DNA of 57,507 nt, from the IMG/VR virus record IMGVR_UViG_3300045944_000157, positions 1-57,507 of that record; one strand, written 5' to 3'. A program made the position numbers and the translations under genes. The notes under the pieces were generated by a model. The model did not search any database. It was not told where the DNA came from and was given only the letters and a program-made list of their open reading frames with translations. The DNA comes from a virus. Of this stretch, positions 1 to 57,507 are shown piece by piece (the first letter of the stretch is position 1; each line of letters opens with the position of its first letter).

Positions 1-395
1 GTTCCCCATTTGAATGGGGCGGCACGGCTGCCCTCAATGCGGTGGTCGATCATCTGATAGTCAGCAGCAACAACAGCAACGCTGTCAGAAGCGTTATATT
101 CCAATGCGTATCTGGATGAACTGGCGGCATAGGCTCTACGATTTACAGTAATAGGCCGCGATGCATTGGCAAAATACCCCCACTGATCAGCCATATAGTA
201 AGGTGGAGTGAGGCCAAGATTGTCGCCATTCTGCTGGCTGATTTGCATCGACGGGTTGATGATGTAGTTGAACGGCAAAGCAGTACCCAACGATGCCGCC
301 GTCCAAGTCCCTGTCGTGGTGCTGTATGTGTAGACCACCGTGCCGCTGGTGAACTTCTGGCCATCGGTAGGGGAGGATGGGAAGTTGATTGCCAT
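1..395 (-). CDS. tail-fibre-like protein, third tandem paralogue (partial)
   Basis: The reading frame opens with an ATG at 395 and stays open to the window edge, so the C-terminus is missing (131 residues visible). It starts MAINFPSSPTDGQKF and continues with a YTY-x-GTW segment and FNYIINPSMQISQ. These match the starts of the next two upstream genes, so this is the third of three tandem paralogues. The ATG overlaps the upstream stop (TGATG), which suggests translational coupling. The position after a fibre gene points to a receptor-binding or appendage protein. Family membership is seen in the sequence; function is inferred from position. Confidence 0.75.
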   Translation of the reverse strand, partial: MAINFPSSPTDGQKFTSGTVVYTYSTTTGTWTAASLGTALPFNYIINPSMQISQQNGDNLGLTPPYYMADQWGYFANASRPITVNRRAYAASSSRYALEYNASDSVAVVAADYQMIDHRIEGSRAAPFKWG

Positions 396-1531
396 CACAT
401 CCTCGCATTCATGGCGATGTAGTCGGCTTCCGTCTGGTAGTACATGCATGCCTGCTTGCCGCCCGTGGCAAAGGTTCCCCCTGTCGTGATGTCGAGTTCC
501 GCAGCCCAGTAGTTGCTGGTATTGGCAGAGATGGACGAGAAGAGGGCTGTCGTTGTGCCATCGTAGAACCGAACAGAACCCGCTGCGGTTGCGGTTGGCG
601 CAAGCCGCATCGGCACCGGATGCCGCATCCCACTGCGTGACACAGCGGTGCCGCTCGCCACGCCGCCATGCAGTCCATATGCCCTGTACCAGTACCGCTG
701 GCAGCGTTTGGTTTCCGCTGTGATTTCCGGAAGCGCAAACGGCGGCGCAACACCGGTCTTGTAGGGATCGGCGTAGAGGCCGAAGTCGAAGATTTCCAAC
801 GTATCGCCAACAGTAAAGAACTGCGCTGCGCCAGCCGCGCCACCATCCGCTACGCCGGTCGTCCAGCTATTGGTGGTCCCGCCGCTATTTCCACTGCCCC
901 ATACAAACGAGAAGCAAAGCTCCATTGCTGCCGAATTGTCATTTGCCCATGTGCCACCCGTGGCACCGGGTATGACAAGCGTGCAATAGGCGTCCGTGTT
1001 AGCAGTGTTTGCTCCTGTCGATGTTCGATACCCGTATCCGGCTGGAGTACGGACAGTGAACTCAACGCCAGTGGACCCGACAACGGATGCCTTGAAGCCG
1101 AAACGCACGACGATCTGCTTTGCGCTGGCTGTCCCGAACATCAAATCGGCTATGCGAACACCCTCTATCGGACAGAAAACCCAGACATTCCGCGTACCAA
1201 TCGGAGAACCGGCAACGTTGTTGATCGTGAAGCGCAGGCGGTTAGGAGAACCATAAGGAGTTACGACAGCGACTTGCTGTCCAGTTACCGCGCCTGTCGT
1301 GGTGGCGGAGACTTTCCAGTTCTCCGAAATATAAGCGGCATTCCCTCCGGTGGTCGCCGTTGTCCCGAATGGCTGGCTGACCTGAAAGGCGGGATTGACG
1401 ATGTAGTTCTTCGGCAGTGCCGTAGTCAGCGGTGCCTTGGTCCAAAGTCCATTGCTGTAGACAAACGATGTGCCGGGAACAGCGTTGAAAACCTGTCCTT
1501 GTGTGGGCGAGGACGGGAAGTTGATCGCCAT
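395..1531 (-). CDS. tail-fibre-like protein, second tandem paralogue
   Basis: 378 residues. The N-terminus MAINFPSSPTQGQVFN is shared with its two neighbours, followed by a FVYSNGLWTKAP segment (a short attachment-like module seen in phage fibre proteins) and then a beta-rich Gly/Thr/Ser-rich body. The body shares landmarks with the upstream paralogue: a GVRIADLMFGT-like line, a NTDAYCTLVIPG-like line, CQRYWYRAYGLHG, and a C-terminus ending in YIAMNAR. The start overlaps the upstream stop (TAATG). It is probably a structural appendage protein; receptor specificity cannot be told from sequence. Confidence 0.75.
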   Translation of the reverse strand: MAINFPSSPTQGQVFNAVPGTSFVYSNGLWTKAPLTTALPKNYIVNPAFQVSQPFGTTATTGGNAAYISENWKVSATTTGAVTGQQVAVVTPYGSPNRLRFTINNVAGSPIGTRNVWVFCPIEGVRIADLMFGTASAKQIVVRFGFKASVVGSTGVEFTVRTPAGYGYRTSTGANTANTDAYCTLVIPGATGGTWANDNSAAMELCFSFVWGSGNSGGTTNSWTTGVADGGAAGAAQFFTVGDTLEIFDFGLYADPYKTGVAPPFALPEITAETKRCQRYWYRAYGLHGGVASGTAVSRSGMRHPVPMRLAPTATAAGSVRFYDGTTTALFSSISANTSNYWAAELDITTGGTFATGGKQACMYYQTEADYIAMNARM

Positions 1532-2673
1532 TATGGCCTCGCATTCATCGAGATGTAATTGGCGGTCTGAGTATCGACCAAGGTCCGGAACGGTCGTCCA
1601 ATCGTGTATGTCGCGCCAGCCTGACCGATGGTCAGTGCCGTGCTGTCGGCATGGTTCTGGTAGTTGGTCACCGAACTGGCATTTGGCGCGACAGAGATGT
1701 CATGGGTTCTCAGAGAGCCAACCAATGCAGCAGTTGGAGCCACTCGCATCGGGACATAATGCGAGGCCCAAGCGATGCCTTGCGACGTGGTGTTGACGAC
1801 CCCATCCATGCGGAAGCACCTGTACCAGTAGCGCAGGCAGTCCTGCTGGTCGTCCTCAATGTGCGTTGGCTCGAATGGTGGGGCCAAGCCGGTGATGTTG
1901 GGGTCCACATACCAGCCGACATCGAACAGTTCCACGGTGTTGCCGACCGTCTGATAGAACGTGTTGGTCAGCGTGCTGGCCCCGGCATAATTTCCGGAAA
2001 GCCATTGATAGGTGCTGGACGTGAAGCTGGCGTTGCAGGCAATCCAGTGGATGAACCCCCATCTGGTATTGTCAGTCACCCAAGCCCCATCGGTGCAGGG
2101 CGGAACGACACAGACTTGCACCGTATCGGTATTCGCCTGTGCCGCCGAGATGGTGAACGGATACACATAGGACCGCGTGGAACCGAAGTTCCTGATGGCG
2201 ACATTGTAGGTTCCAGCCGGGGCTTTCCATCCGAACCGCAACACGCTCCATTTCGCATTGGTGGTTCCGTAGAAAAGGTCCGTCATCCTAAGACCTTCCA
2301 GATAGTGGTAGAATGTCAGCCACTCTCCGGAACCGAGCGTCGCATCGGCGGTCGTGATCGACAGCCGCAGCCTGTATTTGGAACCGTCCGGTGTCGTAAT
2401 AGCCAGACGCTGACCACGATAGACCCCGACATCGCTGGTGTAGGTGGCGTAATAGCCTTCCGCCATGATCAGGCCAGCGACGTTCGACCCATCCGTCAAA
2501 CCGTTCTGGTCATTGATCAGGAAGCATGGGTTGAACAGGAGGTTCTTTCGAGATGCCGTACCGGCCCGTCTGGTCCATGTGCCTTTGGCGGAACTGTAAA
2601 CGTAGGTAGGCCAGCCGCCACCAGCCCAATGGACATGACCATTAGCGGGCGAGGTCGGGAAATTGTACCCCAT
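1531..2673 (-). CDS. tail-fibre-like protein, first tandem paralogue
   Basis: 380 residues from the ATG at 2673, chosen because it overlaps the upstream stop (TGATG) as in the sister genes; an in-frame codon at 2703 is less likely. It starts MGYNFPTSPANGHVHW and has YVYSSAKGTWTRR, NPCFLINDQ, LEGLRMTDLFYGT, CLRYWYRCFRMDG and a terminal YISMNARP. These landmarks recur in the same order in the next gene, showing tandem duplication and divergence. It probably forms part of the adsorption apparatus. Confidence 0.75.
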   Translation of the reverse strand: MGYNFPTSPANGHVHWAGGGWPTYVYSSAKGTWTRRAGTASRKNLLFNPCFLINDQNGLTDGSNVAGLIMAEGYYATYTSDVGVYRGQRLAITTPDGSKYRLRLSITTADATLGSGEWLTFYHYLEGLRMTDLFYGTTNAKWSVLRFGWKAPAGTYNVAIRNFGSTRSYVYPFTISAAQANTDTVQVCVVPPCTDGAWVTDNTRWGFIHWIACNASFTSSTYQWLSGNYAGASTLTNTFYQTVGNTVELFDVGWYVDPNITGLAPPFEPTHIEDDQQDCLRYWYRCFRMDGVVNTTSQGIAWASHYVPMRVAPTAALVGSLRTHDISVAPNASSVTNYQNHADSTALTIGQAGATYTIGRPFRTLVDTQTANYISMNARP

Positions 2674-4829
2674 CACGCTCCTACCGTATTGATCTGGACC
2701 CACTGCGAGGACGAACCGTCATTGTAGTAAATGTAAAGGTTGCCATCAAACGAGTTCCACCACAGTTGCCCGTGCTGCGGGGAACTGGGAGCACTATCGT
2801 TAATGGTTGCTTTAGCAACAGAAACAACATTTATAAGCGTATCAACGTATGATTTTGTAGCTATCCCTTGAGGAGATGTAGGATCACCACTAACAGTGCC
2901 CAACCCTGTATTGCGATTAAAAGTTAAAACTGAACCAGCGGTGTATCCACCATCGTCACAATACTGTAAGTCAAAGTTAGAGCCTGCATTTGATCCAGTT
3001 TCAGTAGCGTTATTACCTAAATACATAACCCATCGATCAAGTGTTGCTTTCTTTCCAGTGATACTGTTCTTTTCATAATCAGCAGACTTATCCAAAACTA
3101 TCGACGCCGATCCAGTCGTCGGCTTCATGACCAATCCTCCGGTCATCGTGTCGCCAGCGGCATCAACGAAGTTCGTGTTGCTCTCTGTCTTGGTGTAGTA
3201 GTTGGACAGATCGGGCGCGGCACCGATTGGCCCAACGGTTGCGCCATTGATACGGGCGTACATTCCGGTCGCCGTTGTCCACACATCGCCATTGGTGGGG
3301 GAGGAAGGTGCGGCAGTGTGCGGCAGATTGAGCAGACCGGTATCGATCTTCATCCCGCGAGTAGTGCCACTGGTCGAATTGAAAAGGCCAACCGTATTGA
3401 GGACTGAGGCGTTGCCGATGTAGACCGCATTGTCGAACGTATACAGGCCGCTGCCGGTAAACGTTGCGCTGCCAATACTGTCGTGGCGCGGTGATATCTG
3501 CACCGTCTGACCATGCGGCGGGTCTGCCCGAATGACGAAGGTGCCGGTGCTGGCAACTGACGTATCGCGTGCGATGACTGTTTGCCCACCATTGACGAAG
3601 GCGAACCGTCCATTGCTGTCTTCGATGGACAGGGTGCTACCCTGAATGATCTTGCCGGTCACACCATCGAAGCGAGGGACAGTATTGTCCGTCGCACCGG
3701 CAGGACCGATGACATCGCCTCCCGGTGCGTCCGCGATCATCTGTGTCACGAAAGCCGTTGTGGCGATGGAGGTATCGTTGTCACCGGGACTTGGTGTCGG
3801 TGCAGTCGGATTGCCGGTGAGAGCAGGGCTGGCAAGCGGCGCATAACCGGAAAGATCGGGTGCCGCCCCAATCGGCCCTACGGTCCCGCCATTGATGTGG
3901 GCATACAGCCCTGCGGTCGTCGTCCACATGTCGCCATTTGCCGGAACGGATGGAGCCGTACCATGCGGCAGGCGAAACCACGCATTGGCCGATGTCGCAG
4001 CCAAGGTGTATATGGCGCTGGAAGTTAAGTTGGCACCTGTAGCTGTAATGCCGTTTGGCGCGCTCAGAATACCCATGACATCAAGCGCACCAGCGAACTT
4101 GGCGGAACCGTTAGAGCGGTCTATTTCGAATGGATTGCCAAGCCATGCGCCATTGTCCGCATAACGGGAAACGGTCCACTTGGAACCACTGTTGCTGCCG
4201 CTTTCACCAGAGTTCAGGAACATCCGCCAGCGTGGCGTTCCACCACGCTTCCATGCGAACATGGACGCATTGTCTGCACTCAATGCCTGCGTATCGTTGA
4301 TGACGAATTCAGTGCCGGTGCCGCCAGCCGCATTGGTGTTCGCGATGACGCTGCCCGTGACCGTCAGGTCACCAGCCAGTGACATGCCGGTGCCGCTTGT
4401 CTGAAGCTTGACGGCTCCATTGTATGGGCTGTTGAAGAATTCAGCGGTGAACCCGGCTGGCGAACCGGCCCCGTTGGTGATGTAGAGCGTCGAGCCTGCG
4501 ACGGTCTGGAAGACCAGCGACTGACCGGTTCCCTGATCAATGATCTTGTAGCCGCCGGTCCCATAACCGCCTGTCTTCCACGTCACCACCATCTGGCCGT
4601 TGGTGGCGTTGTAGGACAGGCCGCTGTTGGTGGTGATGTTACCGTCGCTTTCGAAGGTGAAGGTGGACGTACCCTTGGTGATGGTGAAGGAAGTCGTGGT
4701 GTCGCTGAAGGTGTACTTCAGGATGTGCTTGATGTTGCGGAAGTGGTCGTCGCCAAACTGTTTCTGGTCTGATCCCAGAGGCCACGCTTCGTTCAGGCTT
4801 GAGAACAGATCGCCGCTTTCGACGCCCAT
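2673..4829 (-). CDS. tail fibre protein
   Basis: 718 residues, long, low in Cys and rich in Gly, Thr, Ser and Asn as in trimeric fibres. Two internal repeats share the pattern LPH-x-APS-x-P-x-NGD-x-WTT followed by a TVGPIGAAPDLS line, near residues 285-340 and 520-560. The segment after the first repeat (ASPALTGNPTAPTP) is the phage tail-collar/fibre repeat pattern. The last 40 residues (PQHGQLWWNSFDGNLYIYY) match a fibre-tip carbohydrate or chaperone-like motif common in fibres. The N-terminus is likely to attach to the tail. It is followed by three smaller paralogous fibre-like genes, coupled by overlapping stop and start codons. Confidence 0.8.
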   Translation of the reverse strand: MGVESGDLFSSLNEAWPLGSDQKQFGDDHFRNIKHILKYTFSDTTTSFTITKGTSTFTFESDGNITTNSGLSYNATNGQMVVTWKTGGYGTGGYKIIDQGTGQSLVFQTVAGSTLYITNGAGSPAGFTAEFFNSPYNGAVKLQTSGTGMSLAGDLTVTGSVIANTNAAGGTGTEFVINDTQALSADNASMFAWKRGGTPRWRMFLNSGESGSNSGSKWTVSRYADNGAWLGNPFEIDRSNGSAKFAGALDVMGILSAPNGITATGANLTSSAIYTLAATSANAWFRLPHGTAPSVPANGDMWTTTAGLYAHINGGTVGPIGAAPDLSGYAPLASPALTGNPTAPTPSPGDNDTSIATTAFVTQMIADAPGGDVIGPAGATDNTVPRFDGVTGKIIQGSTLSIEDSNGRFAFVNGGQTVIARDTSVASTGTFVIRADPPHGQTVQISPRHDSIGSATFTGSGLYTFDNAVYIGNASVLNTVGLFNSTSGTTRGMKIDTGLLNLPHTAAPSSPTNGDVWTTATGMYARINGATVGPIGAAPDLSNYYTKTESNTNFVDAAGDTMTGGLVMKPTTGSASIVLDKSADYEKNSITGKKATLDRWVMYLGNNATETGSNAGSNFDLQYCDDGGYTAGSVLTFNRNTGLGTVSGDPTSPQGIATKSYVDTLINVVSVAKATINDSAPSSPQHGQLWWNSFDGNLYIYYNDGSSSQWVQINTVGA

Positions 4830-5258
4830 CTACGCAATCCTGATGATCGCCGTCGCTGCTGCCGGTGCCGGGAAGATGATGGTGAAGTCTCCCGCAGAAC
4901 TGGCTTTGTCGGAGCCGAAGTCCAGAATGACCGCAGTCCTGTTGCCATTGGTGGAGTTGTAGATCATCGCCCCTCTGGCAGTGATGGTGGCGGTTGTCCA
5001 CGTACTGTCGTTGAAGTCCGTGTAGGCCGTGGTGCCGGAGACGACTGGCGACACATTGGTCAGCGTGTTGCCGCCCGCCGTATAGCCGGTTCCGGAAACC
5101 TCATTGCTCGCCGTATAGGTCGTGGTCGAACTGTCCAATGTCGCCGCGCTGGTGTAGAGCGCGATCTTGAAGGAGTTGCCGCCCGCTGTGTTGAAGTTGT
5201 GCAACCCCTGCATCAGTTCCTGCTTGAAGGTTGTCGCCACTGCTTGGGTAATCGCCAT
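4830..5258 (-). CDS. putative virion structural protein
   Basis: 142 residues, beginning MAITQAVATTFKQELMQGLH and rich in Thr, Ala and Ser with predicted beta structure. Proteins with this opening (a short helix with KQELL/M followed by a beta-barrel) are common among minor structural genes of phages next to fibre genes. The stop is immediately followed by the fibre start. The exact role (tail, decoration or fibre base) is not recognisable. Confidence 0.6.
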   Translation of the reverse strand: MAITQAVATTFKQELMQGLHNFNTAGGNSFKIALYTSAATLDSSTTTYTASNEVSGTGYTAGGNTLTNVSPVVSGTTAYTDFNDSTWTTATITARGAMIYNSTNGNRTAVILDFGSDKASSAGDFTIIFPAPAAATAIIRIA

Positions 5259-5259
5259 C

Positions 5260-5514
5260 TCACCTTTCCTTTCCGGTCAAGAAGTAAGCGCGGTCTGAGG
5301 CGATGGCGCGTTTGACCCCATCCAGAACAACCGCATACATGCGTTCCCTGTACTCCATAGCCTGCGCCCTGATCGGCTCCGGTGCCGTGTCCGCGATCTG
5401 GATCAGCCGCTCGACAATCCTCTGCGCGAAGAACTCCGCTGGATGCCCGCCATCCATGGTGGTGACCACGGTGACACTGCCAACGCTGGCCCCAGCTTCT
5501 TGCCCAATGCTCAT
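5260..5514 (-). CDS. hypothetical protein in tail region
   Basis: 84 residues, no recognised domain. It carries a VTTMDGGHPAEFFAQRIVERL segment and a helical C-terminus. The start overlaps the end of the upstream adaptor-like gene (ATGA). The genes on both sides are structural, so a small virion or assembly role is plausible but unproven. Confidence 0.6.
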   Translation of the reverse strand: MSIGQEAGASVGSVTVVTTMDGGHPAEFFAQRIVERLIQIADTAPEPIRAQAMEYRERMYAVVLDGVKRAIASDRAYFLTGKER

Positions 5515-6149
5515 GTCGGCATCCTCTGGTCAGGCATCCGGTAGGTATCCTTGCGCTGGCGTCCCTCGACAATCAGCTTGAGATCGGTGATCGCCACTTC
5601 GAACTGCTTGCCGTAGGCTTGGATCACATCCTGATCGCCCTTCTCGTAGATGTAGCCATGCATGATGATGCCGAAGATCAGCGCGTTCTCGCCGTTCTCT
5701 GACAGCCAGTTGGTATTGTCGGGATCATTGTTGAGGCTGATCGACGGCGGCTTCTTGAAGTAGTGCATCTCGACTTCGTAGTTCTCCCCCGGTGTTGGGG
5801 CGAGCAACAGGTCCGTCTCGTTGCGGACAGCGTAGAAGCGCGGCTTTCCTACCTGAGTGGGGTCCGGGTAGGCTTCATTGAGGAACGCTTCGTCCTTGGG
5901 CAACAGGTAATCGTAAGTCGGCGTAATAACTGCCAGCGAATACGCGGACACGTAGTCCTCCGGCACCGACAGGAAACGGTCACCGATAACCAGCGTCGAG
6001 GTCGCTGTCTCCTTGGTCATCGGAAGCTGCACCTTGCGATAGATATCCTCTTCGGCAAGGCGGGCATGCAGCGGAATGTTGGCGAGAAAGGACGGCTCTT
6101 CGTTCTCCAGATACTGTTTGACGACAGCCTGTATCTGACCCCAGTTCAT
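5511..6149 (-). CDS. phage adaptor / tail tubular-like protein
   Basis: 212 residues. An N-terminal helical part (residues 1-40, LARLAEEDIYRK-like segment) leads into a beta-rich middle with a DRFLSVPEDYVSAYSL line and a PRFYAVRN...LAPTP...MHYFKKPP pattern. That combination is typical of the head-to-tail adaptor or tail tubular A-like family of short-tailed phages. It probably forms a ring below the portal. The gene overlaps its neighbours by 4 nt at each end, within a tightly coupled structural cluster. Confidence 0.65.
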   Translation of the reverse strand: MNWGQIQAVVKQYLENEEPSFLANIPLHARLAEEDIYRKVQLPMTKETATSTLVIGDRFLSVPEDYVSAYSLAVITPTYDYLLPKDEAFLNEAYPDPTQVGKPRFYAVRNETDLLLAPTPGENYEVEMHYFKKPPSISLNNDPDNTNWLSENGENALIFGIIMHGYIYEKGDQDVIQAYGKQFEVAITDLKLIVEGRQRKDTYRMPDQRMPT

Positions 6150-6451
6150 GTAATCCTCACCGTGACCCGCCCGACATCCGTGAGCAGGATGTTGGTTGTC
6201 TCGTGACCGACAGGGTTCCAGCCGTACAGCCTGCGGCTCTCTGCCAGTTCCGCTTTATCGGAACGCGAACCCTTGACGGTCTGCTTGTCGGAAGTCTTGA
6301 CGCCGCGTGTGTCGAGTTGCGGATGGCTCTCGTCGTAGCAGGACTTGCATACCTTCAGCCCGGTCGGGCGACCGAGAAGGTACTCATCTCTCAGATGGGA
6401 CAGTTTGAAACGCAGGCCGCAGCGGTCACAAATGCCGGGAACCGGCTTCAT
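6146..6451 (-). CDS. small zinc-ribbon-like structural-region protein
   Basis: 101 residues. CDRCG near residues 8-12 and CKSCYDESHP near residues 35-44 form a four-cysteine pair arrangement that probably binds zinc. The C-terminus contains ESRRLYGWNPVGHETT followed by a beta strand. It lies between two adaptor-like genes and overlaps both by 4 nt. Similar small proteins occur among podovirus head-tail genes, so an assembly or connector role is likely; no direct evidence. Confidence 0.6.
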   Translation of the reverse strand: MKPVPGICDRCGLRFKLSHLRDEYLLGRPTGLKVCKSCYDESHPQLDTRGVKTSDKQTVKGSRSDKAELAESRRLYGWNPVGHETTNILLTDVGRVTVRIT

Positions 6452-7128
6452 CGGTTGTAACTCGACATGTCGGGAACCATGAAGAAGGAGGCGCGGTCGC
6501 GATCCTCCTCCGCAGCCAGCATGTACTGGCGCTCATACTCCGCTTGCAGCATGGGGATGCGATCCGTTGCGTTCGGAGACTTCATCGCAAGGAAATAGGC
6601 CAGTCCCGAAACCAGTGCCGGGAGAAAGCGTGGCGGGATATCCACCGTGTTGGTGTAGTTCCCGGCATCCTGAATGGTGCGAATGCCCCAGCAGATGAAG
6701 GTTCCGTCCTCCGTGGGTGTCGGCCAGATGCGCAGCTTCGGCGGATAGGTGCGATGCACATAGTATTGCGACGGGGTGCCGGTTTCATTCTTGTTGGCCA
6801 TTCCGGCCCACTGTGCCCCACCCAGCCGCGTCATCGTCTGGTCGTTCTGCTCAAGGCCGGTGCCGGTGCGCCATGCTGCATCCAGCAAGTCGATGGTTTC
6901 GGCGGGCAGTTCGACCGTATCGTTGCCCATGGTCATCGGCACGCTGAACTGTGTCAGCGTCCACATGTTGAGGCCGCGATTGCCCCATTCACGCATCAGC
7001 AAATCGAGTGAGCGGCGGGCAGTCTTTAGGTCATAGCCGCCGCGCACTTCGATCCCCACCATTTCATAGGCTTCTTCAATCAGGTCGATGATGTCCGGAT
7101 TGAAGGTGGCAACGCCGGATGTGGTCAC
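6448..7128 (-). CDS. head-tail adaptor (stabilisation protein-like)
   Basis: 226 residues beginning at a GTG that overlaps the upstream stop (GTGA). The N-terminal half is helical with [14 protein letters not shown] and [15 protein letters not shown], the pattern of P22 gp4-like and related packaged-DNA stabilisation or adaptor proteins. The C-terminal half is beta-rich with [13 protein letters not shown] and a [17 protein letters not shown] helix. It most likely docks on the portal. The family is recognised by pattern only. Confidence 0.65.
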
Positions 7129-7280
7129 TTCTTACCCTTTTTGGCCGGGATTTTAGCGCCGCTCCTGCGGGCCTGACTGAGGGATGCGGCGACCGCCTGC
7201 TTCTGCGGATAGCCCGCCTTCCTCATTTCCTTGATGTTCTTGCCGATGGTTTCCTTCGACTTGCCCTTTTTCAGAGGCAT
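7125..7280 (-). CDS. small basic DUF6496-like protein
   Basis: 51 residues with the ATG at 7280. [19 protein letters not shown] and then [16 protein letters not shown] and [15 protein letters not shown] is the characteristic sequence of a small Lys-rich phage protein family found in many virion modules. It is highly basic, so nucleic-acid binding is plausible. Its first 128 nt overlap the 3' part of the upstream gene in another frame, and its stop overlaps the GTG of the next gene. Confidence 0.75.
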
Positions 7281-7659
7281 CGCTTTCTTCCTCCATGGTC
7301 ATCAGGTTCAGGACCGTGACCCGAACCGCTTTGTCCTGCGGAAAGACGACCGAGTTTCGTCCCTTGTTGACGCTGACAAACGGCACCCGGTAGACGGCGA
7401 CAATGTAACCCTGTCCCTTCATCGCTTCACGACCGGCTGGCGACGGGAACCAGTCCAAGAGTTGTGAAATGGAGAGGAAGCCGAAGATGCCGCCCTCTTC
7501 CTTGAACCGCTCATAGAAGGGGCCACCTTCGTCCTGTGGACCGGTTGGCCTCTTGTCGAGAGGATCGTGACCACTAACCGCATCATAAAGCTGGACGGTG
7601 CCGGTCAGCGACCATGGACCCTTGCCGGTGTCACGGTGTTCGATCCGATAGACCCTCAA
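7153..7659 (-). CDS. hypothetical protein with ART-like N-terminus
   Basis: 168 residues. The first ~125 residues look like a real conserved domain ([43 protein letters not shown]). The last ~42 residues are translated from sequence that also encodes the small basic protein in another frame and are of low complexity, so the functional protein may effectively end before them. The pattern of Arg near the N-terminus, a central Phe-Leu-Ser and a late acidic stretch vaguely resembles small ADP-ribose-related folds, but I do not assign a function. Confidence 0.55.
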
Positions 7660-7892
7660 TACATTGCCACCAGTCCGGTTGCCGTCGAGGCGACCTTGAT
7701 AGCGCGGGGAGAGATCGGCAGCAGCGTGCCAGCCGGAACAGCCGAGAAGGTGACGGTGGTGCCGTCACGGTCGATAGCCACGACTGTTCCGGTGCCGCCA
7801 ACCCAGATGCCACGGCATCCACCCATGTTGGGTGTGTCGCTCTTCACGACATCCTTGAACGCCTTGACCGGATTAGACCAGAGATCGGCCAT
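7656..7892 (-). CDS. putative small head/decoration protein
   Basis: 78 residues, beta-rich, with CRGIWVGGTGTVVAIDRDG and a TLLPISPRAIKV segment. This pattern is seen in small phage proteins next to capsid genes, where each domain forms a compact beta-barrel. The start codon overlaps nothing; the stop overlaps the following gene by 4 nt. A capsid-associated role is inferred from position downstream of the major capsid gene. Confidence 0.55.
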   Translation of the reverse strand: MADLWSNPVKAFKDVVKSDTPNMGGCRGIWVGGTGTVVAIDRDGTTVTFSAVPAGTLLPISPRAIKVASTATGLVAMY

Positions 7893-7901
7893 CGCTCCCT
7901 C

Positions 7902-8141
7902 CTACGACAGGACGGCGCTGGTATCCACACGCAGCCAGTTGGTGCCGTTGGAGAAGCATGGGCAAGCGCCGGTCGCGGCGTCACTGACATAGATGAGCGC
8001 ACCGGTATTGGTGGTTGCCGAAGGCACCGATGCCTTGGCATAGATCGGAAGCTTGACGGTTCCGCCAGCTTCCGCAGAAGAGATGTTGCCGATGAAGCCT
8101 GCCGTTGAAACGACGGGACCAGAAAATGTGGTGCGTCCCAT
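7902..8141 (-). CDS. putative small virion protein
   Basis: 79 residues from the ATG at 8141, preceded by an AAAGGT ribosome-binding site; an in-frame GTG at 8159 is less likely. It contains TFSGPVVSTAGFIG and a C-terminal CFSNGTNWLRVD. Both are typical of short capsid-proximal proteins that start with a GPV/GP motif. It sits directly after the capsid terminator. Decoration protein is the likeliest role, by position. Confidence 0.55.
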   Translation of the reverse strand: MGRTTFSGPVVSTAGFIGNISSAEAGGTVKLPIYAKASVPSATTNTGALIYVSDAATGACPCFSNGTNWLRVDTSAVLS

Positions 8142-8185
8142 GGGGTGGTTACCTTTCACAAGAAGGTGGAGGGCGGGGTGAAAGA

Positions 8186-8211
8186 AAGGGCCGGGGGAGT
8201 AACCGGCCCTT
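8186..8211 (-). terminator. terminator-like hairpin after the capsid gene
   Basis: Perfect 9-bp inverted repeat (8186-8194 with 8203-8211), an 8-nt loop, and a TCTTTCTTTC tract on the minus-strand 3' side. It lies 28 nt after the capsid stop. Probably a partial intrinsic terminator that sets capsid expression above downstream genes. Confidence 0.65.
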
Positions 8212-8238
8212 CCAATTAGCCGAGAGCGAGGGAGGAGA

Positions 8239-9147
8239 TTACGCTCCCGGCGAGCCGTAAATCGCCAGCGGATCGCTCCAGCCGAAGCTGTAGCGTTCGC
8301 GGCTCTTGTAACGGTAGTTCCCGGTATCGAAGTCGGTATCCATGCCGGTCTTCAGTGGCGCTCTGACGAAGTGCTTGAGGCCGTTCGGGATATCGGTGGT
8401 CAGGAACCATGCGTCCGGATCGGTCAGGTAATGCATGACGCCGTAGCCTTCGGGAATGGCCCCGTTGGACTTCAGCGCGTTGACATCATTGTCTGCCGTG
8501 CCGGGACGCTGCTCCGTCTGCAACAGACGGGTGGCGACGAACTGGTTGCCGGGAGCGATGATCAGCTTCCTTGGCCTTGCGGCGATGAGAAGCCCACGTT
8601 CATCGGTCCATGCCGCGATGTCGATCACCGCATTTTCCAGTGCCGTCTCGTTGAGGTCCGTTGCGACCGCAGCGACATTCGAGTTGACGCCACCCGCAAC
8701 CAGCGGATGGTCGGGAGCCAGCAACGGCTTGCCATCACCACCCGTAAAGTTGGTGTTGAAGCCATTGTTGAGGGTAGCCGCAGCCTTGACCTGTTTGGTG
8801 TAGGCCATGGAGCGTGCCAGCGCCTTGGTGTAGCGGGCCGAAAGCTGGTCATAGAGGTTGTCCTCAATGGCCTCCTCGGTGATCGCAAATCCCATGGCGA
8901 TGGTTTCGTGGGTGTAGCGGGCGGTCCATGCTTCCTGCGCATTGTCATACGCAATGGCGGCACCTTCCATCTTCACCGGAGCAGTTCCGAAACCGGAGAG
9001 TTTCTGCTCTTCCTCAAACGAGCGGTCACTGTTTTCGGTCGTGTAGACCATGGTGTGCTCGTTCTCGTACTTCGCGTACTCCAGCCCAAACAGTTTGTTC
9101 AGACCGGGCAGCAACTCTTTGAAGAGTTGAGCGCGAGTGATAGCCAT
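8239..9147 (-). CDS. major capsid protein
   Basis: 302 residues. Typical order for a HK97-like or Mu gpT-like capsid: a helical N-terminus (AQLFKELLPGLNKLFG), an acidic helix with RSFEEEQKLSGFGTAP, an ARYTHETIAMGFAITEEAIED line, then A-domain strands (RPRKLIIAPGNQFVATRLL) and a C-terminal RERYSFGWSDP line, which is a strong capsid hallmark. It is the only gene here with this signature. It follows a head-protein gene and is followed by a hairpin terminator. The ribosome-binding site AAAGGAG lies upstream of the ATG. Confidence 0.85.
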   Translation of the reverse strand: MAITRAQLFKELLPGLNKLFGLEYAKYENEHTMVYTTENSDRSFEEEQKLSGFGTAPVKMEGAAIAYDNAQEAWTARYTHETIAMGFAITEEAIEDNLYDQLSARYTKALARSMAYTKQVKAAATLNNGFNTNFTGGDGKPLLAPDHPLVAGGVNSNVAAVATDLNETALENAVIDIAAWTDERGLLIAARPRKLIIAPGNQFVATRLLQTEQRPGTADNDVNALKSNGAIPEGYGVMHYLTDPDAWFLTTDIPNGLKHFVRAPLKTGMDTDFDTGNYRYKSRERYSFGWSDPLAIYGSPGA

Positions 9148-9162
9148 TTCTCAACTCCTTTC

Positions 9163-9735
9163 TTAAGCTGCCGGGTCACGGTTGAGGTGCGTGTTCAGAC
9201 GGACAATGCAGTCCGTGAACGCATCACCCACCGCACTGCCGGGGCGACGGACAAAATCCACGATCCTGACGGGGAAGGTGGCGGTGGCGGCAATACCAGC
9301 GGTCGCCAAAGCAACAGCCGATCTGCCGGTGGTCAGTGAGCCTGCGGTCTGGACAAGGTTGGCGTTCAGACCCAGTTGCGCCTGCGTCACGGGACCGTTG
9401 GCCTGTATCTCAAACAGGAGATCAGGGTCGTCATAGACGTAAGCCCATGCGGAGGAGTTGGGTTTGATGACCGTACCAGCGGTCCAGAAGTTCCGATGGA
9501 ACAGACCCATCGACGTGTCTTCGTACTCGCAGCCCCAGAAGACACCGACCGGCTTGGTGCCGGTAGTGGCTGTTTCTTTTTCAATAAAGCCAGCGACCAG
9601 TTTGACGAGATCGCCACAGAAGATCGACGTGGCGTAGCCGCCGCTGATCTTCATCAGACGATCTCCGTGTGACATGTACTGACCGCCCTGCATATTGACG
9701 GGCCGCAAGCCATAGGGAGCGGCAACTGCTGCCAT
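9163..9735 (-). CDS. putative capsid-associated structural protein
   Basis: 190 residues. An Ala-rich opening with YGLRPVNMQGG and a GGYATSIFCGDLVKLV strand are common in phage capsid-proximal proteins. A FWGCEYEDTS line, a WAYVYDDPDLLFEIQANGP line and a C-terminal beta domain follow. It lies between the scaffold-side genes and the major capsid gene. A decoration or capsid-stabilising role is inferred. Confidence 0.65.
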   Translation of the reverse strand: MAAVAAPYGLRPVNMQGGQYMSHGDRLMKISGGYATSIFCGDLVKLVAGFIEKETATTGTKPVGVFWGCEYEDTSMGLFHRNFWTAGTVIKPNSSAWAYVYDDPDLLFEIQANGPVTQAQLGLNANLVQTAGSLTTGRSAVALATAGIAATATFPVRIVDFVRRPGSAVGDAFTDCIVRLNTHLNRDPAA

Positions 9736-9776
9736 CTCTTCTCTCCTATTGGTTTGTGGGGGAGGGTTAAGCGAGG

Positions 9777-10256
9777 TTACTCGCCAGAGCCGAATGTGGT
9801 GCGCGACTTGCGCTCCGGTCTAAGGAGCGGCATGCGCGGGTCATTTTCGCGGAGATAGTTGTTATCTACCGAGGACATCTGGTCTGCGGCGCGCTTCTCG
9901 TAATATTTCGTACGGGCGGTCACATTCTCGACGGCTGTCTTGCAAAGCAGCAATCCTCCAACCTCCACCCCATCGGGGAAGCGGCTGTCCCTGTCGGACA
10001 TGATCTGGAGTTCAGGATGGTCCGCTGCCTTGACCGGCTCCCATCCTTCCCTGATGCGGGACGACACGTTCTTGTTGTCCGGTGTCCCGAAGCTGCTGGT
10101 TCTGATCCAGCGGAATGCGTAGCCGGGTTGCGGCAACGGTACAGGAAGCAGTGACGACGGCTTCCAAGATTGCTCTCTCTTCTCTGCCTCACGGGTTTCT
10201 TTGTCTCTAAGTGTGCGTGAAGCTTCGGCCATCTCTCTGATCCTGTTCTGCGACAA
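9777..10256 (-). CDS. hypothetical protein in head module
   Basis: 159 residues, strongly charged. It has a coiled-coil-like N-terminus (RDKETREAEKREQ) and a central FRWIRTSSFGTPDNKNVSSR segment. A GVEVGGLLLCKTAVENVTAR line and a C-terminus of PERKSRTTFGSGE follow. It overlaps the end of the scaffold-like gene by 50 nt. A pre-capsid assembly role is possible given its position. Confidence 0.6.
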   Translation of the reverse strand: MSQNRIREMAEASRTLRDKETREAEKREQSWKPSSLLPVPLPQPGYAFRWIRTSSFGTPDNKNVSSRIREGWEPVKAADHPELQIMSDRDSRFPDGVEVGGLLLCKTAVENVTARTKYYEKRAADQMSSVDNNYLRENDPRMPLLRPERKSRTTFGSGE

Positions 10257-11256
10257 GCTGTTGTGCGTATTGCTCGACGGTCAATCCAAGTCTGCGAGCA
10301 AGACGGGCTTGGCTCTCCGTGATCTGTACTCTGCGCGGAGCGCCGTTTCCGGTGCGCGACACCGCTCCCACCGGGGGAGACGATCTGCGTTCCGGCAGTC
10401 CACCGTTGGAACGGTTTGAGCGGAAGCGATCCGGAAAGCGCCGCCGCATCTCCTCGTTCAGCTTGGTGTAATATTCCGGCTGATCGGGCATGATGCCGTC
10501 CCGCTCAACCAGTTGCTTGTGATAGCCAAGCGCGTAGCCGGTCATCGCATCATCGCGACCGAACCACGTATTCTTCTCTGCCCATTTCACCGCCGCCGGG
10601 TCTGGTTGTGGCTGCTGCGGCTCCGGTGCCGGACGATTGAAGATGCTCTCGTCTTCCTTGCGAAGCTGCATCGGCTGCTGTGCCGCAGCGCGTTCCATCT
10701 TGGCGATGGCCGAAGCAATGGCTTCCTGCGCCACCACCATGCCATTGGCGTCACCGGCATCGTGGGCTTCGCGATAGGCGACCTTGGCCTGTTCCAGCAT
10801 CGACTGAAGACGCCCGCGATGCTCGCCCATCAGGACTTTCTCACCCTGATGGATGAAGTCCTTCATGGCGTTGTTTTCTTGCATCAGCCGTCTGGCAAGG
10901 TTGACGGCTTCCTGATTTTCGCGAGCGATCTCGTCGGCGCGGCGACGCTCCGCATGGATGCGGGCGGTCATCTGGGTGATACGCTTCTGGGCACCCTTGG
11001 CGTAGCCGCGAACCTCGTCCTCACCGGGAATGTCCGGTTCACCGTCGCGACTGTCGTCGGCTACCCACTTACCCTTGTCTTCCTCCGGTGCATCGTCGCC
11101 AATCTCGACTTCGATATCCGGACCTCTGTCCCTGCCCGGTTTGTCCGGGCGAACCAGTTCAGTCGGTTCCGGTGGCGTCCACTTCTCATCGTCTTCTTCG
11201 AAGTCGCCCTCTTCGATGAAGTCGTTATCCGTCAATGAGTTCTTCGGCATCACCAT
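10207..11256 (-). CDS. scaffolding-like protein
   Basis: 349 residues, very acidic at the N-terminus (DNDFIEEGDFEEDDEKW) and then helical (residues ~80-190) with Ala/Gln/Glu-rich coiled-coil character, and basic near the C-terminus. An acidic, coiled-coil protein between portal and capsid genes is the usual profile of a scaffolding protein. The C-terminus contains a VEQYAQQLVAEQD helix. Identification rests on composition and position, not on a sequence signature. Confidence 0.65.
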   Translation of the reverse strand: MVMPKNSLTDNDFIEEGDFEEDDEKWTPPEPTELVRPDKPGRDRGPDIEVEIGDDAPEEDKGKWVADDSRDGEPDIPGEDEVRGYAKGAQKRITQMTARIHAERRRADEIARENQEAVNLARRLMQENNAMKDFIHQGEKVLMGEHRGRLQSMLEQAKVAYREAHDAGDANGMVVAQEAIASAIAKMERAAAQQPMQLRKEDESIFNRPAPEPQQPQPDPAAVKWAEKNTWFGRDDAMTGYALGYHKQLVERDGIMPDQPEYYTKLNEEMRRRFPDRFRSNRSNGGLPERRSSPPVGAVSRTGNGAPRRVQITESQARLARRLGLTVEQYAQQLVAEQDQRDGRSFTHT

Positions 11257-11615
11257 GCCCTTTCAACCTTGCGCGGATCATCCACGACCGCTTCCACGGT
11301 ATCGTCGTTGATGAGCCGGAATTCCTGATCCTCGACTTTCAGTCGGGTGCCGGAATAGGAACGGAAGATCACCCAGTCGCCAATCTTGCACCACGGGCCG
11401 TTGGGGAACTTCTTCTCGTCCTGATAGGCATCCTCTCCCATGGAGACGACATAGCCGAAGATCGATGCGACCTCTTCCATTCTGCGCAGTTCATCCGGTC
11501 GTATGATGCCGCCTGCGGTTTTCTCCTCGACAGAAGGGATCGCGACGAGGAGTTTGTATCCTTTCGGGTCCGGAATGACCGAACCTTCAACATCCTTGAT
11601 TTGCGTGGAGTACAC
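11250..11615 (-). CDS. GroES-like co-chaperonin
   Basis: 121 residues from a GTG at 11615 preceded by GAGGTG. It has the Cpn10 order: DPKGYKLLVAIPSVEEKTAGG, then a mobile-loop-like GGIIRPDELRR, then GDWVIFRSYSGTRLKVEDQ and a C-terminal EFRLINDDTVEAVV. These match the conserved GDxVxFxxxxGxxxxxxxxxxxLxExDIxAV pattern of GroES, with divergence. It probably modifies the host GroEL chamber to fold capsid protein. It sits just before the head-morphogenesis genes, which fits. Confidence 0.8.
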   Translation of the reverse strand: MYSTQIKDVEGSVIPDPKGYKLLVAIPSVEEKTAGGIIRPDELRRMEEVASIFGYVVSMGEDAYQDEKKFPNGPWCKIGDWVIFRSYSGTRLKVEDQEFRLINDDTVEAVVDDPRKVERAW

Positions 11616-11633
11616 GGTTCACCTCAAAAGAAA

Positions 11634-11666
11634 CCCCGCGCCGGTCTTTCGGAACCGGGCGGGGCG
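11634..11666 (-). terminator. intrinsic terminator before the GroES-like gene
   Basis: On the minus strand a GC-rich stem (11-bp with one bulge, CCCCGCxCCGGT type) is followed by TTTCTTTT. It lies between the stop of the small gene after the portal and the GroES-like start, so it separates packaging/portal transcription from capsid genes. The U tract overlaps the GroES-like ribosome-binding site. Confidence 0.65.
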
Positions 11667-11739
11667 AAGAAGGAGAAACTTAAGGCACCGGGCTAAGGTG
11701 CCACTCTAAAATACGGCACCCCTTGTCAGAGCGTCAACC

Positions 11740-11922
11740 TCACTGGTCCTCATCGTCCTCTGAGAATGCTTTCCTGACGATCTCCTTGACGATCATGAAG
11801 GTTCCCAGCATGGCGATCTGCTCCCGGTAGGTGGTGTAATCGGGGCAACTTCCATTGAGGATGTTGTGTTCGACCGTCGCCATCTCACGGTCGATCATGG
11901 CAAGTATCCGCTCCAGCATCAT
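11740..11922 (-). CDS. hypothetical small protein after portal
   Basis: 60 residues, fully helical in appearance (MLERILAMIDREMATVEHN, IVKEIVRKAFSEDDEDQ). Overlaps the portal stop by 4 nt. No family recognised; position suggests a virion-assembly partner of the portal. Confidence 0.6.
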   Translation of the reverse strand: MMLERILAMIDREMATVEHNILNGSCPDYTTYREQIAMLGTFMIVKEIVRKAFSEDDEDQ

Positions 11923-14495
11923 TTGCCGTTCGCCTTCGGTCTGGCCGCTGCCTTCATCCGGGCCTGCCGCTCCTGACTTTCGCGGTCAAGCTGCCGCTGA
12001 TGATCCTCGCGGTCGCGCTCCTCCATTTTGTCGGCATGCTCCTGCCCCATCCTCTGCGCTTCCTGCACCGTGGTCGCGATGCTTTCGGAGATTTCCTTGC
12101 CAAGCCTGATGCCCTCTTGGCGCTCCTTGCTTTCCAAGTCCTGACCGAAGGTGACAAGGCTGGCCCCGACTTCCATACCTTTCATGCGCTCTTGGCTTTG
12201 CAGCTTGGCGTAGTCGAGTTGCTCTTCCTTGGCTTCCTTGGCGGCATCGACCACCATATCCACCGCGTCCTTCTTCTCCTTGTGTTCCTGCGCCTTCTCC
12301 TTGACCGCGACTTCCCTCTCGCGCAACTGGAACACAGGATCGGCAGCAATCTGTTCCGCCTGCTTCTGCTTTGCCTGCTGCTCGTGAAGTTCGCGCAGCC
12401 GCACCGAAGCGTCCGCCAAGGCTCGCGAAAGCATGCCCTCCACTTCGGGCGGCTGCTGTTCCCCCAGCGGGGGAAGCTGAACGCCCATGATCTGCTGTAT
12501 CTCACCGTGGTACTGGTGAGCCAGATGTTCGGACAGATGGGCTTCCATTGCACCTTGCATTTTTGCCGCAGAGGGTGACGCCTTCAGCATTTCCAGTATC
12601 TTGGGATCGGTGAGGAGGCTGAGATGGACCTGAATATGCGCGGTGTGATCCTGATCAGGGAACACCTTGGTCGGCTGACTGGTCAGCATCGCCATATTTT
12701 CCTGCACCGGGTCCATGCGTGGCGGCGGCGTATCCATGGGCAGAATGCGCTCATCGTTCTTGACGCCTATGGCCTGCAATCCCGCCCGATGAAGTTCCTT
12801 CATGTTGTAAAGTTCAGGGTTCATTGCCGCCAGTTGCTGGACAGCCTGCGCCTGCATGATGCGGTGCGCCTGCGTTGAGGCATTGGGATCGGATACCGGG
12901 ACAACATCCACGGTCTTGCCGTCGAAATCCTGACGCCGGTTGAAGGCACCGCTCTCATCCCACGCATACTTTTCGTCCATGTAGTCAAAGATCGACTTGG
13001 CGATGAGGCCGAATTCTCTACGTAGGGAAGCATGAAGACGGGCATGCACGGCAGTCATCACCTTCATCGACCGTTCAAGAAGCGCCAATGTGGTGCCGAC
13101 AGGGGCGCTCATGGTCTGCGCGGTGATCTCGGTGTCGGCAATCGAACCCACCCGCCTGCCTTCCTCGACAAGCATTTGCAGGAGATTGGCCAGCACCGCT
13201 GACGGTTCCTTGTACGGCATCGGGAACAGGTTCTGTTGAATGGTCCCGGCAGGGACATCCACGTCCCGCCACTCACCGGGGGCGATAGGGGTGTCGTCGC
13301 CCTTGGTTCGTAAGCCCCTTGTCTTCAACCCACCGGGGAGGTTGGACAAGGTTCCGGCGTCAATCAATTGCCTCAAGATGGACGTGGATGCCTTGGCGAT
13401 TGACCCAAGCAAATGGATCAACCCGATGCCGTAGAAACCCAGTGCAGGCATGTACTGGTAGTGAACGAAATACTGTTCGGCCACGCGCTGGTCGTCCATT
13501 TCGTTCCAGTTGCGGTAGACCGACAGAACCTTCCGGCTCTGTTTTTCAATTGTGATGATGTACGGGTCGGCAATCTCGTCCGGATCGGCAAGCACGCCGG
13601 GGAGATTGTAATAAGCATGGATTTCCCACAGTACATGGCGGTTATCCACCTGTGTCGCTGGTTCGATGCCGGTGATCTCGTTTTCTTTTTCCTTGCCCTC
13701 CGGCGGCGTTTCGACCGCTGGCTTCTCCAGCTTGACCTTCCGGTAGAAGCCTGCCCGCATCAGCTTCTTCACCTGATTGGGTGATCTGTGCATGACATGC
13801 GTGTAGCGTTCGGAATTCTCCAGATCGGAGCATCCGTAATCCACGATGAAGTCCTCTGCCGGAACCATGCAGGCGGAAGGCCGCTTCTTCAGCGGGTCGT
13901 AGTAGACCTTCTTGAACACCGAGCCTGCGAGAGGGAGACGAAACAGCAGTTGCTCCGTCTCGTTCCGATATTCCTTCATGTTCTCCGTTAGCTGGTAGTT
14001 CATCTCCTCCTTGACCCGCTTGGAGGTGGCGATCTTCTCCGGGCTTTCGTCGCCGTAGATTTTGGTCAGCACCGGCCCGTTGGCCGGGAAGATTTCGGTG
14101 ATGGCGTTCGACTGGAACCTGACGACCGCTTCCGTCATCACCGGATGATAGACGCCACTTGATCCCTTGAAGGGTTCGTTGCGGTCCTCGCCCTTGAAGC
14201 CGAGATAGTCGAGGCCGGAGGTATAGGTGTCGATCCAGTCGGCGCGGCTCATGTCGTCCGCCTCAACCAGTTCGAACAGATCGGAAGCGATGGTTTCGAG
14301 GTCTTCCTCCTCAAGGAAGTCAGCCAGATTGGCGCGATGCTCCGAACCCTGACCGGGCTGCGGCTCCTCCATCGGCATGTCCTGCGGACGATCCGCCACG
14401 TTGTCCGGCACCACATCGACATCAATCGGCGGTGCCGCCCCGTTCATCAGCGGCATCTCGTCATGCAAGGGGATCATGGCAGGGGCGATGGCCAT
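11919..14495 (-). CDS. portal protein
   Basis: 858 residues. After an acidic Pro-rich leader the body begins near residue 65 (EEDLETIASDLFELVEADD, then DWIDTYTSGLDYLGFKG), the P22-like portal opening. It continues with a GVYHPVMTEAVVRFQSNAI line, PLAGSVFKKVYYDP, and a VPAEDFIVDYGCSDLE line, all standard portal landmarks. A long charged coiled-coil tail (about residues 690-858, EREVAVKEKAQEHKEKK) extends the barrel-like C-terminus. It forms the dodecameric DNA-entry ring. Directly downstream of the terminase large subunit. Confidence 0.88.
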   Translation of the reverse strand: MAIAPAMIPLHDEMPLMNGAAPPIDVDVVPDNVADRPQDMPMEEPQPGQGSEHRANLADFLEEEDLETIASDLFELVEADDMSRADWIDTYTSGLDYLGFKGEDRNEPFKGSSGVYHPVMTEAVVRFQSNAITEIFPANGPVLTKIYGDESPEKIATSKRVKEEMNYQLTENMKEYRNETEQLLFRLPLAGSVFKKVYYDPLKKRPSACMVPAEDFIVDYGCSDLENSERYTHVMHRSPNQVKKLMRAGFYRKVKLEKPAVETPPEGKEKENEITGIEPATQVDNRHVLWEIHAYYNLPGVLADPDEIADPYIITIEKQSRKVLSVYRNWNEMDDQRVAEQYFVHYQYMPALGFYGIGLIHLLGSIAKASTSILRQLIDAGTLSNLPGGLKTRGLRTKGDDTPIAPGEWRDVDVPAGTIQQNLFPMPYKEPSAVLANLLQMLVEEGRRVGSIADTEITAQTMSAPVGTTLALLERSMKVMTAVHARLHASLRREFGLIAKSIFDYMDEKYAWDESGAFNRRQDFDGKTVDVVPVSDPNASTQAHRIMQAQAVQQLAAMNPELYNMKELHRAGLQAIGVKNDERILPMDTPPPRMDPVQENMAMLTSQPTKVFPDQDHTAHIQVHLSLLTDPKILEMLKASPSAAKMQGAMEAHLSEHLAHQYHGEIQQIMGVQLPPLGEQQPPEVEGMLSRALADASVRLRELHEQQAKQKQAEQIAADPVFQLREREVAVKEKAQEHKEKKDAVDMVVDAAKEAKEEQLDYAKLQSQERMKGMEVGASLVTFGQDLESKERQEGIRLGKEISESIATTVQEAQRMGQEHADKMEERDREDHQRQLDRESQERQARMKAAARPKANGK

Positions 14496-14619
14496 TGTGT
14501 TATATCCTCATCTGAGGTGGGCTGGTTGGTTGCAGCCTGCGTGTCACTGGCTCATGACCTTGGAGACACGTCGATTAACCGGAGGGCGGACGCGCCCCAA
14601 ATTGCCGCTGCAACCACCT

Positions 14620-16140
14620 CTAGTAATACTCCAGCTTTCTCACGTAGGTTTTTTTGAAGTCCTCATCGTCATCATTCATGGTGCCGATCCAGCCACCGAG
14701 ACGGAACCGCTGCATCGCCATGGTGACGGTATCGACGTAATCGTCATGCTCTCCGGCGGGGAAGGCGGCACATTCCTCAATCACCTCCTGCGCCCACGAC
14801 TTCATCTTTGGCGCATAGACCATTTCGGATGCGAAAATATCGGTGACCGAGTTGACGCGGCTGATCTTGTCGTTGGGATTGCCGGTGCCGCCCCTACCCA
14901 CCACCACGTCCTGTATCGGGATGTTCATCATCCGCATCTCGTAGATCAGCGGATGTCCCGCTCCCCGCGCTTCGATCAGGCAGATGTCCGGCTCCCACTC
15001 CTCGTAGTGCTGCTTCGCTCTCCGCTTCAGTTCCGGAAACTCCCACTTGCCCCGGATCGCATCCAGCAGGATCAGCTTGCTCTTCCCGTCGTCTTCTTCG
15101 TCTGAGAAAACGCCCCAAGTAGTACAGGCTGAATAGTCGGCTCTGGTCGTGTTTGAGAAGGCGGTGTCCCAAGATTGGATAATGGTGTCGCATTTCGGTG
15201 GCTTCGGCTTGTCCCAGTTCTGCCAGTAGTCGCGCTTGATCAGCGCCCCCTCTTCCGAGATCGGGTTCTGCTGGTACTGGGCGTTCCATTTGGACAGCGG
15301 GATCGACGCCTTGGTGCGGAGCAGTTCCTCCAGCGACCAGTATTCCGGCCAGATCGGTTTGCCGGAAGGCAGGATGGCGGGTAGCTGGACGATCTCCCAC
15401 TGATCGGAGTGCTCGTCGGCCATCTGTTTCTTCAGAAGCTGTCCTGTAAGATCGCGGAGCGACCACCGTGTCATGACCACGATGATCGCTCCACCCGGCT
15501 GAAGGCGTTGGCGGGGGCCACCTTCATACCAAGACATCACCCTGTCGTAGACTTCAGGGTTGCTCTCACCGATTACGGCATCCTGCTCCGACAGCGGATC
15601 GTCTATGATAAAAAGGTCTGAGCCCTTACCGGCTACTGCACCCCCAGTTCCGATTGCAAAGTATTCGCCACCCTTGTTGGTGGACCAGCGGCCAGCCGCC
15701 TTGTTGTCCGGTGACAGGCTGACACTGGGAAATAATGCCTGAAAATCATCCCTATCGATGAGTGCCCTCACCTTTCTGCCGAAGCCGACCGCCAACTCTG
15801 CCGTGTGGGACGACTGGATGACCCTCTTGTTGGGGAAGCGGCCAAGGAAGAAGGCCGGTAGGTAGACGGAAGCGAACTCGCTCTTGGTGTGCCGGGGCGG
15901 CATGTTGATGATGATCCGCTTCTTGCGACCGGCGATCACGTCATCGAACAGTTCAGAGATAATGCGGTGGTGTGACCCCTCAACGAAGTCAGGCCACATG
16001 GTTTTGACGAACGGCAGGAAATGGGTCCGCGCATTCAGCTTGGCGCGGGTGCGGGTCAGTTCGTCCAGTAAGTCGAGGACTTCCTTCTGCTTGTCGAGCG
16101 GAAGCCCGCTGACCCGAAGCAGCAACTCGTCATAGTTCAT
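14620..16140 (-). CDS. terL: terminase large subunit
   Basis: 506 residues. The ATPase half has a variant Walker A (MPPRHTKSE, near residues 80-88) and Walker B (LFIIDDP, near 176-182). The nuclease half begins near residue 318 with an IQSWDTAFS segment (catalytic Asp near 325), followed by an ARGAGHPLIYEM line and a terminal EHDDYVDTV acidic site. It is the packaging motor that cuts and translocates DNA into the prohead. The start is separated from the upstream gene by a terminator-like hairpin, so it probably has its own transcriptional control. The terminase small subunit candidate lies 6 kb away. Confidence 0.92.
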   Translation of the reverse strand: MNYDELLLRVSGLPLDKQKEVLDLLDELTRTRAKLNARTHFLPFVKTMWPDFVEGSHHRIISELFDDVIAGRKKRIIINMPPRHTKSEFASVYLPAFFLGRFPNKRVIQSSHTAELAVGFGRKVRALIDRDDFQALFPSVSLSPDNKAAGRWSTNKGGEYFAIGTGGAVAGKGSDLFIIDDPLSEQDAVIGESNPEVYDRVMSWYEGGPRQRLQPGGAIIVVMTRWSLRDLTGQLLKKQMADEHSDQWEIVQLPAILPSGKPIWPEYWSLEELLRTKASIPLSKWNAQYQQNPISEEGALIKRDYWQNWDKPKPPKCDTIIQSWDTAFSNTTRADYSACTTWGVFSDEEDDGKSKLILLDAIRGKWEFPELKRRAKQHYEEWEPDICLIEARGAGHPLIYEMRMMNIPIQDVVVGRGGTGNPNDKISRVNSVTDIFASEMVYAPKMKSWAQEVIEECAAFPAGEHDDYVDTVTMAMQRFRLGGWIGTMNDDDEDFKKTYVRKLEYY

Positions 16141-16148
16141 GAAATGAA

Positions 16149-16170
16149 AAGGGCCGCATGAGCGGCCCTT
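16149..16170 (-). terminator. terminator upstream of terL
   Basis: Perfect 9-bp stem (16149-16157 with 16162-16170), 4-nt loop, followed on the minus strand by TTTTCATTTC. It lies 9 nt from the terminase start. Transcription from the upstream genes may be attenuated here. Confidence 0.65.
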
Positions 16171-16235
16171 CCATAGGGACGTAGGGGTTTATGGTACGCC
16201 TACAGGGTACAGCCCCTTGACGGGGATGGGAAGTG

Positions 16236-16580
16236 CTAGACGTTCTCGACGTTGGCGTCCTCTTTTTCGATGACCTCCTTGGTCATCGGTTCGCCTTGGC
16301 TCACCTCGTCACCGGCACCGACATTCTGCTGCGGCTCGCGCTTGTCGATGAAGACATAGCCGGTGTTGGTGGGAATTTCCTCGTCGGTAAAACCAGCCTG
16401 TCTGTACTGGCGTTCGGCATTGCGCCGCTTCTGGAGTGCCGCAACATCCTCCTCGCCGTCATAGGTGCGGGAAATCTGAGCGCCTACATCGTAATATTCG
16501 GCATCTGCCGCTTCACGGGCTTCGTTCTCAGCCTGCATCTGTTCATCGACACTGCCGGGTCCGGCTCTGGTCGTGGCCAT
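16236..16580 (-). CDS. hypothetical acidic protein
   Basis: 114 residues, acidic, low in hydrophobic residues (EAREAADAEYYDVGAQ, EEDVAALQKRRNAERQ). It looks extended or coiled. No recognised family. Lies in the group before the terminase, next to two other small genes with acidic composition. A minor structural or assembly role is only a guess. Confidence 0.55.
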   Translation of the reverse strand: MATTRAGPGSVDEQMQAENEAREAADAEYYDVGAQISRTYDGEEDVAALQKRRNAERQYRQAGFTDEEIPTNTGYVFIDKREPQQNVGAGDEVSQGEPMTKEVIEKEDANVENV

Positions 16581-16865
16581 TTACTTTCCTTTCTTTCCAG
16601 ACTTCCCTTCGGAAGCCTTATCAACTGCGGAGACGCCCTCGGCATCGGCATCCTTCGGCTCGCCCTGATTGCCCTTACCCGGCTTGTCTTCGGGAGGGCC
16701 GCGACCCTCTTCCTCGCCGCCCTCGCCCTTCAGTGCGGCGGCGACCTTTGTCCATAAATCGGCATCGGTCAGCATGTTGCGGCTGTTGACTGTCGGGTTG
16801 GCGCTGGCATTGACGAAAAGCTGCGCGACACGCTTGCCAATCTCTTCATTCTGCGGGTTGGCCAT
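16581..16865 (-). CDS. hypothetical low-complexity protein
   Basis: 94 residues. The first ~45 residues look folded (MANPQNEEIGKRVAQLF), then a low-complexity tail rich in Gly, Glu, Lys and Pro. Overlaps the upstream IPT/TIG-like gene by 20 nt and abuts the next gene. No family recognised. Confidence 0.5.
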   Translation of the reverse strand: MANPQNEEIGKRVAQLFVNASANPTVNSRNMLTDADLWTKVAAALKGEGGEEEGRGPPEDKPGKGNQGEPKDADAEGVSAVDKASEGKSGKKGK

Positions 16866-17349
16866 TGGTTGGTTCCTCTTCGTTTTCAGGCAGGAAGGTG
16901 AAGGTCTTCTGGTCCGTCTGATAGCTGCCCTGCTGCACCCAGACCGGGAATGACCCTGCGACTTCGGCAGTCGATGGCTTGACGGTCGTCCTTAACTGGT
17001 CGCTGCTGATGAAGGTCGTTGGTTCAATACCGCCGTTGAAATAGATAATGCTCGTCTCGGTGAATTTGTTGCCATTGACGTTCATTTCCACATCGGCAGA
17101 ACCAATTCTGGCGCTCGACGGATTGATACTATTAAGCACCGGCTCCTCGCCCGGTTCCGGGTCGGGCGGCAGCGGTGGCTGCGGCGTGTAACCGGGGGGC
17201 CATGGCAGGCCATTCTGGAGATAGACGCGGCGCTGGTTGTTGGCCTTGATGATGTTGGCGACATTGGCCTCGCCATCAAAGGTCTGGGTGGTTTCGCCAA
17301 AGCGCGGGTCACCCGGCGTTATCGGCGGCATGCTCTCGTTCTCTGCCAT
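16846..17349 (-). CDS. IPT/TIG-domain protein
   Basis: 167 residues. A Pro-rich linker (PPLPPDPEPGEEPVLN) leads into a domain from about residue 72 with SINPSSARIGS, EMNVNGNKFTETSIIYFNGG and a terminal VWVQQG strand, the typical Ig-like IPT/TIG fold found in phage virion surface proteins. No signal peptide is seen, so it is probably a virion component. The adjacent gene also encodes an IPT/TIG-like protein. Confidence 0.65.
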   Translation of the reverse strand: MAENESMPPITPGDPRFGETTQTFDGEANVANIIKANNQRRVYLQNGLPWPPGYTPQPPLPPDPEPGEEPVLNSINPSSARIGSADVEMNVNGNKFTETSIIYFNGGIEPTTFISSDQLRTTVKPSTAEVAGSFPVWVQQGSYQTDQKTFTFLPENEEEPTNGQPAE

Positions 17350-17635
17350 TCTCGTCCTCCATGAGGGTGAAAGGAAGCACGGCGGTCACATGGTCGCCGG
17401 TCTTGACCTTGACTTCGATGGTCACCGGCTCGCCATGCCACCATGCCGGATCGAAGGGTGCCGACAGCAAGTCCTGACCCAGCATGCCGCTGGCCTGCGG
17501 TTCGCCATCGAACAGCACTTGGCTCTGCATGGTGAAGCCCATGCCCCTGACGCCGAGCACGAATGCGCCATCGGTGGTCTTGGCGGTATTCGGTTCCAGC
17601 TTGAGCAGTTCCGGTGAAGACAGGGTGGCTGTCAT
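17309..17635 (-). CDS. IPT/TIG-like protein
   Basis: 108 residues. LLKLEPNTAKTTDGAFVLG and a GFTMQSQVLFDGEPQ segment follow the IPT/TIG pattern (a Pro-Asn turn, then a Phe-x-x-x-S-x-V-x-x-x-G turn) seen in the next gene. The last residues overlap the next gene by 41 nt. It probably pairs with it as a virion surface module. Confidence 0.6.
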   Translation of the reverse strand: MTATLSSPELLKLEPNTAKTTDGAFVLGVRGMGFTMQSQVLFDGEPQASGMLGQDLLSAPFDPAWWHGEPVTIEVKVKTGDHVTAVLPFTLMEDENGREREHAADNAG

Positions 17636-17643
17636 GGCTCCTC

Positions 17644-17856
17644 CTATTGCAGCTTCGGCATATCGACCCCGGTACTGACACCGATCAGGTCGAGCAGCAA
17701 CAGCACGACGACAATCGCCACCACAACGATAAGGACGATCTTGACGATCCGTTGCGGCGGTTCAGGGATGAGATTGTCCACAACGTAGACGGCCACGTAA
17801 TAAAGAATGCCGATGACCAGCAGCCAGACAATCAGGCTGACGAGAGCGCCAATCAT
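17644..17856 (-). CDS. small membrane protein with two transmembrane segments
   Basis: 70 residues. Two hydrophobic segments, about residues 4-25 (LVSLIVWLLVIGILYYVAVY) and 38-62 (VKIVLIVVVAIVVVLLLLDL), separated by a short PEPPQRI loop. The size and topology fit a class II holin, and the gene lies among lysis-region genes, but no specific holin family is recognised. The start overlaps the anti-defence gene stop by 4 nt. Confidence 0.6.
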   Translation of the reverse strand: MIGALVSLIVWLLVIGILYYVAVYVVDNLIPEPPQRIVKIVLIVVVAIVVVLLLLDLIGVSTGVDMPKLQ

Positions 17857-18056
17857 GATGCTTTCTCCTCATAGATTGCTGCCCTGACGGCGGCATCCTT
17901 GGCTTCCAGCAGCTTACGAAGAGCAACGGTGCGTTCCGGATTGCGCGGCAGGGTTTCCATGATCGTTGCAGCCAGTTTGCCAAACGGCTGCGATACCTCC
18001 TGAAGATGCTGTGGCAGATGGTGCCAAGCAAAGAACTGAAGGATCGGTTCGCTCAA
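17853..18056 (-). CDS. Acb2/Tad1-like cyclic-nucleotide sponge
   Basis: 67 residues from a TTG at 18056, chosen because GGAGGG lies 4 nt upstream; an ATG at 18068 overlaps that site. The sequence SEPILQFFAWHHLPQHLQ, EVSQPFGKLAATIMETLP and RNPERTVALRKLLEAKDAAV carries the helical-hairpin signature of the Acb2/Tad1 family. These phage proteins sequester signalling nucleotides and so block CBASS and Thoeris defence. The gene lies in the lysis/packaging region, between small membrane-protein genes, and overlaps the next gene by 4 nt. Family assignment is from memory of the motif R-x3-AL-x-KL-x-EA. Confidence 0.7.
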   Translation of the reverse strand: MSEPILQFFAWHHLPQHLQEVSQPFGKLAATIMETLPRNPERTVALRKLLEAKDAAVRAAIYEEKAS

Positions 18057-18075
18057 TGAACCCTCCATAAACGAA

Positions 18076-18111
18076 GGGGATCGCGGAGGAGCCAACCCCG
18101 ACACGATCCCC
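18076..18111 (-). promoter_or_regulatory. leader hairpin upstream of the Acb2/Tad1-like gene
   Basis: An 8-bp perfect stem (18076-18083 with 18104-18111) with a 20-nt loop lies 20 nt before the likely TTG start. It could act on translation or mark an internal RNA processing site. A second 7-bp hairpin (18118-18124 with 18134-18140) lies just upstream. Function unknown. Confidence 0.4.
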
Positions 18112-18253
18112 AACCTTCAACCGCCTGAAAGGAGCGGTTGCGGTGAAGCTTACCACGCTCAAGGAGAGGGAGGAAAGCCGGGGCGGACAAACCTCCCCCT
18201 CAGTGGCCTCCTGTGAAACTGCTGTTCGGGCACATCACTCAGGCTCGTCCAGT

Positions 18254-18823
18254 CTATTTATTCTTCCCTTTGGGTCCACCGCCTTTGCCGGGGTTGTCGG
18301 GGTCTTTCCCTCCACCGGGCTGGTTCCCGTGTCCCTTGTCTGCGTCTTCAGACCCTGATGGTGGGCCATTGCTTCCGCCATTGTTACCGGGCGGGCCTTG
18401 GGGTCCGGTCGGTCCTTGAGGTCCGGCTGGCCCCTGCGGGCCGGGTGGACCCATTCCCCCGGTTCCTCCCTGTCCTCCGCTTGGCCCAGAAGGACCAGCA
18501 GGACCAGACCCACCACCACCACTATTGCCGCCAGAACCAGAATTGCCAGAATTTCCACTGTTGCCGCTCTCCTGCGCCGTTGCCTGTTGCTGGCTGTTGT
18601 AGACCCTGCATAGCTGGATGGTGTTGACGCCCTTCTGCCTGAGATAGCGGCACTGCTCCTCGGAGAAGAACAGCCCCGGTCGGTGCATGTTGGTGCAGCC
18701 GGAAAGCAGCCACAGGATGATCAGCATCCACAGGACGATGCCAATCGGCAGCGCAATTGCTATGCCGCGCACGAAGTGGATGCTCACTCCCGGCGCTTCT
18801 TTTGGGTCTTCGTCTGCGGGCAT
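18254..18823 (-). CDS. membrane or lipoprotein with collagen-like repeats
   Basis: 189 residues from the ATG at 18823, which has GAGGGGG just upstream. A hydrophobic segment (about residues 19-40, ending LWLLSGC) fits a lipoprotein signal with an L-S-G-C box or a transmembrane anchor. It is followed by EEQCRYLRQKGVNTIQLC, then Gly/Ser/Asn-rich spacers, and a Gly-x-Pro collagen-like stretch (about residues 105-150), ending in a Gly/Lys-rich tail. A surface-exposed or periplasmic fibre-like protein is likely; a spanin is possible. Confidence 0.65.
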   Translation of the reverse strand: MPADEDPKEAPGVSIHFVRGIAIALPIGIVLWMLIILWLLSGCTNMHRPGLFFSEEQCRYLRQKGVNTIQLCRVYNSQQQATAQESGNSGNSGNSGSGGNSGGGGSGPAGPSGPSGGQGGTGGMGPPGPQGPAGPQGPTGPQGPPGNNGGSNGPPSGSEDADKGHGNQPGGGKDPDNPGKGGGPKGKNK

Positions 18824-19008
18824 ATCCCCCTCGTATCGATACCAACCTGCTTCATGACGCGGCACTGGTCCGCCGTGAATTTCGGCGCATCGGCCTTACT
18901 GACCGACATCAGGAAGATCAGGCTTGCCATTGCCGCTATCCAGCATGCGGTCGGCAATGAGTTTGAGGCTTTCGCAATAAGAGGCAACTTCTTCCAGTGT
19001 CGGTTCAT
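18784..19008 (-). CDS. small secreted protein with a paired-cysteine motif
   Basis: 74 residues from the ATG at 19008 (earlier in-frame codons give a longer, unlikely N-terminus). Hydrophobic residues ~17-36 (PTACWIAAMASLIFLMSVS) followed by KADA look like a signal peptide. The mature part carries ADQCRVMKQVGIDTRGIC, which matches the EEQCRYLRQKGVNTIQLC motif of the neighbouring collagen-like protein. The shared motif suggests the two proteins share a disulfide-bonded periplasmic module. Overlaps genes on both sides in different frames. Confidence 0.6.
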   Translation of the reverse strand: MNRHWKKLPLIAKASNSLPTACWIAAMASLIFLMSVSKADAPKFTADQCRVMKQVGIDTRGICPQTKTQKKRRE

Positions 19009-19330
19009 GCTGGAGAACAACGCTGACGAACCATCTGTCCGCTCCCTGAAAAGCAAAACCCGAAGAGACGCCCCACTGATCCGGCCCTCCCCTTTGTTTG
19101 ACATGGCGCATGACGCATCCCGATTGCTGATTGGAGAACTCCTCGTACTCGCTCATGAAACGGTTCATCAGTTTCTCATCGTTCAGCACCCGCCAGACGG
19201 CATAGGTCGGGATGCCGATGACAACCAAGAGCGCGATGATCAATACGTTCTGAAGGTTCAGCCCCTTGATGATATTGGCGACGTTAGCGATGCGCCCCTC
19301 TGGTGGCGGCGGTTGCGGGGGAACGGTCAT
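18896..19330 (-). CDS. single-pass membrane protein of lysis region
   Basis: 144 residues. A Pro-rich N-terminus (PPQPPPPEGR), one membrane segment (about residues 28-47, NVLIIALLVVIGIPTYAVW), then a larger exposed domain with VMRHVKQRGGPDQWGVSSGF and a Cys in EEVASYCESLK. The N-in, periplasm-out topology and the overlap with a small secreted protein in another frame resemble an i-spanin/o-spanin pair, but the sequence gives no spanin signature. The product is otherwise unknown. Confidence 0.55.
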   Translation of the reverse strand: MTVPPQPPPPEGRIANVANIIKGLNLQNVLIIALLVVIGIPTYAVWRVLNDEKLMNRFMSEYEEFSNQQSGCVMRHVKQRGGPDQWGVSSGFAFQGADRWFVSVVLQHEPTLEEVASYCESLKLIADRMLDSGNGKPDLPDVGQ

Positions 19331-19530
19331 TCGATCTTCTCAATCAGTCCCTCGCGCACCGCGTCATCGAAGTTCATGTGCCACTCGTAGATGGCTTCCT
19401 CACTGATCCGGACCAGCGCCTGCGCCAGCCGGTAGACCTCCTGCTTCTGGTGCGAGACGAACACCACATGGGTTCCCTTGGGAACGAGGATGTCCTTGGT
19501 GGTGCGGTACCTGTTGCGGTTGGCGCTCAT
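19327..19530 (-). CDS. hypothetical small protein
   Basis: 67 residues from the ATG at 19530, which overlaps the stop of the mini-membrane-protein gene (ATGA). Sequence has KDILVPKGTHVVFVSHQKQ and helix YRLAQALVRISEEAIYEW. No recognised family. It overlaps the next gene by 4 nt. Confidence 0.55.
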   Translation of the reverse strand: MSANRNRYRTTKDILVPKGTHVVFVSHQKQEVYRLAQALVRISEEAIYEWHMNFDDAVREGLIEKIE

Positions 19531-19613
19531 TGCATCAGCCACCACATCAGGCCGAGGATGGCGATGATGAGTGTGATGTAGATGACGGCCCATTCGGCAT
19601 CGTGGCGGTTCAC
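19527..19613 (-). CDS. 28-residue single-pass membrane mini-protein
   Basis: A GTG at 19613 overlaps the endolysin stop (GTGA). The frame reads MNRHDAEWAVIYITLIIA then ILGLMWWLMQ and ends by overlapping the next ATG (ATGA). One membrane segment spans nearly the whole peptide. Overlapping start and stop codons on both sides argue it is translated. Position right after the endolysin suggests a holin-like or lysis-timing role; no family known. Confidence 0.55.
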   Translation of the reverse strand: MNRHDAEWAVIYITLIIAILGLMWWLMQ

Positions 19614-20338
19614 GCGATCTGTTCCCCGTTGAGGATGACGGTGACCTTGCCGGTTGTCGTTATTGTCACCACCGGGACATCGGTTGGTGGAACCGGTTCA
19701 GGGGAAGGCTCGGTCCACGAGGTTTCGAAGGCTTCAAGGAATTTGACGTGGTAGCCCTTGATCAGATTGCCGATATTGACGCCACCCGACCAAGTGGGAA
19801 CCTTGGTCTTGTCGCCGTTGACGATCTCCCGCGCCCCGAAGCTGTCGTTCTTGGTGTCGCTGAAATAGCGCGGCAAGTTCTGCACCTTGCCGTTGCCGTC
19901 CTTGCGGAACCACCCTTCGTACATGCCGCGCATCAAGACCCTTGCACTGATGGTCGCGTCGAGTGCCCTTTCGGGATGGAGATAGAGATCGTCACCACCT
20001 GTAAGGGCAAGCTGTGATGTAGCAAACTTGTAGTTGTCCGCCCACGTAAGCTGGATATCCCCCCTGCCATAATAAAGCAGGCCGGTGGTCGGGTCCGGTT
20101 CACCGTAGGGCTGTCCCTTGCCCTTGCCGTACTCTTCGATGGGCCACATGGTGGCGCTGGTTTCGTGGTACGAGGTGGCGAAGCAGTAGGAGATATAACG
20201 GAGGTCGGTCTTCGGCGGCACACGTTCCTCGTATGCCCCCATCTTGAAGTTCATCCCGTCCACCTGTTGCTGGGTCATGTGCCCATGAAACAGGCTCTCG
20301 CGGACATGGTTAAAGAAGACAGTGCGGTCGAAAGGCAT
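19610..20338 (-). CDS. endolysin, GH19-like muramidase/chitinase fold
   Basis: 242 residues. Catalytic domain about residues 1-185: SYHETSATMWPIEEYGKGKG carries the general-acid Glu near residue 59, and YYGRGDIQLTW near residues 89-99 is the conserved GH19 substrate-binding line. A C-terminal segment (about residues 205-242, PVPPTDVPVVTITTTGK) is a beta-rich tail that may help cell-wall binding. It cleaves the peptidoglycan glycan strand during lysis. No signal peptide is seen, so export would need a holin. It begins the lysis gene set. Confidence 0.85.
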   Translation of the reverse strand: MPFDRTVFFNHVRESLFHGHMTQQQVDGMNFKMGAYEERVPPKTDLRYISYCFATSYHETSATMWPIEEYGKGKGQPYGEPDPTTGLLYYGRGDIQLTWADNYKFATSQLALTGGDDLYLHPERALDATISARVLMRGMYEGWFRKDGNGKVQNLPRYFSDTKNDSFGAREIVNGDKTKVPTWSGGVNIGNLIKGYHVKFLEAFETSWTEPSPEPVPPTDVPVVTITTTGKVTVILNGEQIA

Positions 20339-20342
20339 TGAA

Positions 20343-20369
20343 CCCTCCCCGCTCTCTCCACGGGGAGGA
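20343..20369 (-). terminator. hairpin between HTH gene and endolysin
   Basis: A 7-bp perfect GC-rich stem (CCTCCCC and GGGGAGG, 20343-20369) lies between the HTH gene stop and the endolysin start on the minus strand. There is no clear U tract, so it may be a weak terminator or a processing site. Confidence 0.4.
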
Positions 20370-20376
20370 TTATGCC

Positions 20377-20604
20377 TTACCGGCGTGAACCCTGAACAGA
20401 GGTGCCGCGCGACGTGCCGTGGGCCTTTTCGATCAGCCCCATTGAGGCAAGCGTCTCGATCATTGCCGAAATCGATCCCTTGGAAGAGATGCCCAAACCA
20501 ATGGCGATCTCCCTGAAGGTCGGGTTATGCCCATGCATCTCCTCGAATTTGTTGATGAAGTCGAGAAACTCCTGTTGCCGCTCTGATGGTCTGGCTGAAG
20601 CCAT
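20377..20604 (-). CDS. LexA-like winged-helix DNA-binding protein
   Basis: 75 residues from the ATG at 20604 behind GGTGAGGAG. The sequence SERQQEFLDFINKFEEMHG, then NPTFREIAIGLGISSKGSIS and ETLASMGLIEKAHG, is the LexA N-terminal winged helix: QxxxLxFI, PTxREIA, and the SxxxxxxLxxLxxxGxI recognition helix. There is no peptidase domain, so it cannot self-cleave. It lies at the border of late and regulatory genes, where it could repress or activate nearby transcription. Confidence 0.75.
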   Translation of the reverse strand: MASARPSERQQEFLDFINKFEEMHGHNPTFREIAIGLGISSKGSISAMIETLASMGLIEKAHGTSRGTSVQGSRR

Positions 20605-20615
20605 CTCCGTTCTCC

Positions 20616-20831
20616 TCACCTCCATTGTTCGCGTTTCCATTTGATGCATGCTTGCAGCACCTTGATGTTCTGCTCGTGCTGGCTCCCATAGAGAAGGCCA
20701 TGGCTGCGGCCATCTCCATGGATCATAACGATCCGCGCGTCGATCTTCGGGTAGACATGGATCGCCTGCCATGGATAGAGGCAACGGATCAGCTTCCGGT
20801 ATTCCTTAACCAGCGCCGGTATCTCGTCCAT
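20616..20831 (-). CDS. hypothetical small protein
   Basis: 71 residues. VKEYRKLIRCLYPWQAIHVYP and DGRSHGLLYGSQHEQN are its distinctive segments. No recognised family. It is preceded by a similar small gene that overlaps it by 26 nt and is followed by the LexA-like gene. Probably cytoplasmic. Confidence 0.5.
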   Translation of the reverse strand: MDEIPALVKEYRKLIRCLYPWQAIHVYPKIDARIVMIHGDGRSHGLLYGSQHEQNIKVLQACIKWKREQWR

Positions 20832-21051
20832 CGTCGCTCACATTGAACTCCACGGTTTCCGGCACCCCGTCATCCAGCGTCACCAGTTGGGTGGGAGAAA
20901 AGATATGCAGAATGCCGTCGTCGTTCTCGACCACATACCTGATCTGTCCCTTCACCTTCCTGAAGACGGAGACGATGTAGCCCTGAAACACATAGTCGCC
21001 CCCGGTCTTGATGACCCGATCCCCAACAACCAACTGCTTCTTCCTACCCAT
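20806..21051 (-). CDS. SH3/KOW-like small protein
   Basis: 81 residues from the ATG at 21051. VVGDRVIKTGGDYVFQG then YIVSVFRKVKGQIRYVVEND and DDGILHIFSPTQL match a small beta-barrel family in phages (GDRVxKxGGDYxFxG, RYVVExxxGxLHI). This resembles a KOW/SH3-type module. It is one of a set of short regulatory-region genes and overlaps the previous gene. Function unknown. Confidence 0.55.
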   Translation of the reverse strand: MGRKKQLVVGDRVIKTGGDYVFQGYIVSVFRKVKGQIRYVVENDDGILHIFSPTQLVTLDDGVPETVEFNVSDDGRDTGAG

Positions 21052-21068
21052 GATTGCCTCTCTGAACT

Positions 21069-21311
21069 TCACTCGGTATCCCCACGTCCGGCTGGCCACA
21101 GCTTGGCCGGAACTCCCGGCCTGTCATCTGACGAATGCGCGTATGCCTGCTCCTCCAGCATGAGGATGGCATCCTCCAGAAAGGCTTTGGTCACGGTGGT
21201 CCATCTGCCGATCTGATCCTGATACAAAATCTCTATCGTCTTGCAGCGCATGGTCTGGTCATGCGTACCGCGCAACGCCTTCAGCTTTTCGATCTTCTCT
21301 CTTGCGTTCAT
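21069..21311 (-). CDS. hypothetical protein
   Basis: 80 residues with a helical core (NAREKIEKLKALRGTHDQTM) and a FLEDAILMLEEQAYAHSSDD segment. No recognised family. Its ATG overlaps the stop of the 27-residue membrane mini-protein (ATGA), which supports translation of both. Confidence 0.5.
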   Translation of the reverse strand: MNAREKIEKLKALRGTHDQTMRCKTIEILYQDQIGRWTTVTKAFLEDAILMLEEQAYAHSSDDRPGVPAKLWPAGRGDTE

Positions 21312-21391
21312 CTCCCTCTCCGTTTCATCCCGTCAATCACCATCCATACCCCGATCCCTTGCAGGATGAGGATTATAATCCCAAGCACCAT
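21308..21391 (-). CDS. 27-residue membrane mini-protein
   Basis: ATG at 21391 and TGA at 21308-21310; the stop overlaps the next ATG. The peptide reads MVLGIIILILQGIGVWMV then IDGMKRRGR: one hydrophobic segment followed by a positive tail. Downstream coupling suggests real translation. Role unknown; a small membrane peptide. Confidence 0.5.
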   Translation of the reverse strand: MVLGIIILILQGIGVWMVIDGMKRRGR

Positions 21392-21469
21392 TTCTTTACC
21401 CCTATATAGGACGGAAATCGTCCGGCTGACAGGGTAGCCCCGGTGCCGGAATGGATCAACCGGAACGGT

Positions 21470-21766
21470 TTATAAATGCGCCGCTTTTCTGAGGAGAAGA
21501 TTTATCTTCGCCTGCCAGCCCATGCCGCTTTTGCGGAAATGTTCGAGGATATCGTTATCCAGCCAGATTGTGACGCGGCTCTTGCGAGATGAGTGGAAGC
21601 GTCTGTCGGCCTTTGCAGGATTTTTCGGAATATCGACGTTTTCGACTTTATTTTGCACAGGCTCCGGCAAATCCGTTTCCTCTTCCCATGGCTGCTTTTC
21701 GATCTGCCGAATTTCCGATTTTTTTTGCAGAAAAATTTTTGGTTGGTATTGCCTCGACAGGCTCAT
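21470..21766 (-). CDS. BrnA/ribbon-helix-helix-like regulator
   Basis: 98 residues from the ATG at 21766, preceded by GGAGGGAAATAAC. The C-terminal part (residues ~63-98: RVTIWLDNDILEHFRKSG, MGWQAKINLLLRKAA) is the BrnA antitoxin / ribbon-helix-helix pattern (VTIxLDxDxLxxF+xxGxGxQxxINxxLR). The N-terminal part is charged and disordered. It lacks a BrnT toxin partner nearby. The palindromic repeats just upstream (21790-21870) are the obvious target of autoregulation. Family is recognised; toxin-antitoxin function is not supported. Confidence 0.75.
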   Translation of the reverse strand: MSLSRQYQPKIFLQKKSEIRQIEKQPWEEETDLPEPVQNKVENVDIPKNPAKADRRFHSSRKSRVTIWLDNDILEHFRKSGMGWQAKINLLLRKAAHL

Positions 21767-22278
21767 GTTATTTCCCTCCGGAATTGCTGTACATACGTAC
21801 TGTACGTACAGGATGTATATACATACTGTATGATACAGGACGGACAGTACGTACTGTATCAGACTGTACGGGATTTGTGAAATTTTGGATCGGGTGTCCG
21901 GGTTAGTATGTATCGCGTGACGCACACGCGCCTGCACGCGCGGGGGCTACGTATGGGTGGGGGGTAGTACCCCCCACCATGCGCACATACTACATGTGGG
22001 GTCCATGCCCTACGACCCTGTGTCCTGATTATCCAATGAAATCAATGGGTTAGTGTACATCTAAGTGATTGTAGTGATAGCGAACTGCACTCGAAGAGTG
22101 CACAGATTACAGTGTCACCCCATTGTTGTTGTCTCATTCTCTCTCTTACATCTTGATGTAAGAGAACCAGTGCTATCCCCTTATCCCCTCCTCTCACCAT
22201 GTACCCTCAGTACCCTTAAGGGACTGAGGTGTGTGTGGTGATTGGCCTTCCATTGTCTTGGTGCCGACAGTCATCTCG
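21767..22278. other. non-coding regulatory region between RHH-like gene and terminase small subunit
   Basis: No gene is supported here. Besides the operator cluster (21790-21870) the stretch holds a GC-rich palindrome (21956-21978, GGTGGGGGG paired with CCCCCCACC), a 7-bp hairpin (22085-22101), an 11-bp hairpin (22142-22165, TCTCTTACATC type) and a 7+3-bp hairpin (22205-22229). Repeated GTACT-type words are dense. The region lies between a regulator and a terminase gene and marks the left edge of the hairpin-dense zone. Confidence 0.6.
21790..21870 (-). promoter_or_regulatory. operator cluster upstream of the RHH-like gene
   Basis: Four TACTGTA/GACTGTA-type half-sites at 21798-21804, 21824-21830, 21852-21858 and 21862-21868. 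They lie inside several overlapping palindromes: TACGTAC-T-GTACGTA (21794-21808), ATGTATATACAT (21813-21824), CTGTAT-G-ATACAG (21826-21838) and ACAGTACGTACTGT (21844-21857). Such clustering is typical of multi-site binding by ribbon-helix-helix dimers. They lie 24-100 nt upstream of the start codon, covering the likely promoter. Confidence 0.75.
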
Positions 22279-22863
22279 CTACTCGACATCTTCGATGTCT
22301 CCGTTGCTCTTTCCGGGCGAAACCTCTTGGGCATCAGGAAGAACCCTTGGTTCTGGATGTGAAACATGTTCGATGGTTTCATGCCGAAAGAGTTCGCGAA
22401 GTTTGCTTCGCAATTCCAGTTCCACTTCCTCCGGCCTTCTCTCCGTCCTGTCTTCGACAGAGCGAACCTCTCGAAACATCGAAACCAGATCGATTTTGCC
22501 TAAGGCAATCAATGCGGCGATCCGTTCCGATGGCTTCGCGTCTTCTCTCCGGCTTTCTTTCATCAAGCCGGAGAACACGTGCCGACGAATGGCCACGGCA
22601 TCCCGATGCATAGCCTTCTCCTGCTCCGTAAGGAGCATTTCCACCCTATGTTTGATCTTGTCCTGCTTCATCAGCTTGGATGCCGAGACATTGACCGTCG
22701 ATGACTTACCGCCCGCACTGTAAGTAGCGCGGTAAGCTGCCGAGAGCGTCTCTCCCCGAGCCACCAATTGCGCGAAAGCTTCCTGCCTTGGTGTGAGATC
22801 GGAGGCCAGTCTGGTCGGCAAACCAAGGCTTTGTCGTAAACTGTTTTGCGGCATAACGGTCAC
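22279..22863 (-). CDS. terS: terminase small subunit candidate
   Basis: 194 residues (a GTG at 22863 is chosen; an ATG at 22854 is the alternative). An N-terminal helix-turn-helix region reads LTPRQEAFAQLVARGETLSA and YSAGGKSSTVNVSASKLMK, then KHRVEMLLTEQE, matching terminase small subunits (LTPRQxxFxxxVAxGxxxxxAYRxxY). A central helical segment follows, then an acidic C-terminus. It would recognise the packaging site and recruit terL. It lies 6 kb from terL. The gene is unusual in carrying several perfect hairpins (e.g. 22396-22411, 22546-22574, 22622-22637). Confidence 0.7.
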   Translation of the reverse strand: MTVMPQNSLRQSLGLPTRLASDLTPRQEAFAQLVARGETLSAAYRATYSAGGKSSTVNVSASKLMKQDKIKHRVEMLLTEQEKAMHRDAVAIRRHVFSGLMKESRREDAKPSERIAALIALGKIDLVSMFREVRSVEDRTERRPEEVELELRSKLRELFRHETIEHVSHPEPRVLPDAQEVSPGKSNGDIEDVE

Positions 22864-23404
22864 CGTGTCCTAAACCCTATGGGGGTTTAGAAATTCTAGT
22901 CAGAACCCCGATGATTTGCCAAGTGGTCCGGCTCCAATACCCAAGGGGATTGGAGCGTCTGCGGGGGCGCATCATGCCCGCATCATGACGCGAGTTTTCT
23001 TCACGCCTGTTTCCCTACGCATTATGCGCAGGAGAAATCGCGCATGGAAAAAGGCTTGCCATTTGTCGTCCGGTTTGGGATTGTTTGGGGGTCGAAAGCA
23101 GGATTGCTCCGACAGCGGAAAGCCGGATGGCTCCCGCCAAAAAGCATCTCTCCGGAGAAACCGGGGGCCGCAAGCACCGCTGTGAAGCGAAGCTTGGTGA
23201 AGGCAGAACAAATCCGGACAGTTTTGCGGCGATCATGGATAACGAAGTGATCGAAAGTCAGCGAAGCTGGTCGTGGCAAAGAGCAATCTTGTGATGCTTT
23301 GCCGCCCACACTCCTCCTCACGATTGCTGCGGGATCAAGCTGCAAACTCAGCAAAAGCTGAAAGGCGAAGCTTGGTCCTTCAACAATCCTGAAAGGATTA
23401 CGTT
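22864..23404. other. non-coding stretch upstream of the small-gene operon
   Basis: No convincing gene: frames are open but lack good ribosome-binding sites, apart from a weak 68-codon frame at 23044-23250. The stretch holds strong hairpins: 22870-22890 (CTAAACCC/GGGTTTAG) and 22931-22956 (8+3 bp with an A/G mismatch). It should contain the promoter of the plus-strand operon; I could not place it with confidence. Confidence 0.5.
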
Positions 23405-24010
23405 ATGACGAAAACTGCCAAAACCGTTGCCAAGTCGGAAGTCTCCTCCCGTGAGGAGCTGCTCGCCAGCGTCTCACAGTTTGAATTTCAAACTTGTGAG
23501 ATCGTCGGCGGACGGAATTTCCCCATTGGGGAGAAATTCGACTGCATCAAGGTCGGGGTTTCCGGCTACGGCAAGCCCTACACGGTCATCTCCGTCAACG
23601 GAGAAGACCGGTTCTGCGATCCGAAGAACCTCAAGGTTCTTAAGCCGATGACCGAAGCCAAGATCGCCGCCGCTAAAGCGGCGCTGGAAGAGGCAAAAGA
23701 GGCAACCCTGATCGTCGGCGGAACCATCAAGAATGAGAGTGAGAAAGCAGTTCTCATCTCTCATCATGGCTGGTTCAAGCCGAAGTGGTTTCCCAAGTCT
23801 CTGGTCACCAAGATTGGTGACCATGAAGACGGCGAGCAGAACCTCTATGAGGTTCCTCGTTGGAAAATCCATGCCGATCATGGTCCGGCTGGCGTGAAGG
23901 CTCTCGCGGCACTCCAAGATGGCTATGAAGCCATGTTGGAGCCGGAAGAAAAGCCGGAACCCAAGGTCGTCGTCCGTACCGGTAAGTATACCGGTAAGGT
24001 CAAGAAGTGA
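23405..24010 (+). CDS. unknown protein 1 of the hairpin-rich operon
   Basis: 201 residues from the ATG at 23405, behind AAAGGA. Mixed helix/strand sequence: a basic N-terminus (KTAKTVAKSEVSSREELLAS), a segment GEKFDCIKVGVSGYGKPYTV, an Ala/Lys helix (AKIAAAKAALEEAKEA), a GWFKPKWFPKSLV line and a Lys-rich tail. No family recognised. The coding sequence holds at least eleven hairpins (e.g. 23472-23501, 23583-23610, 23624-23641, 23802-23823, 23977-23996), giving near-palindromic codon runs. First gene of a tightly spaced operon. Confidence 0.7.
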   Translation: MTKTAKTVAKSEVSSREELLASVSQFEFQTCEIVGGRNFPIGEKFDCIKVGVSGYGKPYTVISVNGEDRFCDPKNLKVLKPMTEAKIAAAKAALEEAKEATLIVGGTIKNESEKAVLISHHGWFKPKWFPKSLVTKIGDHEDGEQNLYEVPRWKIHADHGPAGVKALAALQDGYEAMLEPEEKPEPKVVVRTGKYTGKVKK

Positions 24011-24088
24011 TCTCTGAAAAATCGCATGACCTCCCCTCCGAAAGGAGGGGAGAGCGGGCGATTTTGCCCTGAATGAGGAGCCAACAAA
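24011..24088 (+). repeat. conserved hairpin intergenic element, copy 1
   Basis: Fills the gap between two small genes. An 8-bp outer stem (24018-24025 with 24058-24065) encloses a perfect 9-bp hairpin with a GAAA loop (24031-24052). Then a GGGC-N6-GCCC segment and GAGGAGCCAA (24075-24084) precede the next ATG at 24089. The outer stem reads AAAATCGC/GCGATTTT here and differs from the other copies in a compensated way. Confidence 0.85.
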
Positions 24089-24265
24089 ATGCCATTTGAT
24101 CCCAATGATCTCGCTGAAATGCTCTTGGTAAAAGAGCACTTCATCGATGAGCGAAACTTCGCCATGTCGATGCGGGATTGGCCGAAAGTTTCTGTCATCC
24201 GACAGAAACTCAAGCACGTTGAAAACCGGATTGCTTCGATCCGGTTTCAGCAAAAGACCGCCTGA
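24089..24265 (+). CDS. unknown protein 2 of the hairpin-rich operon
   Basis: 58 residues, helical and charged (DPNDLAEMLLVKEHF, DWPKVSVIRQKLKHVEN, RIASIRFQQKTA). No family recognised. Ribosome-binding site GAGGAGCCAA. Contains perfect hairpins at 24120-24138, 24187-24210 (10-bp stem, ATCC loop) and 24223-24247, which together cover much of the 177-nt gene. Confidence 0.65.
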   Translation: MPFDPNDLAEMLLVKEHFIDERNFAMSMRDWPKVSVIRQKLKHVENRIASIRFQQKTA

Positions 24266-24331
24266 GAAATTGCATGGGATGGGGTCCACTGGACCCCATT
24301 ACGGGCAATTTCGCCCTTTTGAGGAGCCAAA
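24266..24331 (+). repeat. conserved hairpin intergenic element, copy 2
   Basis: Outer stem GAAATTGC/GCAATTTC (24266-24273 with 24305-24312), inner hairpin 24279-24299 (9 bp, ACT loop), GGGC-N6-GCCC segment, and GAGGAGCCAA at 24321-24330. The inner stem sequence is unlike copy 1 but remains perfectly self-complementary. Confidence 0.88.
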
Positions 24332-24586
24332 ATGCAAGTTCTCACGAAAGCACAGAAACTCGCTTTGAAGCGAGTTTTTGATCGGACGCCTCTTTTCGTC
24401 CTTTGGGACGGAAAGTGCTTCATGCCGACTTCCACCGAAGGGTGGAATGCTCACAAGAGACTGGATCAACCGACAATGACCTACCGGTCATTTCGGTACA
24501 CCGCAGTCACCAGCTTTGGGACGTTAATCGTCCCATGGTGTGGAATGTGGCTGGCCATCGAAACCGATGGCTACACCCACTCTTAG
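24332..24586 (+). CDS. unknown protein 3 of the hairpin-rich operon
   Basis: 84 residues, mixed helix/strand with several aromatic residues (QKLALKRVFDRTPLFVLWDG, PWCGMWLAIETDGY). No family recognised. Contains hairpins 24356-24377, 24392-24415, 24430-24447 (GAAG loop), 24482-24498, 24517-24535 and 24554-24571. Preceded and followed by conserved hairpin elements. Confidence 0.62.
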   Translation: MQVLTKAQKLALKRVFDRTPLFVLWDGKCFMPTSTEGWNAHKRLDQPTMTYRSFRYTAVTSFGTLIVPWCGMWLAIETDGYTHS

Positions 24587-24657
24587 AGATCGCATGATAT
24601 CTCCTCCGACTTGTCGGAGGGGATAGCGGGCAATCTCGCCCTATTGAGGAGCCAAAA
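24586..24657 (+). repeat. conserved hairpin intergenic element, copy 3
   Basis: Outer stem GAGATCGC/GCAATCTC (24586-24593 with 24630-24637) with one C-A mismatch, starting at the last base of the TAG stop. Inner hairpin 24599-24624 (11 bp with one G-U), GGGC-N6-GCCC, GAGGAGCCAA at 24646-24655. This is the only copy with an unpaired position in the outer stem. Confidence 0.83.
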
Positions 24658-24993
24658 ATGGTTGGAATGCTGAACATCGGTACAGTGTCCCATGGGACAC
24701 TGCGTCCGCAAGATTTGCTCCGTAGGTTTTCCCAAACCTACGAGCAATACTTCAGCGATGAAACGGATTACAATCCGTTTCTTTACATGGCAGCTAACTT
24801 GTTAGCTGCCACTCTGGATGATCTCGAAGGAGATCATGTTGCCGACCACATCTATGAGCATGTCGATTATACAATCGACAAGCTTATAGAGAAGCTGGAA
24901 GGCTTGGCTTCCCGTCATAACTGTTACTTCGGAACCACCGAAGGTGACGGTTCGGATTTCGGCTTCTGGCCGAATGAAGGCGGCGAAGCTTAG
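24658..24993 (+). CDS. unknown protein 4 of the hairpin-rich operon
   Basis: 111 residues, mostly helical in the middle (LLAATLDDLEGDHVADHIYE, HVDYTIDKLIEKLEGLAS), with an acidic Gly-rich tail ending NEGGEA. No family recognised. At least ten hairpins: 24683-24702, 24717-24745, 24760-24781, 24788-24811 (11-bp stem), 24818-24837, 24861-24880, 24881-24896, 24897-24912, 24927-24943 and 24958-24974. It is the densest stretch of the region. Confidence 0.65.
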   Translation: MVGMLNIGTVSHGTLRPQDLLRRFSQTYEQYFSDETDYNPFLYMAANLLAATLDDLEGDHVADHIYEHVDYTIDKLIEKLEGLASRHNCYFGTTEGDGSDFGFWPNEGGEA

Positions 24994-25065
24994 GAATTGC
25001 ATGACTTCCCCACTGAGAAATCAGTGGGGAATGCGGGCAATTCCGCCCTGAATTGAGGAGCCAAG
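24993..25065 (+). repeat. conserved hairpin intergenic element, copy 4
   Basis: Outer stem GGAATTGC/GCAATTCC (24993-25000 with 25037-25044), starting at the last base of the TAG stop. Inner hairpin 25006-25031 is 11 bp, perfect, with a GAAA loop. GGGC-N6-GCCC and GAGGAGCCAA (25055-25064) follow. Compared with copy 2, two outer base pairs change on both sides (AA/TT to GA/TC), a compensated change. Confidence 0.88.
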
Positions 25066-25287
25066 ATGACTGAAAGAGCACAACTTTTCGCCCAGAGACT
25101 TCGTGATCTGGACGAATGCATTGCTGAAAGCAAGGCATCGGAACACTACGATCCGAAAAACGACTACTGGACCCATCTCAAAGAGATGGAAATTCAGGCT
25201 TTCGCCAAAGGCGATGGTGTCGTTTGGCGGGTCAATGACCGGCCTTACATCGTCTTCGATACCATCGATAGCCGATGGTATTCCTGA
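25066..25287 (+). CDS. unknown protein 5 of the hairpin-rich operon
   Basis: 73 residues, helical N-terminus (RAQLFAQRLRDLDECIAESK) and beta C-terminus (GDGVVWRVNDRPYIVFDT). No family recognised. Contains hairpins 25087-25116 (9 bp with one mismatch), 25116-25138, 25173-25189, 25202-25214, 25230-25240 and 25258-25282 (9-10 bp). Confidence 0.62.
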   Translation: MTERAQLFAQRLRDLDECIAESKASEHYDPKNDYWTHLKEMEIQAFAKGDGVVWRVNDRPYIVFDTIDSRWYS

Positions 25288-25355
25288 GAAATTGCATGGG
25301 ATGCCCTCTCTCAGAGAGGGCATTACGGGCAATTTCGCCCTTTGAGGAGCCAAAC
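25288..25355 (+). repeat. conserved hairpin intergenic element, copy 5
   Basis: Outer stem GAAATTGC/GCAATTTC (25288-25295 with 25329-25336), inner hairpin 25301-25323 (10 bp, TCA loop), GGGC-N6-GCCC and GAGGAGCCAA at 25344-25353. The TGA stop of gene 5 abuts the element. Confidence 0.88.
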
Positions 25356-25535
25356 ATGATCCTGCTTTGGATATCGACATATATGTCGATCTTCACGATG
25401 GGAATTCTTGCCATCATTGTGGGGACTTCCCCACAATTCGGTTGGCCGGAATATTCCGCCACCATTCTTGCGATACTTTTCGGTATCGGCGCAGCAACGA
25501 CGTTGCTGGAAATTGGTCGGAGGGAACGTCGATGA
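25356..25535 (+). CDS. small membrane protein 6 of the hairpin-rich operon
   Basis: 59 residues from the ATG at 25356, which follows the conserved RBS. Two hydrophobic segments (IFTMGILAIIVGT and ATILAILFGIGAATTLL) suggest two transmembrane helices, with a basic tail. Hairpins 25373-25390, 25397-25415, 25416-25437 (9 bp, ACTT loop), 25447-25458, 25471-25488 and 25492-25508 fill the gene. The next gene starts on its stop (ATGA). Confidence 0.6.
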   Translation: MILLWISTYMSIFTMGILAIIVGTSPQFGWPEYSATILAILFGIGAATTLLEIGRRERR

Positions 25536-25615
25536 TCTACATTCTTGTTCCAGTGATAGCTTTGCTATCGTGGTACATCGTTTATCTCGAAACAACGAAA
25601 GGAGATCGCAAATGA
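25532..25615 (+). CDS. 27-residue membrane mini-protein
   Basis: ATG at 25532 overlaps the upstream stop; TGA at 25613-25615 overlaps the next ATG at 25612. Peptide MIYILVPVIALLSWYIVY followed by LETTKGDRK: one membrane segment. A hairpin at 25550-25573 lies inside. Overlapping start and stop codons on both sides argue for translation. Function unknown. Confidence 0.55.
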   Translation: MIYILVPVIALLSWYIVYLETTKGDRK

Positions 25616-25917
25616 AATGTCTCCACTTCGTTGGTTTCACCAACGAAGAACAAATCAGGAAGGCTTCCCGAATATTCGGGGAGCCTCATTTCATACATCC
25701 CAAATGGGATGTCAGAGCCGAGCAAGAATTGGATGTAGACGATGTAATCGTCTACGCCAATGGAACACCGAGGAGAGCGGAAGAACGTGAGTTCTTCCTG
25801 AGTGTGGGCGGCAAGCAAGGGGGTGGGCGCATGATGCGCCTGCCCCCTTTTTTTTGCTCAAAATTCAGCTACTATCGCAGACATGCGCTACATACCCGGA
25901 TACGAAGAACGCTATAG
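25612..25917 (+). CDS. unknown protein 8 of the operon; frame crosses a terminator
   Basis: 101 residues if read to the TAG at 25915. The first ~70 residues look folded (CLHFVGFTNEEQIRKASRIF, WDVRAEQELDVDDVIVYANG); the last ~30 are encoded by the terminator and by sequence overlapping the HNH gene, and are of odd composition. If transcription stops at the terminator, the message ends without a stop codon. A plausible reading is that the natural 3' end was lost or replaced when the HNH gene was inserted. Hairpins 25626-25648, 25661-25686, 25695-25712, 25735-25755 and 25779-25798 precede the terminator. Confidence 0.5.
   Translation: MKCLHFVGFTNEEQIRKASRIFGEPHFIHPKWDVRAEQELDVDDVIVYANGTPRRAEEREFFLSVGGKQGGGRMMRLPPFFCSKFSYYRRHALHTRIRRTL
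25817..25855 (+). terminator. strong intrinsic terminator ending the small-gene operon
   Basis: Fifteen-pair stem (25817-25831 with 25835-25849, including two G-U pairs and a 3-nt loop) followed by eight T residues. It is the clearest terminator in the window. It lies inside the reading frame of the last small gene and just before the HNH gene, so it insulates the operon from it. Confidence 0.85.
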
Positions 25918-26230
25918 AATAGATCAAAACGGCAATGTTTTCTGTAATCATAAGAATAGATTTCTGAAACCAACCCTGCACCCTTCAGGGTATCTATTTG
26001 TGTCTCTAGCAAAAGGGACAAAAAATTATCCATTGCGAAAGCAATACAAGATCAATTACTTAGTCGCACTTACTTATATCGGACCAAGGCCAAAGGGCTT
26101 GGTCTGTTGCCACAATGATGGGAACAAACTCAACAATCACCTCTCGAATATCAGATGGGACACCCAAAAATCGAACATCCACGATGCAATCGTGGCCGGT
26201 ACGTTTACCGGGCGACCACGTAAGCACTAG
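25883..26230 (+). CDS. HNH homing endonuclease-like protein
   Basis: 115 residues. A NUMOD4-like start (YIPGYEERYRIDQNGNVF) is followed by strand segments and an HNH core (GLVCCHNDGNKLNNHLSNIR, then WDTQKSN): His in CCHNDG, the Asn in NKLNNHLSNIRW, and the NIRW-x-T finish of the HNH_3 family. Such proteins cut DNA at a homing site and spread themselves. The composition is AT-rich and distinct from its GC-rich neighbours, pointing to recent transfer. It begins inside the last codons of the previous gene. Confidence 0.8.
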   Translation: MRYIPGYEERYRIDQNGNVFCNHKNRFLKPTLHPSGYLFVSLAKGTKNYPLRKQYKINYLVALTYIGPRPKGLVCCHNDGNKLNNHLSNIRWDTQKSNIHDAIVAGTFTGRPRKH

Positions 26231-26964
26231 TTTTTTCGCGCACGCGCGAGGGGGGGCAGCAGACACGCGATCCCGGTACTTAATCGTCCGGTCCCAAAAA
26301 AGCGATTTTCCAAAAGACCAGCTAAATCTTTGATCTGAAAGAATGTCGTGGACACACTAGAGGGGTGGCAAAATTCAAGAGGTATTTTTGCCCCCCTCTC
26401 AAATGTCAAATCCTACCCATACCCCCCATAGGTAGGAAAAAACTGGCGAAATGCCTGTCAAAGCGTTGATCTTAAAGATGCGGACGCTGTGGACGGTTCA
26501 ATCCGTACACATTCTGGCTGGCCAAAAAGCAGAAAGGCTCTCGCAACATTGGCCGAAGCCAGTCACGGAGCCTTTCGCTACTGGCGTTTCAACTCACCCC
26601 TCACAGGGTTTCGCTTACTTTGTCAGCTAAGTGGTTATAGGGCGCATGATGCCAATTGGCAATGCCAAAATAGCAGACATGCGATCCCTTTAGCACGGTC
26701 TTGTAAAGACACATGTTTGGCTGTCCCATAACGTAAGAATGTTTGCGTTTAACCAATTACCAAAAGTGGTAGTAACTTATTGATATCATTGATGATATTA
26801 ACGAAAACCTTATCACACGCAAGAATGTTTAAGTTATGGGACGAACAAACATGTTTCCTTACGCGCCCGTACTAACGTTCATCCCTTGATATCTGAGTGA
26901 AATCCGGTGGCAAAAATCGTCCGGTGCCGGTAAGGTTTTGGTTCGATCAGGGAGACGCACATTT
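26231..26964. other. 734-nt non-coding region with inverted and direct repeats
   Basis: No gene is supported. A hairpin with a 13-bp stem and one bulge lies at about 26362-26400. A 22-nt inverted pair with three mismatches (26711-26732 and 26833-26854) encloses about 100 nt of AT-rich DNA holding two copies of AAGAATGTTT (26735-26744, 26821-26830), a TACCA-AAAG-TGGTA hairpin (26758-26771) and ATATCAT-TG-ATGATAT (26783-26798). Repeats plus AT-rich core suggest a replication origin, or a regulatory region for the following operon. Confidence 0.55.
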
Positions 26965-27921
26965 ATGTCAAACAAGCATGCACCAGACCCGTTGGTCTAT
27001 CTGCCGCCAGAAGACGCAGAACGCTTCATGATCCTTATCATGACGCATCTGGTCGATTGGCCGCTCAAAACCGCTGAAAGTTTCAGAAATGCAGTTCTGG
27101 GAAACGGTGCCATTGCCGTCAATCCCCTGCTTGGCATCGAAAACGACAACGATGTCAGCTTCCTCAAATCATCCCTTAAGAAGGTGATTGCCGAAGGCCG
27201 AATGATCGATTTCGGCTTCATTCCCAATGAACTCTACAAGACTGAAAGTCTGCGCTCCCGTCGCATGTTTGAAAGCGGCGATTTCCAGCATCCCTACGAC
27301 ACTTGGCTGGGCATCGCATCGTGGGAAGGCGGTTCATGCGGCTACTATTTCACACCGCATCCCGCTGACCCAAGCATGATCCTGTGCATCGAACTCTATG
27401 GGGTATCGGTGCCGCAAGTCGGTGACGCCATCCTCATCTACGATATCATTTCCATAGAAGTGAAAGGCATCGGCCAAACGCTGGTCCATCCGGCACCGAT
27501 GAAGCATGTCCAAGGATACAGCACCTATTTTGGCCAGACTGAGGAAGAGGCTGGAGCGGCACGTGGCGCAAATACGCTGGACCCAATGGTCACCATGCTT
27601 CGTATCTTGGCTGATGCATCGATCCCAATTGTGGATCGACCGGCACCGGTCAAGCTGAACAAACACAGAGTGAAGAAAGGGCTGTGGGAAATCCCTGCCC
27701 ATACCGCTGTTCTGACCAAAGATTACGTCACCGCTTTTAGAGCCGCACAGGCTGGCATGCATGAAAAAGGTACGCATGCATCACCCGTGGCGCATTGGCG
27801 TAGAGCACATAAGAGAACGTTGGCCGATGGACGCATTGTCCCAGTTCGCTCGTCCAAGGTGAATTGGAGGGAGACGGAGGAACTGCACCGTCTGTTCTAC
27901 CGAGTACCGGAAAAGAAGTGA
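26965..27921 (+). CDS. conserved phage protein of unknown function
   Basis: 318 residues from the ATG at 26965 (an upstream in-frame start at 26938 is less likely). Predicted alpha/beta: helix DPLVYLPPEDAERFMILIMT near the N-terminus, strands in the centre (CGYYFTPHPADPSMILCIEL), and a C-terminal SPVAHWRRAHKRTLADGR line that recurs at the end of several unrelated phage proteins. No enzyme family is recognised. First gene of the early region; the ribosome-binding site GGGAG is 11 nt upstream. Confidence 0.6.
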   Translation: MSNKHAPDPLVYLPPEDAERFMILIMTHLVDWPLKTAESFRNAVLGNGAIAVNPLLGIENDNDVSFLKSSLKKVIAEGRMIDFGFIPNELYKTESLRSRRMFESGDFQHPYDTWLGIASWEGGSCGYYFTPHPADPSMILCIELYGVSVPQVGDAILIYDIISIEVKGIGQTLVHPAPMKHVQGYSTYFGQTEEEAGAARGANTLDPMVTMLRILADASIPIVDRPAPVKLNKHRVKKGLWEIPAHTAVLTKDYVTAFRAAQAGMHEKGTHASPVAHWRRAHKRTLADGRIVPVRSSKVNWRETEELHRLFYRVPEKK

Positions 27922-28178
27922 TGTACGGTACAGACATCGAGAAATGCATCGCTTGCGGTGACAATTCGGACGTGATCGACAGCCGTCCGGTCCCGGCAAC
28001 AGGTTTCAGAAGAAGACGGCGGCAATGTCCGCATTGCAAGCGCCGCTGGAGCACCTTCGAAGTGTCGGAAGAAACCTACAGGGTAATCCTTGCAACCGAG
28101 AAGCTTGAGCAACTGGCAGACACGCTGGAGGAACAGGCCAAATCACTAAGGCAACTGACTAAAGGAGAAACCGAATGA
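27921..28178 (+). CDS. NrdR-like zinc-ribbon protein
   Basis: 85 residues; the ATG overlaps the upstream stop (TGATG). CIACG near residues 9-13 and CPHCKRRWSTFEV near residues 35-49, together with VIDSRPVPATGFRRRRR between them, match the NrdR zinc ribbon (CxxC, V-DSR, RRRR, CxxCxxRFTTxE). The ATP-cone domain of NrdR is absent; a helical tail follows (LEQLADTLEEQAKSL). It probably binds DNA as a small regulator, or dimerises via the helix. Confidence 0.75.
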   Translation: MYGTDIEKCIACGDNSDVIDSRPVPATGFRRRRRQCPHCKRRWSTFEVSEETYRVILATEKLEQLADTLEEQAKSLRQLTKGETE

Positions 28179-28477
28179 GAAAGAACGAAAAGACAGCCTT
28201 GACGCCTGATGAGGTGTTGCGTGTAGCCTATGCAGACATCATTAGAGATATCGATCAGGACGATCTCGCCGCCCTGCTCAACGTGAATTCGGGGCGCGTG
28301 GCCGAGGCTGTCATCGCCATACGTTGGGCCATGCATAACCACAAGCTGATCTACAGGCACATCCAGAAACAGAAGAACGGCAGAAAGAAACTGGCAGTCG
28401 CGGAGGTCGTTGAAAACGGGCAGGGCACAATGAAATTCATAGAGGATGGCGACGGTCTGAGAATAACACATGGGTAG
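28175..28477 (+). CDS. HTH-like conserved phage protein
   Basis: 100 residues. The segment LAALLNVNSGRVAEAVIAIR with WAMHNHKLIY resembles a helix-turn-helix with the recognition helix NSGRVAEAV. A Lys/Arg stretch (KQKNGRKKLAVAE) follows. The start overlaps the zinc-ribbon gene stop by 4 nt. Probably a DNA-binding accessory of the upstream zinc-ribbon protein; no named family. Confidence 0.5.
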   Translation: MRKNEKTALTPDEVLRVAYADIIRDIDQDDLAALLNVNSGRVAEAVIAIRWAMHNHKLIYRHIQKQKNGRKKLAVAEVVENGQGTMKFIEDGDGLRITHG

Positions 28478-28505
28478 CAGGATTGGGCGAGGGAAAAAGG
28501 TCAAA

Positions 28506-28763
28506 ATGAAAGACCGCATCAAATGCAGGCTGATGGATGAAATCCTGAAAGGTAACAATATCTACATTGCCGAGACGGTACTTAGTGAGAAGTCCTTCCT
28601 TCTGTATGCCAACAATGACCAGCACACCGAGCCTTGTGACGATCTGTTTATGTGGAAGGGCTATGCCATGCCATTGGTGTCGCAGCCCGTTACGCTCAAG
28701 GATGCCTTGGCGATAGTCGATACACACTGGGACAGCAGGATAAAGATAAATGACATGGCGTGA
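28506..28763 (+). CDS. hypothetical protein
   Basis: 85 residues from the ATG at 28506 behind AAAAAGG (a frame-matching ATG at 28470 is an alternative). Contains RIKCRLMDEILKGNNIYIAE and a WKGYAMPLVSQPVTLKDALA line. No family recognised. Overlaps the following gene by 14 nt. Confidence 0.5.
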   Translation: MKDRIKCRLMDEILKGNNIYIAETVLSEKSFLLYANNDQHTEPCDDLFMWKGYAMPLVSQPVTLKDALAIVDTHWDSRIKINDMA

Positions 28764-29178
28764 TCATGGCATACACGCAAGGCTGCACAAGAACCTCACC
28801 GAACTGCTGAAGCGCGGTGAAGTGAACATCACGCTGACCTGTGTTCATATCAACCAGCCTGTCGAGGATGAACGCTTCCACGAGGGCATCTGGCAGTATC
28901 TGGCGCATGCTGGCGCTTTCGTGACCGGTCAGACTGACAGCGATGAAGCGTCACAGTGTTTCGGGTGCGAGAAAGACTGGACATGGAAACGTGTCATCCG
29001 TGGGTTTGTGCTCATGGAGTTTATCGATGTAAATGGTCAGAGCGCGATGGGTACGGTCACCGGATTGTGCCCTATATGTTGGGGTAATGAGCAGAGACTG
29101 TTGAAGGCATTCGAGCGTGATTTCGGCATCAAGCCGGATCAGATACGACGGGTGCATCACGAAGGGGGGCACGCCTGA
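28750..29178 (+). CDS. hypothetical zinc-binding-type protein
   Basis: 142 residues. A CFGCEKDW segment and a GLCPICWGNEQRLLKAFERD segment give two pairs of cysteines in CxxC arrangement, suggesting zinc binding. Helical N-terminus (RLHKNLTELLKRGEVNI). No family recognised. Its stop overlaps the start of the AlpA-like gene. Confidence 0.55.
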   Translation: MTWRDHGIHARLHKNLTELLKRGEVNITLTCVHINQPVEDERFHEGIWQYLAHAGAFVTGQTDSDEASQCFGCEKDWTWKRVIRGFVLMEFIDVNGQSAMGTVTGLCPICWGNEQRLLKAFERDFGIKPDQIRRVHHEGGHA

Positions 29179-29420
29179 TGATGAAATTCATGACGAACAG
29201 TGAAGCTAGATGCATCGTTGAGGATATGGGCGACCGTATCCTCACCACGGAACAGGTTCTGGAGATACTCCCGGTCAGCAAATCAACGCTGTGGAGACTG
29301 GAGAAACAGGGCATTTTCCCAAGGCACTTCAAGGTCGGTTCCCGCAAGAACGGTTGGCTGGAAAGCGATGTCCAAAGCTGGATCGATAATGTCCAAGAGG
29401 GCAACATCACCGTCAAATGA
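29178..29420 (+). CDS. AlpA-like MerR/excisionase-family regulator
   Basis: 80 residues. DRILTTEQVLEILPVSKSTL, then WRLEKQGIFPRHFKVGSRKN and GWLESDVQSWID match the AlpA/excisionase pattern (LxxxEVxxxLxVSxSTLxRxxxxGxFPxxxKxGxRxxxWxxxDVxxWI). It is a small winged-helix DNA binder. In temperate phages such proteins regulate excision or early genes. Sits in a run of genes coupled by overlapping stops and starts; the integrase is 20 kb away. Confidence 0.85.
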   Translation: MMKFMTNSEARCIVEDMGDRILTTEQVLEILPVSKSTLWRLEKQGIFPRHFKVGSRKNGWLESDVQSWIDNVQEGNITVK

Positions 29421-29782
29421 GGAACCTCAATCTGCTGAACGCCTACCGCTGTATCGGACCAGATATCATCAAATATTTCGGCAGCACAGGAGATCACACA
29501 TGTGGGTTCTTCGTGGTGCCGTCGCCCATCGACAAGGGCGAGATGAAGGTCATGGCATCGTCAGACTACGATTGGGACCATGTTTCGGTATCGCGTCCCA
29601 ATCGATGCCCAAACTGGACAGAAATGGAACATGTCCGACATCTGTTCTTCAAGGATGACGAAACTGTCATGCAACTGCATGTGCCAGTGGTTGACCACAT
29701 TTCGGTACACCCGAACTGTCTCCACATGTGGCGACCGCAAAAGCAGGAAATACCAAGACCACCTTCGATCTTGGTGGCTTAG
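29417..29782 (+). CDS. DUF7694-like conserved protein
   Basis: 121 residues. DWDHVSVSRPNRCPNWTEME and EMEHVRHLFFKDDETVMQLH, then HPNCLHMWRPQKQEIPRPPS, form a pattern I recognise from many phage proteins annotated as a DUF (DWDHVSVS, CPxWxEM, V-FH-P, LHLWRP). Function unknown. Overlaps the AlpA-like gene by 4 nt. Confidence 0.7.
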   Translation: MRNLNLLNAYRCIGPDIIKYFGSTGDHTCGFFVVPSPIDKGEMKVMASSDYDWDHVSVSRPNRCPNWTEMEHVRHLFFKDDETVMQLHVPVVDHISVHPNCLHMWRPQKQEIPRPPSILVA

Positions 29783-29790
29783 GGGTAGAT

Positions 29791-30114
29791 ATGGCAAAGG
29801 GTAGGCCGCTCCGCTTCATATCGGGGAACTACATTGATCGCGTCAACGATGCGGTGTTTGTCGAAATAGGCGAAACCACCGTCTATTTCGCTGACCGCAA
29901 GGTGATCGCGATGTACGCCCACGATGCGCTTTATCGCGTCAATGCGCTCGACAGCGGCATCATGTACAAACGTGTGCGGAGCGCCATGCTGCGACACAAG
30001 CCACGCAAGGTGCATGAGATGAAGCGTGAAGACCTGAATGCAATGGTCGAGGCTGCGATCATGACCATGGCGTCCAAGCTGGTGGATGAAAAGCTGGGGC
30101 TGGAAACCGCATGA
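29791..30114 (+). CDS. hypothetical protein
   Basis: 107 residues from the ATG at 29791 with GGGG upstream. Has RFISGNYIDRVNDAVFVEIG and TVYFADRKVIAMYAHD strands. A helical C-terminus (LNAMVEAAIMTMASKLVDEK) follows. No family recognised. Coupled to the next gene by an ATGA overlap. Confidence 0.5.
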   Translation: MAKGRPLRFISGNYIDRVNDAVFVEIGETTVYFADRKVIAMYAHDALYRVNALDSGIMYKRVRSAMLRHKPRKVHEMKREDLNAMVEAAIMTMASKLVDEKLGLETA

Positions 30115-30821
30115 GCGAGATCACTTTTGCCTGTGAGCCGGTGGTGTTTGGGTCCATTGCCGAACCGGTCCCGGCCAAGAAGATCATCGAAGACTGGTTC
30201 CGCAAGCTGCCGATGGACCTTCCGGAATACAACATCCTTGAGAACTTCGGCAGGACGGTCAAAGCCTGCCCGCCCTTCTTGGATGCCATGACGCTGGGCT
30301 ACATGTTTCTGGTGCCCGCCGACTTCAAGATAGAGATCACCGGCAACGGCACCCACTTCAACGCCTATTGGCGCTATCCGGAACCCTATATCGACGGGCA
30401 TCCACCGAGTTCCATCACCGGACATCCCAAGCATGGCAAGATCATCGTCAAGGTGTTCACCATGTGGGGCATCAAGACCAAGCCGGGATGGTCCACGCTG
30501 ATCTTCCCGCCAATCAATCGTGCCGAACTGCCTCTAGAGGCAATGGCCGGAGTGCTGGACAGCGACCGGATGCACGATGTCCTGACCATTCCATGCTTCT
30601 GTAATCTTCCCGATGGTCTGCATTTCATTCGCAAGGGCACGCCGCTGGCACAGGTGCTGCCTTTCAAGCGGGAGGAACTGAGTATGGTGGCACGGGGAGA
30701 GACACCGGAAGAAAAGCTTCTGCGGGAGAACCACAGGCGTCTGATGATGTCCGAGGTCGGCTCCTACCAGCGCAAAATCCGGCATAAAGGCTACGACGAC
30801 AAAGACGTGGGGCATGATTGA
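30111..30821 (+). CDS. DUF6065-like conserved phage protein
   Basis: 236 residues. KIIEDWFRKLPMDLPEYNIL, then RTVKACPPFLDAMTLGYMFL and KTKPGWSTLIFPPINRAELP resemble a phage family (EWxRxLP, TIKxCxPFxDAMxxGYxI, PGxSTLFxxPxNR) usually called DUF6065. A late IPFCN-like line and a C-terminal helix follow. Enzymatic role not established. Confidence 0.65.
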   Translation: MSEITFACEPVVFGSIAEPVPAKKIIEDWFRKLPMDLPEYNILENFGRTVKACPPFLDAMTLGYMFLVPADFKIEITGNGTHFNAYWRYPEPYIDGHPPSSITGHPKHGKIIVKVFTMWGIKTKPGWSTLIFPPINRAELPLEAMAGVLDSDRMHDVLTIPCFCNLPDGLHFIRKGTPLAQVLPFKREELSMVARGETPEEKLLRENHRRLMMSEVGSYQRKIRHKGYDDKDVGHD

Positions 30822-31167
30822 GTATTCGAGCACACCGGAATTCTTTTTCCACGACGAGATGGGCAACGATATCACCTCCGTCTCAGTCGGAGAGGTGTGG
30901 CTGTACTTCTACAAGCAGACACTGATCGGCGTGCGTGACATGCGCAACAACAGGGCTGTGTTCCTGCGCGTCACGAAAATCCCCAAACCGGATGGCTATT
31001 CGCACCGGCACGAAATCACCTACGACATTGTGCTACGGGCGACCAAGGAACCCTACCACAATCAGGAAACTCCGAAATATCTGCACGCGGAGGAACTGAC
31101 TGCCTTGGCTATCGCGTGGGTGGCTGAAGGCTTGACCAAACACGTCGATCTGGCGCTGCACGCTTAA
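30814..31167 (+). CDS. hypothetical protein
   Basis: 117 residues, alpha/beta with FFFHDEMGNDITSVSVGEVW and a helical C-terminus ending EELTALAIAWVAEGL. No family recognised. Overlaps the upstream gene by 8 nt. Confidence 0.5.
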   Translation: MIEYSSTPEFFFHDEMGNDITSVSVGEVWLYFYKQTLIGVRDMRNNRAVFLRVTKIPKPDGYSHRHEITYDIVLRATKEPYHNQETPKYLHAEELTALAIAWVAEGLTKHVDLALHA

Positions 31168-31208
31168 CCTTCTTCCTTAGATGCTTCCACAAAATCGGTT
31201 TGGTGGGA

Positions 31209-31236
31209 TTGACAGCCCAGCCGAACCGGATATGAT
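31209..31236 (+). promoter_or_regulatory. sigma70-type promoter before the AAA+ gene
   Basis: TTGACA at 31209-31214 and TATGAT at 31231-31236 with a 16-nt spacer. It lies 58 nt upstream of the AAA+ start. A shared CGGACGA-C/T-AAAAA tract occurs just after it and after the promoter candidate at 33407-33435, suggesting a common leader. Confidence 0.65.
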
Positions 31237-31293
31237 TTGGGCCGGACGACAAAAAACCGGTCCGACTATAAAGAAACGTTTCAGGAGAAACAA

Positions 31294-32385
31294 ATGAAAA
31301 TTTCCGACGCCAAGACCCTGCTTACCACCATTCTCAAGTACAACATCGACCAACATCTGGCCGGTGTTTCGCATAAGCACTTCATTATTCCTTGCTTCAT
31401 CGGTGATCCCGGTGTCGGCAAGACTTCCATTCCCAATCAGGTTGCCGCCGAAGAGGGCGTTCCTCTTCACACCACCATCATCGCTCAGTATGACGCTGGC
31501 GAAATGGGTGGCTTCGGCATTCCCACAGACGTGGTTTTCGAAGAGGAAGACGACGAGGGAAAAATCCGCCGCTACACTGAGAAGCGTGTGATCCGGGCAC
31601 GCCCCGATTATCTGCCTGATCCACGTACTCCGGAAGGCGTTGTCGGTATCTGGAACCTTGACGAACTGATGCAGGCGTTTCTGGCCAACCAGAACATTTG
31701 CAGCCAGATCGTCAACGAGTACCGGGTTGGCGAACATCCGATTTCTCACGGCATCACCATCTGCTGCACCGGCAACAAGCCTGAGAACAAGGCCGGTACG
31801 ACCACCATGCCGATGCACTTGAGGGACCGTCTGATGTTCATCAACATCGAAGCGGACCACAAGGACTTCAATGACTACGCCAACCAGCGCGGTCTGCATC
31901 GTTGGGTCCGTGCCTTTGTCCAGAAGAACCCGGCGTTCCTTCACAAGTTCGAAGTCGGCGTCAACGCTTTCCCGTCACCACGTTCTTGGGAGCGGACTTC
32001 GGAACTCCTGAAGATGGGCCATGCGCCGCACATCCTGACCGAGTGTCTGTATGGCCAGATTGGTGAGGGTATGGCTTCGCAGTTCCTTGCATGGGTCAAG
32101 GTCGAAGACCGGTTGCCGAGTGCCGAGGATGTTGTGAAAGACCCTGAAGGTGTGCCGGTCTTCGGGGATCGCGATGCCGACGTGAACTACATGCTGATGG
32201 CGAACCTTGTTGAGGTGGCGGACAAGAAGAACCTTGGGCAGATCATCAAGTACCTGAAGCGCATGCCCAACAAGGAATTCGTCGCCATGTGGGCCAAGGA
32301 TGTCCAGCAGCGGCATCCGGAAGTCAACGACCTGAAGGAGATGACAGAGTTTAAGCTGTCCACGTTGACAAAAATCCTCATCTGA
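31294..32385 (+). CDS. MoxR-family AAA+ ATPase
   Basis: 363 residues from the ATG at 31294 (AGGAGAAACAA upstream). Walker A GDPGVGKTS at residues 37-45, Walker B IWNLDEL near 119-125, sensor-1 Asn in CTGNKPEN near 161, and an Arg-finger-like LRDRL near 177. The central ADPDYLPDP/EVGIW arrangement is typical of the MoxR clade. MoxR proteins act with VWA-domain partners as chaperone-like ATPases. Followed by an unknown protein and a VWA protein, so the three probably work together. A weak hairpin at ~32397-32420 follows the gene. Confidence 0.85.
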   Translation: MKISDAKTLLTTILKYNIDQHLAGVSHKHFIIPCFIGDPGVGKTSIPNQVAAEEGVPLHTTIIAQYDAGEMGGFGIPTDVVFEEEDDEGKIRRYTEKRVIRARPDYLPDPRTPEGVVGIWNLDELMQAFLANQNICSQIVNEYRVGEHPISHGITICCTGNKPENKAGTTTMPMHLRDRLMFINIEADHKDFNDYANQRGLHRWVRAFVQKNPAFLHKFEVGVNAFPSPRSWERTSELLKMGHAPHILTECLYGQIGEGMASQFLAWVKVEDRLPSAEDVVKDPEGVPVFGDRDADVNYMLMANLVEVADKKNLGQIIKYLKRMPNKEFVAMWAKDVQQRHPEVNDLKEMTEFKLSTLTKILI

Positions 32386-32465
32386 TACTGCGGTTTCCGG
32401 TCCTGTTTCGGCGGGACCGGTTTCCGGAATATCAACGAAGGGTAGCAAGAAGTTAGGAGAAACAA

Positions 32466-33341
32466 ATGGCTAATCTTTCACATCGGGCCGTCATGGTGGT
32501 CCTCAATCAACGTGCATGGAAGGGCAAGGCGGTGGACCGTGAGGTTGCTGCACAAGCCGAAATAAACGCCAACGCAGAACAGGGCACGATGACTGTCATC
32601 AAACAGTTGACGCCGAAGTACCTGATCCAGCCGATTACCAACATCATGCAGGAAGGGCGGGCGGCGCATTACAAGAAGACCCTTCCCGGTCTGTTCCGTG
32701 GTCAAGCTATCCTGCCGACGAAGATGTTCGAGGATTACATGGTCGAGCAGCAGGAGTACGGCGACCAGTTCTTCAGTGCCGTCGATAAGTTCATCGGCAT
32801 CTATCCGGATATCCGCGAAGCAGCGAAAGGCAAGCTGGGCACGTCCTATAAGGAAAGCGATTTCCCGACAGCCGATGCCATCCGCTCGTACTTCGACTAC
32901 AAAGTGACGCCGGGACCGATCCCTGAAGCGACTGACTTCCGCCTTGAGGGGGTCAGTGCCGAGAACACCGCTGTCTTCAGCAGCGAGGTTCAGGATAGCG
33001 TCAAGCAACTCTATGCCGACGCCACCAAGACCATGTTCGACAGGGCGCGAGCCTATCTGGAGAACTTCTACCGGCAGGCTAAGAACTACAACGTCAAGGC
33101 ACCGGGGGCCATGCTGCGGGACGCCACCATCGATCAGATGAATGCGTTTGCCGAGATGGTCTGCGACATGAATATCACTGGTGATCCTCTGCTGGAACAG
33201 GTTGGCAAGGAACTCCTCAAGGACTTCGTTGACCTGTCGGGCAAGGAACTCCGCAAGTCCGCCGAGATGCGCACCGAGATTGCCGACAAGGCCAAGCGCA
33301 TTCTCGACAAAATGACCCCGGTCAAGCGTATCGCTGCCTAA
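32466..33341 (+). CDS. unknown helical protein between MoxR and VWA (DUF3150-like)
   Basis: 291 residues, strongly helical: NANAEQGTMTVIKQLTPKYL, QEYGDQFFSAVDKFIGIYPD and a C-terminal LSGKELRKSAEMRTEIADKA helix. It resembles the DUF3150 family that occurs next to MoxR/VWA genes in phages. Ribosome-binding site AGGAGAAACAA matches that of its neighbours. A 7-bp hairpin (33351-33357 with 33363-33369) follows the stop. It may be the substrate or scaffold of the ATPase. Confidence 0.65.
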   Translation: MANLSHRAVMVVLNQRAWKGKAVDREVAAQAEINANAEQGTMTVIKQLTPKYLIQPITNIMQEGRAAHYKKTLPGLFRGQAILPTKMFEDYMVEQQEYGDQFFSAVDKFIGIYPDIREAAKGKLGTSYKESDFPTADAIRSYFDYKVTPGPIPEATDFRLEGVSAENTAVFSSEVQDSVKQLYADATKTMFDRARAYLENFYRQAKNYNVKAPGAMLRDATIDQMNAFAEMVCDMNITGDPLLEQVGKELLKDFVDLSGKELRKSAEMRTEIADKAKRILDKMTPVKRIAA

Positions 33342-33406
33342 ACTCTGTGAGGGGGAGCGATCCTCCCCCTTACACCTTCACTCTGAGCCGGACGATTTCC
33401 GGCATA

Positions 33407-33435
33407 TTGACCGGAGCCGCTGGCGGCGGTATGGT
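33407..33435 (+). promoter_or_regulatory. promoter candidate before the VWA gene
   Basis: TTGACC at 33407-33412 and TATGGT at 33430-33435 with a 17-nt spacer. It lies 39 nt upstream of the VWA start and is preceded by a GC-rich hairpin (33351-33369). The downstream CGGACGATAAAAA tract resembles that after the AAA+ promoter. Confidence 0.6.
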
Positions 33436-33473
33436 CGGACGATAAAAATCAAGCCCTACAGGAGAAACTCAGC

Positions 33474-34745
33474 ATGTCATTGATCACAGATGGTGAAGAG
33501 AAAATCACCAAGGCAAAGACCAAGCTGGTGCTCAAGCACCCGTTCTTCTCAATCGTCGCGCTTGGCCTTCTCTACAGGAACGCGACCGAAGACCACATGC
33601 CAGAGATCAATACGATGGCCACGGATGGCCGTCATATCTGGTGGGACGAAGAGTTCACGGACAAGCTGACTGTCGCTGAGACGGTCGGCGTGATTTGTCA
33701 CGAGGTTCTGCACGTTGTCTTCATGCACTGCCTTCGGCGCGGTGCCCGTGACCCATTGATCTGGAACATCGCTTGTGATTACGCGATCAATCACATCGTT
33801 CTGGATGCCGGTCTGACCTTGCCATCCGACGCATTGTTTGAGCCGAAGTACAAGGATTGGTTGGTCGATGCGATCTATGATGACCTGATCAAAAACCGTC
33901 CGGATTTGCCGAAGCGTATCACTCTGGGACGCCCATGCCCCGATGGCGATGATGGCGAAGGCAACGGCAAGCTTCCCCCGCAACCGGGTAAGGGAGACAA
34001 GGGCAAGGATGGCAAGACGCCTCTGTGGGGCACCGTCATGGAGCCGCGCAACGATGACGGCACGCCGATGAGCGATGCCGAGAAGCGCGAACTGGAAGAG
34101 GAGATCAAGATCAAGGTGGTGCAGGCCGCTGAAGCAGCCAAGTCAATCGGCAAGCTGCCGGTCGCTCTTGAAGGTCTGGTCAAGGCTGTCGGCAAGCCGA
34201 CTGTCGATTGGAAGGCGTACATCCAGCAATGGGTGAGCGGCAAGGTGCCGGACGATTACACTTGGAAGCGCCCGAACAAGAAGATGCTGGGCCTCTACGG
34301 TCTGGTCACTCCGTCCATGCAGTTGAACGGCTGCGGCACTGGCGTCATCTCCATCGACACATCCGGTTCCGTGAGCAACGAGGAACTGGTGAAGTACATC
34401 ACCGAGATCGCTGGCGTCGTGGAAATCTGCAACCCGGACAAGCTGTACATCATGCAGCATGACACTCACGTCCACCGTGTCGATGAGTGGGAACAGGGCG
34501 ATACCTTCGACCACCTGAAGATCACTCACCGTGGCGGCACATGCATCCGTCCGTCATTCGAGAAGGTCAATACCTTCGATGAACAGATCGACTGGATGAT
34601 CTGCTTCACTGACATGGGGATCAATGACTTCCCGTCCGTGAAAGAGGCACCGGATTTCCCGGTTCTGTGGGCGGCGACGGGTCCGGACATTGCTCCCTTC
34701 GGTACCTATCTCTCGCTTCGTGATCCGATCAGCGCGGTGTCGTGA
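33474..34745 (+). CDS. VWA-domain metallopeptidase-like protein (DUF2201-like)
   Basis: 423 residues. An N-terminal part carries a zincin motif HEVLH (residues 76-80) followed by FMH, suggesting metal binding. A charged linker (about residues 150-215) leads to a VWA domain with a MIDAS motif DTSGSVS (residues 295-301), a later TDM triad (CFTDMGIN) and a strand VISI. This is the putative-metallopeptidase/VWA-like pair seen with MoxR. The MoxR protein probably remodels or activates it. Stop overlaps the next ATG (TGATG). Confidence 0.85.
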   Translation: MSLITDGEEKITKAKTKLVLKHPFFSIVALGLLYRNATEDHMPEINTMATDGRHIWWDEEFTDKLTVAETVGVICHEVLHVVFMHCLRRGARDPLIWNIACDYAINHIVLDAGLTLPSDALFEPKYKDWLVDAIYDDLIKNRPDLPKRITLGRPCPDGDDGEGNGKLPPQPGKGDKGKDGKTPLWGTVMEPRNDDGTPMSDAEKRELEEEIKIKVVQAAEAAKSIGKLPVALEGLVKAVGKPTVDWKAYIQQWVSGKVPDDYTWKRPNKKMLGLYGLVTPSMQLNGCGTGVISIDTSGSVSNEELVKYITEIAGVVEICNPDKLYIMQHDTHVHRVDEWEQGDTFDHLKITHRGGTCIRPSFEKVNTFDEQIDWMICFTDMGINDFPSVKEAPDFPVLWAATGPDIAPFGTYLSLRDPISAVS

Positions 34746-35416
34746 TGATGGATCGTGAGAGGGCAGTCCTGACCTTCAAGGATATCAGGACACTCAAGCG
34801 GATGATGTCGGCGTATAGCGCCGACATCAAAGACGTAAGGCGCGGCAAATCGTGGAACGTCGAGCACGAGATCAGGGGGCTCTGTGAGCGCATGAAGCTG
34901 ATGCGCAAGGGACAGCGGGACCGCTCCGCTGATCCTTTGCAAGTCAAGAAAAGCTTCGCTCTCAATGCCGAGAAGGATATCAAGAGATGCCTGACGGACA
35001 TATGTAGCAAGCGCAAGTTCAACGAAACAATTATCGTAGGAGGAAAAGACACAGGAACATGTGAATACAAGGAGGGGATTAACCGATACTCCAAGCCTAC
35101 AGTAACGCTGTGCGTAGGGCATATGTGGTATCGCAATGTCTTCAAGAACATCTACGACCACAATCGGCTGGTCCAGAATGATTACATCATCCTGTCAGCC
35201 GTCGAGTACCGGACCAATGTGCCGCATGTCAGGCTCTACGAGGCTGTCGCTTACGGCATCAGCGAGAAGGGACAAGTGAACGGCTGGATCGGCCAGTCGA
35301 AACTGGGTGAGCAACTCTGTTCCTTCAGGACAGACAAGCAAGCCGCAATCCAAGCAGCGCAAAGGCTGACAGTCAGGTCAGTCAATGAACAAATATCAGG
35401 AGAAACAAATGGCTAG
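34745..35416 (+). CDS. hypothetical protein after VWA gene
   Basis: 223 residues from the ATG at 34745. Basic helical N-terminus (LKRMMSAYSADIKDVRRGKS), a segment NETIIVGGKDTGTCEYK and a C-terminus rich in Gln/Lys. No family recognised. Translationally coupled to the VWA gene, so it may belong to the triad. Confidence 0.5.
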   Translation: MMDRERAVLTFKDIRTLKRMMSAYSADIKDVRRGKSWNVEHEIRGLCERMKLMRKGQRDRSADPLQVKKSFALNAEKDIKRCLTDICSKRKFNETIIVGGKDTGTCEYKEGINRYSKPTVTLCVGHMWYRNVFKNIYDHNRLVQNDYIILSAVEYRTNVPHVRLYEAVAYGISEKGQVNGWIGQSKLGEQLCSFRTDKQAAIQAAQRLTVRSVNEQISGETNG

Positions 35417-36542
35417 CATCATCGAAAGCATCAAGGCAGCGGAAGCAGAGGCTATGGAACCCAAGATCAATCCCGAATTCAGAGACTTGCTCGACATCCA
35501 GTCGGAGGTTTCCTACGAGGAACTGAAGAAGATGATCGAAGCGGAGGGTATTCGCGATCCCATCGTCGTATGGGCAGAGCAGAACGTGATTGCGGACGGT
35601 CATAACCGTTTCAAGATCGCCAAGGAACTGGGCATCGAATGCCCACGAGTGGACAAGTCCTTTGCCGACGAGGCCGAGGTCAAGACGTGGATCATTCGCA
35701 ACCAGTTGGGGCGGCGCAACCTCACTCCGGCACGCTTCGAATACTACATCGGCAAACTCTACAACGAGCAGAAGGCTGAGACTGCACAGGAAAAGCAGGA
35801 AGGCGGCGGCAACGTTGCCGAGAAGCTGGCGGCTGAATTCGAAGTGTCGGAGAAGACCGTTCGTCGCTACGGCACCAATGCCAAGGGCATCGACGCCATC
35901 GAACGCATCCGTGGCAAGCTTGAGAAGAACAAGCAGTTGTCGAACAAGCCGACCTACACCAGTGAGGAAGTCGCCGTCATCGGACAGGCTCCCAACACCA
36001 CGGTTGCGGCGAAGACCCTGAAGAACATCGATGACTATAAGAAGCAGAAGGCAGAGAAGAAGCAGGAAGACAAGGCTATCAAGGCTGCTGTGGTGGACAA
36101 GCAGACCTACTACGGTGTCGCCCTGTGTGAGCCAGACTTCTCCGCTTCCGGTTTCTCCATCTCGACAGAGCCGAAGCCGACGCTCGACAAGAACGCCGCC
36201 TGCTATGTGATCGTGCCGGATGAGTGGCTGGCCGAGGGCATCAAGCTTCTCGACAAGTGGGGTCTGCGCTACGAGGCCAGCTTCATCTACTGGTCATCGG
36301 CCAAGATCGATGACGGTCAGTTCTCCAAGATCGTCCATCGCAACGTGTTGCTGGCGACCAAGGGCCAGATCACCGGACCCAAGGCAGGGCAGGAAGCATC
36401 CTCCTGTGTCCTGCTCAACGGTGATATCGGTCCTGCCGTGGTCAAGCTGATCGACAGCTACCACAACGGCAACACCAAGAAGCTGGACATGCGCCGTGGT
36501 GCCAAGGCCAACGGCAATTGGGAGATCGTCTCCGTCAAGTGA
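35409..36542 (+). CDS. ParB-like protein with C-terminal MT-A70-like domain
   Basis: 377 residues, start at 35409 behind AGGAGAAACAA. ParB N-terminal nuclease fold about residues 25-110, with IADGHNRFKIAKELGI (61-76) matching the DGHHRxxAA box. A helix-turn-helix region follows (residues ~125-165). The C-terminal ~130 residues (CYVIVPDEWLAEGIKLLDKW, then RYEASFIYWSS) resemble MT-A70-type adenine methyltransferases, but the DPPW catalytic motif reads CEPDFS, so methylation is doubtful. It may be a DNA-binding sensor. ParB-methyltransferase fusions are known in phages. Confidence 0.7.
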   Translation: MASIIESIKAAEAEAMEPKINPEFRDLLDIQSEVSYEELKKMIEAEGIRDPIVVWAEQNVIADGHNRFKIAKELGIECPRVDKSFADEAEVKTWIIRNQLGRRNLTPARFEYYIGKLYNEQKAETAQEKQEGGGNVAEKLAAEFEVSEKTVRRYGTNAKGIDAIERIRGKLEKNKQLSNKPTYTSEEVAVIGQAPNTTVAAKTLKNIDDYKKQKAEKKQEDKAIKAAVVDKQTYYGVALCEPDFSASGFSISTEPKPTLDKNAACYVIVPDEWLAEGIKLLDKWGLRYEASFIYWSSAKIDDGQFSKIVHRNVLLATKGQITGPKAGQEASSCVLLNGDIGPAVVKLIDSYHNGNTKKLDMRRGAKANGNWEIVSVK

Positions 36543-36605
36543 TTGGGTAGCGAGGGGCCGGTTCGTCCGGCCCCTGTCTGAGCAATCACGCTCAAGGGGT
36601 AGACC

Positions 36606-36788
36606 ATGACCAAGAAAGAACAAGCCGCCGCTCTGCGCAAGCAGATCGAATACCTCAAGCTGACCGAGGGCGCGAAGCTGTTCAATCTCACCGAACGCTA
36701 TCGCGAGAACTCCAAGCGGGCCATCGCCTTCAGGAAGAAGATCGACCGACTGGAGACTGAAATCGAGAAACTAGAGGGGGGCAAATGA
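36606..36788 (+). CDS. small coiled-coil protein
   Basis: 60 residues, entirely helical with heptad-like spacing (AALRKQIEYLKLTEGAK, IAFRKKIDRLETEIEKLEG). No family recognised. Its stop overlaps the start of a Myb-like gene, so the two are probably co-translated. Confidence 0.6.
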   Translation: MTKKEQAAALRKQIEYLKLTEGAKLFNLTERYRENSKRAIAFRKKIDRLETEIEKLEGGK

Positions 36789-36961
36789 AGAAGTTCAAGT
36801 GGACCGAGGAGGAAGACCAACTGCTGCGGCAGTTGGCGCAGCAGAAGGTGGCGCTTGGCTTGATCGCACACAAGCTGCGGCGCTCACGACCAGCCGTCAT
36901 AGCACGGGCAACCAAACTGAAGGTGCCACTCATCCACACTGGGAATGGCTCTCTGCCGTAA
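36785..36961 (+). CDS. Myb/GcrA-like small DNA-binding protein
   Basis: 58 residues. KFKWTEEEDQLLRQLAQQ, then VALGLIAHKLRRSRPAV and IARATKLKVPL match the Myb-like/GcrA DNA-binding pattern (W-T-E-E-x-x-x-L, then a helix-turn-helix with R-S-x-x-A-V-x-x-R-x-x-x-L). Small GcrA-like proteins are common in alphaproteobacterial phages. Starts on the stop of the coiled-coil gene. Confidence 0.7.
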   Translation: MKKFKWTEEEDQLLRQLAQQKVALGLIAHKLRRSRPAVIARATKLKVPLIHTGNGSLP

Positions 36962-36983
36962 CCGATTTGTAGGGAGAATTTGA

Positions 36984-37001
36984 AAATTTTGCGCAAAATT
37001 T
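36984..37001. promoter_or_regulatory. 18-bp perfect palindrome in intergenic gap
   Basis: AAATTTTGCGCAAAATTT is perfectly palindromic and lies in a 57-nt gap, 17 nt upstream of the next start. This looks like a dimeric operator. The Myb-like or other HTH proteins of the region are candidate binders; no sequence evidence links them. Confidence 0.55.
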
Positions 37002-37018
37002 AGAGCAGGGGTAGCAAC

Positions 37019-38131
37019 ATGATGGTTCTCGACACAGCTTTGGCGCATGGCGTGATGCTGACCAACGGCATCAAGCAAAAGCTTAAGTATCTCAAACCGT
37101 TCACGAGGCGTTTCGTTTTCAACGCCGACGCATCACACAAGCAGGGACGCTTCGCGATGGAAGCGGCAGACACCATCTGCCGCAACGCCAACTACATCGT
37201 GAAGCCGTATCCCAACACGTACATTGAGATCGACAATCACGCCTGTATCAGGGGCGCGAAGAACGATGTGATGTTCGGTGCCGATGAGAGGATCGGCTAC
37301 CTGTGGACGGAGTACGGGCAGTGCTTCGTCTGCTACGGCAGCGGACACAAGGCAGAGTGGTCGCCCTTCGTCTATGCACAGCACGGCACGGGCGGTGATG
37401 GCGACCGGCTGTGGGAAATCTACGACAAGCAGATCGTCCAGCTTGATGACAGCATGGACGATGAACGGATGACCTACGCCCGGTTCAAGCAGTACCTCAT
37501 GATCGGACAGGTCGCTCCTGATCTGAGGCCGGACGTAAACAAGTTCTCCCACAATCTCACCGATCTCTATGAGATTGGTCTGGCCAGATCAGATATCCCA
37601 ATGGAGGTTCTTGAGGCGGCATTCAACGAGAACATCGGCACCTACAAATATGCACTGGCATGCCTGATGCTGCTGGATGAGAGGATCAAGCGGCAGCTTG
37701 TCCACGTCCCGGCCACACGCAAAGTGATACAGGGCAAGCTGACTGCCGTCGCCAAGCATGACGTGGTGACCATCGATCTTGATGTGCCGACGATCCGCAA
37801 GGTCTATGCCAAAACCGCTCATCAGGGAGGGCACCAAATCGAACATGATGTGTCCGAACACTGGGTCTATTACGACTGCTCGACGCAGTGCCAGCATGAC
37901 TGGCAACCCTTCACCTCAGAGGAAGCGACCGAACGTGACCTGAAGTACGGGCACAAGGAACCACTGCGCCGTGAAGTCTGCTCCGACTGCGGCGGACGGC
38001 GCACCCGCAAGCCATCCTATGTGGCGGGCGATCCCAAGAAGGGATCGACGGTCGGCAAGAAGCGATACCGGGTGATCGCAAGCCAAGAGAAGAACGTTAT
38101 CAACGTGGACTTCAAGAAGAGGAAGGGATGA
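37019..38131 (+). CDS. conserved phage protein with C-terminal zinc-like motif
   Basis: 370 residues. Alpha/beta N-terminal half (KYLKPFTRRFVFNADASHKQ, CIRGAKNDVMFGADERIGYL), a helical middle, and a C-terminal part with YDCSTQCQHDWQPF, then EVCSDCGGRRTRKPSYVAG, where two CxxC-type pairs suggest a zinc site. No enzyme family recognised. Coupled to the following metzincin-like gene by TGATG. Confidence 0.55.
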   Translation: MMVLDTALAHGVMLTNGIKQKLKYLKPFTRRFVFNADASHKQGRFAMEAADTICRNANYIVKPYPNTYIEIDNHACIRGAKNDVMFGADERIGYLWTEYGQCFVCYGSGHKAEWSPFVYAQHGTGGDGDRLWEIYDKQIVQLDDSMDDERMTYARFKQYLMIGQVAPDLRPDVNKFSHNLTDLYEIGLARSDIPMEVLEAAFNENIGTYKYALACLMLLDERIKRQLVHVPATRKVIQGKLTAVAKHDVVTIDLDVPTIRKVYAKTAHQGGHQIEHDVSEHWVYYDCSTQCQHDWQPFTSEEATERDLKYGHKEPLRREVCSDCGGRRTRKPSYVAGDPKKGSTVGKKRYRVIASQEKNVINVDFKKRKG

Positions 38132-38511
38132 TGTTGCGGATCGCACTCGCTCTCCTCTATATGTCTACTCCCGCATGGGGGCAGACATGTACCATCGTCA
38201 CCGATGGCACCATCGCAATCTACGAACACGAGATCGCACACTGCAATGGCTGGTGGCACGAACCCTTCGCGCCCAATCTCGTGCCGCCACGAGAGTACGT
38301 GCATCCCTACGATGGGTTGCTCACCGTCTATCTCACCGGACATAATTACGGGGAGCACATGGCAATCATGTCGCTGGCCCCGATGGACACCAAGTACATC
38401 TTCAGGTGGGACGAGACGGTCGAGACTATCTGCCGACAGCTTTGGCAGGAGCGGGGGATTGCGGCGTCAAAGAAATTTGAGGGACGCTTGTCTGGCTGCG
38501 CGGTTCCGTGA
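38128..38511 (+). CDS. secreted metzincin-like protein
   Basis: 127 residues. Signal peptide at residues 1-18 (MMLRIALALLYMSTPAWG), with a likely cut before QTC. Residues 34-44 read HEIAHCNGWWH, an exact metzincin motif HExxHxxGxxH. Three cysteines lie in the mature part. The small size leaves little room for a full protease fold, so it may be a minimal secreted protease or a metal-binding protein that has kept the motif. Its 3' end overlaps the convergent minus-strand gene by 86 nt. Confidence 0.65.
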   Translation: MMLRIALALLYMSTPAWGQTCTIVTDGTIAIYEHEIAHCNGWWHEPFAPNLVPPREYVHPYDGLLTVYLTGHNYGEHMAIMSLAPMDTKYIFRWDETVETICRQLWQERGIAASKKFEGRLSGCAVP

Positions 38512-38974
38512 GCACGCCGTCCAGTGCCCGCACGCATGTGCGCAGACACGTTACATCGAAGGGCCACGGAATATCCAAGAGAACCAGATCGATAAGAGCG
38601 ATGCGGTACTGCTTGCCCATCGCCTTATCCATTCCCTTAACGATGTAACAGACAGACATCACTGCATTGGCTTTTCGTGCAGCTATCCGTGACGGATCGC
38701 TGTGTGCCACGCCGTTGAAGTCGGGCGACTTCAGCCCGACGAACGTCGCCCGATGCAACTTATGTAGCAAAGCGACGAGCAGACTGTACTCAACCGCACT
38801 GATGGTATCATTCAGCAGCAGCCGGTCGATCTCGCTGTCGTCCAAGACCTTGCCTTGGTATCCATTCGAAGCCGTGAGTTTGGGTACGACAGTGAACCGT
38901 TTCGCCAGTTCAGGCGAACCGTAATCAGTAGCGACGATTGAAGAGGTTTTCTGTTTCGATGAACTCTTCCCCAT
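38426..38974 (-). CDS. conserved hypothetical protein after primase-helicase
   Basis: 182 residues if the ATG at 38974 is used (behind GGGAAG; an upstream in-frame ATG at 39028 overlaps the helicase). Contains AVEYSLLVALLHKLHRATFV, GLKSPDFNGVAHSDPSRIAA and a KGMDKAMGKQYRIALIDLVL line, a pattern seen in phage proteins next to replication genes. No enzymatic motif identified. Ends inside the convergent metzincin-like gene. Confidence 0.55.
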   Translation of the reverse strand: MGKSSSKQKTSSIVATDYGSPELAKRFTVVPKLTASNGYQGKVLDDSEIDRLLLNDTISAVEYSLLVALLHKLHRATFVGLKSPDFNGVAHSDPSRIAARKANAVMSVCYIVKGMDKAMGKQYRIALIDLVLLDIPWPFDVTCLRTCVRALDGVLTEPRSQTSVPQISLTPQSPAPAKAVGR

Positions 38975-40772
38975 CACGCGCTTCCCGATAACTGGTTGGC
39001 CCATTGGGGGAGTATGGATGAAGGTCATCCATGATGTCTGTCAAGTAGGTATTGGTGGCGGTGTCGTAGAGGATTTCACACTCACCCTCTTTACCCATCC
39101 AGTCGTAGCGGGTCTTCCAGTTGATGAACTTCACCACTCCCGGCTTGTCGGGCACACGATAGACGGTCAGTCCGAAGTCCGCCTTGGAATACCAAGCTGC
39201 CGATCCCGACACATGATAGCCGCGCGGCGGCGGATAGTTGCCGTCCCTGTCCGGCATCAGCTTGGTCGGATGGGCGATCAGCCACAGATGAATGCCGTGG
39301 TACTGCGCCGTCAGGCGCAGCGTCGTCAGCATGTCATCGATCCACTGGGTTTCGTTCACATCCTTGGTCGGGCGGGCAATGTAATTGTAGGGATCGATCA
39401 CCGCACCGGAGATGCCCCACCGGAACACTGCTGTCTTGATGCGCTCGACAATGGAAGCCAGTGAAGCCTTCTGCCCATCGTCCTGCGACAGGAACTTGAA
39501 GTGCTCGTTGATGAACGGCAGGCAGTCTTCCAGTTCCCGCTTGCTCATCCGCTCACCCGCCCTATCCGTCTCAAAGAAATGCTTTTGGGTCAGCATCTCC
39601 GCAAGCTTGGCGATATGAACGTGGATGGGGTTCTCAAATGAACAGATGGCGAACGACTGTCCGTGCCGACGCGCGAGATTGAGCATGAACTGGTCCACCA
39701 TCGTGGACTTGCCGTGACCGGGGATGCCGGTGAGGATCGTCAACAGGCCGGGACCACACGAGTAAAGGTCATCGATGGGTGGCATGCCCGTGAGAATGCG
39801 TTCCCCAAGTCCGTCGTCGTATAGCTTGGTCACGTTGCCCGCAAACGCAGAGGCTTCGTACAACCCTTCAATGGGCCACGGCTCTGCCAGTTCCACACAT
39901 GTCCTAAGTCTTTCCCCACCATGCTTTAACAGGACATCGTTAGCATCCTTGCAATCGTCCGGAAATGCAACCCTCCAGCAACGGTGCTTGCCGATGCGGC
40001 GGGCCAGTTCCTCTGCAAGTTTGGTGCCGGGTTCGTCTGCGTCACTGGCAATGACGATGCGCTTGGCTGCATCCATCTTTTCTTTGGCTGACCACAGGAA
40101 CGCCATCGTCGTCTTGATGTCGGTGCCTTCGTCTCTGGTAAAACTGGATGAGCCATTAGGCACGGAGGTGGCGTTGGCTACGCCAGCCTCACCGAAGGAG
40201 AGCATGTCCATCTCACCTTCGCAGATGATGAAGTCGCTGTTCTTCTCCATGTCCACCAGTTGCAGCCCGCACAATGAACCCAGCGTGGTGTCACAAGTGT
40301 TCGCCTTCTCAGCCATGCAGCGGACCTTGTGCCCCTGCACTCTGCCATTAACGATATACGGGAATGCGACAGCCCAATCCTCACGCCTGAGATCGTGGAA
40401 GTAGGCGAGTGCATTGACCACCCCGTAGGATGCAGCCGTCTCTTCAGAGATGCCGCGCCCCTTGAGGAACTGCTTGGCTATCGGATCAAGGATGGCTTCG
40501 ATCTTCTTGACGGCACCCTTGGCGACCTTCTTCTCCGTCCACTTGGGTTCAGCGTCACGTTTGTCATTCGGATCAAGGCGCACCGCACCTTTGGCATCGC
40601 AGTGAAAGCACATGTACAGTGCCTTCTCGTGATCGATGGTGACGGAGAGGATGCGTGCTTTCTTGTTGGTGCGTGTCTCAGAGCAGGCGAAACAGGTTCT
40701 CCTGTAGTGCCCGCTGCCCTTGGCTAAAGCCCAAACGCGCACCGCATTCTTCTCGTCGTCCGTGTATTGCAC
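38925..40772 (-). CDS. primase-helicase (T7 gp4/Twinkle-like)
   Basis: 615 residues. N-terminal zinc site with Cys at 27, 30, 55 and 58 (CFAC, CFHC), a TOPRIM core with CEGEMDML (184-191) and SDADEPG (243-249), then a RecA-fold helicase with Walker A GIPGHGKST (349-357), Walker B GAVIDPYNY near 440-448, and HLWLIAHPTK near 475-485 as the H4-type motif. It should unwind DNA and prime lagging-strand synthesis. It is the only replication motor visible; no DNA polymerase lies in the window. Confidence 0.9.
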   Translation of the reverse strand: MQYTDDEKNAVRVWALAKGSGHYRRTCFACSETRTNKKARILSVTIDHEKALYMCFHCDAKGAVRLDPNDKRDAEPKWTEKKVAKGAVKKIEAILDPIAKQFLKGRGISEETAASYGVVNALAYFHDLRREDWAVAFPYIVNGRVQGHKVRCMAEKANTCDTTLGSLCGLQLVDMEKNSDFIICEGEMDMLSFGEAGVANATSVPNGSSSFTRDEGTDIKTTMAFLWSAKEKMDAAKRIVIASDADEPGTKLAEELARRIGKHRCWRVAFPDDCKDANDVLLKHGGERLRTCVELAEPWPIEGLYEASAFAGNVTKLYDDGLGERILTGMPPIDDLYSCGPGLLTILTGIPGHGKSTMVDQFMLNLARRHGQSFAICSFENPIHVHIAKLAEMLTQKHFFETDRAGERMSKRELEDCLPFINEHFKFLSQDDGQKASLASIVERIKTAVFRWGISGAVIDPYNYIARPTKDVNETQWIDDMLTTLRLTAQYHGIHLWLIAHPTKLMPDRDGNYPPPRGYHVSGSAAWYSKADFGLTVYRVPDKPGVVKFINWKTRYDWMGKEGECEILYDTATNTYLTDIMDDLHPYSPNGPTSYREARDGEEFIETENLFNRRY

Positions 40773-41064
40773 AGGAAGTTACCCTTAAAAATGAAGAGGG
40801 CATCGCCTAATGGGGTGGAAACCAGCGATGCCCATGTGTCAAGGACCGGATGCTCGTCTGGACAAATGACACTAGAATAGTCTACTCCCCCGGTCGTTAG
40901 CCGACAACCCGAACCCGGTAATTTGTCAAAGAAAAACCCTTCCCGCAGGGTAGGACGGGAAGGGCTCTGACAAGACTGGCTGCACCAGATGCATGGGGGG
41001 GGTAGAGGGGGGCAAGCGGGTGCAGCCACTGCACACCGGAACATAAAGGCAGACAGGTTCTATT
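40773..41064. other. intergenic region upstream of primase-helicase
   Basis: Holds three strong inverted repeats: GGGCATCGC paired with GCGATGCCC (about 40798-40839), the terminator stem at 40937-40964, and GGCTGCACC paired with GGTGCAGCC (40978-40986 with 41019-41027). The stretch between the stems is G-rich. No reading frame is supported. Confidence 0.5.
40937..40964 (-). terminator. intrinsic terminator after the PD-(D/E)XK gene
   Basis: Perfect 9-bp stem (40937-40945 with 40956-40964), 10-nt loop, followed on the minus strand by TTTTTCTTTG. It ends transcription of the gene at 41065-41550 before the primase-helicase. Confidence 0.75.
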
Positions 41065-41550
41065 TCAATAGAGGTAACCTATCAGTTCGAACCGGTTCCA
41101 CGGGACAACGACCAACGGTTCGACAGACCCTTCATCTTTTCGGTCCCGGCGTCCGTCCACCACAATGCGTGGCCTGTGGATCACGTCCCTGAAGTCAGCC
41201 ATATGCACGCTGGCGTTCGGGAAACGCACGGCCAAGTAGCTGGAGTAACCCATCTCAATGAACTGCTTCGCCGCCGTCACCTTGTTCATGGCGATCCAGT
41301 AGCCTTCGCCATAGCCGAAGGGGATGCTCCATCGAAACTTCGCTTCGACAAAAACAATGGCATCCCGCATCTCTTCGTCATCGAACTCCACCTTGACGAA
41401 GGTGTCGGCATCACGGTCCCGGCACAGGACATAATCCAAACTCAGATACCGGGGAAGCTTCTCGAAATTGTCGCAATCGAAACAAGGAAGCAACAGATTG
41501 GCTATCGCTTCCTCATTCTCACGATCTTCATCCGTTTCGCGAAGCGGCAT
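41065..41550 (-). CDS. PD-(D/E)XK nuclease-like protein
   Basis: 161 residues. LSLDYVLCRDRD carries an Asp at 39 and DAIVFVEAKFRW gives the E-x-K pair (Glu 69, Lys 71): the D...ExK arrangement of the PD-(D/E)XK fold. A Trp/Tyr-rich strand segment (FGYGEGYWIAMNKV) follows. A restriction-like or Holliday-junction-like nuclease is plausible. Located next to replication genes and before a terminator. Confidence 0.6.
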   Translation of the reverse strand: MPLRETDEDRENEEAIANLLLPCFDCDNFEKLPRYLSLDYVLCRDRDADTFVKVEFDDEEMRDAIVFVEAKFRWSIPFGYGEGYWIAMNKVTAAKQFIEMGYSSYLAVRFPNASVHMADFRDVIHRPRIVVDGRRDRKDEGSVEPLVVVPWNRFELIGYLY

Positions 41551-41555
41551 CTACC

Positions 41556-41915
41556 CTATCTTTGCAGGACTTCCTTGGCTGCAATGCATGCCTGTCTTGC
41601 GATGTTCAGATCATCGATGCGGCGGACGATTGTCAACCGCACCTCTTCCGTCTCACTAATGTCACGCTCCAGACCGGAGATGATGTTGTCCATCTGCTCG
41701 TTCATGGTGCGCGTGGCTCTGTCGGTGTCTTCGTTGGTTGCCGCCTCGACTGCCTTAGCCATGCCGGTCGGGGTCAGTACCGGACGAGCGAGTTCCGGAC
41801 GGAGGTTCAGTGGCCTCACCTTACTCAAGCCAAGCTGGTCAGGCTTCTTCGGCTCCACCGTCTTCTCCAAGTTCAGTATCTCCTTGGCCAGTTCGTCTTC
41901 ATTGATCATGCTCAT
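41556..41915 (-). CDS. hypothetical helical protein
   Basis: 119 residues, helical with coiled-coil-like ends (ELAKEILNLEKTVEPKK, RRIDDLNIARQACIAAK). No family recognised. Overlaps the upstream gene by 4 nt. Confidence 0.5.
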   Translation of the reverse strand: MSMINEDELAKEILNLEKTVEPKKPDQLGLSKVRPLNLRPELARPVLTPTGMAKAVEAATNEDTDRATRTMNEQMDNIISGLERDISETEEVRLTIVRRIDDLNIARQACIAAKEVLQR

Positions 41916-42745
41916 GCCTTCAGTTCCTTTACTGCTTCATCGAACTGCGCAAACAAGGCGGTCATCGCAGCCACCTTGGTTTCAAAATCATCAAGCTTTT
42001 TATCCAACGTTTCCGATAGCTTACCGTATTCCTCTATCTTCAGTTGGACTTCCATGAGACTGGTGTTGTAGGTCATGGACCGATCCATGATCTCCCGCAC
42101 CAGACGGTCCACTTCCGCCTTCTCTTTCTCACGGTTGATCTCTGGACCAAAGGTATCCTCACGAATGGCCGCAACCCATTCCTTCGGAACCCCCAGATCA
42201 GTCGCGACCTTCTCATCGTTCCAGTGCCCCCGATAGCCAGTGGTTTCGTCCGCGTATACTTCGTCTAACTTATTGTAAATGATACGTTTATCTGCCCTAC
42301 TCATGGACAGACTGACCGGAGCCTCTGGCATAATCTGTTCCGTGGAAGCATGCAAATTTCCGGTAGAAATTTTCATGTCATCGAACGTGACGGGCGGCGG
42401 TATCGCCGTATCTGTCCGGATGTCGGTGTGCTTGGTCTTGATGTTCGCACCACCATTGGCCCTCTTACCCATGTCTTCACCCCTCCAGTGTTCGGGGCAG
42501 CGGTCGGCACGCTGATGTCCACCCACTCCCCATCCCTTATCCCGAAACCACTTCGCGGCAGCGATGGGATTGATCGCTCCTCGCCGCGAGTAGATCATCG
42601 TGCGGTCGCAATCCCTTGCGCTGCATCGAATGCGGACCCTGTGGAACTGGTCAGTCGGGTCCGCCGCCGTGACCATCTCAAAGCTTCTGTCATGCCTGCT
42701 CTTCTCATGCATCAGCCACTCCTCAACTTGCGGTTCGCATGCCAC
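41912..42745 (-). CDS. conserved zinc-binding helical phage protein
   Basis: 277 residues. An N-terminal part has Cys/His at RIRCSARDCDRTMIY and DRCPEHWRG, probably zinc-binding. The middle (SRADKRIIYNKLDEVYADET, GYRGHWNDEKVATDLGVPK, EWVAAIREDTFGP) is a helix-turn-helix-like segment known from alphaproteobacterial phages. A long C-terminal coiled coil follows (about residues 195-277). DNA binding is inferred. Confidence 0.6.
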   Translation of the reverse strand: MACEPQVEEWLMHEKSRHDRSFEMVTAADPTDQFHRVRIRCSARDCDRTMIYSRRGAINPIAAAKWFRDKGWGVGGHQRADRCPEHWRGEDMGKRANGGANIKTKHTDIRTDTAIPPPVTFDDMKISTGNLHASTEQIMPEAPVSLSMSRADKRIIYNKLDEVYADETTGYRGHWNDEKVATDLGVPKEWVAAIREDTFGPEINREKEKAEVDRLVREIMDRSMTYNTSLMEVQLKIEEYGKLSETLDKKLDDFETKVAAMTALFAQFDEAVKELKA

Positions 42746-42975
42746 TCTTTCATCTTCTGGGATCGCACTTGCTTTTGATCGTCCGAGTAGGACGGTCTAT
42801 GCCTTGTACCCTTGATAGATGGCAAGGGCAAACCCATCCGGATGAGGTACATCCGCACGCTTGATCCCTCCTTGTATCCGAGTGCCGGAGCCATTTCCTG
42901 TAGGCTCATTCCGTCACGCAGCATCTTGCGTGCCCGCACCACCTTGTCATCCACGTACCCGCCCGCGATAGCCAT
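42712..42975 (-). CDS. small HTH protein
   Basis: 87 residues. VVRARKMLRDGMSLQEMAPA, then LGYKEGSSVRMYLIRMG is a helix-turn-helix pattern of the GcrA/sigma-region type. A basic C-terminus follows (RSQKMKEWHANRKLR). Overlaps genes on both sides. Probably a DNA-binding regulator. Confidence 0.6.
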   Translation of the reverse strand: MAIAGGYVDDKVVRARKMLRDGMSLQEMAPALGYKEGSSVRMYLIRMGLPLPSIKGTRHRPSYSDDQKQVRSQKMKEWHANRKLRSG

Positions 42976-43169
42976 CAGTCGAGCACCTCCTCAAGCTGCT
43001 CTGCAATCTCCCGGCTGATTTCCTCCTTCAGTTCCTCCCGCTCCTGCTCGTCCGCCCACTCTTCGCGCAGGCAGTTCCAGTAGTCGTCGCCGTCATAGAG
43101 GTAGCAAGTCGATGCCGCCTGTGCGTTTGTGACAGAGCACAGCGCAAGCGTGATAAGTAGCAGTCTCAT
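42975..43169 (-). CDS. small secreted protein
   Basis: 64 residues from the ATG at 43169 (GGAGAAACAA upstream, as in the plus-strand early genes). Signal peptide MRLLLITLALCSVTNAQA, then a short mature part with two Cys (CYLYDGDDYWNCLREEW) and an acidic coiled-coil tail (REELKEEISREIAEQLEEV). Role unknown; a periplasmic peptide expressed in the replication region. Confidence 0.6.
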   Translation of the reverse strand: MRLLLITLALCSVTNAQAASTCYLYDGDDYWNCLREEWADEQEREELKEEISREIAEQLEEVLD

Positions 43170-43538
43170 TTGTTTCTCCTTCATCTGTTATGGGGAAGCC
43201 TCCTCCCTGTCTGGAAAACCGCCAAGAAAACCAGACAGGGAGAAGGGATGGGCGGGGCAGTCGCTACACCTGACGCCCCCGTTCGCAGGGTGACTTGCGT
43301 TATTGTCCCGCCCGCTCCGATCCTTCGGTGAGGAGCCATCCCGAACCGATGGACCGGATTGTTCGACGGTATTCCCGGCCCGGTGATTTATCAACCGGCC
43401 CTTTCCGCATCACAGATGAATGAGATAACGATTACCGTTATTTATACGGAAAACCCCAAAGAGCCAGATAAGTAATTGATCTTAAAGAATAATGTTTTAG
43501 GAGGTAAGTTCTCACCCGTAGGCGTGTGAACTAACCTC
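43170..43538. other. structured leader region
   Basis: No gene supported. Perfect 12-bp hairpin CTCCCTGTCTGG/CCAGACAGGGAG (43203-43214 with 43231-43242), then a stretch with a nearly complementary GGCCCGGT/ACCGGCCC stem near 43378-43402. A 19-nt inverted repeat with two mismatches (TTAGGAGGT-A/T-AGTTC-A/T-CAC, ~43496-43542) lies at the right end. On the minus strand this is the 5' leader of the secreted-protein operon. Confidence 0.5.
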
Positions 43539-43721
43539 CTAACTTCCGGACAATTTAGATTTCTGTCTGGCCAACAACCCAAGGTCTTCCATCATCCGGC
43601 CTTCAACCTTGTGCTCGGCACACAACCACACACCCGGCTTGTCCTTGAACACGCCGAAACCAAAGGCACCCCATCTTCCGCAGTAACAATTGTGCAGGAA
43701 CATCTTGCCTACCTCTGCCAT
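43539..43721 (-). CDS. small Cys-rich protein
   Basis: 60 residues. CYCGRWGAFGFGVFKDKPGV and WLCAEHKVEGRMMEDLG give a CxCG...C-x-x-H arrangement that may bind zinc. Similar short proteins occur in rhizobial phages. Overlaps the upstream gene by 13 nt. Confidence 0.6.
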   Translation of the reverse strand: MAEVGKMFLHNCYCGRWGAFGFGVFKDKPGVWLCAEHKVEGRMMEDLGLLARQKSKLSGS

Positions 43722-44095
43722 ACGTCAGGTGCCTTGGCGTCTTTCGAATAATCTGTTTCGATGATCTCGCCATCTTTGGTGGCGCTCTCAAACACACGCC
43801 GTCCAACCATCCACCCGCTATCTTCACCAAGCATGACGCAGATAGCATCATTAGTCAGACGTGGTGTGGCGCAACATTCGATATCGATCTGCGTCCACTC
43901 ATCCTGTCCCTTAAGGAACTCGAATGCCGCAGCCTCTGCCTTGTCCAGTGTCGGGAAAAACCTGTCTCGTTCTCCATCATTAAAGAACCAGATGGTCAAC
44001 TGGATTGTCAGCGTGACCACCGGTTGTTCAAACAGATTTTTTTGGACGCAGTTATCCCTATAGCCCACTCTTTTCCCCTTCCCATATTTTCCCAC
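43709..44095 (-). CDS. hypothetical protein
   Basis: 128 residues. Alpha/beta with PVVTLTIQLTIWFFNDGERD, a LDKAEAAAFEFLKGQDEWTQ helix, and CVMLGEDSGWMVGRRVFE. No family recognised. Behind AAAGGAAA. Its 5' leader (44096-44532) holds strong hairpins. Confidence 0.55.
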   Translation of the reverse strand: MGKYGKGKRVGYRDNCVQKNLFEQPVVTLTIQLTIWFFNDGERDRFFPTLDKAEAAAFEFLKGQDEWTQIDIECCATPRLTNDAICVMLGEDSGWMVGRRVFESATKDGEIIETDYSKDAKAPDVWQR

Positions 44096-44532
44096 CGTGT
44101 TTCCTTTTTTTTCGCTTCGCTACCGGTTATCCCTTCCGGCACCCTCTTAAGCCACGACCCCCCCTACCCCCCAGAGAACAGCGCGAAGTTTCCCGTCGCG
44201 CATTCTGGGGTTAAAGGGGGTGATTGCCACGGGGTCGTCTTCCCCTCCGAACGTTTCCAGCGGCACCTCGTGTGAAGTCCTAAGTTCCACACAGTCGGAT
44301 GGTTAACCCTGCGCCCACGGATCATGCTGGCTACGAGTTGCACGTAGTCTCCCGTGAATGATCGATTGCCCAATCGACGGTGACCAACGACGGTCGTTCC
44401 CCTCGGTCTTGATCCCAAGGTTCGGTCCCTATAGGCGGGACTGGCTATGCGTATGCGCCGGACGGAGGGGATTGGACCCTCTACACCGTAGCTTGATTTT
44501 TCACCCCTGCACGGAAGGCTGTCAACCGATAG
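44096..44532. other. non-coding region with a multi-stem structure
   Basis: No gene supported. Nested stems: ACGACCCC/GGGGTCGT (44155-44162 with 44231-44238), CCCCAGA/TCTGGGG (44169-44175 with 44204-44210) and GCGCGA/TCGCGC (44181-44186 with 44196-44201) form an 84-nt structure. Several smaller hairpins lie between 44280 and 44480. The structure is symmetric, so it could act in either transcript; for the minus strand it is the 5' leader of the gene ending at 44095. Confidence 0.5.
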
Positions 44533-44778
44533 TCAGCTTTCTTTCTGGTTGATCTTTTCCCTGAGAAGGCGACCGTACTTTTTGGCCAGCGAAATCGGCA
44601 GGCCAGCCAGCGTGGTCATCTGGTTGCGCATGTCCTCGACATGCACGTTTGCCAAGTAACAGACGGTATCGAAGTCAGGGCTGGCCAGCCATGCAAAGAC
44701 CTCATCCCTCGCCCGTGGGTCACCCTCGTAGATGTCACGGACTGACTGGCCGATCACTCCCCTCCAGAGACGATACAC
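44533..44778 (-). CDS. hypothetical protein overlapping RusA-like gene
   Basis: 81 residues if the GTG at 44778 is used; longer frames overlap the RusA-like gene. YRLWRGVIGQSVRDIYEGDP, RARDEVFAWLASPDFDTVCY, then GLPISLAKKYGRLLREK is a conserved phage pattern (LWxxVxxQAxxDxxxG, F-x-x-VC-x-LAN). The start is uncertain. Function unknown. Confidence 0.5.
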   Translation of the reverse strand: MYRLWRGVIGQSVRDIYEGDPRARDEVFAWLASPDFDTVCYLANVHVEDMRNQMTTLAGLPISLAKKYGRLLREKINQKES

Positions 44779-45157
44779 GGATGACTGTTCGTGGTCGCTG
44801 TGGATCAACCAGCCCGGTGACTGTCTTCTTACGGACCTGTCTATCGTTGACGTAGACACGTCCTTGCAGGGCGTCGAGGATGAGGCTTTCATCAAGGTCA
44901 GGGCGTCGGCTCGTGTAGTAGATTTCGAGTTCGACATGGACATCCCCAAGGAACATGGGATCAAGCGTCGGACACTGCATGGCGAACGCACTCAGGTAAC
45001 CCAACGCCTCATCGCTTTTGATGAAACGGACTTTGCCGTTGACGTGTACCAGTTTGCGGGAGTTCGCCTTGCTATGTGGCTGACCGAGGATCACCTTGGT
45101 CCATGGAACCTCACGCCCGAGAAGGTTCTGTTTTTTCCTTGCCTTGACATTCTTCAT
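44735..45157 (-). CDS. rusA: RusA-like Holliday-junction resolvase
   Basis: 140 residues from the ATG at 45157. IYYTSRRPDLDESLILDALQ, then GRVYVNDRQVRKK carries the RusA catalytic Asp pair (PDLD...LILDAL) and the conserved YxNDxQV line. It cuts four-way DNA junctions during replication or packaging. Lies in the replication module next to the exonuclease. Confidence 0.8.
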   Translation of the reverse strand: MKNVKARKKQNLLGREVPWTKVILGQPHSKANSRKLVHVNGKVRFIKSDEALGYLSAFAMQCPTLDPMFLGDVHVELEIYYTSRRPDLDESLILDALQGRVYVNDRQVRKKTVTGLVDPQRPRTVIRVSSLEGSDRPVSP

Positions 45158-45174
45158 GGGTCTGATGCTATGAA
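45144..45174 (+). promoter_or_regulatory. promoter candidate for the recombination operon
   Basis: TTGACA at 45144-45149 and TATGAA at 45169-45174 with a 19-nt spacer, longer than ideal. It lies 78 nt upstream of the exonuclease start, between divergent genes, which is where such a promoter is expected. Confidence 0.4.
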
Positions 45175-45251
45175 CTGTCGTGTTATCAAACCATGAGCCG
45201 GGAGAAATATCCACCAGTCCCGGCGATCAAATTTTCCAGCGGGGTAGGGCA

Positions 45252-46172
45252 GTGAAGTACACCAACAAATTCAATCTGCCGGACACCATTGTCCGCGCAG
45301 CCTATGTCAACAACGACAAGTACAACAAGGGCGACGTGCACCGGTCGGTGACACAACTGATCCAGCCGCCGCGCATCGACATGCTGCGCAAGGCGCACTT
45401 CGTGGATATGGAGAAAGATATTTCGGAGGAGTGGTGGGCGCTGTTCGGCTCCGCTGTCCACCACATTCTGGAGATGGGGGCTTCCACCCCAACGCTTGTC
45501 GAAGAGCGGCTGGCCTGTGAGATCGATGGCTGGAAGGTGTCGGGGATGATCGACCTTCAGGAGATCACCATCGATGGTCTGGTCTTGTCCGACTACAAGG
45601 TGACCACCGCCTTCGCCCTGATGCAGGAGGAGGTCAAGCCGGAGTGGATCAACCAGTTGAACCTTCTCGCTTATCTGGTTCACTGCAACAAGCCGGAGTT
45701 CAGGATCGCGGCATTGCAGATCGTCGCCATCGTCCGCGACTGGCAGCGCACGCAGGCAGCGATGGATGCCATGTATCCGGTGGCTCCGGTGGTCAGGTTG
45801 AAGGTGCCGCTGTGGTCCGTCAAGCGACAGGAGAATTACCTGCGCGAGCGGGTCAGGCTGCACCGCGAGACGGAGATGCTGCACGAGATCGGGGTGCCGC
45901 TGCCCTACTGCTCCGATGAGGAACGCTGGATGCGCGACAGCAAATGGGCGGTCATCAAGGAAGGGAGTAAGAAGGCGGCACGGGTGTTCTTCAACGAGGC
46001 CGAGGCCAAGGAACATCTCAAGGAAAGGAAGAATGGCTACAAGGTAGAGTTCCGTCCCGGCAAATCGGTCCGCTGTGACGGGGATTATTGCGGCGTAGCT
46101 AAGTGGTGTGAGCAGTGGCGGCACATGAAGGAGCATGACAATGATCAAGCGGAACAGGGTGGTGCCGGTTGA
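45252..46172 (+). CDS. RecB/Cas4-like PD-(D/E)XK exonuclease
   Basis: 306 residues from a GTG at 45252 (GGGGTAGGGC upstream). GSAVHHILEMG near residue 66-76 (the GxxxH motif), VSGMIDLQEITIDGLVLSDY near 97-115 with the D...D-x-K core, and a C-terminal cluster with Cys in VRCDGDYCGVAKWCEQW suggest a Cas4/AddB-like iron-sulfur-type exonuclease. It would degrade one strand for recombination. Starts the recombination operon. Confidence 0.75.
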   Translation: MKYTNKFNLPDTIVRAAYVNNDKYNKGDVHRSVTQLIQPPRIDMLRKAHFVDMEKDISEEWWALFGSAVHHILEMGASTPTLVEERLACEIDGWKVSGMIDLQEITIDGLVLSDYKVTTAFALMQEEVKPEWINQLNLLAYLVHCNKPEFRIAALQIVAIVRDWQRTQAAMDAMYPVAPVVRLKVPLWSVKRQENYLRERVRLHRETEMLHEIGVPLPYCSDEERWMRDSKWAVIKEGSKKAARVFFNEAEAKEHLKERKNGYKVEFRPGKSVRCDGDYCGVAKWCEQWRHMKEHDNDQAEQGGAG

Positions 46173-46353
46173 TAAAAACCGTGCGGTCATTTACGATGAG
46201 CGGGACTACGAGGCGACAGGCACAAGCTATCTTTCCCATACGGTCTACCTTTCAGAGGAACCGGCAGCGGTGGATACCGGACTGCTTGACGCCAGTGGCA
46301 ACAAGATCATGCGTGATGCAGAAAAACGAACCATCGGGTTCATAAAATTTTAG
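46141..46353 (+). CDS. hypothetical small protein
   Basis: 70 residues from the ATG at 46141 (another ATG lies at 46135). NRAVIYDERDYEATGTSYLS then HTVYLSEEPAAVDTGLLDAS. Overlaps the exonuclease 3' end. No family recognised; it may be a partner of the exonuclease. Confidence 0.5.
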   Translation: MIKRNRVVPVDKNRAVIYDERDYEATGTSYLSHTVYLSEEPAAVDTGLLDASGNKIMRDAEKRTIGFIKF

Positions 46354-46361
46354 GAGAAACA

Positions 46362-47084
46362 ATGTCAGACGAACAGTTTGTCCAAGCCATGCAGGCACTG
46401 CATGAACTTGGAGATCAAGTGGCTGTCCCAATGAAGGGCGGCAAGTCCTACGTCATGGTCAAGGACCGCATCGAAATCTTCCGCAAGGAATTCGGTGATC
46501 GCTTCGGTATCAGGACTGAGGTTGATTACAAGGAAGGCTTCGATCAGGGAGCGCCGGTCGTGGCGTCTGCCTTCATCCTCAACAGCGAGGGACTTGTGAT
46601 CGCATCCGGATGGGCTGTCGAGTTCGTCGGCTCGACCAAACTGACCGATGCCTCGCCGGTCGAGGTGGCTGAGACGAGCGCGATAGGACGCGCCTTGGCC
46701 TGCTTCGGCCTGCATGGTGGAGAGTACGCCTCACTGGATGAGATGCAGACCCACCAGAGGAAGGAAGAATTCCGCGCGGCACCACGCACTGTGGCCAAGC
46801 CAGCCAATGGCAACGGTCCCGACAGACCAGTTGAGCAGAAGCCAATGCCAAGCAGATGGTACGTACCGACTGTCGATGACTGGGAAATCCAGCCCGACGA
46901 AGCGGCGCAGAATGTCATGGACGAGATCGACCGCATCGATACCACCCATGAACTCGGCAAATACTGGGGTGAACTCAAGCCGTCGCTTGACACCCTCAAG
47001 AAATTTGCGGGAGCGCAGGACATTATCGCAGAGATCAAGGCCACGTTCGCAACGCGGCACAACACAGTGGGGTCAAGGAAATGA
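46362..47084 (+). CDS. ssDNA-annealing protein candidate (ERF/Sak-like)
   Basis: 240 residues; behind AGGAGAAACA. The N-terminal ~115 residues contain YVMVKDRIEIFRKEFGDRFG, a GWAVEFVGSTKLTDASPVEV line and SPVEVAETSAIGRALACFGL, the SAIGRAL box of ERF/Sak-type annealing proteins. A Pro/Gln linker and a helical C-terminus (LGKYWGELKPSLDTLKKFAG) follow. It should anneal ssDNA produced by the preceding exonuclease. Assignment by motif and operon context. Confidence 0.65.
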   Translation: MSDEQFVQAMQALHELGDQVAVPMKGGKSYVMVKDRIEIFRKEFGDRFGIRTEVDYKEGFDQGAPVVASAFILNSEGLVIASGWAVEFVGSTKLTDASPVEVAETSAIGRALACFGLHGGEYASLDEMQTHQRKEEFRAAPRTVAKPANGNGPDRPVEQKPMPSRWYVPTVDDWEIQPDEAAQNVMDEIDRIDTTHELGKYWGELKPSLDTLKKFAGAQDIIAEIKATFATRHNTVGSRK

Positions 47085-47632
47085 GTGACTGGGGTAGAGC
47101 ACGCAGCAATCGTGGCCGTGGAAACTATGACGACAGGGATGATGACAGGCAGCAGCAGAGGTTCCCCAACAATGGCGGTCTGTTCCCGGTCAAGGATAAG
47201 CGTTCGGACAATTCGCCCGACATGAGCGGCACCATCCTGATTGCCGACGATGTGCTCGACTACATCGTGCGTGAGGCACAGAACGGCAACGAGGTGCTGA
47301 TGGAACTGAAGGGCTGGCGGCGCATCTCGCGCAACAACACCAACTACGAGAGCATCGCCATCAACATCCCGTACAATGTCCGCATGGAAGAGGGCGGCAA
47401 CCCCACCTACAGGTCACAGCGCGGTGGCGGCAGGCGTTACAGCCAGCCACAGAGACGCAGGGATGATGACCGTGGTGATCCGCAGGGCAACCGCTACTCG
47501 CAGCAAAGCGGTCGTGGCAGATACGACGAACGCAACCCGCCGCCACGCAGGAATGATGACGACGAGTTCTCGCGTGGCGACCGGATGCCAGACTTTCTGC
47601 GCGACGATGACGATGATGCCCCACCGTTCTGA
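47081..47632 (+). CDS. SSB-like protein with acidic tip
   Basis: 183 residues. A short folded core (about residues 45-110: MSGTILIADDVLDYIVREAQ, VLMELKGWRRISRNNTNYES) and a long Arg/Gly/Gln-rich linker end in DDDDDAPPF, which mimics the DDDIPF tip by which SSBs recruit partners. An OB-fold is not obvious by eye. Lies between the annealing-protein candidate and an HNH gene. Confidence 0.6.
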   Translation: MSDWGRARSNRGRGNYDDRDDDRQQQRFPNNGGLFPVKDKRSDNSPDMSGTILIADDVLDYIVREAQNGNEVLMELKGWRRISRNNTNYESIAINIPYNVRMEEGGNPTYRSQRGGGRRYSQPQRRRDDDRGDPQGNRYSQQSGRGRYDERNPPPRRNDDDEFSRGDRMPDFLRDDDDDAPPF

Positions 47633-47981
47633 CCGGGAGTACCGGGTAGTTTACACACGGCGCAAGCGGAAGGAAGACCCGTTCCGTTTGCGTTCTTTCT
47701 CCTATCTCTACTTCATCCGTGGCAAGCCGTGCCTTCAGTGCGGCTCACCCGGTGAGGCCCACCACATCCAGTACGCACAGCCACGAGCACTGGGACGCAA
47801 GACCGGCGATCAGTACGCAGTTCCCTTGTGCCATCCCTGCCACATGAAACTGCACAACGATGGCATACCGGAGCGGACGTGGTGGGCCTTGCGTGGAATT
47901 GATCCAGTGAAATGGGCAGAGAGAAGCTACGAGGAATGGAGCAAGGAGCATGGCGTACACAACGACGACACCGGTTCTTAG
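47616..47981 (+). CDS. HNH-type nuclease (DUF968/NinG-like)
   Basis: 121 residues from the ATG at 47616. KPCLQCGSPGEAHHIQYAQP, then AVPLCHPCHMKLHNDGIPER: two CxxC pairs and HH/H residues of an HNH-like zinc nuclease as in phage recombination genes. The start overlaps the end of the SSB-like gene in another frame. Probably processes recombination intermediates. Confidence 0.65.
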   Translation: MPHRSDREYRVVYTRRKRKEDPFRLRSFSYLYFIRGKPCLQCGSPGEAHHIQYAQPRALGRKTGDQYAVPLCHPCHMKLHNDGIPERTWWALRGIDPVKWAERSYEEWSKEHGVHNDDTGS

Positions 47982-48801
47982 TGCGACGGGGATCGCGCCG
48001 GTTCAGATCGGCAACCAGATATTCAACGGGCCACCTATGTGGGCGGATGCACAGATAGCAATTGGTGACCCACGCAATGTCATCGTCGCCGGGAAGAAGC
48101 TGAAGGTACTGTCGAGGTTTGAGCAGGGCAGGAACCGGCTTCAGCGCAATTTCGGTGAGGAGAAGCAAGGCATCGACTGGTACTACGAAGCGGTGCCGGT
48201 CGAGGAAGTGATCGATGCGCTTGGCTGGTGGAACCCGATGCAGTCCGGTCGCCCCAAGCTGTATGCCCAGAAGCTGCTCGACGGTCTGCCGTCTCCGTGT
48301 CCCGGCAAGGGGTTTCGCTGGAAGGCGTGTGGCCTGATGCTCTTCACGCCGCCGGAAGTCGGACGGCACCGCTCCAAGAACCGCACCTCATCGGCAGGGT
48401 TGGCCCTGCTCAAGCACTGGGCTGAGAGCCGCCCGAAGTTCCGCCCGTTCTTCAATGCTTACTACAGTGAGAAGGCAGAGCGTGAGATCACCCTGATCTG
48501 CGTGGACCTTGCGCTGGGTGTGATGCCCGCTGCTTGGAAGCAGATCATGGAGCGCAACAAGCTGGTGGTTGAGGTGAAGTCGGAACAGATCAGGAAGAGC
48601 ATGCACGCACAGGCACAGGCCAACCAGACCTACAGTCAGGGAATTCAGTCAAACATGCTGGCGCAGCAGGCGATGCTGGCGCAGCAGGCCAACAGCATCA
48701 GTAACCAACTGTATGGAATGGGTCAGTCGGCAAGTCAGATTGGTCAGGGTCTTTTGGGAAATCTGTTTGGGGGAGGATTGAACATCAATGCAAGACGATG
48801 A
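47950..48801 (+). CDS. hypothetical protein with Gln/Gly-rich tail
   Basis: 283 residues. An N-terminal Thr-rich start (YTTTTPVLSATGIAPVQIG), a basic middle (GRPKLYAQKLLDGLPSPCPG) and a C-terminal region rich in Gln, Ala and Gly (MLAQQAMLAQQANSISNQLY). No enzyme motif. Located in the recombination operon; a structural or DNA-binding role cannot be distinguished. Confidence 0.5.
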   Translation: MAYTTTTPVLSATGIAPVQIGNQIFNGPPMWADAQIAIGDPRNVIVAGKKLKVLSRFEQGRNRLQRNFGEEKQGIDWYYEAVPVEEVIDALGWWNPMQSGRPKLYAQKLLDGLPSPCPGKGFRWKACGLMLFTPPEVGRHRSKNRTSSAGLALLKHWAESRPKFRPFFNAYYSEKAEREITLICVDLALGVMPAAWKQIMERNKLVVEVKSEQIRKSMHAQAQANQTYSQGIQSNMLAQQAMLAQQANSISNQLYGMGQSASQIGQGLLGNLFGGGLNINARR

Positions 48802-49255
48802 GGAAAGAGAAATCGAATTGCTGTCCTCGAAATTCGAGGCAGTGAAGATCGCCATGAACCAAGACAAGACGGGGTTCATCCTCAAGCTGTCGGTCCACCC
48901 GAACGATGCTCCGGAAGACATCATGCGTGATCCGGTTGGCACCCGCTATCTGGTGGTGGCTGTACGGATTGGCGATGAGGGTGAGGCGATTGCCTCACCT
49001 TCTCTTCGTGATGGGATCGTGGCGGTTAATCTGGCGGGACAGCTTGCACGGGACAGCCGCTTTCAGACATGGCTGGTGCAGCAGGAATTATCGGACGTGA
49101 TCTCCGAAGCCGCAGCCGCAGATGCCATCCGTACTCATTGCGGCGTGGTGTCACGTTCTGACCTTAAGACCAATGTGGCTGCACGCCGCCGGTTCCTTGC
49201 CCTGCGCGACGAATTCGCCAATGATCTGCGCCGTGGCACCGTACCAAAGGGGTAG
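48788..49255 (+). CDS. hypothetical acidic/helical protein
   Basis: 155 residues. EEREIELLSSKFEAVKIAMN and LVVAVRIGDEGEAI segments, then a C-terminus rich in Ala/Arg (VAARRRFLALRDEFANDLR). Overlaps the upstream gene by 14 nt and is followed by the integrase. No family recognised. Confidence 0.5.
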   Translation: MQDDEEREIELLSSKFEAVKIAMNQDKTGFILKLSVHPNDAPEDIMRDPVGTRYLVVAVRIGDEGEAIASPSLRDGIVAVNLAGQLARDSRFQTWLVQQELSDVISEAAAADAIRTHCGVVSRSDLKTNVAARRRFLALRDEFANDLRRGTVPKG

Positions 49256-49258
49256 ATT

Positions 49259-50104
49259 ATGGAAGAATATGAGTGGGCAATGAGCAGTTATGTGAGGTCG
49301 AAGAAGTTCGAAAAGCTTTCTCCGAACTCCAAGAGAATATACAGCGACGGCATCGATACTCTGGCACCGTACTTCAGCGGTGTCCTGTTGAAGGATATCG
49401 ACAGGCCGATGGTGATCGCGTTCCGTGACGCACACTACGATCAACCGGGCAAGTGCCGGGTGGCGATCAATGTCCTGAAGAACATCCTTCAACACGCTTA
49501 TGACAAAGGCTGGGTGACCGGCAATGTCGCCATGAACCTGCGCGACATGCCGCCGTCCAAGGAGATCGAACGCTGGCAGGAGGATGAGATCGACAGGTTC
49601 TGTTCGACCGCACCCTTCCACATCAGGGATGCCATGATGCTGGCGCTCTACACGGGGCAGCGACGTTCCGATCTGGTGCGCATGTGCTGGTCCGACATCA
49701 ATGAGGAGAGCGGGTTGCTTTATGTGAAGCAGCGCAAGACGGGCGTCGAGCTGTGGATACCCATCCATCCCAAGCTGCGCCGTCATCTCGACGGGATGCA
49801 GAAACGCAAGAGCGTGCGAACGGTCTTCGCCCAGAACCACATCCTGACAAACCATTATGGGATGCCGTGGGTGCCTGAAAGTTTGCGTGCGGCTTTCAAG
49901 CGTCACTGTGCCAAGATCGGTCTGACGGGAAAGCAGTTGCATGGTGTGCGTAAGACTACCGCGTCGATCCTTGGCGAACTTGGTTGCACCGCACTCCAGA
50001 TCATGGCGATCACCGGTCACCAGTCCCTCAAGGAGGTCCAGCGTTACACGGTGGGTGCAGAGAAGAGGCGATTGGCAGAGGAGGCCATGGCGAAATGGCA
50101 ATGA
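49259..50104 (+). CDS. int: tyrosine recombinase (integrase)
   Basis: 281 residues. Core-binding domain about residues 1-100, catalytic domain about 100-281. Arg 135 (YTGQRRSDL), Lys 160 (KQRKTG), HxxR at 228-231 (LHGVRKTT), His 254 (ITGHQSL) and the nucleophile Tyr 263 (QRYTVG) are all present. It integrates or resolves DNA at a specific site. No att core was identified by eye. Confidence 0.9.
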   Translation: MEEYEWAMSSYVRSKKFEKLSPNSKRIYSDGIDTLAPYFSGVLLKDIDRPMVIAFRDAHYDQPGKCRVAINVLKNILQHAYDKGWVTGNVAMNLRDMPPSKEIERWQEDEIDRFCSTAPFHIRDAMMLALYTGQRRSDLVRMCWSDINEESGLLYVKQRKTGVELWIPIHPKLRRHLDGMQKRKSVRTVFAQNHILTNHYGMPWVPESLRAAFKRHCAKIGLTGKQLHGVRKTTASILGELGCTALQIMAITGHQSLKEVQRYTVGAEKRRLAEEAMAKWQ

Positions 50105-50286
50105 ATGTAACGCTGAGAACCAAGAATGGGGGAGAGGTGATGACCAAAGACCTTGGTGGTCTTCCCGCCTTTCCTGAAATCATTAACCGGGGTGGGAAAC
50201 TCTATGTCCTGAGACGGGTTACGCCAGACAAGGAGAACGCCTTCTATCATGAGGCGAATGTCTTGGACATGGAAGAGGGGGAATAG
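50101..50286 (+). CDS. hypothetical small protein coupled to integrase
   Basis: 61 residues; the ATG overlaps the integrase stop (ATGA). NVTLRTKNGGEVMTKDLGGL, then NRGGKLYVLRRVTPDKENAF and a short acidic tail. No family recognised. Translational coupling suggests co-expression with the integrase. Confidence 0.5.
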   Translation: MNVTLRTKNGGEVMTKDLGGLPAFPEIINRGGKLYVLRRVTPDKENAFYHEANVLDMEEGE

Positions 50287-50643
50287 ATGGGGGAGGTTGT
50301 CGAACTTAACAATTACAAGGACATGACCCCACGCTTCTCGCTTGAGGCAACGATGGACGAGGAAGGATCATGGCGTGTGGCCATTACCGATTTCTATGAC
50401 GACAGGATGGATACCCATGCTGTCTACCGGGAGATCGCGGAGGCGCTGATCCCGATAGCCGGGGGTATGGTCCACAGTGCCGAAGACCTTGAGCCGACGA
50501 AGAATGGCTGCATCATGACCAGCATCCTGCTCTTCCAAGGCGGGCACATCGACTTCCGCTCCCATCCTCTGGACACCAAGGAAAGGAAGGATTGGGTTTG
50601 CTCTGCCCTCGACCGCATCAAGCGCAACGTGCGCAAGGGTTGA
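50287..50643 (+). CDS. hypothetical protein
   Basis: 118 residues. Strand-rich segments (PRFSLEATMDEEGSWRVAIT) and a helical C-terminus (KDWVCSALDRIKRNVRKG). No family recognised. Starts immediately after the preceding stop. Confidence 0.5.
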   Translation: MGEVVELNNYKDMTPRFSLEATMDEEGSWRVAITDFYDDRMDTHAVYREIAEALIPIAGGMVHSAEDLEPTKNGCIMTSILLFQGGHIDFRSHPLDTKERKDWVCSALDRIKRNVRKG

Positions 50644-50669
50644 TAAATGACCGTGAAGTACGATATAAA
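50640..50669 (+). promoter_or_regulatory. promoter candidate before the XRE-like repressor
   Basis: TTGATA at 50640-50645 and TATAAA at 50664-50669 with an 18-nt spacer. It lies 34 nt upstream of the repressor start and overlaps the stop of the preceding gene. It gives the repressor its own transcription, as expected for a lysogeny regulator. Confidence 0.6.
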
Positions 50670-50702
50670 TCGTGCGGGCATAATGGAACAGGGCGAACCA
50701 GT

Positions 50703-50951
50703 ATGAGTATCCATGCAACAAATCTGTGGGCCAGCATCGACAAGATTGCGGAGCAGGAAAACACCACGCTTCCAAGGCTTGCTTTGAAGGCGGGGCTTGA
50801 CCAATCAACCTTCAGCCATGCACGCCGCAAGCGGAACTGGATGAGCCTGAAGACACTGGCCCGCGTGCTCAATGCACACGACATCACCATCAGGGAATGG
50901 GCGCGTCTGGTCGATGACAAGATGCCGAACCCCGATCCTGAAAACGTATAA
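50703..50951 (+). CDS. short XRE-family repressor
   Basis: 82 residues. KIAEQENTTLPRLALKAGLD, then QSTFSHARRKRNWMSLKTLA and RVLNAHDITIREWARLVDD form an XRE helix-turn-helix (residues ~12-68) without a C-terminal peptidase or dimerisation domain. It resembles the N-terminal domain of phage CI/C2 repressors. It may block lytic transcription or regulate the integrase. The hairpins at 50963-50984 and 50989-51019 follow. Confidence 0.7.
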   Translation: MSIHATNLWASIDKIAEQENTTLPRLALKAGLDQSTFSHARRKRNWMSLKTLARVLNAHDITIREWARLVDDKMPNPDPENV

Positions 50952-50957
50952 CCAGAG

Positions 50958-51019
50958 AGGAGATGGATAGTTCTTCCGAACTATCCTCTGATGGCGGCGG
51001 TCAATCGATTGCCGCCATC
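50958..51019. terminator. convergent-gene hairpins
   Basis: Two hairpins lie between the repressor and the giant protein gene: GATAGTTC-TTCC-GAACTATC (about 50966-50985) and GATGGCGGC/GCCGCCATC (about 50990-51019, spanning the giant gene stop). Neither has a long U tract, so bidirectional termination is only plausible. Confidence 0.4.
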
Positions 51020-54000
51020 ACTTCATTGGCGCGTCCAACGAGATTGTCCTGACGATCCTTCAGCATCTTGATCCGCGCTTCCCTGCTCTCCTCGGTGCCC
51101 TTCTTGCTTTCCCTGATCTTCTTGATCTTGGTGCTGATCTTCTTGCGGGCATTCTCAAAGGCGTTGATGCGGGCGGCGATCTTGTACTCCTTCGGATACT
51201 TCTGGATGATCGACAGGTACATCGCATCGTCGTTATCCCTGCGGGCATCCTTCATTGCCTTGTGTACGCGCAGCACCTGATCCCTGCCCTCAATGTAGTC
51301 CTGTAGGTCGTTGCGCGTGGTGATGGTGCCGTAGGCTTTGCGCAGGAACGGAATGTCGGTGGCTTCGATCTCCATCTCCGGCAGTTCGCCGGTCGCCCCG
51401 CCATACATCAAGCGACCGGCGCGGGCCAGAAATGTCCCGGTGCCACCGGTAATCCAATCGACTGCATACTCGACCTGATTGGGGGAGTACTCCATCTTGC
51501 CGGGTATGTAATCTCCCTGCCGACCGGTTAGCTGGGACATCCAGTCCGCGATGGAAACAAACAGCGGATGGGTGTTGTTCCAGTATTGCTGGCTGCGGTT
51601 TTCTCCAACGTTATCATAGGGGCTGACCGGTGGCGCGATGGGCTTGCCGGTGAAGTCCTCATTCATGTAGAGGTCCACTACCGGGTCGATAATCGATGGT
51701 ACCACCCAGTTGAGGAAGGAGTTCGATCCGCCCATCGGGTTGAGGCTGTCGATCATCGTCATGCCGCCCGTGCTCATCAGTTCACCCATCGTGTACTTGC
51801 CACGCGCGGCACGGGACGAGGCGCGGCCCCAGTTGTAGATGCCGTTCATCAGGTACGGCATCGGTATCTTGAAGTAGCCGCGCTCACTGATGCCGAACGG
51901 GTCCATGAACACCATGTTATGTTCAAGCACGTGCGGCGGTATCTTGTCGTAGGTCTTCTCTCCGTCATCGTCTTCCGGGGAAAGCGCCGACATCAGCATG
52001 TCCTGCACGGCACCGGCTGCAAGCACCGACGCCCAGACATACTTCATCCGGCGCGAGCGGATGAACGGGTTGAGCAGCGCCATCGATCCCTGCATCGACG
52101 CATTGAAGAACATGTAGAAGGCGGTCATCATCGGTTTCATCTCGCCGCCCATATTGAAGTTGACGGTGAGGTTCTTGGCTGCGAATGCCGCCATCTCCTT
52201 TGCCCGCAACTGGTTCTGTGCATCGTGCGGGTCACCGCTGAGTTCAAGGTACTGGTCCCGAAGAACCTTGTAGGCGGCGAGACGGGTGCCGTTTTCAATG
52301 GCAAGGTTGTAGTCGGAGATAAACTTGCCAAGCGCCTTGAGCGGCTTCAGAACTTTGTGTTTGGCACCGGAGACATCCTCGGCCAGATGCTGGTTGATGT
52401 GGTCGATGGTGTCAGCCAGTTCACGGATGCCGAAGACGGCGGTATGTCCGCCATGCCTGCGGAATTCCTCATGCACCTTGGCCCACTCGCCGGTCGGGTT
52501 GCCGGAACGCAGCGACTGCCGCACCCCGTTGAGTGCCGGGAGAACCGAAGCGATCACCTTGCGGCGCACACCCTTGCGCTTCTGCTCGGACAGGTTGACC
52601 ATCGCCGCCTCAAGGTCGCGCAGCATGTTGGCGATCATGAACTCCGGATTGTAGCTGGTGCGGGTGGCGGCAAGGAACCGGTTGACTGCCGCCAGACCTT
52701 TGATCAGGGAGTGCATGCCGGTGTTCGAACCCAGCCCGGACTTCGATCCCATCGCCCTGACGATCTTGTCGTCTTTCATCTTGATGTAGAATTGCTGGCC
52801 ATCGACCTTGCCCTTGAGCACGGTCGGATCGGTCATCACCTGATTGTCCACTGACTGCACGACGGTGCCGGTCTTGACATCGTACCGGTATTTGGTCCTC
52901 GGCATCTGAAGGATTTCCGCCACGCCCGCCATCTGCGCCGGGTTGTCGAGGATCAGCTTGCGGAACGACTGCGCCACCTTGTTCTTCCCGGCCCGCACAA
53001 TCGTCTCTTGGTTCTGCATGATGGCGTGGGCAATCAGGTCACGGCCCATGCTTTCGCGGCCAAGGGCTGAGTAGTCTTCCTTACCCCTGATGTTGAAGCC
53101 CTTGCCGGTCTTGGCAAAGTCGGACATGTCCTCATCCCTGAGAGATGCTTCGCCAAGGAAGCCACGGATCGGCACGTAGTCCTGATAGGTATCGACCGGG
53201 GTGCCGTCCGGATGCAGCAGGGTGCGGAAGTCGGGGGTCAGTCCGGATGCCACGCGGATGTCGTTGGTGGACCTGACGATGGCCCGCATGCGGGAGCGCA
53301 CGGAGTTCGGATTGGTCGGCTCCATGAACTCCCGTGCAAATGGTTTGGTGGCAAACCAGTCGAGCACGGCCTGCGCCTCACCGTCACCCATGCCGGACCC
53401 GGCTTCGTACTGCATCGGTCGTTCGCCAGCGATGCGCTCGTTGCGCTTCTTCATCAGCGCATTTCGCTCCAGTGCATGCTGTGCATAGAGATAGAGTTCA
53501 GCCAGTGCGTGCTTGTGGTTGACCTTGTAGCCGTCGAGGAAACCGGCAACCCTTGGCGAGATGGTGCGTGCTTCGTCGTAGTCCCGGCGGGTGACGCTCA
53601 AGCCTTGGATGGTGTCCATCATCGGCTTGTAGAAGTCCTTGTCGTTGGCGGTCAGATGGGCGTCGGTCTGGCTGGAGTACAGTTGCTCCCTGAGATAGAC
53701 ATCGTTCTCGTTGGTGATGAAGCCGCCGTTCTTTTTCATGCGGTCGATCAGCCTGCCAATCGACAGCATGCGGTCCTGCAAGGAGATGATGGTGTCGTCG
53801 GCCTTCTCCTTCAGGAGAGCCTTCTGCCTGCCGCCGGGGATGGTCCAGTCGATCAGCTTGTGCAGGACAGGAGACAGGTTGTCGTAGGTGATCCTGTTGT
53901 GGACTTCGGACAGCCTGTCGATGGGTGGCACGGGCGGCACCCGTGTTCCGGTCGGTGCCGCCGCCGAATACTGTGGGTTTGCCTGCGCCTGTGCCTGCCG

Positions 54001-57000
54001 GACCATGGAGAAGAAAGGCTGGTCGCCCTTCTCGAAACTGTCCATCATCGGCTGAGTGAACATCAGGTCGTAGGTGTCGAGAGGAACGCCACCCTTCTGT
54101 TCGTCCATCCCCATCGCGGCATCCAAGCCACGATAGTAGTCGCCGTGCGCATGCCAAGACAGAACATGGTTGATCTCGTCCCGCTCCAGTCCGGCGGATT
54201 TCAGGATGTCATCCGGATCATAGTTGCGCCGGTTGCGGGTGACGTGCATCGCCGTCTTCAGCTTGTCGATCAGCGTCTCCGCGTCCTGCTTCTCGCTGTC
54301 GTGCTGGTACACGTCGTCATGGATGTTGTCCTGATGGTTTTTGTGCAATGCATTGATGAAGTCGAACATGTCTTCCCGTTCAGGCAGGGCTTCGGCGGCA
54401 CTGAGAGACGGTCCCTCGTCTATCCCCAGTTCCCACGGCTCCGGCTCCCACGTCGGAGGACGATCCCTGCTTTGCACGACTGAGTGCTCAAGAACTGCAC
54501 CGAATGGATCGGCAATGCCGCGTGTGATACGGGGAAGCTTGAGAAGGTAGCGGTTGACGATGGGTGAGACGGAGACATCTCCATAGGCGGTGTACTGGTT
54601 TCGCCCCTTCTCGTCCTGTGTCGTTTCCAATTCGCCATAACCCTCTGTCACGGCAACGCTTTCCGGAGAGCCGTGCCATGAGATGCCGTCATAGCCATGC
54701 TCGACTGCATGCCGGATCATGCGGCGGATCACATAGTCTTCCCAGTTCGATTTGAAGGGAGCGTTGGGGATAGCCAGTCGTTCCCGCGCCGCAGCCATCT
54801 CTTGGACCACATCGCTGTGCTCTTTCCTGACGGCATCGATCTGCGGTCCAAGATCGACCATTTCCTGTAGTCGCTCCTGCACCTGTCTGCGGTTGGTGAG
54901 TAGCCGCTCGTTCACCGCGCCACCGGTTTCGGCGCGTATCCTTTTCTCCATCTGTTGCAGCATCCATATCTGGTCAGCGATGACGACCTTCCTGCCTTCC
55001 AATTGGCGTTGCTTGTCGTAGAGAGCACGCGCCTCATTTCCCAACTGTTCGTACTTGGCTACGGCTGACTTGGAGTAGTAGCCAACCTTCGACCCCCGCT
55101 GATGAAGGTCGGACTGCATTTCCTCAAGGAACATGATACGTTTGCCGTCCCGTTCCACGTCCCTGAAACGGACGAAGGCCAGCACGTTCTCAAGCTTTCG
55201 CCTACCCTTGCCTGCGGGCACTGTCATGTGCCCGTTCTTGTCGAAGTAGTCCGGCTCCCCTTCCTTACCGGGGAAGGTGAGCGCCACTTCGGCATAGGTC
55301 TTGTCGGCCTTGCTGGTCTGGCTGCGCTCCACCCACTGCGGGCTGGATATCGCCGCTTGACCCAAGTCGGGGTGTGCCGGGTTGGCAAAGACGACAGCAC
55401 GCACATTGGGTCCGGACGCCTTGACGAAGTTCATGATGTCGTTGCGGTGGACTTCCTCACCTTTCGGCAAGTCCTGTAGCCACTGCTTGATGCCCAGCCA
55501 GTTCAGTTCATCCGGCTTGATCCCGGCACTGGACAGCATCTTGATCCAGTCATTCTTCGGTGCCGTCTCACGGGTGACCTTCTCAAGGAAGCGCATGGTG
55601 TCGAGATAGAAGTTGTCGGTCTTGAGCAGCGAGTAGGTGATGTCGTCGGGACCGCGCGGACCCAGCCCGCCATGACCAATCTCACGGTCGGCAATGCCAC
55701 CGGAGAAGATGGTGTCCATCAGGTCGGCGGCATCGTGCCGCTGCGACAGCCGCATCATCTTCTTGATGAAGTCGGCTATCTTTCTCAGCAGGCTGCGCTC
55801 CGGATTGCGGAACGCGGTCGGGTCGTTCATGTAGTGCCGCGCCATCTCGGCAATGGCTTCCTCGGCAAGGATGTTGGAGCTGGAGCCTTCGGCGCGGATG
55901 GCTGCGCGTTGCAGCCATGTGTACTTCTTGCCGGGAACCTTGGCGTTCACCGCATGCTGGAACAGGGTGTCCCATTCCTGCGGAGTAAGGAGATCAAGGC
56001 TGCGTAAGGCATGGATCAGTTCGTGGTTGAAGACCTGTTCCATCAACTGAGCACGCTGCTCGGTGGTCAGGTTCGGATTGTAGAGATCGTTGGCAATCCG
56101 GATCAGGTTGCCGATGACCCGCTTCATGCCATCCGGATCGGTGCGCTTGATGTCCTGTGAGGTGCCTTCGACAATACCGTCCGGCGCTTCTGGGTTGGTC
56201 AGCCGTGGCAGGATGCCGACATCCACCCGTCCCTTGCCCAGAACCTTTTCGCCGTAAGCTTTCAGGCTGTCGGCAACCGGACCCACCTGCTTGGTGAAGT
56301 CCTCCTCGATTGCCGCCTGCTTCTCTTCCGCTGTCTGCTGTTCTTTGTGCTGATTGCTTTCCGGGGAGTAGGCGGCATCGAAACCCTTCAACGCTTCGGT
56401 GGCTTCGTTCTCGGTGACGAATGTCTTGAGCAGCGTGTCACTGACCGTCCGCTGATCCTTGCCGGGGATGTGCTCATGCTGGAGTTCATGGATGCCGTAC
56501 TGAATACCCTTCGGGTCTTCGCTTACGGTGGCTTCCTTCTGCCGGTTGGCCGGGATGTTCTTGTCGATCCAGTCAAGCGCCTCTTCGCGTGTGGCAAAGT
56601 TCACCTTGCGGCCAACCTTCTTACCGTCCATCTCGACGGAGAACGGCTTCGCATCGGCTGACTGCACCGCTCTGACGACATACTCACGGGTGCGCCGCTT
56701 GCGCCCCTTGCCCGTCTTGTCCACCGTCTCGCCGGTTCCATGCGGTTCAATGATCTTGATGTACTGGTCCTTGTTGCCAGCCGCATGGGCATCGCCACGC
56801 TTCAGTATCTCGTTGAAGTAGGCTTCTGCCATCGGCTTGGAGACGCCCAGCGTTTTCCTGATCCTGTCGATGGACAGAGTGCCCTTGTCCCGCAAGGCGA
56901 CGACGGATTTCTTGTAATCGGTTTCGCTGATCGGTGAGACTTCCTCACCAATCTTCGGTGTCGCCGTTACCCGGCTGGCCTGCGGTGCTGATCCCTCCTG

Positions 57001-57507
57001 CGTTGTCTCTGAACCAGCAGCCGCAACACGCGGCGACATTCCGGTGACAGCGGACTTGTTGATGACGGCGTACTCGGTGCGGCCCTTCGGGCCAGTGCCC
57101 GCCACCACACCGTAACCTTGGTTAGCCAGTTCATTCATCCGCTCCTGTGTCAGCCCGATGATGGTGCCCTTCTGGCGGAAGATTTTGGTGCCGGGGGCGA
57201 TGTCCACATTATAGACGGTGGGTGTGCCGCCCATCCTGCGGGAGAAGTTCTCGGCCTGTGACAGGTCTTCCTCGGCATGGCCGAAGAACCCGGCATAGAG
57301 ACGGCCCTTCTTTCCGGGTCTGTCATGGATGAGGTTGATGCGGTCCTGCGTCAGTTGCGCATCGCCGGTTCCATGGATCAGCCGCATGCCCTCCTTGCCA
57401 ACCAAGTCCGGCACGGCGTGCGGCGATAACGGGGCGGAAGGGACTGGTGCAGGGGGCGCTGGAGGTGGCGGCTTCGGTCCTTCGGTTTCCGTATCCTTCA
57501 GACCGGC
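51001..57507 (-). CDS. giant polyvalent virion protein (partial)
   Basis: The frame is open from the stop at 51001 to the window edge, so the start lies beyond it; 2168 residues are visible. Near 57130-57410 an ART-like segment reads RLIHGTGDAQLTQDRIN and GGTPTVYNVDIAPGTKIF. A winged-helix-like segment follows (56800-56950). A zincin motif HELIH lies near 56020, then a FLEEMQSDLHQRG line near 55120 and VEHGYDGISWHG near 54670. The C-terminal part (about 51000-52700) with NPEFMIANMLRDLEAA and KPMMTAFYMFFNA matches the LPD38-type region. Polyvalent proteins are injected with phage DNA to protect it and modify the host. Confidence 0.8.
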   Translation of the reverse strand, partial: AGLKDTETEGPKPPPPAPPAPVPSAPLSPHAVPDLVGKEGMRLIHGTGDAQLTQDRINLIHDRPGKKGRLYAGFFGHAEEDLSQAENFSRRMGGTPTVYNVDIAPGTKIFRQKGTIIGLTQERMNELANQGYGVVAGTGPKGRTEYAVINKSAVTGMSPRVAAAGSETTQEGSAPQASRVTATPKIGEEVSPISETDYKKSVVALRDKGTLSIDRIRKTLGVSKPMAEAYFNEILKRGDAHAAGNKDQYIKIIEPHGTGETVDKTGKGRKRRTREYVVRAVQSADAKPFSVEMDGKKVGRKVNFATREEALDWIDKNIPANRQKEATVSEDPKGIQYGIHELQHEHIPGKDQRTVSDTLLKTFVTENEATEALKGFDAAYSPESNQHKEQQTAEEKQAAIEEDFTKQVGPVADSLKAYGEKVLGKGRVDVGILPRLTNPEAPDGIVEGTSQDIKRTDPDGMKRVIGNLIRIANDLYNPNLTTEQRAQLMEQVFNHELIHALRSLDLLTPQEWDTLFQHAVNAKVPGKKYTWLQRAAIRAEGSSSNILAEEAIAEMARHYMNDPTAFRNPERSLLRKIADFIKKMMRLSQRHDAADLMDTIFSGGIADREIGHGGLGPRGPDDITYSLLKTDNFYLDTMRFLEKVTRETAPKNDWIKMLSSAGIKPDELNWLGIKQWLQDLPKGEEVHRNDIMNFVKASGPNVRAVVFANPAHPDLGQAAISSPQWVERSQTSKADKTYAEVALTFPGKEGEPDYFDKNGHMTVPAGKGRRKLENVLAFVRFRDVERDGKRIMFLEEMQSDLHQRGSKVGYYSKSAVAKYEQLGNEARALYDKQRQLEGRKVVIADQIWMLQQMEKRIRAETGGAVNERLLTNRRQVQERLQEMVDLGPQIDAVRKEHSDVVQEMAAARERLAIPNAPFKSNWEDYVIRRMIRHAVEHGYDGISWHGSPESVAVTEGYGELETTQDEKGRNQYTAYGDVSVSPIVNRYLLKLPRITRGIADPFGAVLEHSVVQSRDRPPTWEPEPWELGIDEGPSLSAAEALPEREDMFDFINALHKNHQDNIHDDVYQHDSEKQDAETLIDKLKTAMHVTRNRRNYDPDDILKSAGLERDEINHVLSWHAHGDYYRGLDAAMGMDEQKGGVPLDTYDLMFTQPMMDSFEKGDQPFFSMVRQAQAQANPQYSAAAPTGTRVPPVPPIDRLSEVHNRITYDNLSPVLHKLIDWTIPGGRQKALLKEKADDTIISLQDRMLSIGRLIDRMKKNGGFITNENDVYLREQLYSSQTDAHLTANDKDFYKPMMDTIQGLSVTRRDYDEARTISPRVAGFLDGYKVNHKHALAELYLYAQHALERNALMKKRNERIAGERPMQYEAGSGMGDGEAQAVLDWFATKPFAREFMEPTNPNSVRSRMRAIVRSTNDIRVASGLTPDFRTLLHPDGTPVDTYQDYVPIRGFLGEASLRDEDMSDFAKTGKGFNIRGKEDYSALGRESMGRDLIAHAIMQNQETIVRAGKNKVAQSFRKLILDNPAQMAGVAEILQMPRTKYRYDVKTGTVVQSVDNQVMTDPTVLKGKVDGQQFYIKMKDDKIVRAMGSKSGLGSNTGMHSLIKGLAAVNRFLAATRTSYNPEFMIANMLRDLEAAMVNLSEQKRKGVRRKVIASVLPALNGVRQSLRSGNPTGEWAKVHEEFRRHGGHTAVFGIRELADTIDHINQHLAEDVSGAKHKVLKPLKALGKFISDYNLAIENGTRLAAYKVLRDQYLELSGDPHDAQNQLRAKEMAAFAAKNLTVNFNMGGEMKPMMTAFYMFFNASMQGSMALLNPFIRSRRMKYVWASVLAAGAVQDMLMSALSPEDDDGEKTYDKIPPHVLEHNMVFMDPFGISERGYFKIPMPYLMNGIYNWGRASSRAARGKYTMGELMSTGGMTMIDSLNPMGGSNSFLNWVVPSIIDPVVDLYMNEDFTGKPIAPPVSPYDNVGENRSQQYWNNTHPLFVSIADWMSQLTGRQGDYIPGKMEYSPNQVEYAVDWITGGTGTFLARAGRLMYGGATGELPEMEIEATDIPFLRKAYGTITTRNDLQDYIEGRDQVLRVHKAMKDARRDNDDAMYLSIIQKYPKEYKIAARINAFENARKKISTKIKKIRESKKGTEESREARIKMLKDRQDNLVGRANEVMAAID

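What the first reader, a model, noticed from the sequence alone, without database searches (positions are those of the whole stretch)
23443..25855. Operon threaded by about fifty unrelated, near-perfect hairpins
From the first small gene to the terminator, every 45 nt or so the plus strand contains a self-complementary hairpin with a 5-11 bp stem and a 3-7 nt loop. I verified the arms base by base. Coding-region examples: 23472-23501, 23583-23610, 23624-23641, 23733-23764, 23802-23823, 23977-23996, 24120-24138, 24187-24210, 24223-24247, 24356-24377, 24392-24415, 24430-24447, 24554-24571, 24683-24702, 24717-24745, 24760-24781, 24788-24811, 24818-24837, 24861-24880, 25173-25189, 25258-25282, 25373-25390, 25416-25437, 25492-25508, 25626-25648, 25661-25686, 25695-25712, 25735-25755, 25779-25798. 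The stems have unrelated sequences, so this is not a mobile repeat; local self-complementarity itself appears to be what is kept, on top of protein coding. Loops are often GAAA, GAAG, GTGA or AAA in the sense strand, suggesting RNA. Possible roles: a structured, nuclease-resistant or translation-throttled mRNA, a decoy for an RNA-sensing defence, or a template-switching mutational process.
Basis: seen in the sequence. Interest (0 to 1): 0.93.

Follow-up and report, generated by a model that had tools for sequence, protein, structure and literature searches.

The report
Phage operon armoured with movable hairpins
One operon of an uncultured double-stranded-DNA phage, and the same operon in three related phages, is written so that its messenger RNA folds into a small perfect hairpin about every 50 bases everywhere except where ribosomes start, more densely than MS2 or Qbeta, which suggests a self-shielding messenger RNA of a kind I found no description of.

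Summary
The operon (about 23385-25855) holds 33 non-overlapping perfect hairpins (stem >=7 bp, loop 3-8), against 0.8 in dinucleotide shuffles. In the coding parts there are 28, against 2.1 in codon-preserving shuffles. All 29 listed examples check out. Three other uncultured phages carry the same operon next to terS (lead protein 76, 70 and 30% identical) and are equally threaded, at 22-44 times expectation. Among 152 other phage loci (1.4 Mb) the densest 2 kb holds 13 hairpins, against 31, 27, 22 and 16 here.
The individual hairpins move, change sequence and re-form; what is kept is the density. Evidence that the sense RNA is the target: hairpins spare -15..+15 of start codons (6% covered against 32%) and crowd just outside; spacing is more even than random; density drops after the terminator; intergenic loops are GNRA on the sense strand only (9:0); each intergenic leader has a strongly covarying two-helix fold absent from Rfam. 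Local folding (z about -4) exceeds MS2 and Qbeta (-2.55).
Best reading: the transcript is selected to keep RNA outside ribosome entry sites folded, probably to deny single-stranded RNA to Rho or RNases. The mechanism is inferred. A purely mutational origin is disfavoured, not excluded.

The parts
23040..23404 (+). probable promoter region and untranslated leader; carries one bulged hairpin GGA-AA-GCC-GGAT-GGC-TCC at about 23117-23134, conserved at the same place in all four phages with paired changes
   Evidence: alignment of four leaders; motif scan; promoter position is inference
23385..23399 (+). hairpin AATCCTGAAAGGATT that encloses the Shine-Dalgarno sequence of gene 1; same in L007 and L018
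23405..24010 (+). gene 1, 201 aa, unknown function (weak SH3/KOW-like barrel in a low-confidence model); 10 hairpins with stem >=6
   Evidence: relatives L018 76%, L007 70%, L031 30%; model; hairpins
24016..24084 (+). intergenic structured leader copy 1 (helix P1 enclosing hairpin P2 with a GAAA loop), then GAGGAGCC
   Evidence: alignment and pair counts
24089..24265 (+). gene 2, 58 aa; 3 hairpins (24120-24138, 24187-24210, 24223-24247)
   Evidence: relatives in L018 and L007
24266..24329 (+). intergenic structured leader copy 2
24332..24586 (+). gene 3, 84 aa; homologues in Rhizobium, Sinorhizobium and Agrobacterium phages; 5 hairpins
24589..24655 (+). intergenic structured leader copy 3
24658..24993 (+). 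gene 4, 111 aa, member of a widespread phage family (phrog_29605); 8 hairpins
   Evidence: confident fold (pLDDT 91) without a named match
24994..25063 (+). intergenic structured leader copy 4 (11-bp hairpin with a GAAA loop)
25066..25287 (+). gene 5, 73 aa; 2 hairpins
25288..25353 (+). intergenic structured leader copy 5
25356..25535 (+). gene 6, 59 aa, probable small membrane protein; 4 hairpins
25533..25615 (+). gene 7, 27 aa
   Evidence: sequence
25612..25857 (+). gene 8, at least 82 codons; its frame runs on through the terminator to 25917; 5 hairpins
25815..25855 (+). intrinsic terminator (G+C-rich stem followed by eight T); hairpin density falls from 18 to 4 per kb after it
   Evidence: sequence

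Best explanation
This is a self-contained operon (promoter, structured leader, eight small genes, terminator) of a temperate tailed phage. Its transcript has been selected to be locally double-stranded wherever the ribosome does not need to land. Shown: hairpin density far above chance and above codon choice, in four phages; the density is kept while individual hairpins move and change sequence; the organisation follows the sense transcript and its ribosome entry sites. Inferred: small perfect hairpins with 3-4 nt loops fold as soon as they leave the polymerase, and with one about every 50 nt no long single-stranded stretch is exposed. This would starve host factors that need single-stranded RNA (Rho loading, RNase E-type cleavage, antisense or RNA-guided pairing, R-loops), so that the operon is transcribed to its end and the message lasts. 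My first choice among these targets is Rho and/or RNase E; the data do not separate them.
For: Codon-preserving shuffles: 28/2.1, 23/2.0, 7/0.7 and 12/1.4 coding hairpins of >=7 bp observed/expected in the four phages. MFE z of 120-nt pieces -4.0, -3.8, -3.6, -3.4 in the operons, mostly 0 to -1 outside; MS2 and Qbeta -2.55. Hairpin coverage at -15..+15 of 18 start codons 6% against 32% at random positions (0 of 5000 as low), with 63% at -45..-20 (0 of 5000 as high) and 52% at +20..+35 (p 0.016). Gaps between hairpins more even than random in three of four operons (p 0.001, 0.0004, 0.0004; fourth 0.10). Density falls after the terminator: 18 to 4, 11 to 2, 13 to 3 hairpins per kb. Intergenic tetraloops GNRA 9 on the sense strand, 0 antisense. 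Sense strand folds more stably than antisense in all four. Seven intergenic leader copies: 98.3% of cells paired, 12 of 17 pairs with changes on both sides, 0 of 500 shuffles as high. Where both partners changed between close relatives, 58% are still Watson-Crick, against 34% for control pairs. Hairpin axes avoid the codon phase that would force first/second-position pairing (9 of 70 against 28% in shuffles).
Against: G-U pairs are rather scarce (7-10% of local pairs in the operons against 8-13% in control genes), and G-U-containing stems only slightly outnumber the A-C control, weaker than typical for conserved RNA. The sense/antisense energy difference is small and a similar bias exists elsewhere in the phage. 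The specific shielding function has no direct support: RNase E-like motifs are not shifted into stems (44 in 2503 nt against 78 in 5493 nt). Translating ribosomes would melt coding hairpins, so shielding can act only on untranslated or nascent RNA. Only four distinct phages, none cultured.
Confidence: 0.5

Rival explanations
1. The hairpins are binding sites or scaffolds: a phage or host protein that recognises small hairpins by shape coats the transcript to regulate, localise, stabilise or package it. The KOW/SH3-like gene 1 product is a candidate.
For: Regular spacing; very uniform 3-4 nt loops with C-G closing pairs; gene 1 model has barrel folds with weak KOW, NusG and ribosomal-protein hits.
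Against: Loop and stem sequences are not conserved in coding hairpins; the gene 1 model is low confidence (pLDDT 62) and no hit is convincing.
Confidence: 0.15
2. Mutational bias: transcription-associated template switching (quasi-palindrome correction) keeps writing one arm as the reverse complement of the other in this highly transcribed operon; the hairpins need not be useful.
For: Such events make and repair perfect stems (PMC8794818) and depend on high transcription in yeast (PMC3820800); scarcity of G-U and one-sided changes; a few hairpins have one arm wholly rewritten (gene 3: window left arm 7 of 9, L031 right arm 6 of 9).
Against: Overall arm asymmetry equals the control (1.26 against 1.30) and arms change slightly less than other sites (0.116 against 0.138). 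It does not predict hairpin-free ribosome windows, even spacing or GNRA loops.
Confidence: 0.13
3. Translation control: hairpins pace ribosomes or tie each gene's expression to translation of the one before, as in single-stranded RNA phages.
For: Gene 1's Shine-Dalgarno lies in a hairpin in three phages; the intergenic leader can form an alternative GGGC/GCCC hairpin that excludes P1.
Against: The other ribosome entry windows are kept free of hairpins; pacing does not need dozens of movable hairpins.
Confidence: 0.12
4. DNA-level function: cruciforms or single-stranded DNA hairpins near a replication or packaging site beside terS.
For: Strict Watson-Crick pairing; mild enrichment on the divergent terS side; many small perfect inverted repeats.
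Against: Fall at the transcription terminator, start-codon avoidance and sense-strand GNRA loops are not predicted.
Confidence: 0.07
5. Chance, base composition, codon usage or a mobile palindromic repeat.
For: None remaining.
Against: Dinucleotide and codon shuffles; unrelated stem sequences; 152 other phage loci do not reach it.
Confidence: 0.01

Closest known systems
[quoted passage not shown]
   Same: Pervasive local folding beyond codon and composition expectation, across coding sequence, retained while sequence diverges; in GORS it lowers recognition by host RNA sensors.
   Different: There it is the RNA genome of an animal virus; here it is one mRNA operon of a DNA phage, with the rest of the phage near background, and perfect tiny hairpins rather than long irregular stems.
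Single-stranded RNA phages (MS2, Qbeta; Leviviricetes)
   Same: Protein-coding RNA folded into many local hairpins in bacteria.
   Different: Lower perfect-hairpin density (2.0 and 3.1 per kb against 9.5-13.5) and weaker z (-2.55 against about -3.5 to -4.1); no shared genes found.
Start-associated sequences (SAS/ESAS) of cluster K mycobacteriophages (PMC3203893)
   Same: Repeated elements with inverted repeats just upstream of the starts of small phage genes.
   Different: ESAS repeats are imperfect and their authors find little support for RNA pairing; here the leaders covary strongly and genes are threaded too.
Template-switch-made RNA hairpins (PMC8794818) and transcription-associated quasi-palindrome mutation (PMC3820800)
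   Same: A mutational route to perfect stems and double changes.
   Different: No arm-copying signature overall; organisation follows ribosome entry sites.
T4 post-transcriptional control (RegB, RegA, leader hairpins; PMC3014915)
   Same: Phage mRNA structure that blocks nucleases or controls initiation; secondary structure protects T4 mRNAs from RegB.
   Different: Individual hairpins at single genes, not an operon-wide design.

Membership tests
GORS | folding energy far below sequence-randomised controls across long coding RNA | tested here: met
   z about -3.4 to -4.1 in four operons; codon-preserving hairpin test
GORS | property of a whole RNA genome of a positive-strand RNA virus | tested here: not met
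   tailed-phage DNA contig with terminase, portal, primase and integrase; rest of contig near background
Leviviricetes (ssRNA phages) | coat, maturation and replicase genes | tested here: not met
   no Pfam or PHROG match of the operon genes to these
SAS/ESAS of mycobacteriophages | 13-bp GGGATAGGAGCCC at the start, with 17-bp imperfect inverted repeats lacking RNA-pairing support | tested here: not met
   consensus here is GAGGAGCCAAA; arms covary as RNA
Integron attC sites | imperfect inverted repeat between cassettes with RYYYAAC and GTTRRRY boxes | tested here: not met
   no such invariant boxes in the seven aligned intergenic elements
N4-type virion RNA polymerase hairpin promoters | small hairpin promoters of similar sequence plus a vRNAP gene | tested here: inconclusive
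   hairpins are unrelated in sequence; the 2137-aa protein matches LPD38, not a polymerase; not every ORF was scanned; N4's first 49 kb has 1.1 hairpins per kb
Known Rfam RNA families | match at the gathering score | tested here: not met
   none in the window; only sub-threshold matches in the operon
REP/MITE-type mobile repeats | copies with shared sequence | tested here: not met
   coding hairpins share no sequence; only the five intergenic leaders resemble each other
Template-switch hot spot | one arm rewritten, other arm ancestral, in lineage-specific hairpins | tested here: inconclusive
   asymmetry equals control on average; two hairpins fit; divergence too high for a sharp test

The most novel reading that the evidence does not exclude
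A DNA phage has evolved an armoured messenger: an operon whose coding sequences are bent so that the nascent transcript never exposes a long single strand, a general evasion of host single-strand-RNA surveillance (Rho, RNases or RNA-guided defence), maintained as a statistical density of interchangeable hairpins rather than as specific structures.
Probability: 0.4. Interest if true: 0.93.

Novelty: categorically new. Interest (0 to 1): 0.86.

Why it matters
Conserved RNA structure is normally recognised by fixed base pairs. Here selection seems to act on how much local pairing a coding transcript has, with the hairpins free to move. If confirmed, it would be an RNA-level layer of phage gene expression or counter-defence that protein and RNA-family searches miss, and a natural design for protected mRNAs. 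It would also make a clean test case for whether perfect stems arise by selection or by template switching.

Tried and rejected
Chance and codon usage: rejected by shuffles. Mobile repeat: no shared stem sequence. Known RNA family: no Rfam match. Strand test with G-U versus A-C mismatches: too few to decide. Arm-asymmetry test for template switching: no overall signal. U-tract avoidance after hairpins and RNase E-like motif placement: no clear signal. Within-population variation: the near-identical contigs differ by one base, so no polymorphism test. Isolated phages with the operon: no match for the window's genes 1 and 4 or L031's gene 1 in the phage records. Prophages in bacterial genomes: none with gene 1. 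Gene 4 relatives elsewhere (57 other loci): only mild enrichment, 2.7 times expectation near gene 4 against 2.1 far; the four highest (L161, L149, L148, L175; 10-13 per 2 kb) were inspected, and L161 has similar-sequence palindromes and L149 repeated intergenic leaders. Structure of gene 1: low confidence, leads only. Structure of gene 4: confident fold, no named match.
Full report
What the window is. The window is a 57,507-base virus record from IMG/VR: a tailed phage with a terminase large subunit, portal, tail fibre, primase/helicase and HNH genes, a terminase small subunit and a phage integrase, so probably temperate. Two other contigs are the same phage with one base difference. No phage isolate carrying the operon was found: the phage records have no relative of the window's genes 1 and 4 or of L031's gene 1; plasmid records were not searched.

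Observation. Counting non-overlapping perfect hairpins (stem >=7 bp, loop 3-8 nt), the operon has 33 where dinucleotide shuffles give 0.8, and 20 with stem >=8 where shuffles give 0.2; most of the rest of the window has 0-3 per kb.

Relatives. Gene 1 led to L018 (76%) and L007 (70%); gene 3 led to L031 (69% in gene 3, 30% in gene 1). All four carry terS divergently beside the operon. The gene content differs partly, and in L018 an HNH gene inside the operon is also threaded, with 7 hairpins of >=6 bp in 438 nt. Coding hairpins against codon-preserving expectation: 28/2.1, 23/2.0, 7/0.7, 12/1.4. Across 152 unrelated or distant phage loci (1.44 Mb) the highest count per 2 kb is 13 and nearly all are 0-8, against 31, 27, 22 and 16 in the family. 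Lambda, T7 and the first 49 kb of N4 have 0.5, 0.1 and 1.1 per kb; MS2 and Qbeta 2.0 and 3.1; the four operons 9.5-13.5.

What is conserved. Codon alignments show hairpins at the same place with the same pairs, at the same place with other pairs, shifted by a few bases, or somewhere else. An example at the same place: AGTTTGA-ATT-TCAAACT in the window, GGTCTGG-AATT-CCAGACC in L007, and GCATTTCAAGG-AAAA-CCTTGAAATGC overlapping in L031. Where both partners of a pair differ between close relatives, 58% are still Watson-Crick against 34% for control pairs; for distant relatives 38% against 32%. So specific pairs are kept only over short times; density is kept over long times. Hairpin axes avoid the codon phase that pairs third positions with each other (9 of 70 against 28% in shuffles), as expected if pairing is mostly tuned through third codon positions.

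RNA or DNA. Five observations point to the sense transcript. (a) The region -15..+15 around 18 internal start codons has 6% hairpin coverage against 32% at random places; -45..-20 has 63% and +20..+35 has 52%. Hairpins sit right up against the footprint of an initiating ribosome and leave it free. (b) Density falls after the terminator in the three phages where the flank is available (18 to 4, 11 to 2, 13 to 3 per kb). (c) Tetraloops of intergenic hairpins are GNRA on the sense strand 9 times and on the antisense strand 0 times. (d) The sense strand folds slightly better than the antisense strand in all four, though similar bias occurs elsewhere in the phage. (e) The intergenic leaders form an 8-bp helix P1 around a 9-bp hairpin P2 with changes on both sides in 12 of 17 pairs; an alternative GGGC/GCCC hairpin that would exclude P1 is also kept in all seven copies. 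This leader has no Rfam match. L007 and L031 use another two-hairpin leader.

Even spacing. Gaps between hairpins are more regular than random placement in three operons (p 0.001, 0.0004, 0.0004; fourth 0.10). This fits a rule that no long stretch may stay unpaired.

Mechanism. Small loops and perfect short stems fold during transcription (general knowledge). With the ribosome windows spared and the rest folded, the most economical reading is protection of untranslated or nascent RNA from factors that need single strands. Rho silencing of foreign operons and RNase E entry are the leading candidates by general knowledge; literature held here states that phages evolve devices against Rho (abstract of PMC3526286) and that structure protects T4 mRNAs from RegB (PMC3014915). 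The choice of target is inference.

Mutational rival. Template switching makes and mends perfect stems (PMC8794818) and can depend on transcription (PMC3820800). Here lineage-specific hairpins show no more one-arm rewriting than controls (1.26 against 1.30) and arms change at 0.116 per site against 0.138 outside. Two hairpins do look rewritten in one arm. G-U pairs and one-sided changes are rare, which fits either this process or selection for very stable stems. It may supply raw material, but it does not explain the ribosome windows, the spacing or the loops.

Gene functions. No operon gene has a known function; no PADLOC match. Gene 1 gave a low-confidence model with SH3/KOW-like barrels. 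Gene 4 belongs to a widespread phage family (phrog_29605) with invariant GDGSDFGFW and a confident fold without a named match. In other phages with gene 4, hairpin density is near background (2.7 times expectation against 2.1 away from it), so the threading belongs to this operon and lineage, not to the protein.

Verdict. The feature is real, conserved and organised at the level of the sense transcript. Its function is not shown. I found no description of such an operon in a DNA phage, but the literature search was limited to eight full-text queries of an open-access library, so 'categorically new' is a judgement made with that limit.

Noticed in passing
window 25612-25917: The reading frame of gene 8 has no stop before the operon's intrinsic terminator and runs on to 25917, so a terminated transcript would lack its stop codon; truncated gene, error or real.
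   Followed up: no
window 23110-23140; L007, L018 and L031 leaders: A bulged hairpin GGA-AA-GCN-NNNN-NGC-TCC is conserved at the same place of the operon leader in all four phages with paired changes; the whole 300-400 nt leader looks like an undescribed structured RNA.
   Followed up: partly
L149 5880-8600: A G+C-rich phage with a gene 4 relative has repeated intergenic elements (AATGCGG ... CCGCATT around a variable hairpin, then GGAGAGTAG) before successive small genes: an analogous repeated RNA leader.
   Followed up: partly
L161 5100-6900: Several similar palindromes (GACAGC..GCTGTC type) scattered in and between genes, likely a small mobile repeat family.
   Followed up: partly
window 21470-21937 (-): BrnA-type antitoxin gene; I did not look for a BrnT partner. 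Just upstream, 21780-21860 is dense in short palindromes (TACGTACTGTACGTA).
   Followed up: no
window 21417, 26283, 26916 and others: Short element ATCGTCCGG recurs near gene starts and in the operon promoter region of the relatives; possible shared promoter or operator.
   Followed up: partly
window 25883-26230; L018 7754-8191: HNH endonuclease genes of different type lie at the operon's 3' end; the one inside the L018 operon is threaded with hairpins, the one after the window's terminator much less.
   Followed up: partly
window 51001-57414 (-): 2137-aa giant protein with an LPD38 domain.
   Followed up: no
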